Positions 1-49,158 of a stretch of DNA of 49,158 nucleotides are shown here, piece after piece. Under the pieces are notes generated by a model that was not told the DNA's origin, searched no databases, and saw only the letters and a program-made list of their open reading frames with translations. Where the stretch lies: NCBI RefSeq assembly GCF_001434815.1, contig NZ_AZDU01000010.1:1-49158 (forward strand), read 5' to 3'. A program made the position numbers and the translations under genes. Source of the stretch: Lactobacillus equicursoris DSM 19284 = JCM 14600 = CIP 110162. Its GTDB lineage: Bacteria > Bacillota > Bacilli > Lactobacillales > Lactobacillaceae. Numbering within the stretch: the stretch's first letter is position 1; each line of letters opens with the position of its first letter.

Positions 1-277
1 GTACTAAGGATTGGGGCGGTTGTCAATTAGGACTGCAGGCAGATTTTTTGAAAAAAATTGCCAAAATCCGCCCCGCCCTTACGGCCGTCTAGCCTCACCC
101 CGCTTTAAGCAAAAAGCAATATCCCGGTATATCAACACTTGATCTTGTGGGCACACTTTGACAGAGCCACTAAATATTGATATCATACTAGATGTGTTAG
201 AAATCAAGGCGCTCTGAGACTTCTTTGGCAAAGCGCGGCCGGAACCCTATTACCCTTTATCCTATAAAACTATTCCC
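1..277. other. Non-coding left flank
   Basis: I see no convincing gene here. The stretch is a mix of GC-rich and A/T-tract sequence without a coding frame that has a ribosome site. It may hold the edge of an older insertion; the string GATATCATACT at 179-189 also occurs at 2409-2419 upstream of the transposase. Confidence 0.4.
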
Positions 278-334
278 AAATCCGGCCAAATACAAGAGCG
301 TCCTCCTTTCTGGCATAACCGTCATAAACATCAA

Positions 335-370
335 GAGCACCCGCCAGCCAGCGGGTGCTCTTCTTTTTTT
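335..370 (+). terminator. Rho-independent terminator reading rightward
   Basis: A perfect 10-bp stem, GAGCACCCGC with GCGGGTGCTC (335-344 and 351-360), closes a 6-nt loop and is followed by TTCTTTTTTT. It points to the right, yet no plus-strand gene precedes it inside the window. It may protect the element from incoming transcription or belong to a gene left of the window. Confidence 0.75.
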
Positions 371-401
371 GCTAATTTCCCAGGATTTTACAACTCAAAC
401 C

Positions 402-438
402 ATACGGCTGACAGATTTTCTGCCAGCCGTATTTCTTT
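402..438. terminator. Hairpin downstream of the IS accessory ORF
   Basis: ATACGGCTG (402-410) and CAGCCGTAT (424-432) form a 9-bp stem directly beyond the stop of the accessory ORF. The T-rich side is on the plus strand (TTCTTTTA), so it would stop rightward transcription better than leftward. It may mainly be an end structure of the element. Confidence 0.4.
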
Positions 439-656
439 TATGCATGACTTTCCAGAAACGCGAGGATCTCAGCTTTAGTTCGGGTACTTTTATCAATAGC
501 TTTTAGTAATTCCTCCTGCTCCCGGTGCTTCTTGAGCTCATAGAGAGCATCTAGTTTCTGCGATACTTTATCGCAGCGCTCTTTAAGGCGCCGGAGTTGT
601 TCTTCGGTTTGGGAGATCTCGGCTTCAATTGTCTTAATACTCTTCGTTCTCGGCAT
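438..656 (-). CDS. Small coiled-coil protein associated with the IS
   Basis: A 72-residue protein starting MPRTKSIKT that is almost wholly charged helix: an E/Q/L/R-rich coiled coil at about residues 8-50, then a short C-terminal helix (KAEILAFLESHA). It overlaps the last 23 bp of the transposase gene in another frame, so translation is probably coupled. The ribosome site is weak. Short coiled-coil proteins of this kind (DUF3847/DUF4315-like) are common passengers of mobile elements; that family link is from memory and not certain. Longer starts upstream (to 713) would lie inside the transposase gene. Function unknown; it could be an accessory factor for transposition. Confidence 0.6.
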   Translation of the reverse strand: MPRTKSIKTIEAEISQTEEQLRRLKERCDKVSQKLDALYELKKHREQEELLKAIDKSTRTKAEILAFLESHA

Positions 657-2385
657 CTTCATCATCATCTTTCTGTTCTTCTGGCATTGCGGCGTTCTGG
701 ATATCTTTTCCAATCAGTCTTGCCTGTGCCTTGATCCATTCTTCGTCCAGTCCAAAGGCCCCTAGTATTACTTTCTGGGTAGCTGTGACTGCGTGATCTA
801 GCTTATAATTGCCGTTCGGTTGGCGTATCAGCTCAATCTTTTCGAGCTCTTTCAGTGCTGAAGGTACGCTCAAATAGTTAGGCTTGCCCGGCATTTCGGC
901 TTTGCGCTTTCTCAAAAGCGTGTAGATTCTTGCACGGATTATCAAAGCGATGAACTGAATGAAGATCTTGGCTTCGGCTGCTTGACTGCTTGCGACTCTG
1001 AATGAGCGATTGCCAAGGAAGGCCTTATCACTGCCAAACAGCTTCTCTGAGATATCGCGGCTCTTGTAAAGATTCAAGGCTTCAGAGGCCGTCATCTTTT
1101 CGGAGGTCACGATCGCGAAATAGCCGCACAGCTGCAGCTCTCGTTCGATGACATCTTCCCGTTCCTCGTAGCCATAGAACTTGTCTTTGTGGTAGGTGAG
1201 CTTGAAATAATGCTCGTATCGCTTTGGAAGCTTGTATTCTCTGCCTTTTATCTTGTCCATCTCGGCTTCCATTCTGTCCAAATCAGCTTCCAGTCTAGCA
1301 CGCTCGCTAGCCTGCTTCTTGGCCTTGTAGTAGATGTGGAAATAGCGGTCAGTGTCGTCATCCGCGTACAGCTTGGCTTTAACCGTTATGCCATAAGTCC
1401 GGTAAGCCTTGATGGAGCAGGCTCTCTTTGATTCGAATTCACCCATGTGCTCCATAATCAAGCCGTGTACAAAGGAGGCCCTGCCTTTAACCATCATCAC
1501 GAAATCATAGTCGCACGAGTCCATGAATTGGATGTTAGCCTTACTGAAGTATCCACGATCAAGGATGAAACCTATCTTCTTATAGCCGTAGCCGCGAATC
1601 TTCTCCAGCATGTATTTCAGCTGCGAGACATCCACGATACTGCCCGGGTAGCTCTCGTAAAGCAGGGGCTTCTCATTGGTCATGTCGTAAGCAATCGAGT
1701 AGTTGATGATTGGCGCGCCAACGTCATTCTTAGGGTGACCGTATTCCGCCATCTCAATATCTCCAGCCTTGCAGTTCTTGTTGGTGGACTCATAGGAAAC
1801 GTAGATTTTCTCGTTCTTGTCGTGGGTGGCGTTCCAGCTGTTCAAGAAGTCGACCCTGTCATTATCATCGATCTCGCGAATGAAGCGCGAGATTGTAGAG
1901 TCGCTGTAAATCTTGTTCTGTGGCGTCATCAATGGGTGGTTGTAGGCATAATCCGGGAAGTGCTGAGCCACGTTGCTTTCTGCGATAACTGAATACGCGG
2001 CGAGATCAAGAAGCAGCCCTTTTCCCCGGTCATCCCAACGCTTCAAATGTTCAGCCAGCTTGTAGTCTTCAATAATTCGTCTGACTACAGAGAAGGCACC
2101 AATGCGGATACAGCTGCTTCTGGATTCGCTGACTGGCTCAGCCGCCGTTCCTTCGGCGGGAATCTCGATATCTGGGAAGAACTTTTCGAAGTTGGGGTTA
2201 GGAAACATCATTCCAGGATGATCTGGGTCAGCTTTCCCAATGGTCGTTCTTCTAGCAACGTTGTATTTCTTCTCGGGAAGGTACTCTCTAGCATAAGTGT
2301 ATTCGATGTAGGTAGTCTTACCCCGTTTATTTCTGGAAATTTTACCAGTGTTCTTAGGAATATTAACCAGGCAGTTGTAGTACAT
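634..2385 (-). CDS. IS4-superfamily (IS1634-like) DDE transposase
   Basis: Encodes 583 residues from the ATG at 2385, chosen because AAAGGAGG sits 5 nt upstream; a longer reading to 2421 begins inside the promoter palindrome. The N-terminal domain (to about 110) is typical of this group. The catalytic core follows: LDRGYFS holds the second acidic residue, and the Y-(2)-R-(3)-E-(6)-K signature of IS4-type enzymes is complete in YKSRDISEKLFGSDK. The C-terminus is acidic (EEQKDDDEDAENEEY). One oddity: at the first catalytic position the gene reads YESTN (codon GAG), where I would expect YDSTN. If Glu cannot replace Asp, this copy is inactive although the frame is intact. Confidence 0.85.
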   Translation of the reverse strand: MYYNCLVNIPKNTGKISRNKRGKTTYIEYTYAREYLPEKKYNVARRTTIGKADPDHPGMMFPNPNFEKFFPDIEIPAEGTAAEPVSESRSSCIRIGAFSVVRRIIEDYKLAEHLKRWDDRGKGLLLDLAAYSVIAESNVAQHFPDYAYNHPLMTPQNKIYSDSTISRFIREIDDNDRVDFLNSWNATHDKNEKIYVSYESTNKNCKAGDIEMAEYGHPKNDVGAPIINYSIAYDMTNEKPLLYESYPGSIVDVSQLKYMLEKIRGYGYKKIGFILDRGYFSKANIQFMDSCDYDFVMMVKGRASFVHGLIMEHMGEFESKRACSIKAYRTYGITVKAKLYADDDTDRYFHIYYKAKKQASERARLEADLDRMEAEMDKIKGREYKLPKRYEHYFKLTYHKDKFYGYEEREDVIERELQLCGYFAIVTSEKMTASEALNLYKSRDISEKLFGSDKAFLGNRSFRVASSQAAEAKIFIQFIALIIRARIYTLLRKRKAEMPGKPNYLSVPSALKELEKIELIRQPNGNYKLDHAVTATQKVILGAFGLDEEWIKAQARLIGKDIQNAAMPEEQKDDDEDAENEEY

Positions 2386-2400
2386 GATGGCCTCCTTTGC

Positions 2401-2464
2401 TGAGTATGATATCATACTCAAATTATAACATAGAAAAGCACATCAATGCAAGCAAAGATGTGCT
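2401..2464 (-). promoter_or_regulatory. Transposase promoter with operator-like palindromes
   Basis: On the minus strand, TTGCAT (2446-2451) and TATAAT (2422-2427) are 18 bp apart. A perfect 20-bp palindrome, TGAGTATGATATCATACTCA (2401-2420), lies between the -10 box and the ribosome site. A second inverted repeat, AGCACATC/GATGTGCT (2437-2444, 2457-2464), brackets the -35 region. The palindromes could bind a repressor or form mRNA structure limiting transposase expression. Confidence 0.65.
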
Positions 2465-2548
2465 AAAAATACAGTATTTTTGCGGGTTTAGGGCACTTTC
2501 TCAGAGGACTTGAGTTTGATTGCTCTGGGAAGTTAGCATTTTTACAAG

Positions 2549-2896
2549 TCAATCACACAGGTGTAGGCCTAGCTCCATCACCCGGTCGTAGTCGATCGTG
2601 TACCAGAGGGTGCGGTCTTGCGGATCGGAGTTGTAGCTGGCGACCCGGACGAGGCCGAGGCGGCAGAGGTCTTTGAAGTAGCTGCGAAGCGTGGTCTCTG
2701 ACTTGATCCAGGGGAAGACGTCGCTTTGCCAGGAGGCGATGGAGCGGCAGACCCAGACGGCGCCGTTTTTGAAATTGGTGGAGTCGCAGAGCTGGTTGTG
2801 GAGCTGCTGGAGGACGATCGCCTCTTGCAGGCTGCCAAGGGAGGCGGCGAGGTCGGGGTAAACCGCGATTGGGGATGCGTCGAATAATAGTGTCAT
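2549..2896 (-). CDS. Winged-helix domain protein, phage-replication-like
   Basis: 115 residues, start at 2896 with AAAGGAG 6 nt upstream. It is almost entirely one predicted winged helix: a helix around LQEAIVLQQLHNQL, then WQSDVFPWIKSETTLRSYFKDLCRLGLVRV, then DRTLWYTIDYDRVMELG, which would be the wing and a last helix. This resembles the N-terminal DNA-binding half of phage or plasmid replisome-organiser proteins, but no partner domain follows. GC content is high, unlike the AT-rich abiH next to it. It may be a truncated phage gene or a stand-alone regulator. Confidence 0.65.
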   Translation of the reverse strand: MTLLFDASPIAVYPDLAASLGSLQEAIVLQQLHNQLCDSTNFKNGAVWVCRSIASWQSDVFPWIKSETTLRSYFKDLCRLGLVRVASYNSDPQDRTLWYTIDYDRVMELGLHLCD

Positions 2897-3016
2897 GTTT
2901 TTCTCCTTTCCGCCAAGTGGCGGGTAATTTACGATGTGTTAATTTGGAAAAAATCCTTCCACTATTACTAACGATTCGAGATGGTAAAGTTCGCCAAAAT
3001 TTGGTGGGAATGTTGG

Positions 3017-3051
3017 GAAAAATAATCGAGCAACCTGGGGGATGCTCGATT
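3017..3051 (-). terminator. Terminator of the abiH gene
   Basis: AATCGAGCA (3024-3032) pairs with TGCTCGATT (3043-3051); on the minus strand the stem is followed by ATTTTTC. It starts 33 bp past the abiH stop codon. Confidence 0.75.
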
Positions 3052-3083
3052 TTGTGGGGGGCATCTTTCGATTCAAGCCCCCC

Positions 3084-4361
3084 TTATATTTTAGGCCCTG
3101 GTATCACACTTAATCTATTTTCTAAATTCATCTTATATATGAGGTTCTCACCATGCGAATTATCTAAAGTACTACCGTAATCACTTAAAAGCTTATATAA
3201 CCTGGTCGTAGCACCTTTTCTCTCACTGAAACTTTCAACATCAGTTTTTCCAGGTTTATAGTAGTATTCAACTTTGCATCTTGAGTGATACAGATCGTTT
3301 TCATCAAACAATGCTTCAAAATACGAGTAATCTGCTTTGCTTAACGAGTGACCGTAAATTGTGATTACATTTCGATTTTTATACCCTGCTGAGCTTCTAA
3401 TTGCATTTACATTCTCTTCAACTACTCTATAGGACTTCGTAAATGCGATACGTAAATCATCTTCATCAGAAATATTGTGACTATCAATTCCAAATATTGG
3501 AGAAGCGAAATTCGGATCAGGTAAATTATTTGATAGCCCATGAATGTTGGTCCATGTTTTTAAACTATAATCGCCTATAAATTTATCCCACATATCCTTA
3601 AATACTTCATCCAAAGAATAGTTAAAACTCAACACATCAATTTCATCATTTTCCATTTCTTCAGTAGTTACCGTATTTTGAGGATGAATTGATATTTCTT
3701 TTAATAAATCAATTGCCTTACGGATATAGCTATCTTCTGAGACGGTTTGATCAAATTGCTTTGAAATAAATTCTCCAAAGACAAATTCAAATTTATTTAA
3801 TTCAGTTAGCATCTCAGTGGCAATTTCATTTTTATCGCCCTCTCCAACAAAAGAAATTTTATTTACTACTTCTCTAAAAAGACTACGTCCGCTATTATGT
3901 CCAAATTGAATTCCTATATCATCACTATATTGGACATTGCTTTTAATTTTACTTCTCGGCACGAATAAGATAGAAAGCACCTCTAAAATTATAGTTTCAA
4001 CATCTTGCCATTCATACGACTTTACATCTTTCCCCACACATATCTGCGCAAATAGGAAAATAATATCCCAACGATTTAGTGTAGTGTTTTTTGACCACTC
4101 CTTAGAATATGCTTTAAACTTATCAGACTCTGGTAATTTATCTTTAACATATGCAGAATATTCATCTGTTCCTTTCAGTTTCACATATATTTCGTTTCGT
4201 TTCTTATTCAGGATGTTAGACATCTTATTTAAGTTGTTAAATTCTTGATTATTGCTATCACAAAATAGTTCTTGAAACCTATTTAAAAAGAAATCAGAAT
4301 AGTTACTTTTCAGTCCACATGCGAGATCGAAACCATTTCCTAAAACAATAAGTTGCTTCAA
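3084..4361 (-). CDS. abiH: AbiH-family abortive infection protein
   Basis: 425 residues. The N-terminus MKQLIVLGNGFDLACGLKSNYSDFF is the AbiH signature (GNGFDL, then a SYSDF-like motif), and near the C-terminus IYGHSLSKADYSYFEALF matches the family's second conserved block. AbiH was described as a lactococcal phage-abortive protein; its biochemical activity is not well settled. The start is TTG at 4361 with GGAAG 4 nt upstream; a nearby ATG is in another frame. Base composition is much more AT-rich than the housekeeping genes, which suggests horizontal transfer. It lies next to the type I R-M locus and has its own terminator, so it is probably a single-gene defence unit. Confidence 0.85.
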   Translation of the reverse strand: MKQLIVLGNGFDLACGLKSNYSDFFLNRFQELFCDSNNQEFNNLNKMSNILNKKRNEIYVKLKGTDEYSAYVKDKLPESDKFKAYSKEWSKNTTLNRWDIIFLFAQICVGKDVKSYEWQDVETIILEVLSILFVPRSKIKSNVQYSDDIGIQFGHNSGRSLFREVVNKISFVGEGDKNEIATEMLTELNKFEFVFGEFISKQFDQTVSEDSYIRKAIDLLKEISIHPQNTVTTEEMENDEIDVLSFNYSLDEVFKDMWDKFIGDYSLKTWTNIHGLSNNLPDPNFASPIFGIDSHNISDEDDLRIAFTKSYRVVEENVNAIRSSAGYKNRNVITIYGHSLSKADYSYFEALFDENDLYHSRCKVEYYYKPGKTDVESFSERKGATTRLYKLLSDYGSTLDNSHGENLIYKMNLENRLSVIPGPKI

Positions 4362-4389
4362 ATTCTTCCATCCTCTTTCACTAAAATCG

Positions 4390-4417
4390 GTATTACATAT
4401 GCAACACTAACTTTCAA
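4390..4417 (-). promoter_or_regulatory. Possible abiH promoter
   Basis: On the minus strand TTGAAA (4412-4417) is followed after 16 bp by TAATAC (4390-4395), about 30 bp before the TTG start. It is a moderate match and the only candidate close to the gene. Confidence 0.4.
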
Positions 4418-4526
4418 TTAGAGCATTGTCTTCTCTATGAGAGTCTACCATAGTTTAGCAGAGCATAGAAAATAACCTTTAATCTCTGTTAACTTTAAAA
4501 AATCACTTTTTTGGGAGCAACATAAA

Positions 4527-5648
4527 TTGGTAGACCTTTCAGAAGAGGTTAAGGGGAATGATGGTGTGGTAGATGGGCTCCCTATCCTAACTATTTCTGC
4601 TGCAAATGGTTGGATGAATCAAAAAGATAGATTTTCTCAAGTCATCGCAGGAAGCGAATTGAAGAAATATACTTTACTAAAAAAAGGAGAACTTTCATAT
4701 AATCACGGCAATTCTAAACTAGCTAAATTCGGTGCCGTCTTTGAACTTGATTCATATAAAGAGGCTTTAGTGCCTAGAGTTTATCACAGCTTTAAAATGG
4801 TCAATGGAAACAGTCCATCCTTTATTGAGTATTTATTCGCTACTAAGCGTCCAGATCGTGAGCTTTCAAAGCTAATTACATCTGGTGCTCGAATGGACGG
4901 GTTACTCAACATAAATAAGAAAGACTTTTTTGGTATAAAGCTAAAAGTACCTACACCTCAAGAACAAACAAAAATATCAAAACTTCTGAGAGGACTAGAT
5001 CGCACTATTACCTTGCATGAGGAAAAGCAGAGACAGCTAGAACAGCTTAAAAAGGCACTTCTACAGAAGATGTTTGCTGATAAAAAGGAATATCCTGAGC
5101 TTAGGTTTAATGGATTTAGTGATAGTTGGAATAAAAACAAAGTTTCCGAGTTATTTACAATTACACGGGGATATGTACTTCCGGCAAAAGATACTAAGCC
5201 TACCCCAGAAGGAGACTATTGTTATCCTGTATATTCGTCTCAGACAGCACAAAATGGTCTCATGGGATACTACAACAAATATCTATATAAAGACGCAATC
5301 ACCTGGACAACCGATGGTGCTAATGCAGGAACAGTCAGATTTAGAACGGGAAAATTTTATTGTACAAATGTTTGCGGAGTTCTCTTAACTAAGAAAGCAA
5401 AAGCATCTGAAATGATAGCAATGGCTTTGAATAAAGTGACTAAGAAATACGTTTCGTATGTTGGTAATCCCAAGCTGATGAATAATGTGATGGGAGAAAT
5501 CGTAATCTCCTTGCCTACAAATACTGAAGAGCAGAACAATTTGTCTTTTCTCTTTAATAATCTAGAAAGAGCTATTATACTTACCGAGCATAAGATTGAA
5601 CAACTAAAATCCCTCAAGCAAGCCCTCTTACAACAAATGTTCATTTAA
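4527..5648 (+). CDS. hsdS': Headless HsdS specificity cassette (silent hsdS')
   Basis: 373 residues in frame from a poor TTG start; the homologous frame really begins at 4476 and is closed upstream by TAA at 4473-4475. It contains two target-recognition domains (about residues 1-135 and 195-330), each followed by the conserved helix (LHEEKQRQLEQLKKALLQ and IEQLKSLKQALLQQMFI). What is missing is the N-terminal start and the leader KLRFKGFTDD seen in the active hsdS at 7862. No ribosome site or promoter is visible, so it should be silent until recombination joins it to the expressed head. It faces the active hsdS across the recombinase gene. The second domain differs in sequence from that of hsdS, so inversion would change DNA specificity. 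Confidence 0.85.
   Translation: MVDLSEEVKGNDGVVDGLPILTISAANGWMNQKDRFSQVIAGSELKKYTLLKKGELSYNHGNSKLAKFGAVFELDSYKEALVPRVYHSFKMVNGNSPSFIEYLFATKRPDRELSKLITSGARMDGLLNINKKDFFGIKLKVPTPQEQTKISKLLRGLDRTITLHEEKQRQLEQLKKALLQKMFADKKEYPELRFNGFSDSWNKNKVSELFTITRGYVLPAKDTKPTPEGDYCYPVYSSQTAQNGLMGYYNKYLYKDAITWTTDGANAGTVRFRTGKFYCTNVCGVLLTKKAKASEMIAMALNKVTKKYVSYVGNPKLMNNVMGEIVISLPTNTEEQNNLSFLFNNLERAIILTEHKIEQLKSLKQALLQQMFI
5064..5083 (+). repeat. Central hsdS recombination repeat, copy in hsdS'
   Basis: CAGAAGATGTTTGCTGATAA encodes the conserved QKMFADK linker between the two recognition domains. The same 20 bp occur inverted at 7264-7283. Nearby blocks are also shared (an 18-bp block starting TTGCATGAGG and a 14-bp block starting CTAGAACAGC), with a few mismatches between. 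Confidence 0.8.
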
Positions 5649-5651
5649 CCT

Positions 5652-5690
5652 AAAATCTCCCTAGCAAGATATTTGCTAAGGAGATTTTTT
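5652..5690 (+). terminator. Terminator of hsdS' that contains the recombinase ribosome site
   Basis: Positions 5652-5660 and 5662-5666 pair with 5674-5678 and 5680-5688 (14 pairs, one C/A mismatch, 7-nt loop), ending in a run of T. The AAGGAG of the next gene (5678-5683) is part of the 3' arm. The hairpin would thus both stop transcription from hsdS' and hide the recombinase ribosome site in any read-through mRNA. Confidence 0.8.
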
Positions 5691-6608
5691 ATGCGAAAGA
5701 AACAAATTTTACTACAAGACTACTTTGCCCAGTGGATCAGCGTCTACAAAGATGGCGCTGTACGAGAACGTACTTTGGAAAAGTACTGGCTATCATATCG
5801 GCACTTGAAAAAGATTGCACCAGATTTGAAGCTAGTCGATGTAACACGACTTGAGTACCAACAGATCCTCAATACTTTTGCCAAGACTCACGAAAAAGCT
5901 ACAACGATGGACTTCCATCATCAGCTAAAAGCGGCCTTGATGGATGCTTACGACGAAGGCTATCTCAAACGTGACCCGACACGTAAGGTTGTTGTGAAAG
6001 GCAAAGAACCATCTGAGAAAAAGGCCAAGTATCTCAACGAATTTGAGCTTAAGCTGCTTTTACGTCACTTAGACCTGTCCACTTTTCCTAGCTTTGATTG
6101 GCTGATTCTAGTAATTGCCAAAACTGGGTTGCGTTTCGGCGAGGCTTTGGGAATTACCAAAAACAATATCGATCTAGAACACCAAACCATCAACGTTGAT
6201 AAAACTTGGGATTATAAGAGCTATTCTGGTGGTTTTAGACCGACCAAGAACACTTCATCAGTCCGTAAAGTATCGATTGATTGGAAACTTGCGATGCAAT
6301 TGAACCGAGTTATTCAAGATTTTCCTGATGATAAGCCATTATTTGCTCAAAAGCGTGTCTTCAATTCAACAGTAAATAACATTCTGAAGAAGTACTGCGA
6401 GGAGTTAGGAATAACTGTCATCTCAGTGCACGGCCTACGCCACACTCATGCATCACTACTACTTTTTGCTGGTGTTTCGATTGCAAGTGTTGCAAAAAGA
6501 CTTGGGCATGCCGATATGACGACTACTCAGCAAACATATCTCCACATTATTCAAGAGCTTGAGAATAAAGATAACTCGAAAATCATGCAACACTTGGCTT
6601 CGCTGTAA
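5691..6608 (+). CDS. Tyrosine recombinase of the hsdS shuffling locus
   Basis: 305 residues from ATG 5691 (AAGGAG 7 nt upstream). An N-terminal SAM-like core-binding domain (about 8-95) is followed by the catalytic domain with the full active site: R148 (TGLRFGEAL), K186, H247 and R250 (HGLRHTHAS), H273 (LGH) and Y283 (TYLHI). The length fits XerC/integrase-like enzymes. Its position between two oppositely oriented hsdS genes is the arrangement of recombinases known to invert hsdS segments in type I R-M loci, so that is its probable substrate; a phage origin is less likely because no other phage gene is adjacent. Its ribosome site is embedded in a hairpin, implying tight control. No separate promoter is obvious. 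Confidence 0.9.
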   Translation: MRKKQILLQDYFAQWISVYKDGAVRERTLEKYWLSYRHLKKIAPDLKLVDVTRLEYQQILNTFAKTHEKATTMDFHHQLKAALMDAYDEGYLKRDPTRKVVVKGKEPSEKKAKYLNEFELKLLLRHLDLSTFPSFDWLILVIAKTGLRFGEALGITKNNIDLEHQTINVDKTWDYKSYSGGFRPTKNTSSVRKVSIDWKLAMQLNRVIQDFPDDKPLFAQKRVFNSTVNNILKKYCEELGITVISVHGLRHTHASLLLFAGVSIASVAKRLGHADMTTTQQTYLHIIQELENKDNSKIMQHLASL

Positions 6609-6612
6609 ATGT

Positions 6613-6648
6613 AAAAGGATAACGACTGATTTGTCGTTATCCTTTTTT
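6613..6648. terminator. Bidirectional terminator between recombinase and hsdS
   Basis: A perfect 14-bp stem (6613-6626 with 6633-6646) with a 6-nt loop has A-rich and T-rich flanks on both sides. It separates the converging recombinase and hsdS genes, whose stop codons are 46 bp apart. Confidence 0.9.
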
Positions 6649-6650
6649 GC

Positions 6651-7862
6651 TTAGATGAACATTTGTTGGAGTAGAGCTCGTTTTAGTTGTTTTAAGTATT
6701 CAAGCTTTTGTGCATGAAATGTGATAGTATGATCAAGAATTTGAAAAAATTTACCAATTTTATGCTGCTCATTATATGTTATAGGAACAGGTATGTTTCC
6801 AGAAAGCCATTCTTCATTTGAAATATTCATTGTGTTTTTAGCACCTTTTCTAACCAAAGGTGCTAAGTAGTAATTAGTTCGAAAAGGTATATCGAAGTAA
6901 GAATATATATAATGCGGTGAGATACCTTCTCTAGCTTTATTAACTATGTACAAAGGTGATACGATACCTGTTTCGTCTCCGACAATTTTTATTATTCCGT
7001 ATGGCTTTTCTTTTAAAGGTGATTTGGTATAAATAATATCGTTTGAATCGACAATTTTATATTTTGATAAATCATCACCAGCAAAACTTCTGCCATGAAA
7101 CTTTATCTGATTTACACAACCAAATTCATCAGATACTGCTAAAACATCTTCTTTTCCGAATTTAGTTTTATTTTTTTCATTGTAAATCTTGAGTATTTTT
7201 CCGAGCTTAATTATTTTCCAAGATCCATTGAATCCTTTGAATCGAATTTCCGGATACCCAGTCTTATCAGCAAACATCTTCTGCAAAAGCGCCTTCTTAA
7301 GCTGTTCTAGTTGCTCCTGCTTTTCCTCATGCAAGTAAATAGCGTGATCAAGAGATTGAAAAAGTTTGCCAATTTTTTCTTGTTCAGGTTCATTAGGGTG
7401 AAAGATTTCTGCTTTCTTTAAATCGTTAGAATTAATACTTTCAAAAGTTGAGCCGGTACTATACTTCCTCCAAAAGCTATCTTGGTTCATCTTATCTAAC
7501 AATTGATAGATAAATTTATTCCCTTTTATTGCAGCAACACCTCTACCAATTACTATAGGATAATTTGTTATACCTACATCACCGACAGGTGCTCGAACGC
7601 TTAAAATAATATCATCTTTATCAGCCGTTTTAGTAACTTGTTTAGTCCAAACTCTAGGGACAACATGACCATTTTCTAAGTCAGCATTTCCTTGAACTAA
7701 AATATGGTCCTCTAGATTATCGGTATAATTTATCGAACTAGGTGACTGTCCCATGACAATTTTAACTATATCCCCTAAATGTCCATGCTCCCAATCGTCA
7801 GTGAACCCTTTAAACCGCAGTTTTGGAGCCTTTTTTTCGTCTTTTGCATCCCTTTTAGTCAT
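6651..7862 (-). CDS. hsdS: Type I restriction enzyme specificity subunit HsdS (active copy)
   Basis: 403 residues starting MTKRDAKDEKKAPKL; the ATG overlaps the hsdM stop in ATGACTAA, so translation is coupled. The leader KLRFKGFTDDWE opens recognition domain 1. A conserved helix (LHEEKQEQLEQLKKALLQKMFADK) leads to domain 2, and a second helix ends in ALLQQMFI. HsdS selects the bipartite DNA target and bridges the two HsdM subunits. The variable domains are AT-rich and the conserved parts near-identical to hsdS' at 4527-5648, a sign of domain shuffling. This is the only hsdS copy with a start and upstream hsdRM genes, so it is the expressed allele in this assembly. Confidence 0.95.
   Translation of the reverse strand: MTKRDAKDEKKAPKLRFKGFTDDWEHGHLGDIVKIVMGQSPSSINYTDNLEDHILVQGNADLENGHVVPRVWTKQVTKTADKDDIILSVRAPVGDVGITNYPIVIGRGVAAIKGNKFIYQLLDKMNQDSFWRKYSTGSTFESINSNDLKKAEIFHPNEPEQEKIGKLFQSLDHAIYLHEEKQEQLEQLKKALLQKMFADKTGYPEIRFKGFNGSWKIIKLGKILKIYNEKNKTKFGKEDVLAVSDEFGCVNQIKFHGRSFAGDDLSKYKIVDSNDIIYTKSPLKEKPYGIIKIVGDETGIVSPLYIVNKAREGISPHYIYSYFDIPFRTNYYLAPLVRKGAKNTMNISNEEWLSGNIPVPITYNEQHKIGKFFQILDHTITFHAQKLEYLKQLKRALLQQMFI
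7264..7283 (-). repeat. Central hsdS recombination repeat, copy in hsdS
   Basis: TTATCAGCAAACATCTTCTG is the exact inverse of 5064-5083. It lies at the boundary between the first helical spacer and recognition domain 2. Confidence 0.8.
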
Positions 7863-9498
7863 GCTTAAACACCGCCTTAATAGCGTCAATCGTGCCTTTC
7901 GTTTCCTCAGTCACAGCAAGATCATCAACCAATGACAAGAATTCAGCTTCACTCTCCGCAATCTGCTTATCCGTCTCTTGCATCTCCTTGCTCAAAGTCA
8001 CGATGTCAATTGGTGGTTCTTCTTCAAAAGTATCCACATACCGAGGGATGTTAAGGTTGTACTCGTTCTCCTTAATCTCATCCATCGTTGCTAGGTGAGC
8101 GTACTTAGCAACGTCTTCCCGCTTCTTGTAGGTCTCGATAATCTTGTCGATATCCTCATCCCGCAAAATGTTTTGATTTTTTGCCTTCTCAAAGCCCTTT
8201 GAAGCATCAATAAACAGCACATCCCGGTTATCTCTATGCTTCTTCAACACCATCACAATAGTTGGAATCCCAGTTGAATAGAATAAACCTGCAGGCATCC
8301 CGATAATTGCGTCAATTTGTCCCTTCTCAAGCAAGGCTTTCCGAATTTTGCCTTCACCGGCACCGCGGAAAAGTACGCCGTGCGGTAAAACGATCGCCAT
8401 CGTACCGTCTTCTTCCAAGTGGTACAAGCCGTGCAACAAGAAAGCATAATCTGCCTTACTCTTAGGTGCCAAAGCCCCATAGTCCTTAAAACGTGGATCC
8501 TTCATCTTACCTGCTGCAGCATCCCAGTTCTGTGAATATGGCGGGTTTGCCACAACGGCATCAAAGAAGTGTGGATGATCAACCCCATCTTTATCTAACC
8601 CATCTGGCCAGTCTTGCTCCAAGGTATCGGCGTTCTTCAGCGTCATGTTGTCATAGTCGACGCCGTGCATCATCAGGTTCATCCGGGCCAAGTTGTAAGT
8701 GGTCGTGTTTAATTCTTGACCAAAGAAGTTGACTCTCCCCTTCTTGTGCCCATTTGGAATCTCATCCCGCACTGTAAGCAGTAAGGAACCAGATCCCATA
8801 GTCGGGTCGTAGATAGAGAAGGTTTCCTGCCCCATGTCCAGGTTAGCTGCAACTAACTTAGCCAAAACCTTGGAAACCTCGTGCGGCGTGTAGAATTCGC
8901 CAGCCTTCTTACCAGAGTTGCTGGCAAACTGCTTGATTAGGTATTCATAAACATCCCCTAAGATGTCATGACCTTCTTCATCATAATACTTAAACTCGTT
9001 AACCATCTTAGCCGTAGCAATCAAAGTCTTAGTTCTGGTTGCCAAGTTATTACCCAATCGGCTGTTGTTCAAGTTGATATCTGAGAAGACCCCACCAAAG
9101 TCTTGCTTAGCTGACTCGTTCAACTTAGCATTCTCTTCAAAGTGGTCAAACATGTTCTGGAAGTCTTCAGCGGTAGCCTTGCTATCATGAATCTTTCCCA
9201 TCAAAGTGGTCCAGGTATCTTCTGGAGCAATAGCATAGCCAAGTGAACCGGCAATTTCTTCTAGATAGTCTTCTAAGTCATCGCCAGTTGCTTCTTCCCG
9301 GTAGACCTCATTAATCGATTTACCGTCTTCTGCCTCCAAAATGTCATTATCAATAAAGTATTCTTCTTGCTTTTCTGACAAATAGCGGTAGAACATAAAG
9401 CCCAGGATATAATTCCGATATTCACCGGCATCCATGGTTCCCCGCAATTCATTGGCCATCCCCCACAACTTGCTTGAGATGTCTTGTGCTTCTGACAT
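7855..9498 (-). CDS. hsdM: Type I restriction-modification DNA methyltransferase HsdM
   Basis: 547 residues. An N-terminal HsdM helical domain (1-150) precedes an adenine-N6 methyltransferase fold with the AdoMet-binding motif DPTMGSG (231-237) and the catalytic NPPY (318-321). Length is usual for HsdM. AAGGAG lies 6 nt before the ATG and overlaps the stop of hsdR, so the two are in one mRNA. With HsdS it methylates the target adenines; with HsdR added it forms the restriction complex. Confidence 0.97.
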   Translation of the reverse strand: MSEAQDISSKLWGMANELRGTMDAGEYRNYILGFMFYRYLSEKQEEYFIDNDILEAEDGKSINEVYREEATGDDLEDYLEEIAGSLGYAIAPEDTWTTLMGKIHDSKATAEDFQNMFDHFEENAKLNESAKQDFGGVFSDINLNNSRLGNNLATRTKTLIATAKMVNEFKYYDEEGHDILGDVYEYLIKQFASNSGKKAGEFYTPHEVSKVLAKLVAANLDMGQETFSIYDPTMGSGSLLLTVRDEIPNGHKKGRVNFFGQELNTTTYNLARMNLMMHGVDYDNMTLKNADTLEQDWPDGLDKDGVDHPHFFDAVVANPPYSQNWDAAAGKMKDPRFKDYGALAPKSKADYAFLLHGLYHLEEDGTMAIVLPHGVLFRGAGEGKIRKALLEKGQIDAIIGMPAGLFYSTGIPTIVMVLKKHRDNRDVLFIDASKGFEKAKNQNILRDEDIDKIIETYKKREDVAKYAHLATMDEIKENEYNLNIPRYVDTFEEEPPIDIVTLSKEMQETDKQIAESEAEFLSLVDDLAVTEETKGTIDAIKAVFKHD

Positions 9499-9508
9499 TA
9501 TTTTCTCC

Positions 9509-12500
9509 TTAATACTTCCGTTTAATTAAATCAGCAAAGTTCTTTACGGCTTGCCGCAATTCTTTACGATATTTGATCTTGCTTAAAGCTCTTACCTTTT
9601 CATCATGAGCATCAACCTTATAAGTCTTTTGAGCTTCGTTGATGATATTCGTCAATTCACCTAGCGTGTCCAAATCATCCATTTCCAAGGTGTGGTAATC
9701 GATGATCTTATTAACTTCCTGACTGCTTTCCAGGTTAGACAAGCCCCACTTTTTCTTAAAGTCAGCAATTTCACTTTTTTCGCTATTATTTGCATGTTCA
9801 TCCATAAGCTGACCCATGTCTTGCCCTTGCAGTGGGTAGTTTACAGCACCGACTGTTTTATTAAACAGGCCCTTAATGAAATTCGTTAATTTAGCTACAA
9901 ACTTCTTGTCTTCAATGGTATTACTCATGCTTTGCAGCTGCTCGTGAGTCTGCTTGGCCCCTTCTTCATCACCATCGTGCAATTGGTTGGCTAGCTGAGC
10001 TAAAAGTTCATTGATGTAGTCGTAGTTAACCCGTACGTCCTTGATGTGTTCCATCTTAAAGCTGAGGTTAAAAATATCCGCATTTTCATGGCTTCTTTGA
10101 GCAATTTCCTTTTTCAGCTTGGTCAAGATTGGACCGGTCAAGGCCACTTCATCTTCTTTGTTTAATGGCAATTGATCAAAAAGCTTTTCCGGATGTTCCC
10201 GATCATAGTTGTCATCTTGCTTGATTTTGACCATCAAGCCGTTGTACTTGTGCATCAGCTGCCACAGTTCAACTTGATCGCTCTCACTAGGTGGACAGGC
10301 TGTAAAGTGGTCTGTCTTTTGTTCAATTTTATTAACAACTTTGATCTGCTCTTTGATTAAGTCTTCAAACGGGACCTCGACAATATTCACAGGATCAAGG
10401 AGTTCTTCTTGATGCATCGCCGACTGCCGGTTAGCATATACCGTCAAGGCCTCGTTCATCAATTTTTCTGAATAGTGCGGCCAGCGGTAATTGACAATCC
10501 GGCCAAAAGGCTTGCTGTTCATGTCCTGAACCCGGTTGGTTCTCGAGTATGCCTGAATCAGGTTGGCCCCTTGCAGGGTCCGGTCAACGTACAAGGTATT
10601 CAGCATCGGCGCGTTAAAGCCCGTCAGCAGCTGGTCAACCACAATGACGATATCTAGGTTCTTTTGATCATCGCCCAAGGTTCTAGCCAGCCGGTTCACC
10701 ACGTTTTCGGTATATTCCTTAACCGTGCTATCATCAAAGCTGGTCCCAAATTCTTCGTTGTAGGCCTTGATTGCCCGGCTGAGTCCCCGGTTATTTTCCA
10801 GCTGGTTATCGCCGTTTGAGTTGTCTTGGCTAAAAGTGATCGCCACCTTTAACCGCTTCGATTCTGGCTCTTTTTCATTCTTTTCCCGAAAAGCATCAAA
10901 GTACATCATAGCCATTGGCGTTGATGCTTTGCCCCCACCTACGTGGGTCGTGAGGAGCGCACTGTACTTGCCGCCGTTTGACCGGTTGGCCCAGTACTTG
11001 TAAATATCGTCAACGACCAGCTTCACGTGAGCCTGGTTGTTGTCATAAACGCTGGGCTGCAAGACGTCGTCCATGTCTTCTGGCGTCAGGTGCTGGATCC
11101 GGTTCTGAATTTCTGCATCCGTCCACTTGGGATGCAGATTTCTAAAGTATTTTGGCAAATATTCTTTTTCTAGCGACTCTTTAGGTAGAGTGGTCTGGAA
11201 GTCGACCTTAAAGCCCAAGACGTTGTGGTCGGCAATCGCTTCTCTAATCGTGTAGATGTGCAGTGGGTCGCCAAAAATTTCTTGAGTCGTATTGCCTTTA
11301 TTCTTGTGCTTAGGATCGTCAAAGACTGGCGTCCCCGTGTAGCCCACCCAGGCTGAGTGCGGGAAGGCTTTTTTAATATCACGGATCATTTCCCCGCTAG
11401 TAGACCGGTGAGCTTCGTCGACGATGAAGACCACGTGCTGGTCGTCAGTGTACTTGTGCCGTCTAACCAGGGTCGCCATCTTCTGCGTCGAGGCTACAAT
11501 CACGCTGCTGCCCTTTTTCTTCAGCTTGCGCTTTAAGTCAAAAACATTGGCGGCGTCCATAACCACCCCGCCAGTGCTGGATTCTGGGTCGTTGTCAGGG
11601 TCATAAGCTTGGTATTCGGCCACGGTCTGGTTGGTCAAGGCTACCCGGTCAACCATGAAGACCACCTTGTCAACATTAGGCTGTCTTGCTGCTAGCCAGG
11701 CTGCCTTGAAGCTGGAGATTGTCTTACCGGACCCCGTCGTGTGCCAGACATAGCCTAGGCGCTGGTCGCTCACGTCAAAGTCATGAGCCCGAATTTGGTC
11801 CATCACCTTGCGGGTGGCGTAAACCTGGTATGGCCGCATGACCTTGATCATTTGGTGGTGGGGCGTCCCGTCCAGGATCATGTAGTTAGTTGCCAGCTGG
11901 TGGGCCATGGGGATGGACAAGACTTTTGACGCAAAGACCTTCCAGTCGTGGACCGGCCGGTTGGTTTGCTCATCTTGCCATTCAAAGGCAAAGTCAGTAT
12001 TGAAGTGGTCAGCATCGTTTGGCATGGCCATGTAGCGGATTTCGTTTCTGGTCATCCCCACTAGAATCTGCAAGGTCGAGAAAATGCCGGTATACTGACG
12101 CTCATCAACATACTGCAGCATCTGGTTGAAGGCTTCATCAGTGCTGATGGAGGCTCTTTTTTCTTCGATTTGGATGATTGGCAGACCATTGATCAGCATG
12201 GTTACGTCAAACCGGCGCGGTCTTTTGCCGCTGATAACGGGCTTGCGCTCAATCTGGTTGACGATCTGGTAGACGGTGTTCCCGCCGCCGATTTGGTCCT
12301 GGTCAAAGACAGTCAAGATGACCTGCTTGCCATCGTCCCGGCTGACGGCAACTTGGCTCTTGCCGCCAACGCCATACAGGAACATCCCGGCTTTATAAGG
12401 GTTGTCCAAGGCTTCGATTTCACGTTTAACCTGGCCAAATTCAGTCTTGGAAAGCTTTTTGCCATCAAGCTTGTCCATGTTGTTGCGCTCTAAGATGTCT

Positions 12501-12634
12501 TGAAAGTTGTCCCAGAGCTGGTTGGTAGTTTTGATGTTAGGCACATACTTCCACTGGCGGGTGGCGCCGACATGCTGCAAATATTCGATTAATTCATTTT
12601 CAAAGGCGATTTCGCCTGGATCGATTTCAGTCAT
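9509..12634 (-). CDS. hsdR: Type I restriction enzyme endonuclease/translocase HsdR
   Basis: 1041 residues. The N-terminal nuclease domain shows D143 (RFDVTML) and the E-x-K end of the PD-(D/E)xK motif at IEEKR (157-160). The SF2 translocase follows, with Walker A TTGSGKT (299-305), Walker B DEAH (406-409), GYTGTP, and a later QAYSRTNR motif. The C-terminal helical region contacts HsdM. It is the first gene of the hsdR-hsdM-hsdS operon. Codon use is GC-rich like the host, unlike the AT-rich recognition domains of hsdS. Confidence 0.97.
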   Translation of the reverse strand: MTEIDPGEIAFENELIEYLQHVGATRQWKYVPNIKTTNQLWDNFQDILERNNMDKLDGKKLSKTEFGQVKREIEALDNPYKAGMFLYGVGGKSQVAVSRDDGKQVILTVFDQDQIGGGNTVYQIVNQIERKPVISGKRPRRFDVTMLINGLPIIQIEEKRASISTDEAFNQMLQYVDERQYTGIFSTLQILVGMTRNEIRYMAMPNDADHFNTDFAFEWQDEQTNRPVHDWKVFASKVLSIPMAHQLATNYMILDGTPHHQMIKVMRPYQVYATRKVMDQIRAHDFDVSDQRLGYVWHTTGSGKTISSFKAAWLAARQPNVDKVVFMVDRVALTNQTVAEYQAYDPDNDPESSTGGVVMDAANVFDLKRKLKKKGSSVIVASTQKMATLVRRHKYTDDQHVVFIVDEAHRSTSGEMIRDIKKAFPHSAWVGYTGTPVFDDPKHKNKGNTTQEIFGDPLHIYTIREAIADHNVLGFKVDFQTTLPKESLEKEYLPKYFRNLHPKWTDAEIQNRIQHLTPEDMDDVLQPSVYDNNQAHVKLVVDDIYKYWANRSNGGKYSALLTTHVGGGKASTPMAMMYFDAFREKNEKEPESKRLKVAITFSQDNSNGDNQLENNRGLSRAIKAYNEEFGTSFDDSTVKEYTENVVNRLARTLGDDQKNLDIVIVVDQLLTGFNAPMLNTLYVDRTLQGANLIQAYSRTNRVQDMNSKPFGRIVNYRWPHYSEKLMNEALTVYANRQSAMHQEELLDPVNIVEVPFEDLIKEQIKVVNKIEQKTDHFTACPPSESDQVELWQLMHKYNGLMVKIKQDDNYDREHPEKLFDQLPLNKEDEVALTGPILTKLKKEIAQRSHENADIFNLSFKMEHIKDVRVNYDYINELLAQLANQLHDGDEEGAKQTHEQLQSMSNTIEDKKFVAKLTNFIKGLFNKTVGAVNYPLQGQDMGQLMDEHANNSEKSEIADFKKKWGLSNLESSQEVNKIIDYHTLEMDDLDTLGELTNIINEAQKTYKVDAHDEKVRALSKIKYRKELRQAVKNFADLIKRKY

Positions 12635-12663
12635 AATTTTTCTAATTTCCTCTTTGAATGGTG

Positions 12664-12729
12664 CTTTACACTTTTGGGAAAATGTAAAGGCTCTCTTTTA
12701 ATTTTATGGGTTATCAGAAAAAAGCTCAA
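12664..12729 (-). promoter_or_regulatory. hsdRMS promoter with downstream inverted repeat
   Basis: On the minus strand TTGAGC (12724-12729) and TAAAAT (12701-12706) are 17 bp apart. Just downstream, CTTTACA (12664-12670) and TGTAAAG (12683-12689), extended by TTTT/AAAA with one bulge, form an 11-bp inverted repeat in the leader. It has no T tract, so it is more likely an operator or a 5' stabiliser than a terminator. Confidence 0.55.
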
Positions 12730-12799
12730 GGCGTAAACCCTAAGCTTCTCTGAAAGTATTCAATTTTGAGGAGATTTTACAATCCATATTTTGGATCTT

Positions 12800-13384
12800 T
12801 TACTTTTTCGAACTAAAAGCTTTACTCATCTTCACTAATTGCTTAGTTGTGTAGTACGGCACTTCTTCGTACATAATCCCCTTCTTGTTCTTCCAGTTTA
12901 CTGGAGTAAGCTGTGGTCCCATTGCCCAGAAGCGGTAGTTGTGCCAAGAACCTGGGATTTTATCTTCTGATAAATATCTGTGCATATATTCTTCAGTATA
13001 TGTCCCTTCTTGAACATCAGTGACGGTAAAGAGAACTTTCTTCTTTTTATTAAGGGCTTCAACAGCTTGAAAGACGATTTTCTGGCGAGATTTTTTGTAG
13101 CGATTTAGGTCACTCGTCTTTCTAATATCCGCATGATAATACATATTCCACTTTTCACTATGCCGTCTGGACCACGCAATTCTTGCCTTAACACTAGCAG
13201 TCGTCTCCACGCCATACTTGCCGTTGGTGTACTTCACTTTAGGATAAGGATCCTTGGGGAAGAGCTCACTGGACTTCTTTTTAGTCGCCTTAGCTTGAAC
13301 CCGATCAGCCTGCTTTGGCAAATAGGTTGCACCTGCCAGGGATACGCCAGCCAGCAAGGCAACTGTCGCTTTCTTTAACTTCAT
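12800..13384 (-). CDS. Secreted protein of unknown function
   Basis: 194 residues with a Sec signal peptide (MKLKKATVALLAGVSLAGATYLPKQADRVQA, probable cleavage near QA/KA at 31-33). The mature protein is basic and rich in Lys, Tyr and Trp, with no recognised domain. A repeated feel of aromatic-charged segments (WSRRHSEKWNMYYH, WHNYRFWAMG) suggests a small surface or wall-binding protein. Ribosome site GGAG lies 6 nt before the ATG. It is monocistronic and lies beside the hsdR promoter. It contains no LPXTG anchor. Confidence 0.75.
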   Translation of the reverse strand: MKLKKATVALLAGVSLAGATYLPKQADRVQAKATKKKSSELFPKDPYPKVKYTNGKYGVETTASVKARIAWSRRHSEKWNMYYHADIRKTSDLNRYKKSRQKIVFQAVEALNKKKKVLFTVTDVQEGTYTEEYMHRYLSEDKIPGSWHNYRFWAMGPQLTPVNWKNKKGIMYEEVPYYTTKQLVKMSKAFSSKK

Positions 13385-13441
13385 CTTTTTCTCCTTCGGT
13401 CACACAGCAATAATATGTTTATGGTTAAATTATAGCATAGA

Positions 13442-13477
13442 CAAAAGAAAATCCCGCTCCCCATAAGAGCAGGATTT
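13442..13477 (-). terminator. Terminator left over from a decayed gene
   Basis: AAATCC and GCTC (13449-13459) pair with GAGC and GGATTT (13467-13477) around one C/A mismatch; the minus strand continues TTTTCTTTTG. It follows the stop codon of the remnant at 13486. Confidence 0.7.
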
Positions 13478-13485
13478 TTCAACAG

Positions 13486-13575
13486 CTAATACCCAATCAC
13501 AAACTTTTCCACCACTTCACTCACGTAAGGCGGAATCTTGTCCATCGCCAGCCATTTTTCTTCAATTCAGCTTAG
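13486..13575 (-). pseudogene. C-terminal remnant of an unknown gene
   Basis: The minus strand reads IEEKWLAMDKIPPYVSEVVE then KFVIGY and a stop at 13486-13488, followed by a good terminator; upstream a TGA closes the frame near 13576. The codon use looks genuine but no start exists. I do not recognise the family. It shows that a larger gene was cut here, probably when the Fic segment arrived. Confidence 0.5.
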
Positions 13576-13683
13576 CGCCTATGCCATTGGCACTTAAGCG
13601 CTTTCGTTAAATCTGCTGTTCTCGTAGCCAGGGGCGGGGTTCAGAGAGTAAAATTAGAATTGATTAGAAAAGGAGGCGCCGCC

Positions 13684-15021
13684 ATGACCGAATACACCCT
13701 AGCCCAAGTTGATCTCTTACAGTTCAACTGCCGCAAAGCCCTGAAAAACTTGCTGCCAGAAGACCAGCAGACGCTGAGATCTCAGTGGAGCCCCGATAGC
13801 AAAGAGCAGAAGTTTGAGCACGTTTGGTCCTCAAATGCGATTGAGGGGGCAAAGGTCGGGCTGCGAGATACCACTAAAATTTTGGACAAGGGCCTCACAG
13901 GCAACGGCAACCGAATCAGTGACCTTTTGGCCACCCTGGACCTGGGCCGCGCCTATGATGACATGCTCTTTTTTGTCAAAAATCAAACGCCTATCAGCGA
14001 GCAAATGATCAAAGAACTCCACTACGACCTGACCAAGCTGTCTGAGCCAGACATTTCCGGACAATACCGGACAACCGCGGTGCATCCCGCACAAAGCACG
14101 CATAACCCTTACAGCCAGCCTTTTGAAATCCGTCCGCAGATGGAAGACCTGGTCAAGTGGATCCCTGACGCCCAAGCACGCCTCCACCCCGTCGCCTTCG
14201 CCGCCCAGCTGCACTTGAAGTTCGTGACCATCCATCCCTTCCAGGATGGCAATGGCCGGCTGGCGCGCCTCCTCATGAACATGGCCTTGCTAGAAAATGG
14301 CTACCCGCTCGTCAACATTTTGCCAGACAGCGATCACCGCGGCGCCTATCTTGATGCACTTGAAGCGTGCCAGACTAGTAACGGCATCGATGGCGCACCG
14401 CTGGAGAACCTGGTCGCTAGCTATGTCGGACAGATCTACAAAAATCGGCTGGCCGCAATTAAACTAAAGGGCAGAGAACGCGAGTGGAAGCTGGACCGGC
14501 ATGATGAGTTTAGTTTTAACATTGGCTATAAGTGGCAATCTTTGGGGGATGCGATCTACGATGAGACTTCTCCAGTATCTGTGAGATATCATCATGCACT
14601 AAACAAAGTCTTCAAGGACCATTTTGATGATGGCTATAGTTTTTATATGGCAGACGAGATCTCCAATGGCGTTGCCAACGATACCGCTTGTTACTGGGCT
14701 CGTTATTTTGCCGCACGGGTCTTATTTGCGGATGGAGCCAGCGATGCTGAGATCATGAAGCGGCTAGATCAGTTTAGATTCGACGATCTCGACTGGAATG
14801 AAGAGAAATTTCAGGAAACTAGCAAACAGGCGCTTTATCGAGCTCGAGTAGACCTATTTATTCAATTGTCCGACAAATTTCCCGAGCTAAATGACTCTCT
14901 AATTCAAATGGTTTCCAATGAAGTTTATAACGGATCAACTGAATTTAGAAACTATGTTAAAAAGTATTGTGCCGAGCACGGTAAAGAGCCCGGCTACCTT
15001 AATTTTAGTGAATTAACGTAA
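13684..15021 (+). CDS. Fic-domain AMPylator-type protein (class II)
   Basis: 445 residues from ATG 13684 (AAAGGAGG 8 nt upstream; a longer frame from 13660 would start before the ribosome site). The Fic motif HPFQDGNGRLAR starts at H184, complete for catalysis. An N-terminal inhibitory motif S50-NAI-E54-G fits [S/T]xxxE[G/N], so the enzyme is auto-inhibited as in class II Fic proteins. Residues about 260-445 form an extra C-terminal domain I cannot name. Fic proteins transfer AMP or other nucleotide groups to target hydroxyls; the target here is unknown and no antitoxin gene is adjacent. It has its own terminator and is not in an operon. The second half is AT-richer than the first. Confidence 0.9.
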   Translation: MTEYTLAQVDLLQFNCRKALKNLLPEDQQTLRSQWSPDSKEQKFEHVWSSNAIEGAKVGLRDTTKILDKGLTGNGNRISDLLATLDLGRAYDDMLFFVKNQTPISEQMIKELHYDLTKLSEPDISGQYRTTAVHPAQSTHNPYSQPFEIRPQMEDLVKWIPDAQARLHPVAFAAQLHLKFVTIHPFQDGNGRLARLLMNMALLENGYPLVNILPDSDHRGAYLDALEACQTSNGIDGAPLENLVASYVGQIYKNRLAAIKLKGREREWKLDRHDEFSFNIGYKWQSLGDAIYDETSPVSVRYHHALNKVFKDHFDDGYSFYMADEISNGVANDTACYWARYFAARVLFADGASDAEIMKRLDQFRFDDLDWNEEKFQETSKQALYRARVDLFIQLSDKFPELNDSLIQMVSNEVYNGSTEFRNYVKKYCAEHGKEPGYLNFSELT

Positions 15022-15051
15022 ATCTCGCCCCTTATCGGGGCGAGATTTTTT
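15020..15051 (+). terminator. Terminator of the Fic gene
   Basis: AAATCTCGCCCC pairs with GGGGCGAGATTT around a short TTATC loop, followed by TTTT. It begins at the stop codon of the Fic gene. Confidence 0.9.
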
Positions 15052-15081
15052 ATAAACATGGACCGTCAGGGCCAAGCAAGG

Positions 15082-15276
15082 CCTCCTTTGTATATCATCT
15101 AGATTAAACCGTGTCCCCTTTCTATATCATCTAGATCAAACCATGTCCCCTTTCTATATCATCTGCGTTCAAAAATAGTCACTCTCGAAGGTAGTTAATA
15201 TACTCGGAAGACTTTTTCCCAGCTAGATGATACACAAAGAAGACCTCCGTCCAGCTAGATAATATACAAAGGAGAC
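15082..15276. repeat. Dyad-symmetric array of 32-bp repeats (island A)
   Basis: TATATCATCTAG-type sites start at 15091, 15123 and 15155 (period 32). Their inverse (CTAGATgATATA) starts at 15191, 15223 and 15255 (period 32). All three forward/reverse pairs share one centre at 15178.5. About 20 nt of each unit are conserved (GTCyyCTTTsTrTATyATCTAG); the other 10-12 nt vary. The outer copies are best preserved. The array lies between the converging Fic and arsC genes and encodes no protein. It could be a protein-binding array or one long RNA hairpin. Confidence 0.85.
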
Positions 15277-15330
15277 CGATCTATTACACTAGCCGTCATT
15301 ACCACTAGCCAAACCAGCTTAACCTCCAGA

Positions 15331-15363
15331 AATAAAAAATCCCGCCCAAACCGGGCAGGATTT
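15331..15363 (-). terminator. Terminator of arsC
   Basis: On the minus strand AAATCCTGCCCGGTTTGGGC continues into GGGATTTTTTATTT: a stem with one mismatch and a U-rich tail directly after the arsC stop codon. Confidence 0.85.
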
Positions 15364-15364
15364 G

Positions 15365-15769
15365 CTACTTCGCCAATCTCTCCTTAAGCTGCAGAACCTT
15401 TTTCTCAATCTGCTGGATCACTTGCTTAAAAACCTCATCGCTTTGGCCAGTGGGATCTTCCAAGTTCCAGTTATCGTCAAAATCTCGGCCGATGTATGGA
15501 CAGCCAACGTCGCAGCCCATGGAAATGGCGATGTCCGCCTGGGGAATCTGGTCAATTAGCTTGCTGTACTGGCCCTCGGCCTCCATGTCGATCCCGTACA
15601 AATCCTTCATCAGCCGCACAGCGTCCTGGTTGATTGCAGGCTGGACTTCGCTGCCGGCGGAATAGCTGGCAAAAACATCCCCGGCTAAGTGACGGCCCAG
15701 GGCCTCGGCAATTTGGCTTCTGCAAGCGTTGTGGACGCAGATGAAGGCGACTTTGGGTTTGTTGGTCAT
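15365..15769 (-). CDS. arsC: Arsenate reductase, thioredoxin-dependent type
   Basis: 134 residues with the low-molecular-weight phosphatase fold. The P-loop CVHNACR (C11-x5-R17) is followed by MGCDVGCP (C86, C90), the redox cysteines of thioredoxin-coupled ArsC, and by LEDPTG with the catalytic Asp. It reduces arsenate to arsenite in the cytoplasm. No arsB, acr3 or arsR is adjacent, so arsenite export must be encoded elsewhere, or the enzyme may act as a protein tyrosine phosphatase. Start 15769 has AAGGAG upstream. Confidence 0.92.
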   Translation of the reverse strand: MTNKPKVAFICVHNACRSQIAEALGRHLAGDVFASYSAGSEVQPAINQDAVRLMKDLYGIDMEAEGQYSKLIDQIPQADIAISMGCDVGCPYIGRDFDDNWNLEDPTGQSDEVFKQVIQQIEKKVLQLKERLAK

Positions 15770-15813
15770 TTTTTGCTCCTTAATTGCTTTTTTACTAGAT
15801 TTTAGCAGATATC

Positions 15814-15850
15814 CAAAACAAAAAGCTGCTGGGCATCCCTGCCCAGCAGC
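15814..15850 (-). terminator. Terminator of the NAD(P)-binding protein gene
   Basis: GCTGCTGGGC (15825-15834) pairs perfectly with GCCCAGCAGC (15841-15850); the minus strand continues TTTTTGTTTTGG. Confidence 0.9.
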
Positions 15851-15858
15851 CTACCTAA

Positions 15859-16491
15859 CTACGCTTCACCCAGCGCTTCATCAATCGCCCGCTCGCCATC
15901 GTGCATCATCAGCACCTTGCCCACCGTGTTGTCGTGAGCCAGGCTGCCAGCCAGCACCTTAGCCACGTCCGGAATCGCATTGCGGCCGTAACCACCATCG
16001 TTGATAGCCACCGTCCCCGTTGCTGCCCGCTCTTCCAGGATGCCAGGCTGCACAATAGTCCAGTCAAGCCCCGGATGGTCGATCAGCCAGCGGTCGGCGT
16101 AGAACTTAGCCACGTTGTAATCCATGATGGAGGCCAAGGCCGGCACGCTCGCCCACTTGTCTTGTTCCAGGGCAAAAGTGGAGCTCAGCTGTACGAAGCG
16201 CTTAGCGCCAACCTTTTTGGCCGCTTCTTGCAGCTTCACCGACCCGTTCAAGTCCACTTGCAGCAAGTCCTTGCCCCGTGAACCCGCGGTAAAAAGCACC
16301 GCGTCATTGCCATCGATCAGCTTGGCCAAATCGTCCACTGACGCGTGCAGGTCCATCGCCGCTTTTTCCGCCCGGTCGTCGACCGCGTCCAAATGGCGCG
16401 CACCCGCCGTTACCGTGTGACCCGCTGCCAGTAACTCTTTCACAACTTCTTGGCCAACCCGGCCGCTAGCACCAGCTACAAATACTTTCAT
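15859..16491 (-). CDS. NAD(P)-binding Rossmann-fold protein (NmrA/YwnB-like)
   Basis: 210 residues starting MKVFVAGASGRVGQ, a GxxGxxG dinucleotide-binding motif of atypical short-chain dehydrogenases. The middle contains VQLSSTFA and YNVAKFYAD, the relic of the YxxxK pair, then WTIVQPGIL. This is the layout of small NAD(P)H-binding proteins annotated as SDR or NmrA-like. Substrate unknown; some act as redox sensors. Start has AAGGAG at 6 nt. It is a single-gene unit with its own terminator. Confidence 0.88.
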   Translation of the reverse strand: MKVFVAGASGRVGQEVVKELLAAGHTVTAGARHLDAVDDRAEKAAMDLHASVDDLAKLIDGNDAVLFTAGSRGKDLLQVDLNGSVKLQEAAKKVGAKRFVQLSSTFALEQDKWASVPALASIMDYNVAKFYADRWLIDHPGLDWTIVQPGILEERAATGTVAINDGGYGRNAIPDVAKVLAGSLAHDNTVGKVLMMHDGERAIDEALGEA

Positions 16492-16574
16492 GTTGCTCTC
16501 CTTGCTCTTTGCTAAAAATCTTATTTTACTAAAATTCTAACTTTTTGTAAGTAATAAAGCAAATAAAAGCACTC

Positions 16575-16680
16575 CTACAGCTGTTTCAGCACTTCGCCAA
16601 TATCACCGTTTAACACGATCACCCGCTCGCCAAGCGCCGCCCAGGAGCAGATGATGCGGGCCTTTCTGCGGTCCAGCAGC
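16575..16680 (-). pseudogene. C-terminal gene remnant
   Basis: The minus strand reads LDRRKARIICSWAALGE then RVIVLNGDIGEVLKQL and stops at 16575-16577. There is no start, and the frame meets unrelated sequence near 16680. The protein family is not recognised. It abuts a plus-strand remnant, so two broken genes meet head on here. Confidence 0.45.
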
Positions 16681-16773
16681 TACGAATTATCCTTTTGGCA
16701 GATGGCCTGTCAAAAAGAAAGCTGGTACGACCTAGTTTAAAGAAGTCGCTGACGATGGTCAGCAGCTTTTTTG
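16669..16773 (+). pseudogene. C-terminal gene remnant with intact terminator
   Basis: The plus strand reads SSYELSFWQMACQKESWYDL then V and a stop at 16738-16740. It is followed by a good terminator (GCTGAC 16748-16753, GTCAGC 16758-16763, then CTTTTTT). The 5' part is missing. Function unknown. Confidence 0.45.
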
Positions 16774-16794
16774 CCTTGCGGCTAACAAGATTCC

Positions 16795-16920
16795 GGGGCA
16801 CGGACCTACCCAAAATCGCCATGGCTACGTTGTCAGGGGGCACGGACCTATCCAAAATCACCATGGCTACGTTGTCAGGGGGCACGAACCTAACCAAAAC
16901 GACCATGGCTACGTTGCCAG
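16795..16920. repeat. Tandem 42-bp repeat, three copies (island C)
   Basis: GGGGCACGGACC-type units start at 16795, 16837 and 16879, and a partial fourth at 16921: an exact 42-bp period. The most constant parts are GGGGGCACG and CCATGGCTACGTTGTCAG. Because 42 is divisible by 3, reading frames stay open through the array on both strands, but I see no ribosome site, so those frames are probably not genes. A weak match (GATGGCTACGGTCAATCC) lies near 17496. Confidence 0.85.
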
Positions 16921-16940
16921 GGGGCTACCGCCAAACAAGA

Positions 16941-16987
16941 CAAAAGAAAAAGATCAAGATTTCCAAATCCGGAAATCTTGATCTTTT
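16941..16987 (-). terminator. Strong terminator of the Lys/Ala-rich protein gene
   Basis: A perfect stem of about 17 bp (16947-16964 with 16971-16987, arms GATCAAGATTTCC/GGAAATCTTGATC) with a 6-nt loop, followed on the minus strand by TTTTTCTTTTG. It begins at the stop codon. Confidence 0.92.
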
Positions 16988-16990
16988 TAA

Positions 16991-17386
16991 TTATTCTTCA
17001 ACAGTCGTTGAAACTTGTGGCACGCGTGGGTAAGCTGGCGCTGGATCAGCAACTCTTGGGAACGTGACCTTTTTAGCAAGAGACTTCTTAGTTGATGAAC
17101 TAGTCTTCTTTGATGATGACTTTGCGGCGGCCTTTTTCACAGTCTTCTTAGCAGCCTTCTTCTTAGCTACCTTTTTCACAGTCTTCTTAGCAGCCTTCTT
17201 CTTGGCTACCTTTTTGACTGACTTCTTAGCAGCCTTCTTCTTAGCTACCTTCTTAACTGACTTCTTGGCCTTCTTAGTAGCTGCACTAACCGTAGCAGTT
17301 TGGGTTGGCAAAGCGGCACCTACGCCCGCAGCCAAAGTAGCAGCAACAGCAATATTTGCAAGAATTTTAATTACTTTAGTCATCAT
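16991..17386 (-). CDS. Secreted Lys/Ala-rich repeat protein (histone H1-like)
   Basis: 131 residues from the MMTKVIKIL start; a longer frame to 17413 lacks a better ribosome site. A signal peptide (to about VSA/AT) precedes a highly basic region built from a 13-residue unit, KKSVKKVAKKKAA, repeated three to four times (39-bp period), then a Ser-rich linker and a Pro-rich tail (FPRVADPAPAYPRVPQV). The repeats resemble histone H1 tails or the basic repeats of bacterial surface adhesins. With a signal peptide it is likely to be exported and to bind the anionic wall, teichoic acid or extracellular DNA. It has no sortase motif. Function is inferred only from composition. Confidence 0.75.
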   Translation of the reverse strand: MMTKVIKILANIAVAATLAAGVGAALPTQTATVSAATKKAKKSVKKVAKKKAAKKSVKKVAKKKAAKKTVKKVAKKKAAKKTVKKAAAKSSSKKTSSSTKKSLAKKVTFPRVADPAPAYPRVPQVSTTVEE

Positions 17387-17543
17387 CTTCACCACAATCA
17401 CATTAATTCGCACATCTTTAACTAATTAGATTGTATCACCGATTGATAAGCAATTCTAATTAGTTTTTATCAATCATTTAGCCCAGGGCGGCCCCGATGG
17501 CTACGGTCAATCCGGCTACTTTATTATCTAAATCCATAGATAG

Positions 17544-17755
17544 TTGGTTATACTTGTTAGTTACCTGGCTTGGCAAAAAAAGTCTTCTACGCTTGGCGTC
17601 AAAGCAGTAGGCAAGCACAAGCTGGTTGACCGGTCTGGCAACTACTTCATCAGAACCAACCAGGCTGAATTTTTACAATCACAAATCGAAAGCAAGCTGC
17701 CAATGAGATCATGTCCGCCTACAACTTGGCCGTGAAGGGGCAAGTTGACCTGTAG
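17544..17755 (+). pseudogene. Frameshifted C-terminal gene remnant
   Basis: The plus strand codes for KHKLVDRSGNYFIRTNQAEF then LQSQIES, and after a one-base shift near 17695 for AANEIMSAYNLAVKGQVDL and a stop at 17753-17755. Both halves have convincing codon use. I do not recognise the protein. No start or ribosome site is left. Confidence 0.5.
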
Positions 17756-17799
17756 CTGGCTACTGGATGAACGACTACGCCGACCCAATGAGGAAAAGC

Positions 17800-18013
17800 G
17801 TACCACCCGGTACTTGCCGGTGTCGCCAAAACGGGTCAAAGCCCATGGCTGGTCGTGGTTGTTCCAAAAGAGGGCGTTCCAGCCGCCGCCTTGGTCCATT
17901 TTTTCCTGCCAGTCGGTAAAAAGTTCCTTCAACTTCATAAAGTCAAATGGCCTCTTTGACCACTTTTCTCTGTCTTTGTAGTCGACCTTCAAGTGGTGGA
18001 AGTTGAAGACCGC
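17800..18013 (-). pseudogene. treC: Fragment of alpha,alpha-phosphotrehalase (treC)
   Basis: The minus strand reads VFNFHHLKVDYKDREKWSKR, then a segment around WQEKMDQGGGWNALFWNNHD and QPWALTRFGDTGKYR: the conserved middle of GH13 trehalose-6-phosphate hydrolases, including the NHDQP motif. Only about 70 codons survive, with no start and no downstream part. It is fused in another frame to a TPR-type fragment. Trehalose-6-phosphate use through this locus has been lost. Confidence 0.8.
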
Positions 18014-18143
18014 GGTAGTATTCAACCGCCCGGGCATAGTCGCCCGCTCGGTAGCAAGCTGCCCCGTGGTCATTCAAGGCCTCCCCGTCGCTGGCATCAA
18101 GAGCCTTGAGGTCATCTGCCGTCAATTTAAAGTTGCCACACAT
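18014..18143 (-). pseudogene. N-terminal fragment of a TPR/Sel1-like protein
   Basis: MCGNFKLTADDLKALDASDG is followed by EALNDHGAACYRAGDYARAV and EYYR, one helix-turn-helix repeat of the TPR/Sel1 type, with AGGGGG 9 nt before the ATG. After about 43 codons the sequence switches to the treC fragment. The frame stays open to 17943, so a short chimeric peptide could be made, but this is most likely debris of a deletion. Confidence 0.6.
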
Positions 18144-18166
18144 CGCTTTGTCCCCCTTCGCAGCCT

Positions 18167-18649
18167 TTAAAATGTCAGCCGCATCTGATACCAGGTCACC
18201 CCGCCGTGGGTTGACCCGCTGACGCCCTCGTTCTTGAAGCCAAACTTAGCGTAGTAGTGAACGAGGCGGTCCTTGCAGGTCAAGACCAGGCCTTTGCGAC
18301 CTTGCTTCTTGGCATCCTCGATCGCGGCCTTAAGCAAGTCCCCGGCATAACCATGCCTGCGGTAGGCTGGCAGGGTGTTGACGCCGAAAATCATCTGCCA
18401 GTCCCCGTCTTCCTGGTGCAGCTCAGCCCGTTCATACATCTCATCCGTTAAGTCTGCCTGATCGGTTACGAACCCGTCGACAAATGCTACCAGCTGGTCG
18501 CCATCAAACATGAGCCAAAAATGATTGCCATAATGCTTTACCCGATCAGCAAACTCTTCAGCCGTTGCCGCTTCTGCTTTAGGAAAGCACTTGGCTTCCA
18601 CTGCCGCCAAAGCCTCCAAGTCGTCCGCCGTCGCGTGTCTGATTTCCAT
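18167..18649 (-). CDS. GNAT-family N-acetyltransferase
   Basis: 160 residues from ATG 18649, chosen because AAGGAGG lies 7 nt upstream; an open frame continues to 18862 without a better start. The acetyl-CoA-binding motif appears as VNTLPAYRRHGYAGDLLKAA (RxxGxA), followed by VHYYAKFGFKNEG, the usual GNAT C-terminal block. Substrate unknown. It lies downstream of maa in the same direction but is separated by a hairpin. Confidence 0.9.
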   Translation of the reverse strand: MEIRHATADDLEALAAVEAKCFPKAEAATAEEFADRVKHYGNHFWLMFDGDQLVAFVDGFVTDQADLTDEMYERAELHQEDGDWQMIFGVNTLPAYRRHGYAGDLLKAAIEDAKKQGRKGLVLTCKDRLVHYYAKFGFKNEGVSGSTHGGVTWYQMRLTF

Positions 18650-18682
18650 GATTATCCCTCCTTTTTGGCTTTTATCCAAACA

Positions 18683-18710
18683 CAAAGACGCGGCCTCTGC
18701 CGCGTCTTTG
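18683..18710 (-). terminator. Hairpin after maa
   Basis: CAAAGACGCGGC and GCCGCGTCTTTG form a perfect 12-bp stem with a CTCT loop. The tail on the minus strand (TGTTTGGATAAAA) is only moderately U-rich, so some read-through into the downstream acetyltransferase gene is possible. Confidence 0.65.
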
Positions 18711-18737
18711 TTTGAGCCATTAGTTATGACACTGAGT

Positions 18738-19349
18738 TTAGAAGAGTTCAGGATGATTCTCCAGTGAATCCTCTTCCGTGATTGCCCGGATTGGGCGGCA
18801 TGGCACGCCAACGGCCAGCGTGTTCGCGGGAATGTCCTTGGTGACCACGCTGCCGGCCCCAATCACGCAGCCTTCGCCAATCGTCACGCCTCCGCAAACA
18901 GTGACATTCCCTGCAATCCAGCAGTTGTCGCCAATCGTGATTGGCTTGGCGTATTCCTTGTCATTCGTGCTGCCGTCGGGTTTGACGTACGGGTTTCTGT
19001 CCTGCCAGCGCAGGGGATGCATTGGCGTCAGCAAAGAGACATTGGGCCCCATAAAGACATTGTCGCCAATCGTCACCGGACAGCAGTCAATACAGGTGAA
19101 GTTGAAGTTGGCGAAAGCCCCCTTCCCAATCGAGGTGAAGCAGCCATAGTCAAATTGCACCGGTCCCTGCAGGTAGAAAGAATCCCCCGCGATTCCGAGC
19201 TCCTTGAGCGTTTCCTGGCGCTTGGGATCATTCTCCAGGAGGTCATTGTATTCCTTGCTCAGGCGGTGGGCCTTGGCTCTAAGGGTGGATAATTCTGGGT
19301 CGGTCGGGTTATAGATTTTCCCGGCCAGCATCTTTTCCTTTTCGGTCAT
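18738..19349 (-). CDS. maa: Maltose/galactoside O-acetyltransferase family protein
   Basis: 203 residues. An N-terminal maltose-acetyltransferase helical domain (MTEKEKMLAGKIYNPTDPEL) is followed by left-handed beta-helix hexapeptide repeats (GDNVFMGPNVSLLTPMHP, ITIGDNCWIAGNVTVCGGVT, IGEGCVIGAGSVVTKDIPAN). The catalytic His is in TPMHPL. Such enzymes acetylate sugars with acetyl-CoA as trimers. Length is usual. AAAGGAG lies 7 nt before the ATG. Confidence 0.92.
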   Translation of the reverse strand: MTEKEKMLAGKIYNPTDPELSTLRAKAHRLSKEYNDLLENDPKRQETLKELGIAGDSFYLQGPVQFDYGCFTSIGKGAFANFNFTCIDCCPVTIGDNVFMGPNVSLLTPMHPLRWQDRNPYVKPDGSTNDKEYAKPITIGDNCWIAGNVTVCGGVTIGEGCVIGAGSVVTKDIPANTLAVGVPCRPIRAITEEDSLENHPELF

Positions 19350-19507
19350 TTTTTTCTCCTTTAAGCGTGATGCAGCAATTGGCCGTTCTCTTTTCTATGC
19401 TTAAACACAAATCCGGCCAGCAACGCAAGATTAACGCTGCATGTCCAAGATAATTCATATTCTAGCAGACGTCAATTGCAAGAATAAATTTTATATAAAA
19501 ATATCAA

Positions 19508-20569
19508 CTATCTGCTGTCAGCTCTCACGTAGAAAGTGCCTCGGCCAGATCCCTTCCGGATGACAAGCCCCTCTTCAGTGAGCGTCTTTAACGCGGCAAG
19601 TGCCGATGACCGGCTGACGCTTGGGCAGTGGGCCAGCACGTCCGTGCTAGTGAATTTGCCAATTTTTTCCAGGGCGTAGTGCTTCACGATATCATATGCC
19701 GTGCCGCCTTGACCATGTTCAGACATTAACCCAACACGTTCTTCGAACTCAGTGTAGCAAGCTAAGATCACCTGCAGCATGTAGCGGATGAAAGGCGCTG
19801 GATCATTTTTCTCTTCATGCCAGCCCAAGTCAATCTGCTGCAAAACATAGTAGTAGCGGTCCTTAGTTTTTTCAATCTGCTTTTCAATACTGATGTACTT
19901 TCCGACATTGTAGCCGCTCTTGTATAAAAGAAGCAGGGTTAACAGCCGGCTCATTCGGCCGTTGCCATCATTGAAGGGGTGAATGCAAAGGAAATCGCAG
20001 ATAAAAGCAGGAATCAAGATTAATGCATCAATTTGCTCGCTTGCGCTAGCCTGCTCATAAGCATTGCACAGTCTTTCCACAGCTTCCGGCGTATCGGCAG
20101 GCGAAACCGGGACAAATCTAGTAACCGACGTTCCATCAGGCCTGGTTTCATTGATATAATTCTGGGCACTCTTAAAGTGGCCGCCATAAGAGAAGCCAGC
20201 TTTTTTTAACAGATCCCGGTGGAGCTGAAGAATGTAAGACGGCCTAACGGGGATATACTCATAGCTCTCGTGGATTGTGTTCAGAACATCCCGATAGCCC
20301 ATGATTTCATCTTCATCCCGGTTTCTTGGCCGCGTTTTTTCGGCAAAAAGTTGCTTCATCCGCGTGCTTGTCGTCACGATCCCCTCAATTTTGTTTGAGG
20401 CTTCGGTACTTTGGATCTTGGCTATTTCAACCAAGCGGTCAAGCTTCACGGGCTTTTGCCGGAAAAACAGGTCCTGTCTTCCCTTGCATTCATGAATCTT
20501 GGCCACGAGGTTGACTATGTCCATGTTCCAGGCTTTTTCAGCAAGTTTGCTGTAATCAAATGACCTCAT
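19508..20569 (-). CDS. Fic-domain protein with C-terminal winged helix
   Basis: 353 residues from ATG 20569 (AAGGAAA upstream; a longer frame to 20635 runs through the operator and is unlikely). An N-terminal Fic_N-like region contains the inhibitory motif S58-NKI-E62-G. The Fic motif HPFNDGNGRMSR starts at H197 and is complete. A C-terminal winged helix follows (GKFTSTDVLAHCPSVSRSSA, then LKTLTEEGLVIRKGSGRGTF). This is the common Fic plus HTH architecture. The promoter region carries four symmetric sites, so autoregulation is likely. The AMPylation target is unknown. Confidence 0.92.
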   Translation of the reverse strand: MRSFDYSKLAEKAWNMDIVNLVAKIHECKGRQDLFFRQKPVKLDRLVEIAKIQSTEASNKIEGIVTTSTRMKQLFAEKTRPRNRDEDEIMGYRDVLNTIHESYEYIPVRPSYILQLHRDLLKKAGFSYGGHFKSAQNYINETRPDGTSVTRFVPVSPADTPEAVERLCNAYEQASASEQIDALILIPAFICDFLCIHPFNDGNGRMSRLLTLLLLYKSGYNVGKYISIEKQIEKTKDRYYYVLQQIDLGWHEEKNDPAPFIRYMLQVILACYTEFEERVGLMSEHGQGGTAYDIVKHYALEKIGKFTSTDVLAHCPSVSRSSALAALKTLTEEGLVIRKGSGRGTFYVRADSR

Positions 20570-20577
20570 AAGTTTCC

Positions 20578-20652
20578 TTTCGTCCAACCAACTCTTTTTT
20601 CGTCCAATTTTGCCCGATTTTGGACGAAAAAACAAATAATTGGACTAAAAAA
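20578..20652. promoter_or_regulatory. Four-site dyad-symmetric operator of the Fic gene
   Basis: CGTCCAA occurs at 20581-20587 and 20601-20607, and its inverse TTGGAC(G/T) at 20620-20626 and 20640-20646. The inner pair extends to a perfect 13-bp inverted repeat, TTTTTTCGTCCAA/TTGGACGAAAAAA. Both pairs centre on 20613.5 and each step is 20 bp, so the sites lie on one DNA face. The array begins about 10 bp before the Fic start codon. It fits binding of a dimeric or tetrameric repressor, probably the Fic protein itself. Confidence 0.75.
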
Positions 20653-20681
20653 GTCCCTTCACGCTTAAACATGAAGGGACT
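20647..20681 (-). terminator. Terminator of the ATP-grasp gene
   Basis: AGTCCCTTCA (20652-20661) pairs with TGAAGGGACT (20672-20681); the minus strand continues TTTTTT. It lies against the Fic operator. A short palindrome GTCGGTTGACCGAC at 20695-20708 precedes it. Confidence 0.85.
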
Positions 20682-20747
20682 TCACTATATCTTGGTCGGT
20701 TGACCGACTAAGTTATTTTTGCCGATATAACGCCAATCAAGTCTTTT

Positions 20748-21614
20748 TTAATCTGTTAGTTTCACAAATGCATGATAGATTGCCTGGTAATATTCTACCG
20801 CGTCTTGACCAGTTGAAAGGCCAGAAACACTGCCGTCTCCTGCTTCAATGATCTTCCACGATCCGTCCGCTAATTCAGCGTAATCGATCGTGTAGTACGG
20901 GCTATTTAAGCCACGATATTTTTCGGCCAATTCCATCGGTAACTTATTTACGGACTTTGGCTGCTTCGAATTTTTGCTTATGCTGATGATTTTTCCATTT
21001 GCGTAAAATACCCGGAATTCATTTGTCATGCCATCATAACGTTTTAGGTCTAGATATTCTTTGACGCAAATTCCCCCAGTAAGAAGATTGCCCCGGTATT
21101 TGTAAAAAATCTTCATTGCCTCATCGAATTCTGCTTGGCTTGTCGACTGGTCAAAAAAGGCTGGGAATTCAGTCCCTTTCACCGATTTAACGCTGTCCTT
21201 GACCATGAAGCGGTTAAAATGACTCTTCACAGTTTCCAGATCTACCTTTTGATCTGGAAAATAGATCATCTTTGCCGAGTCATCTTTAATCAGCGGATAG
21301 ACATTTTGAAAGAGATGCATGTTCGAGTAAGCTTCTGGCTTGGTCAACAAGTGAATTCCATTAGCGTCAAGCTCCTCGTAAAGCCGCTGATATTCCTCCA
21401 GTTTTAGCATCCAGCCCCGGTAAATAACAGGATTTGAAATGTTGCCGTGATCGGTCAGCTTGAGTTTGTCTCCCGCCAGCCAATTGTCGTAGTTAAACAA
21501 GACCGTGTTAAAAAGCTTTGTTTTTTCAGCGGCTTGAAATTCTTCACTCATATCATCGTCTATGACACGATAATTCATGTAACTGCCAGGAAATAATATC
21601 GTCATCTTTTTCAT
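20748..21614 (-). CDS. ATP-grasp domain protein
   Basis: 288 residues. Elements of the ATP-grasp fold are visible: HFNRFMVKDSVKSVKG (ATP-binding lysines), EYLDLKRYDGMTNEFRVFYA, and near the end DYAELADGSWKIIEAGDGSVSG, with the metal-binding E and the usual N replaced by D in EAGD. Such enzymes join a carboxylate to an amine or thiol through an acyl phosphate. This stand-alone family is found next to regulators and in small peptide-modifying clusters; no precursor peptide is visible here. It lies 52 bp downstream of the XRE regulator remnant and could share its transcript. Confidence 0.8.
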   Translation of the reverse strand: MKKMTILFPGSYMNYRVIDDDMSEEFQAAEKTKLFNTVLFNYDNWLAGDKLKLTDHGNISNPVIYRGWMLKLEEYQRLYEELDANGIHLLTKPEAYSNMHLFQNVYPLIKDDSAKMIYFPDQKVDLETVKSHFNRFMVKDSVKSVKGTEFPAFFDQSTSQAEFDEAMKIFYKYRGNLLTGGICVKEYLDLKRYDGMTNEFRVFYANGKIISISKNSKQPKSVNKLPMELAEKYRGLNSPYYTIDYAELADGSWKIIEAGDGSVSGLSTGQDAVEYYQAIYHAFVKLTD

Positions 21615-21666
21615 CGTCGTTACTTCTTATTATTAGAGTCGTAATTTAATGTCTTTCTCTACCAGA

Positions 21667-22198
21667 TTATGGAACACGAACTACAACTGCCAGCTTCTCA
21701 TTTATCTTTTTCTGGTAGATTTCATTGTTCTTGACAATTTCGATACTGGAATCAATGATCGTTTTCTTGTATGAATCAGGATCAGGGATCATATCTTTCT
21801 GTTGTTCGAAGGTCTTAATCTGTGACCACATTTTTAAAATCTGAGGATCAGCATTTTTCAGAAAGATTGCAGTTTTTTGATTCGAGCTCCCAATGTAGTC
21901 GATCATATCTTTTTCCCAAAGCGCGACGATACTATTGATCAAGTTTTCGCCATATGAATCAGAATTTGTTAAAAGAAGTTGCGGATTTGTTCCATAACAT
22001 AAATAGTCAATTGAAACATCCAATGCTATTGCGATATTGGCAATAGTATCTAATCCAGGCTTCTTCTTACCTGTTTCATAATTGCTAAGGGCAGTGCTAC
22101 TGATCCCTATCAATTCTGCACATTTAATTTGTGACAACTTCTTTTTTATTTCTTGCTAATCTAATATTCTTTCCAATAATGTGTTGATCTAATTCCAT
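21667..22198 (-). pseudogene. XRE-family regulator with an N-terminal frameshift
   Basis: The true start is ATG 22198, reading MELDQHIIGKNIRLARNKK; then the frame is lost in a run of six A (22142-22147 on the minus strand). With one A fewer the sequence continues KLSQIKCAELIGISSTALSN and YETGKKKPGLDTIANIAIAL, a classic helix-turn-helix, followed by a ligand or dimer domain to residue about 175. The remaining frame from 22137 lacks helix 1. The lesion may be a mutation, a sequencing error, or a phase-variable homopolymer. The regulator is adjacent to the ATP-grasp gene and probably controlled it. Confidence 0.75.
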
Positions 22199-22313
22199 AG
22201 CAGCTTTTATCCTTTTGATTATCACTAAAGTATATTCGATTACATTTTTAGTGTACCGCACTTTAACAAATGTATAAAACACTGCGACGCACTCACCAAT
22301 ATTTATTGCCTAA

Positions 22314-22538
22314 AAAACTGAGCCTAAAAATCCTCATGTTCATCATGGATATGAACACAACGAGAATGACGGTATTGCAAAAGCTGCTCATCTAACCTTA
22401 GAAGAGAAAAAATGGTATATCGTGCACGACATGCTTGGAAAAAGCGAAAGTCTGATGTTTGGGCAAATACAAGATTTGATACTCATTACAGGAGAAAAAA
22501 AGAATGAAGACAAACAAAGATCACGTAGAAGAAAATAA
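22314..22538 (+). pseudogene. C-terminal remnant, His-rich, unknown
   Basis: The plus strand reads EPKNPHVHHGYEHNENDGIA then KAAHLTLEEKKWYIVHDMLG and ends in a basic tail. The frame begins after a stop at 22311 with no start codon. It overlaps the next ORF by 35 bp, as translationally coupled gene pairs often do. A toxin C-terminus followed by an immunity gene is one possible reading, but I recognise neither. Confidence 0.45.
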
Positions 22539-22818
22539 GCCTTTCACTTGGGAAAGTTTTATGTTATCTGAATCATAGAACGAATTTCCGGAAAGAAAGG
22601 ACGATCCACCTTTAACAATGGATTTTCTTTTCTGGTATCACGGTATTAGATATATCATTACCGCCGCCTACGGTGACGGTGGCTACATGATTGCCGAAGA
22701 ACTCAGCGGAAAAGTCATAATTCAAAATAAGAATTTCCGTAAGTTGGTAGAAGACGTTCCCTTGTTTGAAGGTAAAACTTTCAAGGAACTTTTGCCCGAT
22801 TTAGACGTAGAATATTAG
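22504..22818 (+). pseudogene. Small unknown gene with an internal amber stop
   Basis: From ATG 22504 (GGAG 9 nt upstream) the frame reads MKTNKDHVEENKPFTWESFM LSES, then TAG at 22576-22578, and continues in the same frame NEFPERKDDPPLT and MDFLFWYHGIRYIITAAYGD to a stop at 22816-22818. It would be a 104-residue protein if the TAG were a sense codon. The downstream part (66 codons from 22618) has no good ribosome site. Function unknown; small size and position fit an immunity or antitoxin-like protein. Confidence 0.55.
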
Positions 22819-22889
22819 CTCATCAACCAAAAAAAGCATCCCTGGCAGTGAAAGGACTTTGTTAATTGGCCATAAGCTATTCCTTAGTC

Positions 22890-22908
22890 AGCACGGTCAC
22901 GCATTCAA
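22890..22908 (-). repeat. Attachment-site core, distal copy
   Basis: AGCACGGTCACGCATTCAA, identical to 25276-25294. On the minus strand the sequence before it (reading TVSFHV) does not fit the rlmCD family, whereas the sequence after it (TVLTKE, stop) does, as expected at an element-chromosome junction. Confidence 0.75.
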
Positions 22909-23066
22909 CGTGAAACGAGACAGTGAGGAACATAATCACGTCGGTTCTTGCTGTCTGGGAATTGCTCAAAGCAGGGACATGCTATTCGGGAATTTGTCAG
23001 AAATATGATGTTGCTCCATTACCTTCAATGATATCAGCGACTTTGCAAAACACATTGAACTGGAAG

Positions 23067-23615
23067 TTATCGATCTGACTTTAATAATGCATAGATGCTC
23101 ACATCGCAGACACCCTGATTATTTACAGCCGCGCTTCTTAGGGTACCTTCATATTTCATTCCGCATTTTTCCATAACCAGTCCTGAATGAGGATTATTTA
23201 CATCGTGTTTTGCCTGGACGCGATTTGCACCGACCTGATCGAACATAAAATTAATTACTGCACTCAACGCTTCCGAAGTTATTCCACGGTTCCACCACGG
23301 TCTGCCAATGCAGTAACCGATTTCTGCCATCTGCGTTTTTTCATTGATTGATACAACAGATATTGAACCAATCGGTTCGTTGAGATTTTTCGGCACAATT
23401 GCCCACTGATAAAAGTCCGGCTTTTCATAGGACGCAGTCCATTCATTCAATATATGAATTCCGGTATCCAAACTGGTATAAGCAGGCCATGTCAGAAACT
23501 TTGTAACCTCTTTGTCTGATGCCCAATTCTGAAACATGGCCTCTGCATCTTCGACCATAAATTCTCTTAACAACAGCCTTTTCGTTTCTATCGTATAGGT
23601 TCCACAATGATTCAT
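23067..23615 (-). CDS. GNAT acetyltransferase, RimJ/RimL-like
   Basis: 182 residues starting MNHCGTYTIETKRLLLREF, the typical opening of ribosomal-protein-alanine-type acetyltransferases. GYCIGRPWWNRGITSEALSA is the acetyl-CoA-binding motif and HSGLVMEKCGMKYEGTLR the C-terminal block. AGAGGA lies 8 nt before the ATG. It is cargo of the integrated element, and its codon use is more balanced than that of the neighbouring housekeeping genes. It may modify a small molecule or ribosomal protein; resistance function is possible but unproven. Confidence 0.88.
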   Translation of the reverse strand: MNHCGTYTIETKRLLLREFMVEDAEAMFQNWASDKEVTKFLTWPAYTSLDTGIHILNEWTASYEKPDFYQWAIVPKNLNEPIGSISVVSINEKTQMAEIGYCIGRPWWNRGITSEALSAVINFMFDQVGANRVQAKHDVNNPHSGLVMEKCGMKYEGTLRSAAVNNQGVCDVSIYALLKSDR

Positions 23616-23658
23616 GTCTAATCCTCTAACTTTCGATTTGTCATCTTCTCTTAAGGAT

Positions 23659-24576
23659 CTACTTCAAGTACCACATTTCTCCATTTGGCATCTGCATTAC
23701 ATCCCCGGGAAATATCTCAATTACATTTCCATTAAGATCCCGAACTATAGTCTCCTCCCAGTACTTGTAATCCACGTCTTCCCCTTCTTCAAACCATCTG
23801 TTAAAGAACAGTTTCTCTCCATCCCGTAAAAAGAAGGAATCATGATCCTCCATTGAAAGGCTGACCTTCTCCGGCCAAACAATATCCAATTCATTACCGC
23901 TCTGTCTCGAAAGCGTAAGTGGACTGATACGCAGCTGCAGATTATAACAATCCTTCACTGATGAAAGCGGAAGCTCCGTATGAATGCTTACCTGATGATC
24001 ACTGCTGTCGAATCTGACAATCCTGATCACTCCATTTGGAAAATCCACATCAAGCATATATATTCCGCCGTCAAAGAATATCGGTTTTTCGCTATAATGC
24101 CCCTCTGTCTTCGGAACTGGAAAGAAAACCTCTCCGTTCGGAAAATGGACAAGACAAAGCTTTCTTCCTTTTACCACATGTCCATCCTTAAACAGTTCTT
24201 CGGCCTCGTAAAGATCACCGTGTTCATAATCCATACCGTAATACCACTCACTTGTGGCTCCGGGAACAGGCTCTATATATTTAATTCCGTCGGTTTCTAT
24301 TGTCTTTGTCTTCATAATTAAACCCTGTCGCTCGCATCTTCCCAACAATGCATCCACCAATACAGCCATATGTCCATCAGCTCCAGAATCTGCGATCCAG
24401 CTACCTTCACTAAAATGATCTCTCCTGAAATGCCATACAATAACCGCAAGGATCTGTTTCTCAGTGAGTGTATCCAACCACTCCTTCGTAGGCTGAGCCA
24501 AATCCTGATTTATATCTTGGAATACGTATCTTGTCTTCTTCCAAGTGGCTTTGAAATCAGTAGCAATTATATCCAA
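23659..24576 (-). CDS. Unknown protein, element cargo
   Basis: 305 residues as read from a TTG at 24576; no clear ribosome site is present, so the start is uncertain. The N-terminal part has EKQILAVIVWHFRRDHFSEG and ADSGADGHMAVLVDALL, which recalls DUF6508-type proteins. The remainder is beta-rich (HFPNGEVFFPVP, MLDVDFPNGVIRIVRFDSSD) and ends in MQMPNGEMWYLK. No catalytic motif is evident. It lies 43 bp upstream of the acetyltransferase, in the same direction, and they are probably co-transcribed. Confidence 0.65.
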   Translation of the reverse strand: MDIIATDFKATWKKTRYVFQDINQDLAQPTKEWLDTLTEKQILAVIVWHFRRDHFSEGSWIADSGADGHMAVLVDALLGRCERQGLIMKTKTIETDGIKYIEPVPGATSEWYYGMDYEHGDLYEAEELFKDGHVVKGRKLCLVHFPNGEVFFPVPKTEGHYSEKPIFFDGGIYMLDVDFPNGVIRIVRFDSSDHQVSIHTELPLSSVKDCYNLQLRISPLTLSRQSGNELDIVWPEKVSLSMEDHDSFFLRDGEKLFFNRWFEEGEDVDYKYWEETIVRDLNGNVIEIFPGDVMQMPNGEMWYLK

Positions 24577-24633
24577 TTCTCATTAGCATAATTTCGTTAC
24601 TTAGTATATCATGTTTGAAACTCTTGAAAAAAC

Positions 24634-24662
24634 AGAAAAACCGTCCCGATAGTTCGAGACGG
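24634..24662 (-). terminator. Terminator after the serine recombinase remnant
   Basis: On the minus strand CCGTCTCG pairs with CGGGACGG (one G-U pair) and TTTTTCTGTTTTTTC follows. It starts 16 bp past the stop at 24679. Confidence 0.8.
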
Positions 24663-24678
24663 CAAAATACTGTCAATA

Positions 24679-25062
24679 TTAAATTGTGATGTCTTCATGT
24701 GCACCGCTTATCACCGTGATGGTGAGCTTATCGGGAAAGATCTTGATCTCCTTGATAAAGTTTCGGACCAGTTTTTCATCATAAGCGAGCACCTTATCCT
24801 TTAACTTCTCGATGGATTCGCGGAGGTTATTGATTCGTTCTTTGTTCCGTTTCTCTGCTGTCTGCACAGCTTCGATCTCTGTCTTTCTGCATCTTAGCTC
24901 CTGCACCCTTTCAGCAAGCTCTGTGACATCCCAATGAGCTTTCACTCCGGCAAGAATATCCTTCTGCAGGTCAGCGATCTCTTGGTTGATATCCTCTAAT
25001 TCAGTAGCCGGATTTTCTCCGATCAGATTCATCACTTCATTGCTGATAGCCTCGTACTTCAA
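24679..25062 (-). pseudogene. C-terminal remnant of a large serine recombinase
   Basis: 127 codons remain. A coiled coil (LEDINQEIADLQKDI to KERINNLRESIEKLKDKVLA) is followed by DEKLVRNFIKEIKIFPDKLT and ITVISGAH, the usual end of large serine integrases of mobile elements in gut Firmicutes. The N-terminal catalytic serine domain and the zinc-ribbon domain are missing, so it cannot recombine. Its position beside the rlmCD junction is where the integrase gene of such an element belongs. Confidence 0.8.
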
Positions 25063-25259
25063 AGAGGATTAACACGATGGGAGGCGGTGCAGATGATGAT
25101 TCTGCATCGTCTTTTTTCTATTCCTGCTCAAATAGCCTTCCCACAGTCACGCCAGACCAACTTTCACATTTTTTCTATAAAAAGCGCGGCACCCGCCTCT
25201 CTTCTCAGAAAGACGGATGTCGCAGAAATGGCTTAAACACGGGCTTTTTCGGCCCTCTT

Positions 25260-26609
25260 TTAATTTGTTCTTTTTAGCACGGTCACGCATTCAATATGCG
25301 GCGTCTGCGGGAACATGTCAACCGGGGAAACCAGGCTGTTCGTATAGCCCTGGTCCATAAAAAGCTGGATGTCCCGGACCAAGGTTGCCGGGTTGCAGGA
25401 AATGTAGACCACCTTTTCTGGGCCAGTCTTAACGGCGGCGTCAATAAATTCTGGCGTCAGGCCCTTACGCGGTGGGTCCACAAAGATCACGTCGGTCTTC
25501 AGGCCCTCGTCAGCCCACTTGGGCATCAGTTCTTCAGCCTTGCCGGCATAGTACTTAGCATTGTGGATCTGGTTCAGGCGGGCGTTGTTTTTAGCGTCCT
25601 TGACCGCGGCCTTGACCACTTCTACGCCGCGGACTTCTCTAACGTACTTGGCAGCTGACAAACCAATGGTCCCGATCCCGGAATAAGCATCCACGATCAT
25701 GTCGCTTGGCTTGAGGTCAGCTTGGTCAATGGCCAATTTATAGAGGCGCGGGGTTTGAGATGAGTTGATTTGGAAAAAGGATTGCGGGGAAATTTCGAAA
25801 GTTAAATCGCCAATTTTATCGTCGATGTACTTCTTCCCCCACAGGTGGTAGTCGTGCTTGCCCAAAATGACGTTGGTCTTTTGCGGGTTGTGATTGAGGA
25901 AGATGGACTTGACGCCATCAATCTCACTAATGGCGTCAGTTACCTCTTTCAGCCCCTTGAAGTCCTTGTGCAGGCAAATGAGGACCACCATCAAGTCACC
26001 CGTGGCAACGCCCCGGCGCACTTCTAGGTAGCGGACTTCGCCGGCGTGCTTTTCTTCATCGTAAGCCGGCACGTGGTATTCGCGCAAGATGTCGCGAACC
26101 GCCACTAATACCCGGTCGATTTCGGGGTCATTGGTGAAAAAGTCTTCCAGCGGCACCAGGTCGTGAGAGTGCCGTCTGAAAAAGCCGATCTCCAGCTGCC
26201 CCTTAACCGTTCTAACCGGCACTTGGGCCTTGTTCCGGTAGCCGGTCTTCAGCGGACTTTCCAAAGTATCTGCCACTTCAATGTCGTCCAGGTGAGCTTT
26301 TTTCAAAAGTTCCACTACCTGCCGCTTCTTAAATGCCAGCTGCTTGTCGTAAGTGAGGTGGGCCAGACTGGCAAGTCCGCCTTGGACTGACTGGCGCAGA
26401 GGCACCTTGACCCGGTCTGGGCTTTCTTTAACGATCTCTTCGATCTTGGCAAAGGCAAAATTTTTCTTAGCCTTCAAGATCTTGGCCTTGACGATTTCGC
26501 CTGGCAGGGCGTTGGTCACAAAGACGGTTTCACCGTCCACGTGCCCCACCCCCATGGCTTCATAGGACAAGTCCGTAATTTCAACTTCAACGATTTGATT
26601 CTTTTGCAT
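25260..26609 (-). CDS. rlmCD: 23S rRNA (uracil-5-)-methyltransferase, RlmCD/RumA family
   Basis: 449 residues. An N-terminal TRAM domain (1-60) is followed by the methyltransferase fold: DAYSGIGTIGLSAA (AdoMet binding), FVDPPRKGL, and YISCNPATLVRDI with the catalytic Cys. Where many family members hold a four-Cys iron-sulfur cluster, this protein reads RQSVQGGLASLAHL without cysteines, so the cluster is lost. The last residues KRTN come from the inserted element, which replaced the original TKE end. The gene starts 6 bp after the upstream TMEM175 gene and belongs to the pcrA-to-rlmCD cluster. Confidence 0.95.
   Translation of the reverse strand: MQKNQIVEVEITDLSYEAMGVGHVDGETVFVTNALPGEIVKAKILKAKKNFAFAKIEEIVKESPDRVKVPLRQSVQGGLASLAHLTYDKQLAFKKRQVVELLKKAHLDDIEVADTLESPLKTGYRNKAQVPVRTVKGQLEIGFFRRHSHDLVPLEDFFTNDPEIDRVLVAVRDILREYHVPAYDEEKHAGEVRYLEVRRGVATGDLMVVLICLHKDFKGLKEVTDAISEIDGVKSIFLNHNPQKTNVILGKHDYHLWGKKYIDDKIGDLTFEISPQSFFQINSSQTPRLYKLAIDQADLKPSDMIVDAYSGIGTIGLSAAKYVREVRGVEVVKAAVKDAKNNARLNQIHNAKYYAGKAEELMPKWADEGLKTDVIFVDPPRKGLTPEFIDAAVKTGPEKVVYISCNPATLVRDIQLFMDQGYTNSLVSPVDMFPQTPHIECVTVLKRTN
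25276..25294 (-). repeat. Attachment-site core inside rlmCD
   Basis: Same 19 bp as 22890-22908; on the minus strand it encodes the conserved ECVTVL of the methyltransferase C-terminus, which explains why insertion leaves the enzyme almost unchanged. Confidence 0.75.
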
Positions 26610-26615
26610 GTTCTT

Positions 26616-27326
26616 TTATTTACTCTTTCTAGTGTCTCTTCTGCGTTCTGGAAACATAAAGTTAATGATCGGAAAAGCCAGGTATAAGACCATCCCCACC
26701 CGGGGACTGAAGAAGGAAATCCCGATAAAGACCAGGTTCAAGGCAAACAGCCAGATTAGCCGCGTCCAAGCGTATCGGCCAATCAAAATCCGGTAAATCT
26801 GCAGGTGCCGAATGGCCCGTCTAATGCCGGACAGCTCAGTCAAGAGCTCGAAGGATTGGACTAAAAAGTAGACAATCCCAAAGTTAACTACCGACATCAC
26901 TGACAAGTCAGCCATCAGCCACTTAGTCATCACTGGCATCAAGGACAGGCTGGCTAAAAAGCAGAAATCGGCAATCATGGTTAGCTTACTAGCCTTACTG
27001 ATAAAAAAGCTGAAGGTCTTATGGATTTGAAACCAAAAGTTGGCCACCACAAAAAAGGACAGCAGGTAAATGAAAATCTGCTTGGCAAAATCGGGATAGT
27101 CCGCGCTTTTCACTGGGGCTGCGATCTCCAGCACGATGATGGTAATAATAATGGCAATCACCCCATCGTTAAAGGTGTTCAGGTGCTCAGCCAACTTGCT
27201 GTCGCGCTCTTTTAAGGCTTTTTCCCGGTAGTCAACCATCTTTTGCCAGTCAGCCCGTTGCTCTGGCGTTAATTGATCTAGCATATCTTGCCGCTCTAAG
27301 GCCCTTTGACTAATTCTGTTCTTCAT
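26616..27326 (-). CDS. TMEM175-family potassium channel (DUF1211)
   Basis: 236 residues from ATG 27326; a longer frame to 27380 would start inside the dagK terminator. A charged N-terminal region precedes HLNTFNDGVIAIIITIIVLE, the RxxxFxDGV-like first helix that lines the pore in this family. Further membrane helices follow (about IFIYLLSFFVVANFWFQI, FCFLASLSLMPV, VNFGIVYFLV, LIWLFALNLVFIGI, GMVLYLAFPI). TMEM175-type proteins conduct K+. It sits between dagK and rlmCD; the 6-bp spacing suggests co-transcription with rlmCD. Confidence 0.88.
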   Translation of the reverse strand: MKNRISQRALERQDMLDQLTPEQRADWQKMVDYREKALKERDSKLAEHLNTFNDGVIAIIITIIVLEIAAPVKSADYPDFAKQIFIYLLSFFVVANFWFQIHKTFSFFISKASKLTMIADFCFLASLSLMPVMTKWLMADLSVMSVVNFGIVYFLVQSFELLTELSGIRRAIRHLQIYRILIGRYAWTRLIWLFALNLVFIGISFFSPRVGMVLYLAFPIINFMFPERRRDTRKSK

Positions 27327-27355
27327 TCCCGTCTTTTCACTTTCTCTTTTTCCAT

Positions 27356-27386
27356 AAAAATAGAGTTTGACCAAAGTCAAACTCTA
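27356..27386 (-). terminator. Terminator after dagK
   Basis: TAGAGTTTGAC (27361-27371) pairs perfectly with GTCAAACTCTA (27376-27386); the minus strand continues TTTTTATGG. It ends the gatCAB-dagK transcript at least in part. Confidence 0.88.
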
Positions 27387-27397
27387 TTATAACAGGT

Positions 27398-28324
27398 CTA
27401 GCCGATGTAGAACTCGATCCGTTGCTTTAAGTTTTCAAAAGTTACTGGGAACATGCCGCCTTCTTCCCCGTCTAAGTTGACGGACAGCTTGTCGCCGCGG
27501 TTGTCCCCGATCAGTTCAGCCTTCAGGCTAGTGGTCTTGGCGTAGATGATGTTCGGGTCATCCACGTGCTTGCCGTTTAAGGCCAAGGCCATGAGGCGCA
27601 GAAGGTTGCCTGGGTCGCTTGGCTTAACCACGATCAACTGGAAGAGGCCGTCAGACAGCTCAGCATCCGGCATGATCTTTTCAAAGCCGCCGATGGAGTT
27701 GGTCATCCCCAACAAGAGCAAGGACAACTTGCCTTCGTAAACGCCACTGTCAAAAGTCAGCCGCATTTCGTTTTCCGTCAGGTGCGGCAGCATTTCCGCC
27801 CCCTTGATCAGGTAGGCCGCATAGCCAAGAGCCGACTTAACGTCAGAAGACACCCCATAGGTCAGTTCTGCCAGTGAACCGGCCGCAGCAATGTTGACAA
27901 AGTACTTGTGCTGGCCATCGCCAAAGTCGGCCCGGCCCACGTCCATCTTTTGCACCTTGTTCTTCAAGATTACCCGAGCAGCGGCCCCAATGTCATCGCG
28001 CGGAATCTTCAAAGCCCGGGCGAAGTCGTTGGTAGTGCCAGCCGGAATGATGGCCATTCTTGGTCTTTGCTCTTCTGGCAAAAAGGCAATCCCGCTGACT
28101 ACTTCGTTGATGGTTCCGTCGCCGCCAGCTGCGACAACGAGGCTAAAGCCTTCCTTAGATACCCGGGTGGCTTCATTTTGGGCGCTCAAAGGCTCTGGCG
28201 TGGTTCTAAAGGCACTAGCTTCATAGCCGGCCTGCTCTAAGACATCTAAAATATCAGCAACATTCTTGGGCATTTGTTCATGTCCAGAGACTGGGTTGTA
28301 AATTAAACGCGCGCGCTTTGTCAT
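27398..28324 (-). CDS. dagK: Diacylglycerol kinase (DagK/DgkB type)
   Basis: 308 residues. The N-terminal kinase domain opens with RARLIYNPVSG and carries GGDGT (67-71) and PAGTTNDFARAL, the ATP- and lipid-binding motifs; the C-terminal beta-sandwich ends in the family pattern with VNLDGE. It phosphorylates diacylglycerol left over from lipoteichoic acid synthesis to phosphatidic acid at the membrane. AAGGTG lies upstream of the ATG. It follows gatB by 34 bp in the conserved order seen in lactobacilli. Confidence 0.95.
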   Translation of the reverse strand: MTKRARLIYNPVSGHEQMPKNVADILDVLEQAGYEASAFRTTPEPLSAQNEATRVSKEGFSLVVAAGGDGTINEVVSGIAFLPEEQRPRMAIIPAGTTNDFARALKIPRDDIGAAARVILKNKVQKMDVGRADFGDGQHKYFVNIAAAGSLAELTYGVSSDVKSALGYAAYLIKGAEMLPHLTENEMRLTFDSGVYEGKLSLLLLGMTNSIGGFEKIMPDAELSDGLFQLIVVKPSDPGNLLRLMALALNGKHVDDPNIIYAKTTSLKAELIGDNRGDKLSVNLDGEEGGMFPVTFENLKQRIEFYIG

Positions 28325-28358
28325 TTCGCTACACCTTTTTCTTTTTAAAATTTTCGGC

Positions 28359-29789
28359 TTAACGGGCGTTCAAGTCAGCCAGCAAGAGCTTGTTGATCAC
28401 CTTTGGGTTGGCCTTGCCGCGGGTTTGCTTCATGATTTGGCCAACCAAGAAGCCGATTGCCCGGTCCTTACCGTTCTTAAAGTCTTCAACTGATTGAGGG
28501 TTGTTGTCAACAACTTCCTTAACCATTGGAGTCAGAACGCTTTCGTCTGACAGCTGAGCCATGCCGTTTTCTTCAACGTACTTCTTAGGGTCAGTGCCGT
28601 TGGCAACAGTTTCAGCGAAGACCTTCTTAGCGATCTTGGATGAAATGGTGCCGTCTGAGATCAGCTTGATCATGGCTGCCAGGTTTTCTGGAGTCAGGGC
28701 AATGTCTTTCAGTTCAGCATGGTTTTCGTTCAAGTAGCCGTTAACTTGGGTGTTCATCCAGTTAGCTGCTTGCTTTGGATCAGCACCAGCAGCAACAGCC
28801 TTGTCGAAGAAGTCTGAGCTTTCCTTGCTTTGGAGCAGGACGTTAGCGTCGTATGGCTTCAAGCCATATTCGTTCACGTAGATGTCCCGGCGTTCGTCAG
28901 CCGTCTTTGGCAAGTTGGCTGCGATTTCGTCAACCCATTCCTTCTTGATGTGGTATGGAGCCAGGTCTGGTTCTGGGAAGTAGCGGTAGTCAGCGTCGCC
29001 TTCCTTGACACGTTCCAAGACAGTCTTGCCAGTGTTGGTGTCAAAACGGCGGGTTGAGATTTGTACCCGTCCACCAGACAAGAGGATTTGTTCTTGGCGC
29101 TTTTGTTCATAAGCCAGAGACAGGCGAACGTGTTCAAAGGAGTTCAGGTTCTTCATTTCGACCTTGGTACCGAATTCCTTTTGCCCGGCTGGACGGATGG
29201 AAATGTTGGTGTCAATTCTCATTGACCCTTCTTCCATCTTAACGTCAGAAGCCCCAGTAAATTGCACGATTTCCCGCAATTTTTCCAGGTAGGCAACAGC
29301 TTCGTCTGGGTCAGTCATTTCTGGTTCAGAAACAACTTCCAAAAGTGGAACCCCTTGACGGTTGTAGTCGACGTAGGAGAAGCCGTTAGTCCCGTGAGTG
29401 TTCTTACCGGCGTCTTCTTCGATGTGCATTTCGTGGATGTGGATCTTCTTCTTTTGCCCGTGAACTTCAACTTCCACATAGCCGTTTTCAGCCAATGGCT
29501 TGAAGAATTGGGTGATTTGGTAAGCCTTTGGATTGTCTGGGTAGAAGTAGTTCTTCCGGTCAAAGTGGGTTACCGGGTTAACGTGGGAGTGGGTAGCCAG
29601 GGCCACCATCAAACCAAGACGGTAAACTTCCTTGTTGACCATTGGCAGGGTACCTGGGTAACCCCAGTCAATAACGTTGGTTTCCGTGTTTGGCTTTGCC
29701 CCGTAAGTTACTGGTGAAGGTGAAAAGATCTTACTCTTGGTCTTCAACTCAAAGTGGACTTCTAGACCGATCGTTGACTTAAAATTCAT
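28359..29789 (-). CDS. gatB: Asp-tRNA(Asn)/Glu-tRNA(Gln) amidotransferase subunit B
   Basis: 476 residues starting MNFKSTIGLEVHFEL, the GatB signature, with the kinase-like cradle (DRKNYFYPDNPKAYQITQF, RQGVPLLEVVSEPEM) and a C-terminal tail domain (AIGFLVGQIMKQTRGKANPK). GatB binds the mischarged tRNA and activates the carboxylate with ATP, using ammonia from GatA. The start is 5 bp past gatA. Confidence 0.98.
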   Translation of the reverse strand: MNFKSTIGLEVHFELKTKSKIFSPSPVTYGAKPNTETNVIDWGYPGTLPMVNKEVYRLGLMVALATHSHVNPVTHFDRKNYFYPDNPKAYQITQFFKPLAENGYVEVEVHGQKKKIHIHEMHIEEDAGKNTHGTNGFSYVDYNRQGVPLLEVVSEPEMTDPDEAVAYLEKLREIVQFTGASDVKMEEGSMRIDTNISIRPAGQKEFGTKVEMKNLNSFEHVRLSLAYEQKRQEQILLSGGRVQISTRRFDTNTGKTVLERVKEGDADYRYFPEPDLAPYHIKKEWVDEIAANLPKTADERRDIYVNEYGLKPYDANVLLQSKESSDFFDKAVAAGADPKQAANWMNTQVNGYLNENHAELKDIALTPENLAAMIKLISDGTISSKIAKKVFAETVANGTDPKKYVEENGMAQLSDESVLTPMVKEVVDNNPQSVEDFKNGKDRAIGFLVGQIMKQTRGKANPKVINKLLLADLNAR

Positions 29790-29794
29790 TTAGC

Positions 29795-31240
29795 TTAATC
29801 CTCCAATCCAGCTGGTTTTTGTTCATAGAACTTGTTGCTGCGTTCGATAAAGTCGGCTACTTGGAAGACGTGGCCTTCATCGAAGCGATTACCCATAATT
29901 TGGAAGCCGACTGGCATGCCAGTGGTTTCGCTCAAACCTGCTGGAACGCTGGCTGCTGGAATCCCAGCCATGTTGGCAGAAATGGTCAAAATGTCGTTGT
30001 TGTACATCTTGATTGGGTCAGAAATTTCTGAGTTCAGGTCAAAAGCAGTTTCGGTTGAAACTGGCCCAACGATTACGTCGTTGTCTTCAAAGACCTTGGC
30101 AAAGTCTTGGCAGATCAAGGTTCTAACCTTAGCAGCTTGCAAGAAGAACTTGTCGTAAGCACCAGCTGACAAGGCAAAGGAACCCAGCATGATTCTACGC
30201 TTAACTTCGTCGCCAAAGCCTTCTGACCGGCTCTTTACGAAGACTTCTTCCAAGTTCTTGGCATCTTCAGCGCGGAAACCGTAACGGATACCGTCGTAAC
30301 GTTCCAAGTTGGCAGAAGCTTCACTAGAAGCGATGATGTAGTAAGTTGGCACCACGTACTTGGTGTGTGGCAAAGAGACTTCGTTGATAATCGCACCGTT
30401 TTCCTTCAAGAGGTCGATTTTGGCTTGAACAGCCTTCTTAACGCCTGCTTCAACGGCATCGCTCATGTATTCCTTAGGAACGGCTACGCGCAAGCCCTTT
30501 ACGTCCTTGCCCAAGAAGGCAGTGTAGTCAGGAACTTCCTTTTCAGAAACAGTTGCATCGCGGTCGTCAGCACCGGCAATCACGTTCAAGACTTCGGCTG
30601 AGTCCTTAACGCGCTTGGACATTACGCCGATTTGGTCCAAAGACGAAGCAAAGGCGATCAGGCCCCAACGTGATACCCGGCCGTAAGTTGGCTTGATCCC
30701 GAAGATCCCGTTAAATGAAGCTGGTTGACGGATGGAGCCACCAGTGTCTGAACCTAAAGCAGCCACCACTTCACCACTGGCAACAGCAGCTGCTGAACCA
30801 CCGGAAGAACCGCCAGGAACCTTGTTCAAGTTCCAAGGGTTCTTGGTGTCACCGAAGTATGAGGTTTCAGTTGAGGAACCCATGGCGAATTCGTCCATGT
30901 TGGTCTTGCCGATGATGGTTGCTTGAGCAGCCTTCAATTTAGCGACAACCGTTGATTCGTAAACTGGTTCAAAGTTGTAAAGAATGTGGCTGGCAGCCGT
31001 GGTCTTCAAGCCTTCAGTGATGATGTTGTCCTTGATGGCGATTGGCACGCCGGCCAACTTGTTGTCAAAGTTCAGGTCTTCTGCCACCTTGGCATCTTCA
31101 TCAACGGTAATAAAGGCGTTGATCTTTTCGTCAGTCTTCTTGATGTTTTCAGCAGTATCCTTGGCAAGCTGCTTGGCGTCCAGTTCGCCCTTCTTCAGCT
31201 TGTCGTTTAATGAATCAATCGTTTCGTTTAAGTAGTTCAT
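29795..31240 (-). CDS. gatA: Asp-tRNA(Asn)/Glu-tRNA(Gln) amidotransferase subunit A
   Basis: 481 residues of the amidase-signature family with the full triad K70 (IAIKDN), S145 (GGSSGGS) and S169 (TGGSIR). It releases ammonia from glutamine for transamidation of Glu-tRNA(Gln). The start codon overlaps the gatC stop in TAATG, so translation is coupled. Confidence 0.98.
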
Positions 31241-31545
31241 TATTGGTCGTCATCCTTATCGATAATTACAGGTACCTTAACAAAGCCGTTGCTCTTGTCT
31301 GGTACATTCTTCATCATTTCGTCGCGAGTTTGCCACTTTTCAGGAACATCGTCTCTGAAGACAGTGTCGCGGTCAACTACTTGAACGGTTTCTTCAACGC
31401 CGTCAGTATTAACGGCTTGCAATTCTTCTGCCATTTCCAAGATCTTGCCCATTTGTGGGGTGAACTTGGTCAATTCTTCGTCGCTAAATTCAAGCTTTGC
31501 CAATTTCGCAACGTGCTTGATGGTATCGTTTGTTACCTTTTCCAC
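31240..31545 (-). CDS. gatC: Asp-tRNA(Asn)/Glu-tRNA(Gln) amidotransferase subunit C
   Basis: 101 residues, the usual length: [20 protein letters not shown] is the GatC opening, and [10 protein letters not shown] the central belt that wraps around GatA. AGGAGG lies 7 nt upstream of the ATG. It stabilises the GatAB complex and begins the gat genes downstream of camS. Confidence 0.97.
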
Positions 31546-31556
31546 TTAATTACCTC

Positions 31557-32702
31557 CTAATTGCCGCCATAGATGTGAATGTTGTAAGACCCGGTTGCCG
31601 TACTCTTAGAAATTACCGCCTGCGGGTCGTTGACCGAGGAAATCGTAATTTCGACAGGCGAGCTGGTGCCTAGGTACTTCTTAGCCCGATTCTTGACCGT
31701 TTGGGCAAAGCTTTGCACTTCCAGGTAGTTGTAGAACTGGGTCGTGATCGCAATGCTTTCGTAAGCCAACTTGCCGTCGTAGTAGCGCAAGGTTGCCGTT
31801 ACGCCGGAAACGTTCGGGAAGTAGTTTTCAATGTCGTCCTTGAAGCTGGTGAACTTGGATTGGTCACTGGCACTGACCGGAGTAGCATTGTCAACCGTTG
31901 GCAAGACCTGGGTCTTTTCATTCACAGAATTCCATTTAGTTATTTTACTACTATTTGCGGCCGCTGTCCCATATGAGAAGTAAGTTCCCCCAACAATTGA
32001 GTCTGAATCGGTCTTAGAGAAAAGGCCAACCATGATCTGGACGTTCTTGTACTTCTTCTTGGCCTTCAAGCGGCTGATGATGGTGTTAGCCGTCTTTTGC
32101 CCAAAAGAGCGCCGGGTGGCCAGGGGAATCTTGGTGCTGTATTCCGTACCGCCGCTAGTCTTGGTGTAGTAGTCAACCGAGTTCAGACCAAGAGAGAGGC
32201 TGATGCCGGCCAGCTTGTAGCTGGATCCGCTCTTGACGTAAAAGTCTTCTTCCATGATCTGCTGCAAGATGATCGGGTTCCGAGTGGTTGCGCCGGTCTT
32301 GCCGTTATTCTTTAAGTTCAGGCCTTCCTTGTTGGACTTAGAGTAGCGGCCCAGCCAGTTGGTGACGGTCGTTTCATCCAATTGCTGCCCTTCTTGGATA
32401 ACGTAGGACTTGGTTGAGTAGACCTTCTTGGACAGGCGGATCAACCCCCGCTCCATGGCCGACTCGTCCACGCTGTTGTCGTAGTTGGTGGCTTCTAGAC
32501 CAGAAATTTCGCTTGTTTGGTAGACGCCTTTTTTCAAAAGGACTGAGTAGTCGCCATCAGAAGTTGAAGTCGTTTGGTACTTCTTGGTGCTAGTCGAAGT
32601 CGTCGTTGAATTGCTGGCTAAGTCAGAATTCTTCAAATTGCCGCAGGCCGCCAAAAAGACGCTGCAGCTCAATAATGCCATTGCCTGGAAAAATTTCTTC
32701 AC
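31557..32702 (-). CDS. camS: CamS-family sex-pheromone-type lipoprotein
   Basis: 381 residues from GTG 32702; an ATG at 32726 just after the ligA stop gives 389 residues, but AGGA 9 nt before the GTG and the normal signal-peptide length favour GTG. The lipobox is LAAC (signal peptide KKFFQAMALLSCSVFLAAC), so it is anchored outside the membrane. After a Ser/Thr-rich linker comes the CamS domain (RNPIILQQIMEEDFYVKSG, IPLATRRSFGQKTANTIISR). In enterococci the precursor signal peptide is the source of the cAM373 pheromone; in lactobacilli the role is unknown. The position between ligA and gatC is conserved. Confidence 0.93.
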   Translation of the reverse strand: MKKFFQAMALLSCSVFLAACGNLKNSDLASNSTTTSTSTKKYQTTSTSDGDYSVLLKKGVYQTSEISGLEATNYDNSVDESAMERGLIRLSKKVYSTKSYVIQEGQQLDETTVTNWLGRYSKSNKEGLNLKNNGKTGATTRNPIILQQIMEEDFYVKSGSSYKLAGISLSLGLNSVDYYTKTSGGTEYSTKIPLATRRSFGQKTANTIISRLKAKKKYKNVQIMVGLFSKTDSDSIVGGTYFSYGTAAANSSKITKWNSVNEKTQVLPTVDNATPVSASDQSKFTSFKDDIENYFPNVSGVTATLRYYDGKLAYESIAITTQFYNYLEVQSFAQTVKNRAKKYLGTSSPVEITISSVNDPQAVISKSTATGSYNIHIYGGN

Positions 32703-32727
32703 TTTAATCAATCCTGCATCTTTCATT

Positions 32728-34734
<2,007 letters not shown>

Positions 34735-36957
34735 TTAAATCTTCTTAATTGGGGCAAAGGCTGCTAAAAGCCGCTTCTTGCCCTTGGAGGCAAAGGCGAT
34801 ATCTAATTCAACGTCATCGCCTGAACCATTAACCTTGATGACCACGCCCTTGCCCCAGGCCTTGTGCTCAACCTGGTCGCCTGGGTGCCAGCCTTCTTTT
34901 TCAGCGCCGACCGCGCCTTTAGCCTTTTGAGCTTTCGGCATGGAAATAGGCTTACTTTTAGCAAAAGGCAGCTTGATGTCAAGCGGGGAAGGCTTTGGAC
35001 CAGAGTAAATTACGTCTAAGTCATCGTCCTTGATTTCATCGATGAAGCGGGACTTCTGGTTGTGCTGGAAGGAGCCGTACATCATCCGGGAGTAGGCGCT
35101 GGTCAAATACAGCTCTTCCCGGGCCCGGGTGATGCCGACATAGGCCAAGCGCCGCTCTTCTTCCAGCTGGTTCGGGTCTTCGTCCTTGATGGCCCGGCCT
35201 AGAGGGAAGAGGTTGTCTTCCATCCCGATCAAGAAGACCACTGGGAATTCCAGCCCCTTGGCCGCGTGCAGGGTCATCAAAGTCACCTTGTCGTCTGTTT
35301 CCAAGTCGTCTTGGTCGCTTAAGAGGGATACTTCTGCCAAAAAGTCGCTCAGGCGGCTGCTGTCTTCGCTTTCTTCGTAGTTATCGTCAAACCGCTTGGT
35401 TACTGACAGAAATTCCTGCAAGTTTTCTAGACGGGTGGCCGCTTCTAGAGACCCTTGCGCTTCTTCGTCTTTCAAGGCCTTGTTGTAGCCAAAAACTTCC
35501 AGGACTCTTTCGGTCAAGTCCGTTACGGTGTTGGTCTGGGCAAAAGAGATCACGCTAGCTAATTGGTCGCTGAAGGCCAAAATCTTGCGAGCGGCAGCGC
35601 TAGAGACGTCAGAGAGCTCGACATTGCGGGCGGCTTCGTAGATCCCGCCGCCCATCTGGTCGGCAAAAGCAGTCAGGCGCGCTACGCTGGCAGTCCCGAT
35701 CCCTCTTTTAGGCACATTGATGATCCGGTTGAAGCTCATCGAATCGCTGGGGTTGGCAATCAGCTTCAGGTAGGCCATAATGTCCTTGATTTCCTTGCGG
35801 TCATAGAACTTGTGACCGCCGACGATTTGGTATGGGACATTGGCCTCAACCAGGGTTTCTTCCATAGTCCGGGACTGGGCGTTGGTCCGGTAAAGAATCG
35901 CAAAGTCTTGGTATTTGCGCTTTTTCGCCTTAACTTCTTCTCTGATCTTGGACAAAACAAAGCGGGTTTCGTCCCGGTCGCTTTGGGCCTGGTAGTAGTG
36001 AACCTTGTCGCCGTCGCCCTTGTCAGTCCACAGGCGCTTGGCCTTGCGGTTTTCGTTATGGTCGATCACGGCGTTAGCGGCCTTCAAGATGTGTCCAGTT
36101 GACCGGTAGTTTTGTTCCAGCTTGACGGTCTTAGCGCTCTTGTAGTCCTTTTCAAAGTTGAGGATGTTTTCCATGTTGGCCCCGCGCCAGCCGTAGATGG
36201 ACTGGTCGGCATCCCCAACCACGCAGATGTTTTGGTATTTCTTGGCCAAAAGGCGGCAGAGTTCATACTGGGCCTCGTTGGTGTCCTGGTATTCGTCAAC
36301 TAAGATGTAGCGGAACTTGTTTTGGTAGTATTCCAAGGTGTCTGGGCTTTCCTTAAACAGGACCAGGGTCTGCATGATCAAGTCGTCAAAGTCGAGGATC
36401 ATGTCCCGCTCCAGGCTTCCTTGGTACTTGCGGTAAACATCGCTGACCACTTTTTCAAAAGGACTAGCGGCTTGGGCCTTATATTGGCTTGGGGTCAAGA
36501 GGTTGTTTTTCGCATTGGAAATCTGGCCTAAGATGCTGCGGGGTTGGTAGAGCTTGGGATCCAGGTCCAGTTCCTTCAAAATGCGCTTGATCAGGGTCAC
36601 CTGCTCTGACGGGTCAGCAATGGAAAAGTCCCGGTCGTAGCCAATCTGCTGGCCATCCCGGCGCAAGATGCGGACGCAGAGGGAGTGGAAGGTGGACATC
36701 CAGATGTCCCGGGCTTCGTCGCCTAAGAGCTTTTCTTCTCTTTCCTTCATTTCCTTGGCAGCCTTGTTGGTGAAAGTAATGGCCAGGATCTGCCAGGGAG
36801 CGACCCGCTTTTCTTCAACCAGGTAGGCGATTCTTCTGGTCAAAACGGAGGTCTTCCCAGAGCCGGCCCCAGCGATGACCAAGAGCGGTCCCTCGGTCGT
36901 CTCTACTGCATCTACTTGCTGCGGGTTTAATCCTTGTAAAATTGCTGTTTCTGTCAT
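34735..36957 (-). CDS. pcrA: ATP-dependent DNA helicase PcrA (UvrD family)
   Basis: 740 residues. Superfamily 1 motifs: Q motif GLNPQQVDAV, Walker A GAGSGKTSVL, Ia FTNKAAKEM, DEYQDTN, GDADQSIYGWRGA, LEQNYRST, later TLHAAKGLEF and VGITRAREEL. The C-terminal Tudor-like domain (HKAWGKGVVIKVNG) is the RNA polymerase-binding part of PcrA. It unwinds DNA in repair and replication restart and opens the operon with ligA and camS. Confidence 0.98.
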   Translation of the reverse strand: MTETAILQGLNPQQVDAVETTEGPLLVIAGAGSGKTSVLTRRIAYLVEEKRVAPWQILAITFTNKAAKEMKEREEKLLGDEARDIWMSTFHSLCVRILRRDGQQIGYDRDFSIADPSEQVTLIKRILKELDLDPKLYQPRSILGQISNAKNNLLTPSQYKAQAASPFEKVVSDVYRKYQGSLERDMILDFDDLIMQTLVLFKESPDTLEYYQNKFRYILVDEYQDTNEAQYELCRLLAKKYQNICVVGDADQSIYGWRGANMENILNFEKDYKSAKTVKLEQNYRSTGHILKAANAVIDHNENRKAKRLWTDKGDGDKVHYYQAQSDRDETRFVLSKIREEVKAKKRKYQDFAILYRTNAQSRTMEETLVEANVPYQIVGGHKFYDRKEIKDIMAYLKLIANPSDSMSFNRIINVPKRGIGTASVARLTAFADQMGGGIYEAARNVELSDVSSAAARKILAFSDQLASVISFAQTNTVTDLTERVLEVFGYNKALKDEEAQGSLEAATRLENLQEFLSVTKRFDDNYEESEDSSRLSDFLAEVSLLSDQDDLETDDKVTLMTLHAAKGLEFPVVFLIGMEDNLFPLGRAIKDEDPNQLEEERRLAYVGITRAREELYLTSAYSRMMYGSFQHNQKSRFIDEIKDDDLDVIYSGPKPSPLDIKLPFAKSKPISMPKAQKAKGAVGAEKEGWHPGDQVEHKAWGKGVVIKVNGSGDDVELDIAFASKGKKRLLAAFAPIKKI

Positions 36958-36993
36958 GCACGTACCCTTTCATTGGAAAAATCTTGCTTACCT

Positions 36994-37000
36994 ATTATAG
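36994..37000 (-). promoter_or_regulatory. pcrA operon promoter (extended -10)
   Basis: The minus strand reads TTTGCTATAATAGG, an extended -10 box (TGCTATAAT) 38 bp before the pcrA start. The -35 region falls in the terminator hairpin of the gene upstream and is not a good match. Confidence 0.6.
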
Positions 37001-37001
37001 C

Positions 37002-37029
37002 AAAAAAAGCCGCCAAAAGATTGGCGGCT
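37002..37029 (-). terminator. Terminator of the glucosaminidase gene
   Basis: AGCCGCC (37008-37014) pairs with GGCGGCT (37023-37029); the minus strand continues TTTTTTTG. Confidence 0.88.
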
Positions 37030-37035
37030 GTTTGC

Positions 37036-37683
37036 TTAATTATCGTATTGATTTAAGTTGAATTGCTCGATCAGGTTGGTCAGTTTGGTGGCGTAATCGG
37101 GATCGGTCGCGTAGCCATCGGTGACTAAGGCCTTGGCCTGCTCGGTATAGTTTTTGGCATTTAAGACGTCCTTATACTGGTTCTTGTTCCAGGTCGTCCC
37201 CTCTTGGAAGAGGCGGTTGTGGGCCCGGATCGATGCTTCATAAGAGTCGTAGATCTGGAAGCGCGCCTTGACCGTGACCCACTTGCCGTTGGTGTATTCC
37301 TTGGTTGTCATGACCGCTGAGGTGGTCTTGCTGGTCCCCTTGACGCCAAACAGGTTGTTGTACTTTTGGGCCAAATCGCTTTGGCCATAGTTGGACTCCA
37401 GGCAGGCCTGGGCGATGGTGATGCTTGGCAAAAGCTTAGTCCCCTTGTCCACTTTTTGAGCAACCGGCGCCACCTTTTTAATAAAGTCCTTCTTCTGCTT
37501 TAAGAGCTTGGCGGCAGCTTCTTTCTTGGCTAATTCCGCTTGGCGCACCTGCTCTTGCTCTAAAGCCTGGCGGCGGTAGTAGCGAAAGGCCACGAAGGCT
37601 CCCATCAGGAGCAAAACAATGGCAAAAACGCGGACGATGGTAATGGTCGTTTGCTGATTCTTACTGCGGTTTCTTCTTGGCAT
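37036..37683 (-). CDS. Membrane-anchored N-acetylglucosaminidase (GH73)
   Basis: 215 residues. One N-terminal membrane helix (TIVRVFAIVLLLMGAFVAF) is followed by an Ala/Lys/Gln-rich coiled coil (40-65) and a GH73 domain with the catalytic Glu at E96 (AQACLESNYGQSDLA) and later GYATDPDYATKL. It cuts the glycan strand of peptidoglycan from outside the membrane and probably takes part in cell separation or growth. It starts 19 bp after the ECF gene and shares its transcript. Confidence 0.92.
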   Translation of the reverse strand: MPRRNRSKNQQTTITIVRVFAIVLLLMGAFVAFRYYRRQALEQEQVRQAELAKKEAAAKLLKQKKDFIKKVAPVAQKVDKGTKLLPSITIAQACLESNYGQSDLAQKYNNLFGVKGTSKTTSAVMTTKEYTNGKWVTVKARFQIYDSYEASIRAHNRLFQEGTTWNKNQYKDVLNAKNYTEQAKALVTDGYATDPDYATKLTNLIEQFNLNQYDN

Positions 37684-37702
37684 AAGACACCCTTTTTCCT
37701 AA

Positions 37703-38308
37703 CTAACGACGCGCAAGCCGCTTGTTGACGGCGCTGGCAATAACTGGAGTTACTATACCGCTAAAAGCTGATTCAAGCAAGCAGTTAGCGCCTAAGGCTA
37801 CGAATAACACGGCTAAAAGATTGCCGGAATTTTTCCCTAAAGCGACCAAGAGCTGGTGGGAATTATTGCCGTACCACAGGGCTGACAGCAAGATCACGAA
37901 CAAGGTGTTGGTGACTGATGCCGTAATTCCGCTTAAACAATATGCCAAACTCTTTTTCTTTAAGGGCAATTTGCCAACTAGACCAGCTAAATACCCGCTC
38001 AAAATCCGCGGCACTAGGCAGATCAGGGGATTTTGAAAGAGCAAGATGGTGACCAGGCCATTTGGGGCCGTATAGGCCCGAAAGAGGCTGGTTAGGCCCC
38101 AGACCAGGCCGAAAGTGGCGCCGGCTTTTGGCCCCATCAGGCAGGCGTAGATGGCCACGGTCAAGGGGATGGTCGTCACGGCCGGCATCCCCGGAAAAAT
38201 CGTGATGTAGCCAATATTGGGAATAAAGGCTTCTAAGAGCAAAATGGCGATAAAGACTGCGGTCATCGTCATCTTAAGCGTTTTTTGCCGGCTTTTGGCA
38301 TCATACAT
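37703..38308 (-). CDS. ECF transporter S component (possibly pantothenate)
   Basis: 201 residues with about six membrane helices, ECF S-component pattern: TMTAVFIAILLLEAFIPNIG, a substrate loop, LMGPKAGATFGLVWGLTSLF, LICLVPRILSGYLAGLVG, and an ANxLLES-type last helix. It captures a vitamin and docks on the shared EcfAA'T energising module encoded elsewhere. The sequence resembles the PanT group, but substrate cannot be settled from sequence alone. GGGGGA lies upstream of the ATG. Confidence 0.82.
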   Translation of the reverse strand: MYDAKSRQKTLKMTMTAVFIAILLLEAFIPNIGYITIFPGMPAVTTIPLTVAIYACLMGPKAGATFGLVWGLTSLFRAYTAPNGLVTILLFQNPLICLVPRILSGYLAGLVGKLPLKKKSLAYCLSGITASVTNTLFVILLSALWYGNNSHQLLVALGKNSGNLLAVLFVALGANCLLESAFSGIVTPVIASAVNKRLARR

Positions 38309-38375
38309 TTTGGACTTTTTCCCCCTAAATTAGTTTGCTGTTTTCTATTATACTTGTTATTTTTCTTCGAGGACA

Positions 38376-38407
38376 ACAAAAAAGGAGCCGTTATTCCTAA
38401 CGACTCC
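38376..38407 (-). terminator. Terminator of tRNA-Leu
   Basis: GGAG and CGTTA arms (38384-38407) form a stem with a GGAA loop; the minus strand continues TTTTTTG. It starts 6 nt after the mature tRNA end. Confidence 0.85.
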
Positions 38408-38413
38408 CACACA

Positions 38414-38499
38414 TGCGGACGAGAAGACTTGAACTTCCACGACCTAAAGCGGTCACAAGATCCTTAGTCTTGCGCGTCTGCCAATTCCGCCACGCCCGC
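38414..38499 (-). tRNA. tRNA-Leu (anticodon AAG)
   Basis: 86 nt on the minus strand. Acceptor GCGGGCG pairs with CGTCCGC (one G-U); the D arm contains GGAATTGGCAGAC. The anticodon stem CAAGA/TCTTG holds the loop CTAAGGA, giving AAG (Leu, CUN codons). A long variable arm and GTTCAAGTC of the T arm follow, all typical of leucine tRNA. CCA is not encoded. Confidence 0.92.
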
Positions 38500-38511
38500 A
38501 ATACAAATAAT

Positions 38512-38540
38512 AGTATAACAGGCAAAAAGCTTTTTGGCAA
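38512..38540 (-). promoter_or_regulatory. tRNA-Leu promoter
   Basis: On the minus strand TTGCCA (38535-38540) and TATACT (38512-38517) are 17 bp apart, 12 bp before the tRNA. The spacer contains the 14-bp palindrome CAAAAAGCTTTTTG. Confidence 0.7.
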
Positions 38541-38542
38541 GG

Positions 38543-38995
38543 CTATTTTTTCAGTAAAGCAAATTTTCCGCGGCAGCGGGCACAGACATACCGCCTGGTG
38601 TTAAGCCGGCGGACTCGGTAAAGGTCCTGCCCGCACCCCTGGCAGCGGTAGTGGTACTTGTAGTGCTGCTTGCGCCTTTGGCCAATATCTGGCGCGTAGC
38701 GGCTGCCCCCTACTTTTTCCAGCAGGGTCTTAAAGTCCCGGTCCTTGTGCTGGTAGCCTAGGCCCAAGAGGTGGAGGTGGTAGTGGGTGAGTTCATGTTT
38801 AATGATGCCAGGAAGATATTCCCGATTTTTGGCTTCTAAAAAATGGGCATTGATCTCGATGTGGTGATCATCCAGGTGGTAGCGGCCGCCCGTCGTCTTC
38901 ATCCGGCGGTTGATCTTGACGGTATGGATAAAGGGCCTGCCAAAATATTTGAGCGAGATGTCTTCAACTAGTTTTTGTAATTCTGCTTCAGTCAT
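38543..38995 (-). CDS. SprT-like zinc metalloprotease-fold protein
   Basis: 150 residues. HELTHYHLHLLG (H67, E68, H71) is the zinc site of the SprT family; a C-terminal zinc ribbon follows, with CQGC and CARC. The family includes eukaryotic Spartan, which cuts DNA-crosslinked proteins; the bacterial role is not settled. It is transcribed toward tRNA-Leu, whose promoter begins right after its stop codon. Confidence 0.9.
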   Translation of the reverse strand: MTEAELQKLVEDISLKYFGRPFIHTVKINRRMKTTGGRYHLDDHHIEINAHFLEAKNREYLPGIIKHELTHYHLHLLGLGYQHKDRDFKTLLEKVGGSRYAPDIGQRRKQHYKYHYRCQGCGQDLYRVRRLNTRRYVCARCRGKFALLKK

Positions 38996-39025
38996 GAAGA
39001 ATATTGTACTCTCTTTTTATTTTTT

Positions 39026-39053
39026 CCAGCAAAAAAGAGCCTTACGGCTCTTT
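39026..39053 (-). terminator. Terminator of the beta-glucoside operon
   Basis: AAAGAGCC (39034-39041) pairs with GGCTCTTT (39046-39053), loop TTAC; the minus strand continues TTTTTTGC. It lies 28 bp past the last gene of the operon. Confidence 0.9.
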
Positions 39054-39080
39054 AACTTGTTGTTTATAGAATATTTTTTA

Positions 39081-40592
<1,512 letters not shown>

Positions 40593-40595
40593 CTA

Positions 40596-40620
40596 AAGGC
40601 CAAGGCATAATGCCTTAGCC
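40596..40620. other. Hairpin between the two phospho-beta-glucosidase genes
   Basis: AGGCCAAGGCA and TGCCTTAGCCT form a stem with one mismatch around TAA. No U tract follows, so it is not a clear terminator. It may be an mRNA processing or stability element that lowers expression of the distal gene. The remaining 100 bp of this intergenic stretch show nothing else. Confidence 0.5.
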
Positions 40621-40701
40621 TAAGTGAAATTTGAAGTTTTTGATTTTGAGATTTTAAGTATAAAGATAGAAAAATGTTTTCGAGAATGAGAGCTTTTTTA
40701 A

Positions 40702-42219
<1,518 letters not shown>

Positions 42220-42248
42220 TTACCAGCTAAATCGCTTTCTATTTTTCG

Positions 42249-44171
<1,923 letters not shown>

Positions 44172-44210
44172 TTAAATTTAAACTAAATGATTTGAAGATT
44201 TAGTTTTGTT

Positions 44211-44289
44211 CAAAAGAAAAACCCAGCAAGGGCTACAAACTAACAATAGCCATTGCCGGGTTCATGCCTGGTCGAACCAGTAACACACC
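44211..44289 (-). promoter_or_regulatory. Second LicT RAT and terminator in the bglP leader
   Basis: The RAT candidate GGTGTGTTACTGGTTCGACC continues AGGCATGAACC (44259-44289, minus strand). It overlaps a terminator whose arms are 44221-44235 and 44248-44262, with ACCCGGCAA and TTGCTGGGT, followed by TTTTTC. LicT bound to the RAT would block terminator formation. Confidence 0.8.
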
Positions 44290-44310
44290 ACACAATACTA
44301 GAAAATTGAT

Positions 44311-44393
44311 AAAAAAAGAGTCTACTAATGCTAAAGCAAAGATAGAGCTTTAACGATTTAGTAGACCCATGCCTAATTTAATAGTAACACGTC
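44311..44393 (-). promoter_or_regulatory. First LicT RAT and terminator in the bglP leader
   Basis: RAT GACGTGTTACTATTAAATTA continues GGCATGGGTC (44364-44393). Its end overlaps a terminator of GTCTACTAA/TTAGTAGAC arms (44320-44366), followed by TTTTTTT. Two tandem antiterminator switches in one leader would make leakage very low. Confidence 0.8.
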
Positions 44394-44406
44394 TTTTGAT
44401 GCTTTT

Positions 44407-44435
44407 ATTATGCCAGGATTTGGAAGCGGTGTCAA
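44407..44435 (-). promoter_or_regulatory. bglP promoter overlapped by a cre-like site
   Basis: On the minus strand TTGACA (44430-44435) and CATAAT (44407-44412) are exactly 17 bp apart. TGACACCGCTTCCA (44421-44434) fits the CcpA cre consensus with one mismatch and covers the -35 box and spacer, so glucose repression by blocking polymerase is expected. Confidence 0.75.
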
Positions 44436-44460
44436 TAGTGAATTGGAATTTTTTAAAAGT

Positions 44461-45306
44461 CTACTCCTCCTCGTCCCGGTGGGTGACCCGCCAAATGTGG
44501 AGGATCAGGTAGACCCGGTCGTCTGGCGTCAAGGTCCAGCCCGCCTTATTTTGCAGGTAAGTCTGGATCCGGTCCACGGTCTCTTTTTCTTCTGGGTACT
44601 TGGCCTCCATCAGGTTCAAGATGGCTGGATCCAGCTCAGCAGTGTCCTTGCTGCCGACGATTTTTCGCACCATTAGGGCCCGCATGTGTCCAACAAAGCG
44701 CTGGTAGTTGAAGCTGCCTTCGTCTAAGGTCACCCCATACTGGAACTGGATAATGTTAACAATGCCGGTGATGTACTGGGCCAGGCGGACCGTGTCCTGC
44801 AATTTGGTACCGTCGGATTCAGCGTTGATGAAGTGGTACATGAGGTAGATAGCCTCGCTCTTGGCCATCTCAATATGGGTAACTTCTTCAATAATTTCCA
44901 CGGCTTCTTGGGCCATCCGATATTCCTTGGCAAAAAGCTTGGCCCCTTCCCAGGCTACCATCCCGTCGGGCGCGGCCCCGCCGTCCAGGGTTCTTTTGAC
45001 CGCGAAGTCGATGTGATCTGCCAGTGCAAAGTACTGGTAGCCGGTAAAGCTGAGCTGGTATTCGTCCGCCATCTTTTTGACGATCTGGTCCGTTGCTTCA
45101 AAAGCCTTGGGCGTGATGCCGGCCACCACGTCGGGCTCGACTTCTTCGTCTTTTTCTGAGGCAAAGCGGCGCTCGATCTTGGCTTCAGGCACCTGCATCC
45201 CCGGCTTCAAGCCAAAGCCGACCCCCTTGCCGGTCACGATCCATTCCTGCCCTTGGTCGTCTTTGACCAAGGCCGCATTATTGTTGTAATTTTTGATAAA
45301 TTCCAT
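44461..45306 (-). CDS. licT: BglG/LicT-family transcription antiterminator
   Basis: 281 residues from MEFIKNYNNNAAL (45306); the frame continues to 45339 inside the leader. The N-terminal RNA-binding CAT domain (1-55) is followed by PRD1 (His in LADHIDFAVKR and VTHIEMAKSEA) and PRD2 (His in VGHMRALMV and ILHIWRV). PTS phosphorylation of these His residues sets activity: BglP-EIIB inactivates it without substrate, HPr activates it. Targets are the RAT elements in the licT and bglP leaders. Confidence 0.95.
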   Translation of the reverse strand: MEFIKNYNNNAALVKDDQGQEWIVTGKGVGFGLKPGMQVPEAKIERRFASEKDEEVEPDVVAGITPKAFEATDQIVKKMADEYQLSFTGYQYFALADHIDFAVKRTLDGGAAPDGMVAWEGAKLFAKEYRMAQEAVEIIEEVTHIEMAKSEAIYLMYHFINAESDGTKLQDTVRLAQYITGIVNIIQFQYGVTLDEGSFNYQRFVGHMRALMVRKIVGSKDTAELDPAILNLMEAKYPEEKETVDRIQTYLQNKAGWTLTPDDRVYLILHIWRVTHRDEEE

Positions 45307-45324
45307 AACTCTAACTCTCACACA

Positions 45325-45390
45325 TAAAAAAGTCTGCACTTTCCCCTTAAATGGAGAAGGTGCAGACTAATGCCCATCCGGTAACACGTC
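45325..45390 (-). promoter_or_regulatory. LicT RAT and terminator in the licT leader
   Basis: RAT GACGTGTTACCGGATGGGCA continues TTAGTC (45365-45390); the overlapping terminator has GTCTGCAC...TTCTCC arms with GGGGAA...GTGCAGAC (45332-45367), then TTTTTTATG. It gives autoregulation of licT. Confidence 0.8.
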
Positions 45391-45399
45391 TAATAACAT

Positions 45400-45429
45400 A
45401 TGTTAGCGGTAACACGGGCCTTTTGTCAA
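45400..45429 (-). promoter_or_regulatory. licT promoter
   Basis: On the minus strand TTGACA (45424-45429) and TAACAT (45400-45405) are 18 bp apart; a second TTGACA lies 11 bp further upstream. The promoter begins at the stop codon of the P-type ATPase gene, for which no separate terminator is visible. Confidence 0.5.
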
Positions 45430-45440
45430 GCTTTTGTCAA

Positions 45441-48101
45441 TTAGTTTTGGTCCTTTTTTCTTTCAAAAAACTTGACGATTTCCACGATCAGGATCATCAA
45501 GATGCCCATGCCTAGGACCACCAGCCACTGGTCGAGGTTCAGCTCGGAGACAGCGAAGACCTTGGTCAAAAATGGCAGCTCTACGGCCGCCATGACGAGG
45601 GCGGAGACCAAGATGGCAATATTGAACCACTTGCTCTTCAAGGTGTTCACTTGGAAGATGGACTGCTTGATGTACTTGGAGTTAACTGCGTGGAAGAGCT
45701 GGATCAGGCCCAAAGTCAAGAAGGCCATAGTCAAGGCATCTTCGTGCGGGTTAGATCCGTGCGGCAGAGCGTGGAGGCCTAAACCGTAGGTGGTCAAGAC
45801 CAAGACCCCTTCGAGGATCCCCTGGTAGATGATGGAGCTGGCTACGCCGCCTGAGAAGAAGTTGGAGTTCTTCCCGCGAGGCTTTTTCTTCATAATGCCT
45901 TGCTCAATTGGCTCAACACCCAAGGCAATGGCTGGCAGGGTGTCAGTGACCAGGTTGATCCAGAGCAGCTGGACTGGCTTTAAGACGTCCCAGCCAAGCA
46001 AGGTCATCATGAAGACCGTCAAGACTTCGCCGACGTTGCAGCTCATCAGGTACAGGATGGCCTTTTGAATATTGGCAAAAACCTTCCGCCCCTGCTTCAC
46101 AGCTTCAACGATGGTCGCAAAGTTGTCGTCGGCCAAGACCATGTCGGCCGCACCTTTGGAGACTTCAGTCCCAGTGATCCCCATGCCGACCCCGATGTCG
46201 GCTTGCTTCAAACTTGGGGCGTCGTTAACGCCGTCACCAGTCATGGCCACGATCTTGCCATTAGCCTGCCAGGCTTTGACGATTCTTACCTTGTGCTCAG
46301 GAGAAACCCGGGCGTAAACGGAGTAGTCGCCCACGTGCTTGGTGAAGTAGTCGTCGCTCAATTTGTCCAGCTGAGCCCCGGTAATGACGGCTTCGTCTCG
46401 GCCTTTTTCAACCAAGCCCAGCCGTTCAGCGATGGCTTGGGCGGTGACTTGGTGGTCACCGGTAATCATGATCGTTCTGATGCCGGCAGCGTGGGCTTCT
46501 TTGATCGCATCCTTGGCTTCAGGCCGTTCAGGGTCGATCATGCCGACTAAGCCGGCGAAGATCAGGTCTTGTTCAACATTGTCGGTCGTTGGGTCAGCGT
46601 AAGGCTGGTCAACGTACTTGTAGGCCATGGCCAAGACCCGCAAGGCCTGTTTGGCCATCTGGTTGTTGGTATCTAAGATGGCCTGCTTTTGGACCGGGCT
46701 GATTTCGGACAAGTCGCCGTTGATATTGACGTACTTAACCCGGTCCAGCAGCATGTCAGGGGCACCTTTAACAGCCACCATAAAGCGGCCGTCGTACTTG
46801 TTGACGGTACTCATGAGCTTGCGTTCAGAGTCAAATGGCACTTCTTCTACTCTTGGGTGCTCGCTTAAAAAGTCCAGGACTTTCAAGTTCTTGTGGAAGC
46901 CATATTGGACCAGGGCCGTTTCGGTTGGGTCACCGAGAAGTTCACCCCCGTCTTGGATCTTGGTGTCGTTGGCCAGCAGCATGGTGATCATAGCTGGGTT
47001 GGCCAGGTCGATGTCGTCACTAGAATCGTGCAAAATGCCGTCGTAGTAGACTTTTTCCACAGTCATCCGGTTCTGGGTCAAGGTCCCAGTCTTGTCAGAC
47101 GCGATAATGTCGGTTGCGCCGAGCGTTTCAACGGCTGGCAACTTGCGGACGATGGCCTTGTGGTCAGCCATGGCCTGAGTGCCCAGGGCCAAGATGATGG
47201 TGACGATGGCCGGCAAGCCTTCTGGGATAGCGGCGACAGCCAGAGAAACGGCCGTCAAGAACATGTCAATCAAGAGGGCGTTCAACGGTTCATGTTGCGG
47301 GTTGCGGATGACCCCGATGATGAAGACGATCACGCAGATGGCCAGGATCATGTAGGTCAGGGTCTTGCCTAATTGGTTGAGGTTTTGCTTGAGCGGAGTA
47401 TCCGTTTCGTCAGCCTCGTTCAGCATCTTGGCAATGTTGCCGACCTCGGTCTCCATCCCGGTGGCAACGACGATCCCTTCGCCGCGGCCGTAGGTGACGT
47501 TGGTGCTGGAGTAGGCCATGTTGATCCGGTCGGCCAGGGCCACGTCGTCTTTTTGCAGGACTTCGTTGCTTTTTTCAACGGGCACGGACTCACCGGTCAA
47601 GGCTGCTTCTTCAATCTTGAGGCTTTCGGCCACGGTGAGGCGGAGGTCAGCCGGCACCACGTCGCCGGCTTCCAGCAAGACGATGTCGCCAGGGACCAGG
47701 TCGGTTGACGGCACCTCAACAACGGCGCCATCTCGCCGGACCTTGGCGCTCGGTGTTGACATGTCCTTCAAGGCCTCAATCGCCGCTTCAGACCGGGCTT
47801 CTTGGATGACGCCGAGAATGGCGTTCAGCAAAACGACGATTAAGATGATGCCGGCGTCGGTCCATTCCTGGGCCACCACGCCGGACAAAACGGCGGCGAC
47901 CAGCAAGACGATGATCATCAAATCTTTGAACTGGTCCATGAAGCGGGCAAACATTGACCGCTTCTTTTTGCCTGCAAGGGCATTAGCCCCGTATTTGGCT
48001 AAGCGCTCTTTAGCGCTGCTGTCAGATAGCCCCTTGTTGGCGTCGGTGTCGAACTCGGCCAGCAAGCTGGGGATATCCTGCTTGTAGTAGGTCTTAGCCA
48101 T
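45441..48101 (-). CDS. Cation P-type ATPase, probable Mn2+ (or Ca2+) exporter
   Basis: 886 residues, P2-type ATPase. Cation_ATPase_N domain (1-60); M1-M2; actuator with TGES (169-172); M4 with IPEGLPAIV (292-300); phosphorylation site D336 in DKTGTLT; the GDGVNDAPSLKQADIG hinge near residue 630; C-terminal membrane helices. By sequence alone it would be called a calcium ATPase (PMCA/SERCA-like). The yybP-ykoY-type riboswitch upstream points to Mn2+: in lactococci (YoaB) and streptococci the homologous ATPase under this switch exports manganese. AAGGAGG lies 7 nt before the ATG. The gene is transcribed alone toward licT. Confidence 0.9.
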   Translation of the reverse strand: MAKTYYKQDIPSLLAEFDTDANKGLSDSSAKERLAKYGANALAGKKKRSMFARFMDQFKDLMIIVLLVAAVLSGVVAQEWTDAGIILIVVLLNAILGVIQEARSEAAIEALKDMSTPSAKVRRDGAVVEVPSTDLVPGDIVLLEAGDVVPADLRLTVAESLKIEEAALTGESVPVEKSNEVLQKDDVALADRINMAYSSTNVTYGRGEGIVVATGMETEVGNIAKMLNEADETDTPLKQNLNQLGKTLTYMILAICVIVFIIGVIRNPQHEPLNALLIDMFLTAVSLAVAAIPEGLPAIVTIILALGTQAMADHKAIVRKLPAVETLGATDIIASDKTGTLTQNRMTVEKVYYDGILHDSSDDIDLANPAMITMLLANDTKIQDGGELLGDPTETALVQYGFHKNLKVLDFLSEHPRVEEVPFDSERKLMSTVNKYDGRFMVAVKGAPDMLLDRVKYVNINGDLSEISPVQKQAILDTNNQMAKQALRVLAMAYKYVDQPYADPTTDNVEQDLIFAGLVGMIDPERPEAKDAIKEAHAAGIRTIMITGDHQVTAQAIAERLGLVEKGRDEAVITGAQLDKLSDDYFTKHVGDYSVYARVSPEHKVRIVKAWQANGKIVAMTGDGVNDAPSLKQADIGVGMGITGTEVSKGAADMVLADDNFATIVEAVKQGRKVFANIQKAILYLMSCNVGEVLTVFMMTLLGWDVLKPVQLLWINLVTDTLPAIALGVEPIEQGIMKKKPRGKNSNFFSGGVASSIIYQGILEGVLVLTTYGLGLHALPHGSNPHEDALTMAFLTLGLIQLFHAVNSKYIKQSIFQVNTLKSKWFNIAILVSALVMAAVELPFLTKVFAVSELNLDQWLVVLGMGILMILIVEIVKFFERKKDQN

Positions 48102-48119
48102 TTTTTCTACCTCCTTATG

Positions 48120-48255
48120 AAAAAAAGAGACTCACGTGCCCCGGCTTAGCCGCTGGCACATAAGTCTCACTAATTAAGACAAGCCCAGAAGGCGCAGTGC
48201 CTTCGGCTGTTGGTCTTGTCGCAAGTCTGGTTAGGCTTGCCGTTACTCCCTTATG
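48120..48255 (-). promoter_or_regulatory. yybP-ykoY (Mn2+) riboswitch with terminator
   Basis: On the minus strand CATAAGGGAGTAACGGCAAG opens the aptamer and GAGACTTATG closes it (48159-48168), so P1 is CATAAG/CTTATG flanked by GGGAGTA and GAGA, the family hallmark. The segment GAGACTTATGTGCC (48155-48168) also pairs fully, with two G-U, with GGCACGTGAGTCTC (48127-48140), which is followed by TTTTTTT. P1 and terminator are mutually exclusive: with Mn2+ bound, P1 forms and the ATPase is transcribed, an ON switch. Confidence 0.82.
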
Positions 48256-48278
48256 ATTGAATAATCGTTTTCATCCTT

Positions 48279-48307
48279 AATATACCAAAAATGGGGTGGT
48301 TTAACAA
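48279..48307 (-). promoter_or_regulatory. Promoter of the riboswitch-ATPase transcript
   Basis: On the minus strand TTGTTA (48302-48307) and TATATT (48279-48284) are 17 bp apart, placing the transcript start shortly before the aptamer. Confidence 0.65.
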
Positions 48308-48346
48308 GGACGATTTTTTGGGGGACGGGGTGAGACACGGGAGCTT

Positions 48347-48743
48347 GGTTGAGGTGGCGATCATTTTGAGCAGAGCATCGCTTCGGTTGAGATCATTTTG
48401 AGCCTTTTTTAAAAAATAATTTTTCAACTTCCCAAAAATTACTCAACCGTAATTCTTGCTGCACACGAATTTACTCAACTGCGGAAAATGCTGCTCACAA
48501 ACTTACTCAACCAAACCCAGACCATGCACAAAAACTATGTCAACTAGCAAATTGACTGCACACAAGTTTACTCAAGTAAAGAAAAAGCTGCTCACGAACT
48601 TACTCAACTAAGGTCGATCGGCTGGCAGTTGAGTAAGTTTTGGGCCACAGTTTTGCTTACTTGAGTATGATTGTGTGCACGCTTTTTTAAAAAAGGACCA
48701 TAGTTGAGTAAATTTTGGGCAGCAACGCCTATTACTTGAGTCA
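48347..48743. repeat. 32-bp-period array with inverted half (island B)
   Basis: TTACTCAAC-type sites start at 48439, 48471, 48503, 48536, 48568 and 48600 (steps 32, 32, 33, 32, 32). Inverse sites (GTTGAGTAA) start at 48628, 48660, 48703 and 48735 (steps 32, 43, 32). The two inner pairs share the centre 48618; AACTTACTCAACT (48597-48609) and its exact inverse (48627-48639) face each other. At the left end GATCATTTTGAGC repeats at 48359 and 48391, also 32 bp apart. A second element, GCTGCaCACgAA, lies between sites. No gene is visible. Confidence 0.85.
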
Positions 48744-48767
48744 GTTTGTGTGCATCCCTCCCCCAGT

Positions 48768-49158
48768 TTGACTCAACCGGGTCTGATTTGCCCTTTTTTC
48801 GCCCCCAAGTTGACTCAACCGGGCCGCTTTTGCAGCTTTTTTTGCCCCCAAGTTGACTCAACCGAATCCGATTTGCTGCTTTTTTGCCCCCATTTTGACT
48901 CAACCGAACCTGGTTTGCCGCTTTTTTGCCCCCATTTTGACTCAACCGGATCCGATTTGCTGCTTTTTGGCCCCCATTTTGACTCAACCGGACTGTTTTT
49001 GCCGCTTTTTTGCCCCCAAGTTGACTCAACCGAACCCAGTTTGCCGCTTTTTTGCCCCCAAGTTGACTCAACCGGACCGCTTTTTCCCTTTTTTTGCCCC
49101 CGAGTTGACTCAACCGGATCCGGTTTACCGCTTTTTTGCCCCCATTTTGACTCAACCG
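48768..49158. repeat. 42-bp tandem repeat, ten copies, running off the window (island D)
   Basis: TTGACTCAACCG starts at 48768, 48810, 48853, 48895, 48937, 48979, 49021, 49063, 49105 and 49147: period 42 with a single step of 43. The unit ends in TTTTTTGCCCCCAAG or ...CCCCCATT. It shares the core ACTCAAC with the neighbouring 32-bp array. The period keeps a minus-strand frame open (LGGKKAANRIRLSQ-like), but it has no start signal inside the window. The array continues past position 49158. Confidence 0.9.

Follow-up and report, generated by a model that had tools for sequence, protein, structure and literature searches.

Phased repeat arrays dispersed in Lactobacillus equicursoris as putative iteron-like sites of a chromosomal NERD-Rep3 protein family

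A contig of Lactobacillus equicursoris DSM 19284 ends in an array of short directional repeats ahead of a P-type ATPase gene, and the regularity of these repeats raises the question of what reads them. The window, which is the whole 49,158-nucleotide stretch that was analysed (NZ_AZDU01000010.1), holds the heptamer ACTCAAC 21 times against 5.76 expected, a count reached by none of 100 shuffles, and 16 of these exact copies lie within 48441-49156. The original prediction placed about ten copies of this core at 32-bp steps and about ten more at 42-bp steps, all on one face of the helix, and offered cooperative binding of one protein or the iterons of a replicon as explanations. The array is probably an iteron-like cluster of binding sites for a chromosomal family of proteins, here called NERD-Rep3, that join a nuclease-type domain to a plasmid-type initiator.

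The predicted regular array is present in the first block, but it is not one core repeated ten times at 32 bp. Its six forward cores (48441, 48473, 48505, 48538, 48570, and 48602) follow each other in steps of 32, 32, 33, 32, and 32 bp, and its four inverted cores (48628, 48660, 48703, and 48735) in steps of 32, 43, and 32 bp, an alternation that amounts to a 75-bp unit. The exact heptamer occupies six of these ten sites and variants the other four: 48538 ends TGTCAAC, 48570 reads ACTCAAG, and 48660 and 48735 read CTTGAG. The second block agrees with what was predicted, having ten forward cores (48771, 48813, 48856, 48898, 48940, 48982, 49024, 49066, 49108, and 49150) separated by nine steps that are all 42 bp save one of 43. 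TRF reports it at 48760-49158 with a period of 42, 9.5 copies, and a score of 414. The array runs to the last base of the window because the contig ends there.

Judged by its letters, the array is a composite of two repeat families. Family B (module 1) contributes a plus-strand forward arm of six ~20-bp sites at 32/33-bp steps (48422..48613; unit about TGCTCACAAACTTACTCAACTA plus ~10 bp), which recurs at other loci, and a minus-strand inverted arm with the four sites of the 75-bp double unit (48624..48759). Family A (module 2) contributes the plus-strand forward arm of ten sites at 42/43 bp that the contig end cuts off (48760..49158; unit GCCCCCAAGTTGACTCAACCGG plus ~20 bp). The outer edge of the array carries two degenerate minus-strand copies of a ~20-bp motif, TGCNCAAAANNATNTCAACY, at 48353-48372 and 48385-48404, with 2 and 1 mismatches; this motif matches the window three times, the third time within the array, against 0.19 expected. 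A further array, of family D (CCATGGCTACGT....AGGGGGC) and gene-less, lies on the plus strand at 16795..16925 (TRF period 42, 3.1 copies). Positions 16809-16924 match the array that adjoins the family D gene of contig C130 (E 7.7e-15), and another gene-less family D array is found at C104:26072-26227. The window also contains a 32-bp tandem repeat of unrelated sequence at 15085-15164 (2.5 copies, 93% match), which may be coding, and a 39-bp tandem repeat at 17131-17266 (3.5 copies), whose unit is a multiple of 3.

Such arrays are widespread in the same genome. The window array finds 90 BLAST matches there, and the fetched loci hold at least 40 array stretches covering 24,663 bases, or 1.2% of the 2,052,598-base assembly; these 40 were bounded by hand, with the arrays at C98, C104:26072, C110:22800, C115, C130, and C143 left out. 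Since 21 of the 40 touch a contig end, arrays may account for many of the breaks in this assembly. The repeat unit consists of a conserved ~20-bp directional motif in a length of ~3 or 4 helical turns, and the arms often point at each other. In module 1, 32-bp forward units are followed by a 26-bp junction and then by inverted 75-bp (32+43) units, and both the 75-bp steps and the junction are found again at other loci. In module 2, forward 42-bp units face inverted 42-bp units with the core GTATGTCAACC. The order seen in the window, module 1 and then one arm of module 2, is present at several other loci. A search for lone copies with a generic 20-bp motif returned 29 matches, mostly in or at arrays, against 2 for the reversed control. 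By eye, module 1 often starts with TGCACA and ends with TGTGCA, many arrays start right behind a terminator-like hairpin, and no target-site duplication was recognised at the arrays; filled and empty sites are too divergent to place the ends of an element.

With at least 40 stretches in one genome, the window array is not supported as the origin of a lone replicon. The idea of replicon iterons holds in the analogy with iterons and in the Rep3-type genes beside arrays, and fails as a single origin. The window array DNA has no match in the plasmid, phage, and viral contig collections, in which the records closest to the window's genome are possibly absent, and on that result the array DNA was judged not to derive from a phage or plasmid. 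A CRISPR array was rejected as well, the spacers being mutually related and recurring within arrays. Elsewhere in the genome, further 42-bp pairs with a family C-like core (TTACTCAACT) occur at C98:35120-35213 and C110:22800-22851, and DnaA box-like sequences (TTATCCACA) were noticed by eye behind a module 1 array on contig C123 (L039, ~4770-4900).

The arrays are connected with a protein by the genes that adjoin some of them. At L014:11341-12390 the array adjoins a 535-aa ORF at L014:12537-14144 with NERD (E 5.7e-14) and Rep3_N (4.4e-12) domains. Full-length homologues within the genus number four in the window's own genome, two in the relative G041, and two in the relative G080, with none elsewhere, and 13 other genomes of the genus have partial matches to the NERD or the Rep3 part. 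All eight full-length genes have arrays beside them, seven within about 0.2 kb; at L137 a transposase ORF stands between array and gene. Sequence comparison sorts the arrays into six motif families, A to F, each found beside its own paralogous gene; many further arrays are gene-less. The array lies beside the gene in families A (L014 and L137, period 42), E (L171, period 31), and F (L174 and L175, period 42), and on both sides of it in families B (L143, period 32), C (L173, period 42), and D (L172, period 42). The six periods correspond to 2.95 to 4.0 helical turns. Because the families share ancestry through their genes, the common period does not count as six independent observations, and it may be inherited. 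The distinct motif of each paralogue implies private recognition; the core TTTACTCAACTA is common to families B and C. The window's own genome has genes of families A, C, D, and E. It holds many arrays of family B, but the L143 type of gene was not found in it, so that these arrays either lack a reader or are served by a paralogue. In two genomes the gene ahead of L174 and L175 is the same transporter-like one. Some kilobases from the family F gene, L175 also has tandem repeats of 26 bp (perfect) and 27 bp (near-perfect), at 686-763 and 2026-2119.

Genes with only one of the two domains provide a comparison. Twelve loci carry NERD only, and in none of the nine scanned is there a 30-45-bp array within about 1.5 kb. 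Three loci with Rep3 alone gave differing results: repeats of 22 bp at one, repeats of 31 bp at another, and no repeats at the third. The 31-bp case is L168 (G062:C18), where a tandem repeat of 2.7 copies stands close to a Rep3-type gene without a full NERD-Rep3 match; phased repeats thus also occur away from the fusion.

Pfam reports NERD in all eight full-length proteins, Rep3_N (WH1) above cut-off in seven (L173 being the exception), and Rep3_C (WH2) in four, above cut-off in two. Identity to the first protein ranges from 39 to 97%, and the alignment extends over the whole length except in L172, which is without the last ~40 columns. Residues D130, E143, and K145 are invariant in all eight and presumably form the D...ExK motif of PD-(D/E)XK nucleases, with a catalytic role. 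The dN/dS ratio is 0.097 for the L174/L175 pair and 0.22 for L014/L137. A single-sequence structural model of 495 of the 535 residues has a mean pLDDT of 46.7, is better over 306-495, and does not cover the NERD half. Modelled residues 309-495 match mini-F RepE-DNA complexes with Z up to 11.6 at an rmsd of ~12-13 over some 160-176 residues, which implies that the two domains are packed differently. The modelled Rep3 part also matches pi-iteron (Z 10.4), the WH1 domain of pPS10 RepA (Z 8.6, rmsd 3.2), and domains of RctB (Z 7.9). As modelled, the Rep part of NERD-Rep3 resembles an iteron-binding initiator of the Rep3, RepE-like type.

Sequence collections place the protein close to plasmid initiators in its Rep3 part. 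In the plasmid collection 629 records match it, with no match extending over more than 80% of the query, and the best 20 listed all fall in the Rep3 part; the plasmid relatives pSMB74 and pRV500 carry 22-bp iterons directly ahead of rep. The protein has no match in the phage and viral contig collections, and a PDB sequence search with it gave nothing useful. For six of the proteins PADLOC found no defence family and NCBIfam gave sub-cut-off matches only, the best being RepM (E 7.9e-6, L143 protein), and membership of a known defence family was rejected on these results.

Arrays and genes have a similar, narrow distribution. The genus search covered 75 genomes, own included, with one pattern for the 42-type pair and one for the 32-type pair. 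The 42-type pattern is found in two genomes (own and G041) and the 32-type pattern in four (own, G080 with 22 matches, G070 with 2, and G063 with 1), the single match in G063 being taken as chance and that genome counted as array-less. Arrays are present in 4 of the 75 (own, G041, G080, and G070), and the other 71 have none by both patterns. The full-length protein occurs in three of the four array-bearing genomes and in none of the 71 array-less ones (Fisher 5.9e-5, among relatives that are not independent); G070 has arrays yet no gene match in a genome that is 67% complete. Beyond the genus, no NERD-Rep3 passed E 1e-50 in a sample of 396 other members of the family or E 1e-40 in a sample of 397 other members of the phylum, in searches that scored three of five candidates of the own genome, so that its fourth copy was not listed. 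For four arrays the flanking genes identify an orthologue (L012-L136, L010-L145, L032-L147, and L026-L143). The original prediction would have been damaged by freely drifting spacing; in these four pairs the spacing is constant, with steps of 32, 42, and 25 retained, and it is the copy number that varies. The core spacings in this comparison include steps broken up where pattern matches overlap, and the G041 assembly contributes a single N.

The locus in the window can be compared with the same two relatives. The window array sits 246 bp upstream of the start codon of the P-type ATPase gene, to which the original prediction linked it. Between the ATPase leader and nadE, G041 and G080 have no array, the distance from the leader block to the end of nadE being 155 bp in G041 and 67 bp in G080. 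The leader itself (window 48111-48256) is conserved, with 78% identity in G041 and 75% in G080. In the window's own genome nadE lies at C115:14342-15132 (Pfam NAD_synthase), and contig C115 ends in a terminator-like hairpin followed by 42-bp units; synteny with the two relatives indicates that the other end of the window array is probably there. As both relatives are array-less at this locus, the array is most simply read as an insertion between nadE and the ATPase gene, the alternative being loss in both relatives, and it is unlikely to serve the ATPase. The predicted Mn2+ riboswitch ahead of the ATPase was not recovered either: Rfam reports no yybP-ykoY element at the leader even at E up to 5, and a riboswitch or other known RNA was rejected on the Rfam results.

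Several loci carry signs of spread. In G080 the L143 gene lies between two arrays, and at L026 in the window's own genome a single array has the same outer ends, so recombination between arrays can yield a gene-less array, or else the gene entered between. In G041 an array occurs at three places together with 287-418 bp of L014-type flank; the copied flanks end at differing points, a pattern as compatible with segmental duplication as with transposition. An Rfam match, RF03066 (COG3610-DE RNA), adjoins the family A array at L014:11151-11267 and lies within the flank copied with the arrays at the three G041 places (L135, L137, and L138). The same genome has one DDE-type ORF copied at three fetched loci and an rve-type ORF beside the L135 array. 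A transposase as the common neighbour of arrays was rejected, since ordinary genes adjoin arrays elsewhere in the few checked. The family A gene of G041 is 94% identical in DNA to that at L014, against 72-85% for the flanks of an orthologous array, 80% for the ATPase region, and 82% for nadE, a difference that suggests horizontal movement.

RctB, the initiator of Vibrio chromosome 2, drives a replicon, and its sites on the chromosome are dispersed. To our knowledge it lacks a NERD domain, and long dispersed arrays of the kind described here are not associated with it. It is a plasmid-type initiator with more than one kind of chromosomal site, as far as the available text reports (PMC5395669). 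The iteron plasmids of the Rep_3 type (F RepE, pPS10 RepA, R6K pi; pSMB74, pRV500) are closer in layout, with a WH1-WH2 protein beside phased ~20-bp direct repeats. The proteins described here likewise have WH1 and WH2 domains, by Pfam and by the RepE fold match, and phased direct repeats at 31, 32, or 42 bp beside all eight genes. They differ from the plasmid systems in being chromosomal, in having several paralogues with their own motifs, in the 31/32/42-bp spacing, in arms of both orientations, in the N-terminal NERD domain, and in dozens of gene-less arrays. The iterons of pSMB74 and pRV500 are 22 bp apart, or 2 turns, in contrast to 3 or 4 turns here.

Other repeat families share part of this organization. 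STAR elements of staphylococci are interspersed intergenic direct repeats with a conserved motif, locus-specific spacers, and variable copy number, according to the accessible part of their description (PMC3532100), and the arrays resemble them in being dispersed between genes with a motif that is kept and spacers that vary. The same text gives STAR a 14-bp unit, spacers of at least 40 bp, and the consensus T(G/A/T)TGTTG(G/T)GGCCC(C/A), and the portion available describes no inverted arm or linked initiator gene (PMC3532100); the arrays have a different motif and do have inverted arms. REP/BIME sequences with RAYT are also extragenic clusters in both orientations with an associated gene family, but REPs are palindromes tied to tyrosine transposases in the available text (PMC2817692), whereas the units here are directional, stand in inverted blocks, and accompany a Rep3-NERD protein. 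The family A core GTTGACTCAAC is palindromic; the family A unit as a whole is not. The proteins described here resemble NERD-domain proteins in having a NERD domain with an invariant D...ExK, and three NERD-only proteins of congeners that were checked with Pfam have no Rep3 domain. A NERD-domain nuclease is also mentioned in an archaeal casposon in the text available (PMC6563490).

Cooperative binding of one protein on one DNA face, as originally proposed, is the best analogy for these arrays, with six families at ~3- or 4-turn spacing (31, 32, and 42 bp). What we infer concerns binding, mobility, and function, both of the arrays and of NERD-Rep3. The Rep3 winged helices would bind the units cooperatively, as RepE and RepA bind iterons. 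Rep3 initiators such as pPS10 RepA bind to iterons in monomeric form and are able to bring two clusters of iterons together (handcuffing), on the evidence of the available text (PMC4857107), and by analogy NERD-Rep3 could load along an array on one helix face. Bound arms might then pair in cis or in trans, or undergo local unwinding. The parent element would be the gene-bearing form, and gene-less arrays could derive from it in two ways, through recombination of its flanking arrays, as with solo LTRs, or through copying in trans. The NERD nuclease perhaps helps the spread; a nuclease joined to an initiator is a plausible agent and no more. Selection on the chromosome would leave arrays mostly downstream of genes.

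The arrays could also be neutral or selfish intergenic repeats of the STAR or MITE kind that grow by slippage, with NERD-Rep3 genes that happen to lie in the same gene-poor, repeat-rich spots and whose proteins do not bind the arrays. We regard this as unlikely, even though the arrays are intergenic and dispersed and expand and contract as STAR elements do in the text available (PMC3532100), and a gene adjoins only 1 of the 40 counted stretches. Arrays at all eight genes, six motif families that follow the genes, and a gene distribution that tracks arrays over the 75 genus genomes speak against it, as does the constraint on the motif. Steps between same-strand neighbours of the exact heptamer are mostly 42 bp (136), followed by 32 (23), 75 (14), 33 (12, all from one locus), 74 (5), and a few others; a looser 42-type core gives exactly 42 in 315 of 327 steps. 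Motif and spacer were compared in the 37 arms that have four or more distinct units, with the anchor used for unit finding excluded; the difference per site is 0.144 in the motif and 0.294 in the spacer, the spacer exceeding the motif in 35. Sites and spacing are therefore kept and the spacer letters wander, although homogenisation by slippage also keeps a fixed unit length. Position in the genome bears on another reading, in which the arrays are host elements of chromosome architecture at converging transcription, bound by a general protein (gyrase, HU/IHF-like, or a condensin loader) as BIME-2 is with gyrase; this is more doubtful still. Both neighbours are known for 18 arrays, of which 10 are placed between convergent and 8 between tandem genes, with none between divergent ones, against 5, 71, and 29 of 105 other intergenic regions of the same loci (Fisher 6.2e-7 for convergent). 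Cluster L023:7119-7411, found with a loose regular expression and the sole one with divergent neighbours, is excluded from these counts because it overlaps an ORF. For 22 stretches there is one neighbour, which turns its 3' end to the array in 17 cases and its 5' end in 5, the window array included. Phased arms that point at each other and the BIME precedent with gyrase and IHF, in the part of that account available (PMC2817692), would suit such a role. The same position bias would result from promoter avoidance, however, and a general protein leaves unexplained both the six motifs, each with its own initiator paralogue, and the absence of arrays from 71 of the 75 genus genomes by two patterns.

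It is improbable that the arrays act as decoys against plasmids, the chromosomal iterons titrating incoming iteron plasmids or NERD cutting them. An intact nuclease motif and a Rep3 part related to plasmid initiators would fit a decoy, but the window array lacks a match in plasmid records, the six proteins tested belong to no PADLOC defence family, and the motifs are unlike both plasmid iterons that were read. An operator or boundary of the ATPase gene has very little to commend it beyond the short distance to the start codon: the orthologous regions of G041 and G080 keep the leader without the array, most arrays face 3' ends, and the same arrays stand at unrelated genes elsewhere. The operator was rejected on the array-less loci of the two relatives. 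No higher a probability attaches to an RNA hairpin or terminator element, a protein-coding repeat, or a transposon end. The arms are inverted, and since 42 is a multiple of 3, long frames across the array stay open. As hairpins, however, the arms would pair poorly: the core consensus is GTTGAC in one arm and GTATG in the other, and at L023, L035, and L041, where both arms are of the ATG type, the preceding letters differ. No Rfam family reaches gathering over the array. Units of 31 and 32 bp cannot be one reading frame, and Pfam finds no family in the 183-aa frame across the window array; on these two grounds a protein-coding repeat was rejected.

The iteron-like reading leaves room for a host function or a selfish one, and we think a selfish chromosomal element derived from a plasmid initiator the likelier. 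A fuller version of it, to which we give somewhat less than an even chance, is a new class of chromosomal selfish elements: NERD-Rep3 would read its own family of helically phased iteron arrays and, by cutting at them or initiating local DNA synthesis there, cause arrays to spread both alone and together with the gene. Private motifs would allow families that do not cross-react to coexist like plasmid incompatibility groups, and recombination would leave solo arrays. If correct, this would transfer the iteron and initiator logic of plasmids to the chromosome, as a dispersed system of several families that includes a nuclease, and would constitute either a principle of mobile elements that needs no classical transposase or a chromosome-pairing system made from plasmid parts. 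Several natural protein-motif pairs with strict phasing would make specificity, cooperativity, handcuffing, and mobility testable with purified parts. Rep3 initiators, iterons, and NERD are each known; a published description of these repeats, or of a chromosomal, dispersed, multi-family pairing of iterons with NERD-Rep3, was not found in a literature search that was thin on subscription papers.

A pattern scan of contigs returned 42 stretches. Of the 13 inspected, nine proved to be other repeats and four were arrays of the present kind, all in the record JAEDAG01 (JAEDAG010000001, -2, -8, and -10). This record bears the label Faecalicatena absiana YH-C36a; it seems to be genome G041 itself, which is placed in the window's genus, and is probably mislabelled.
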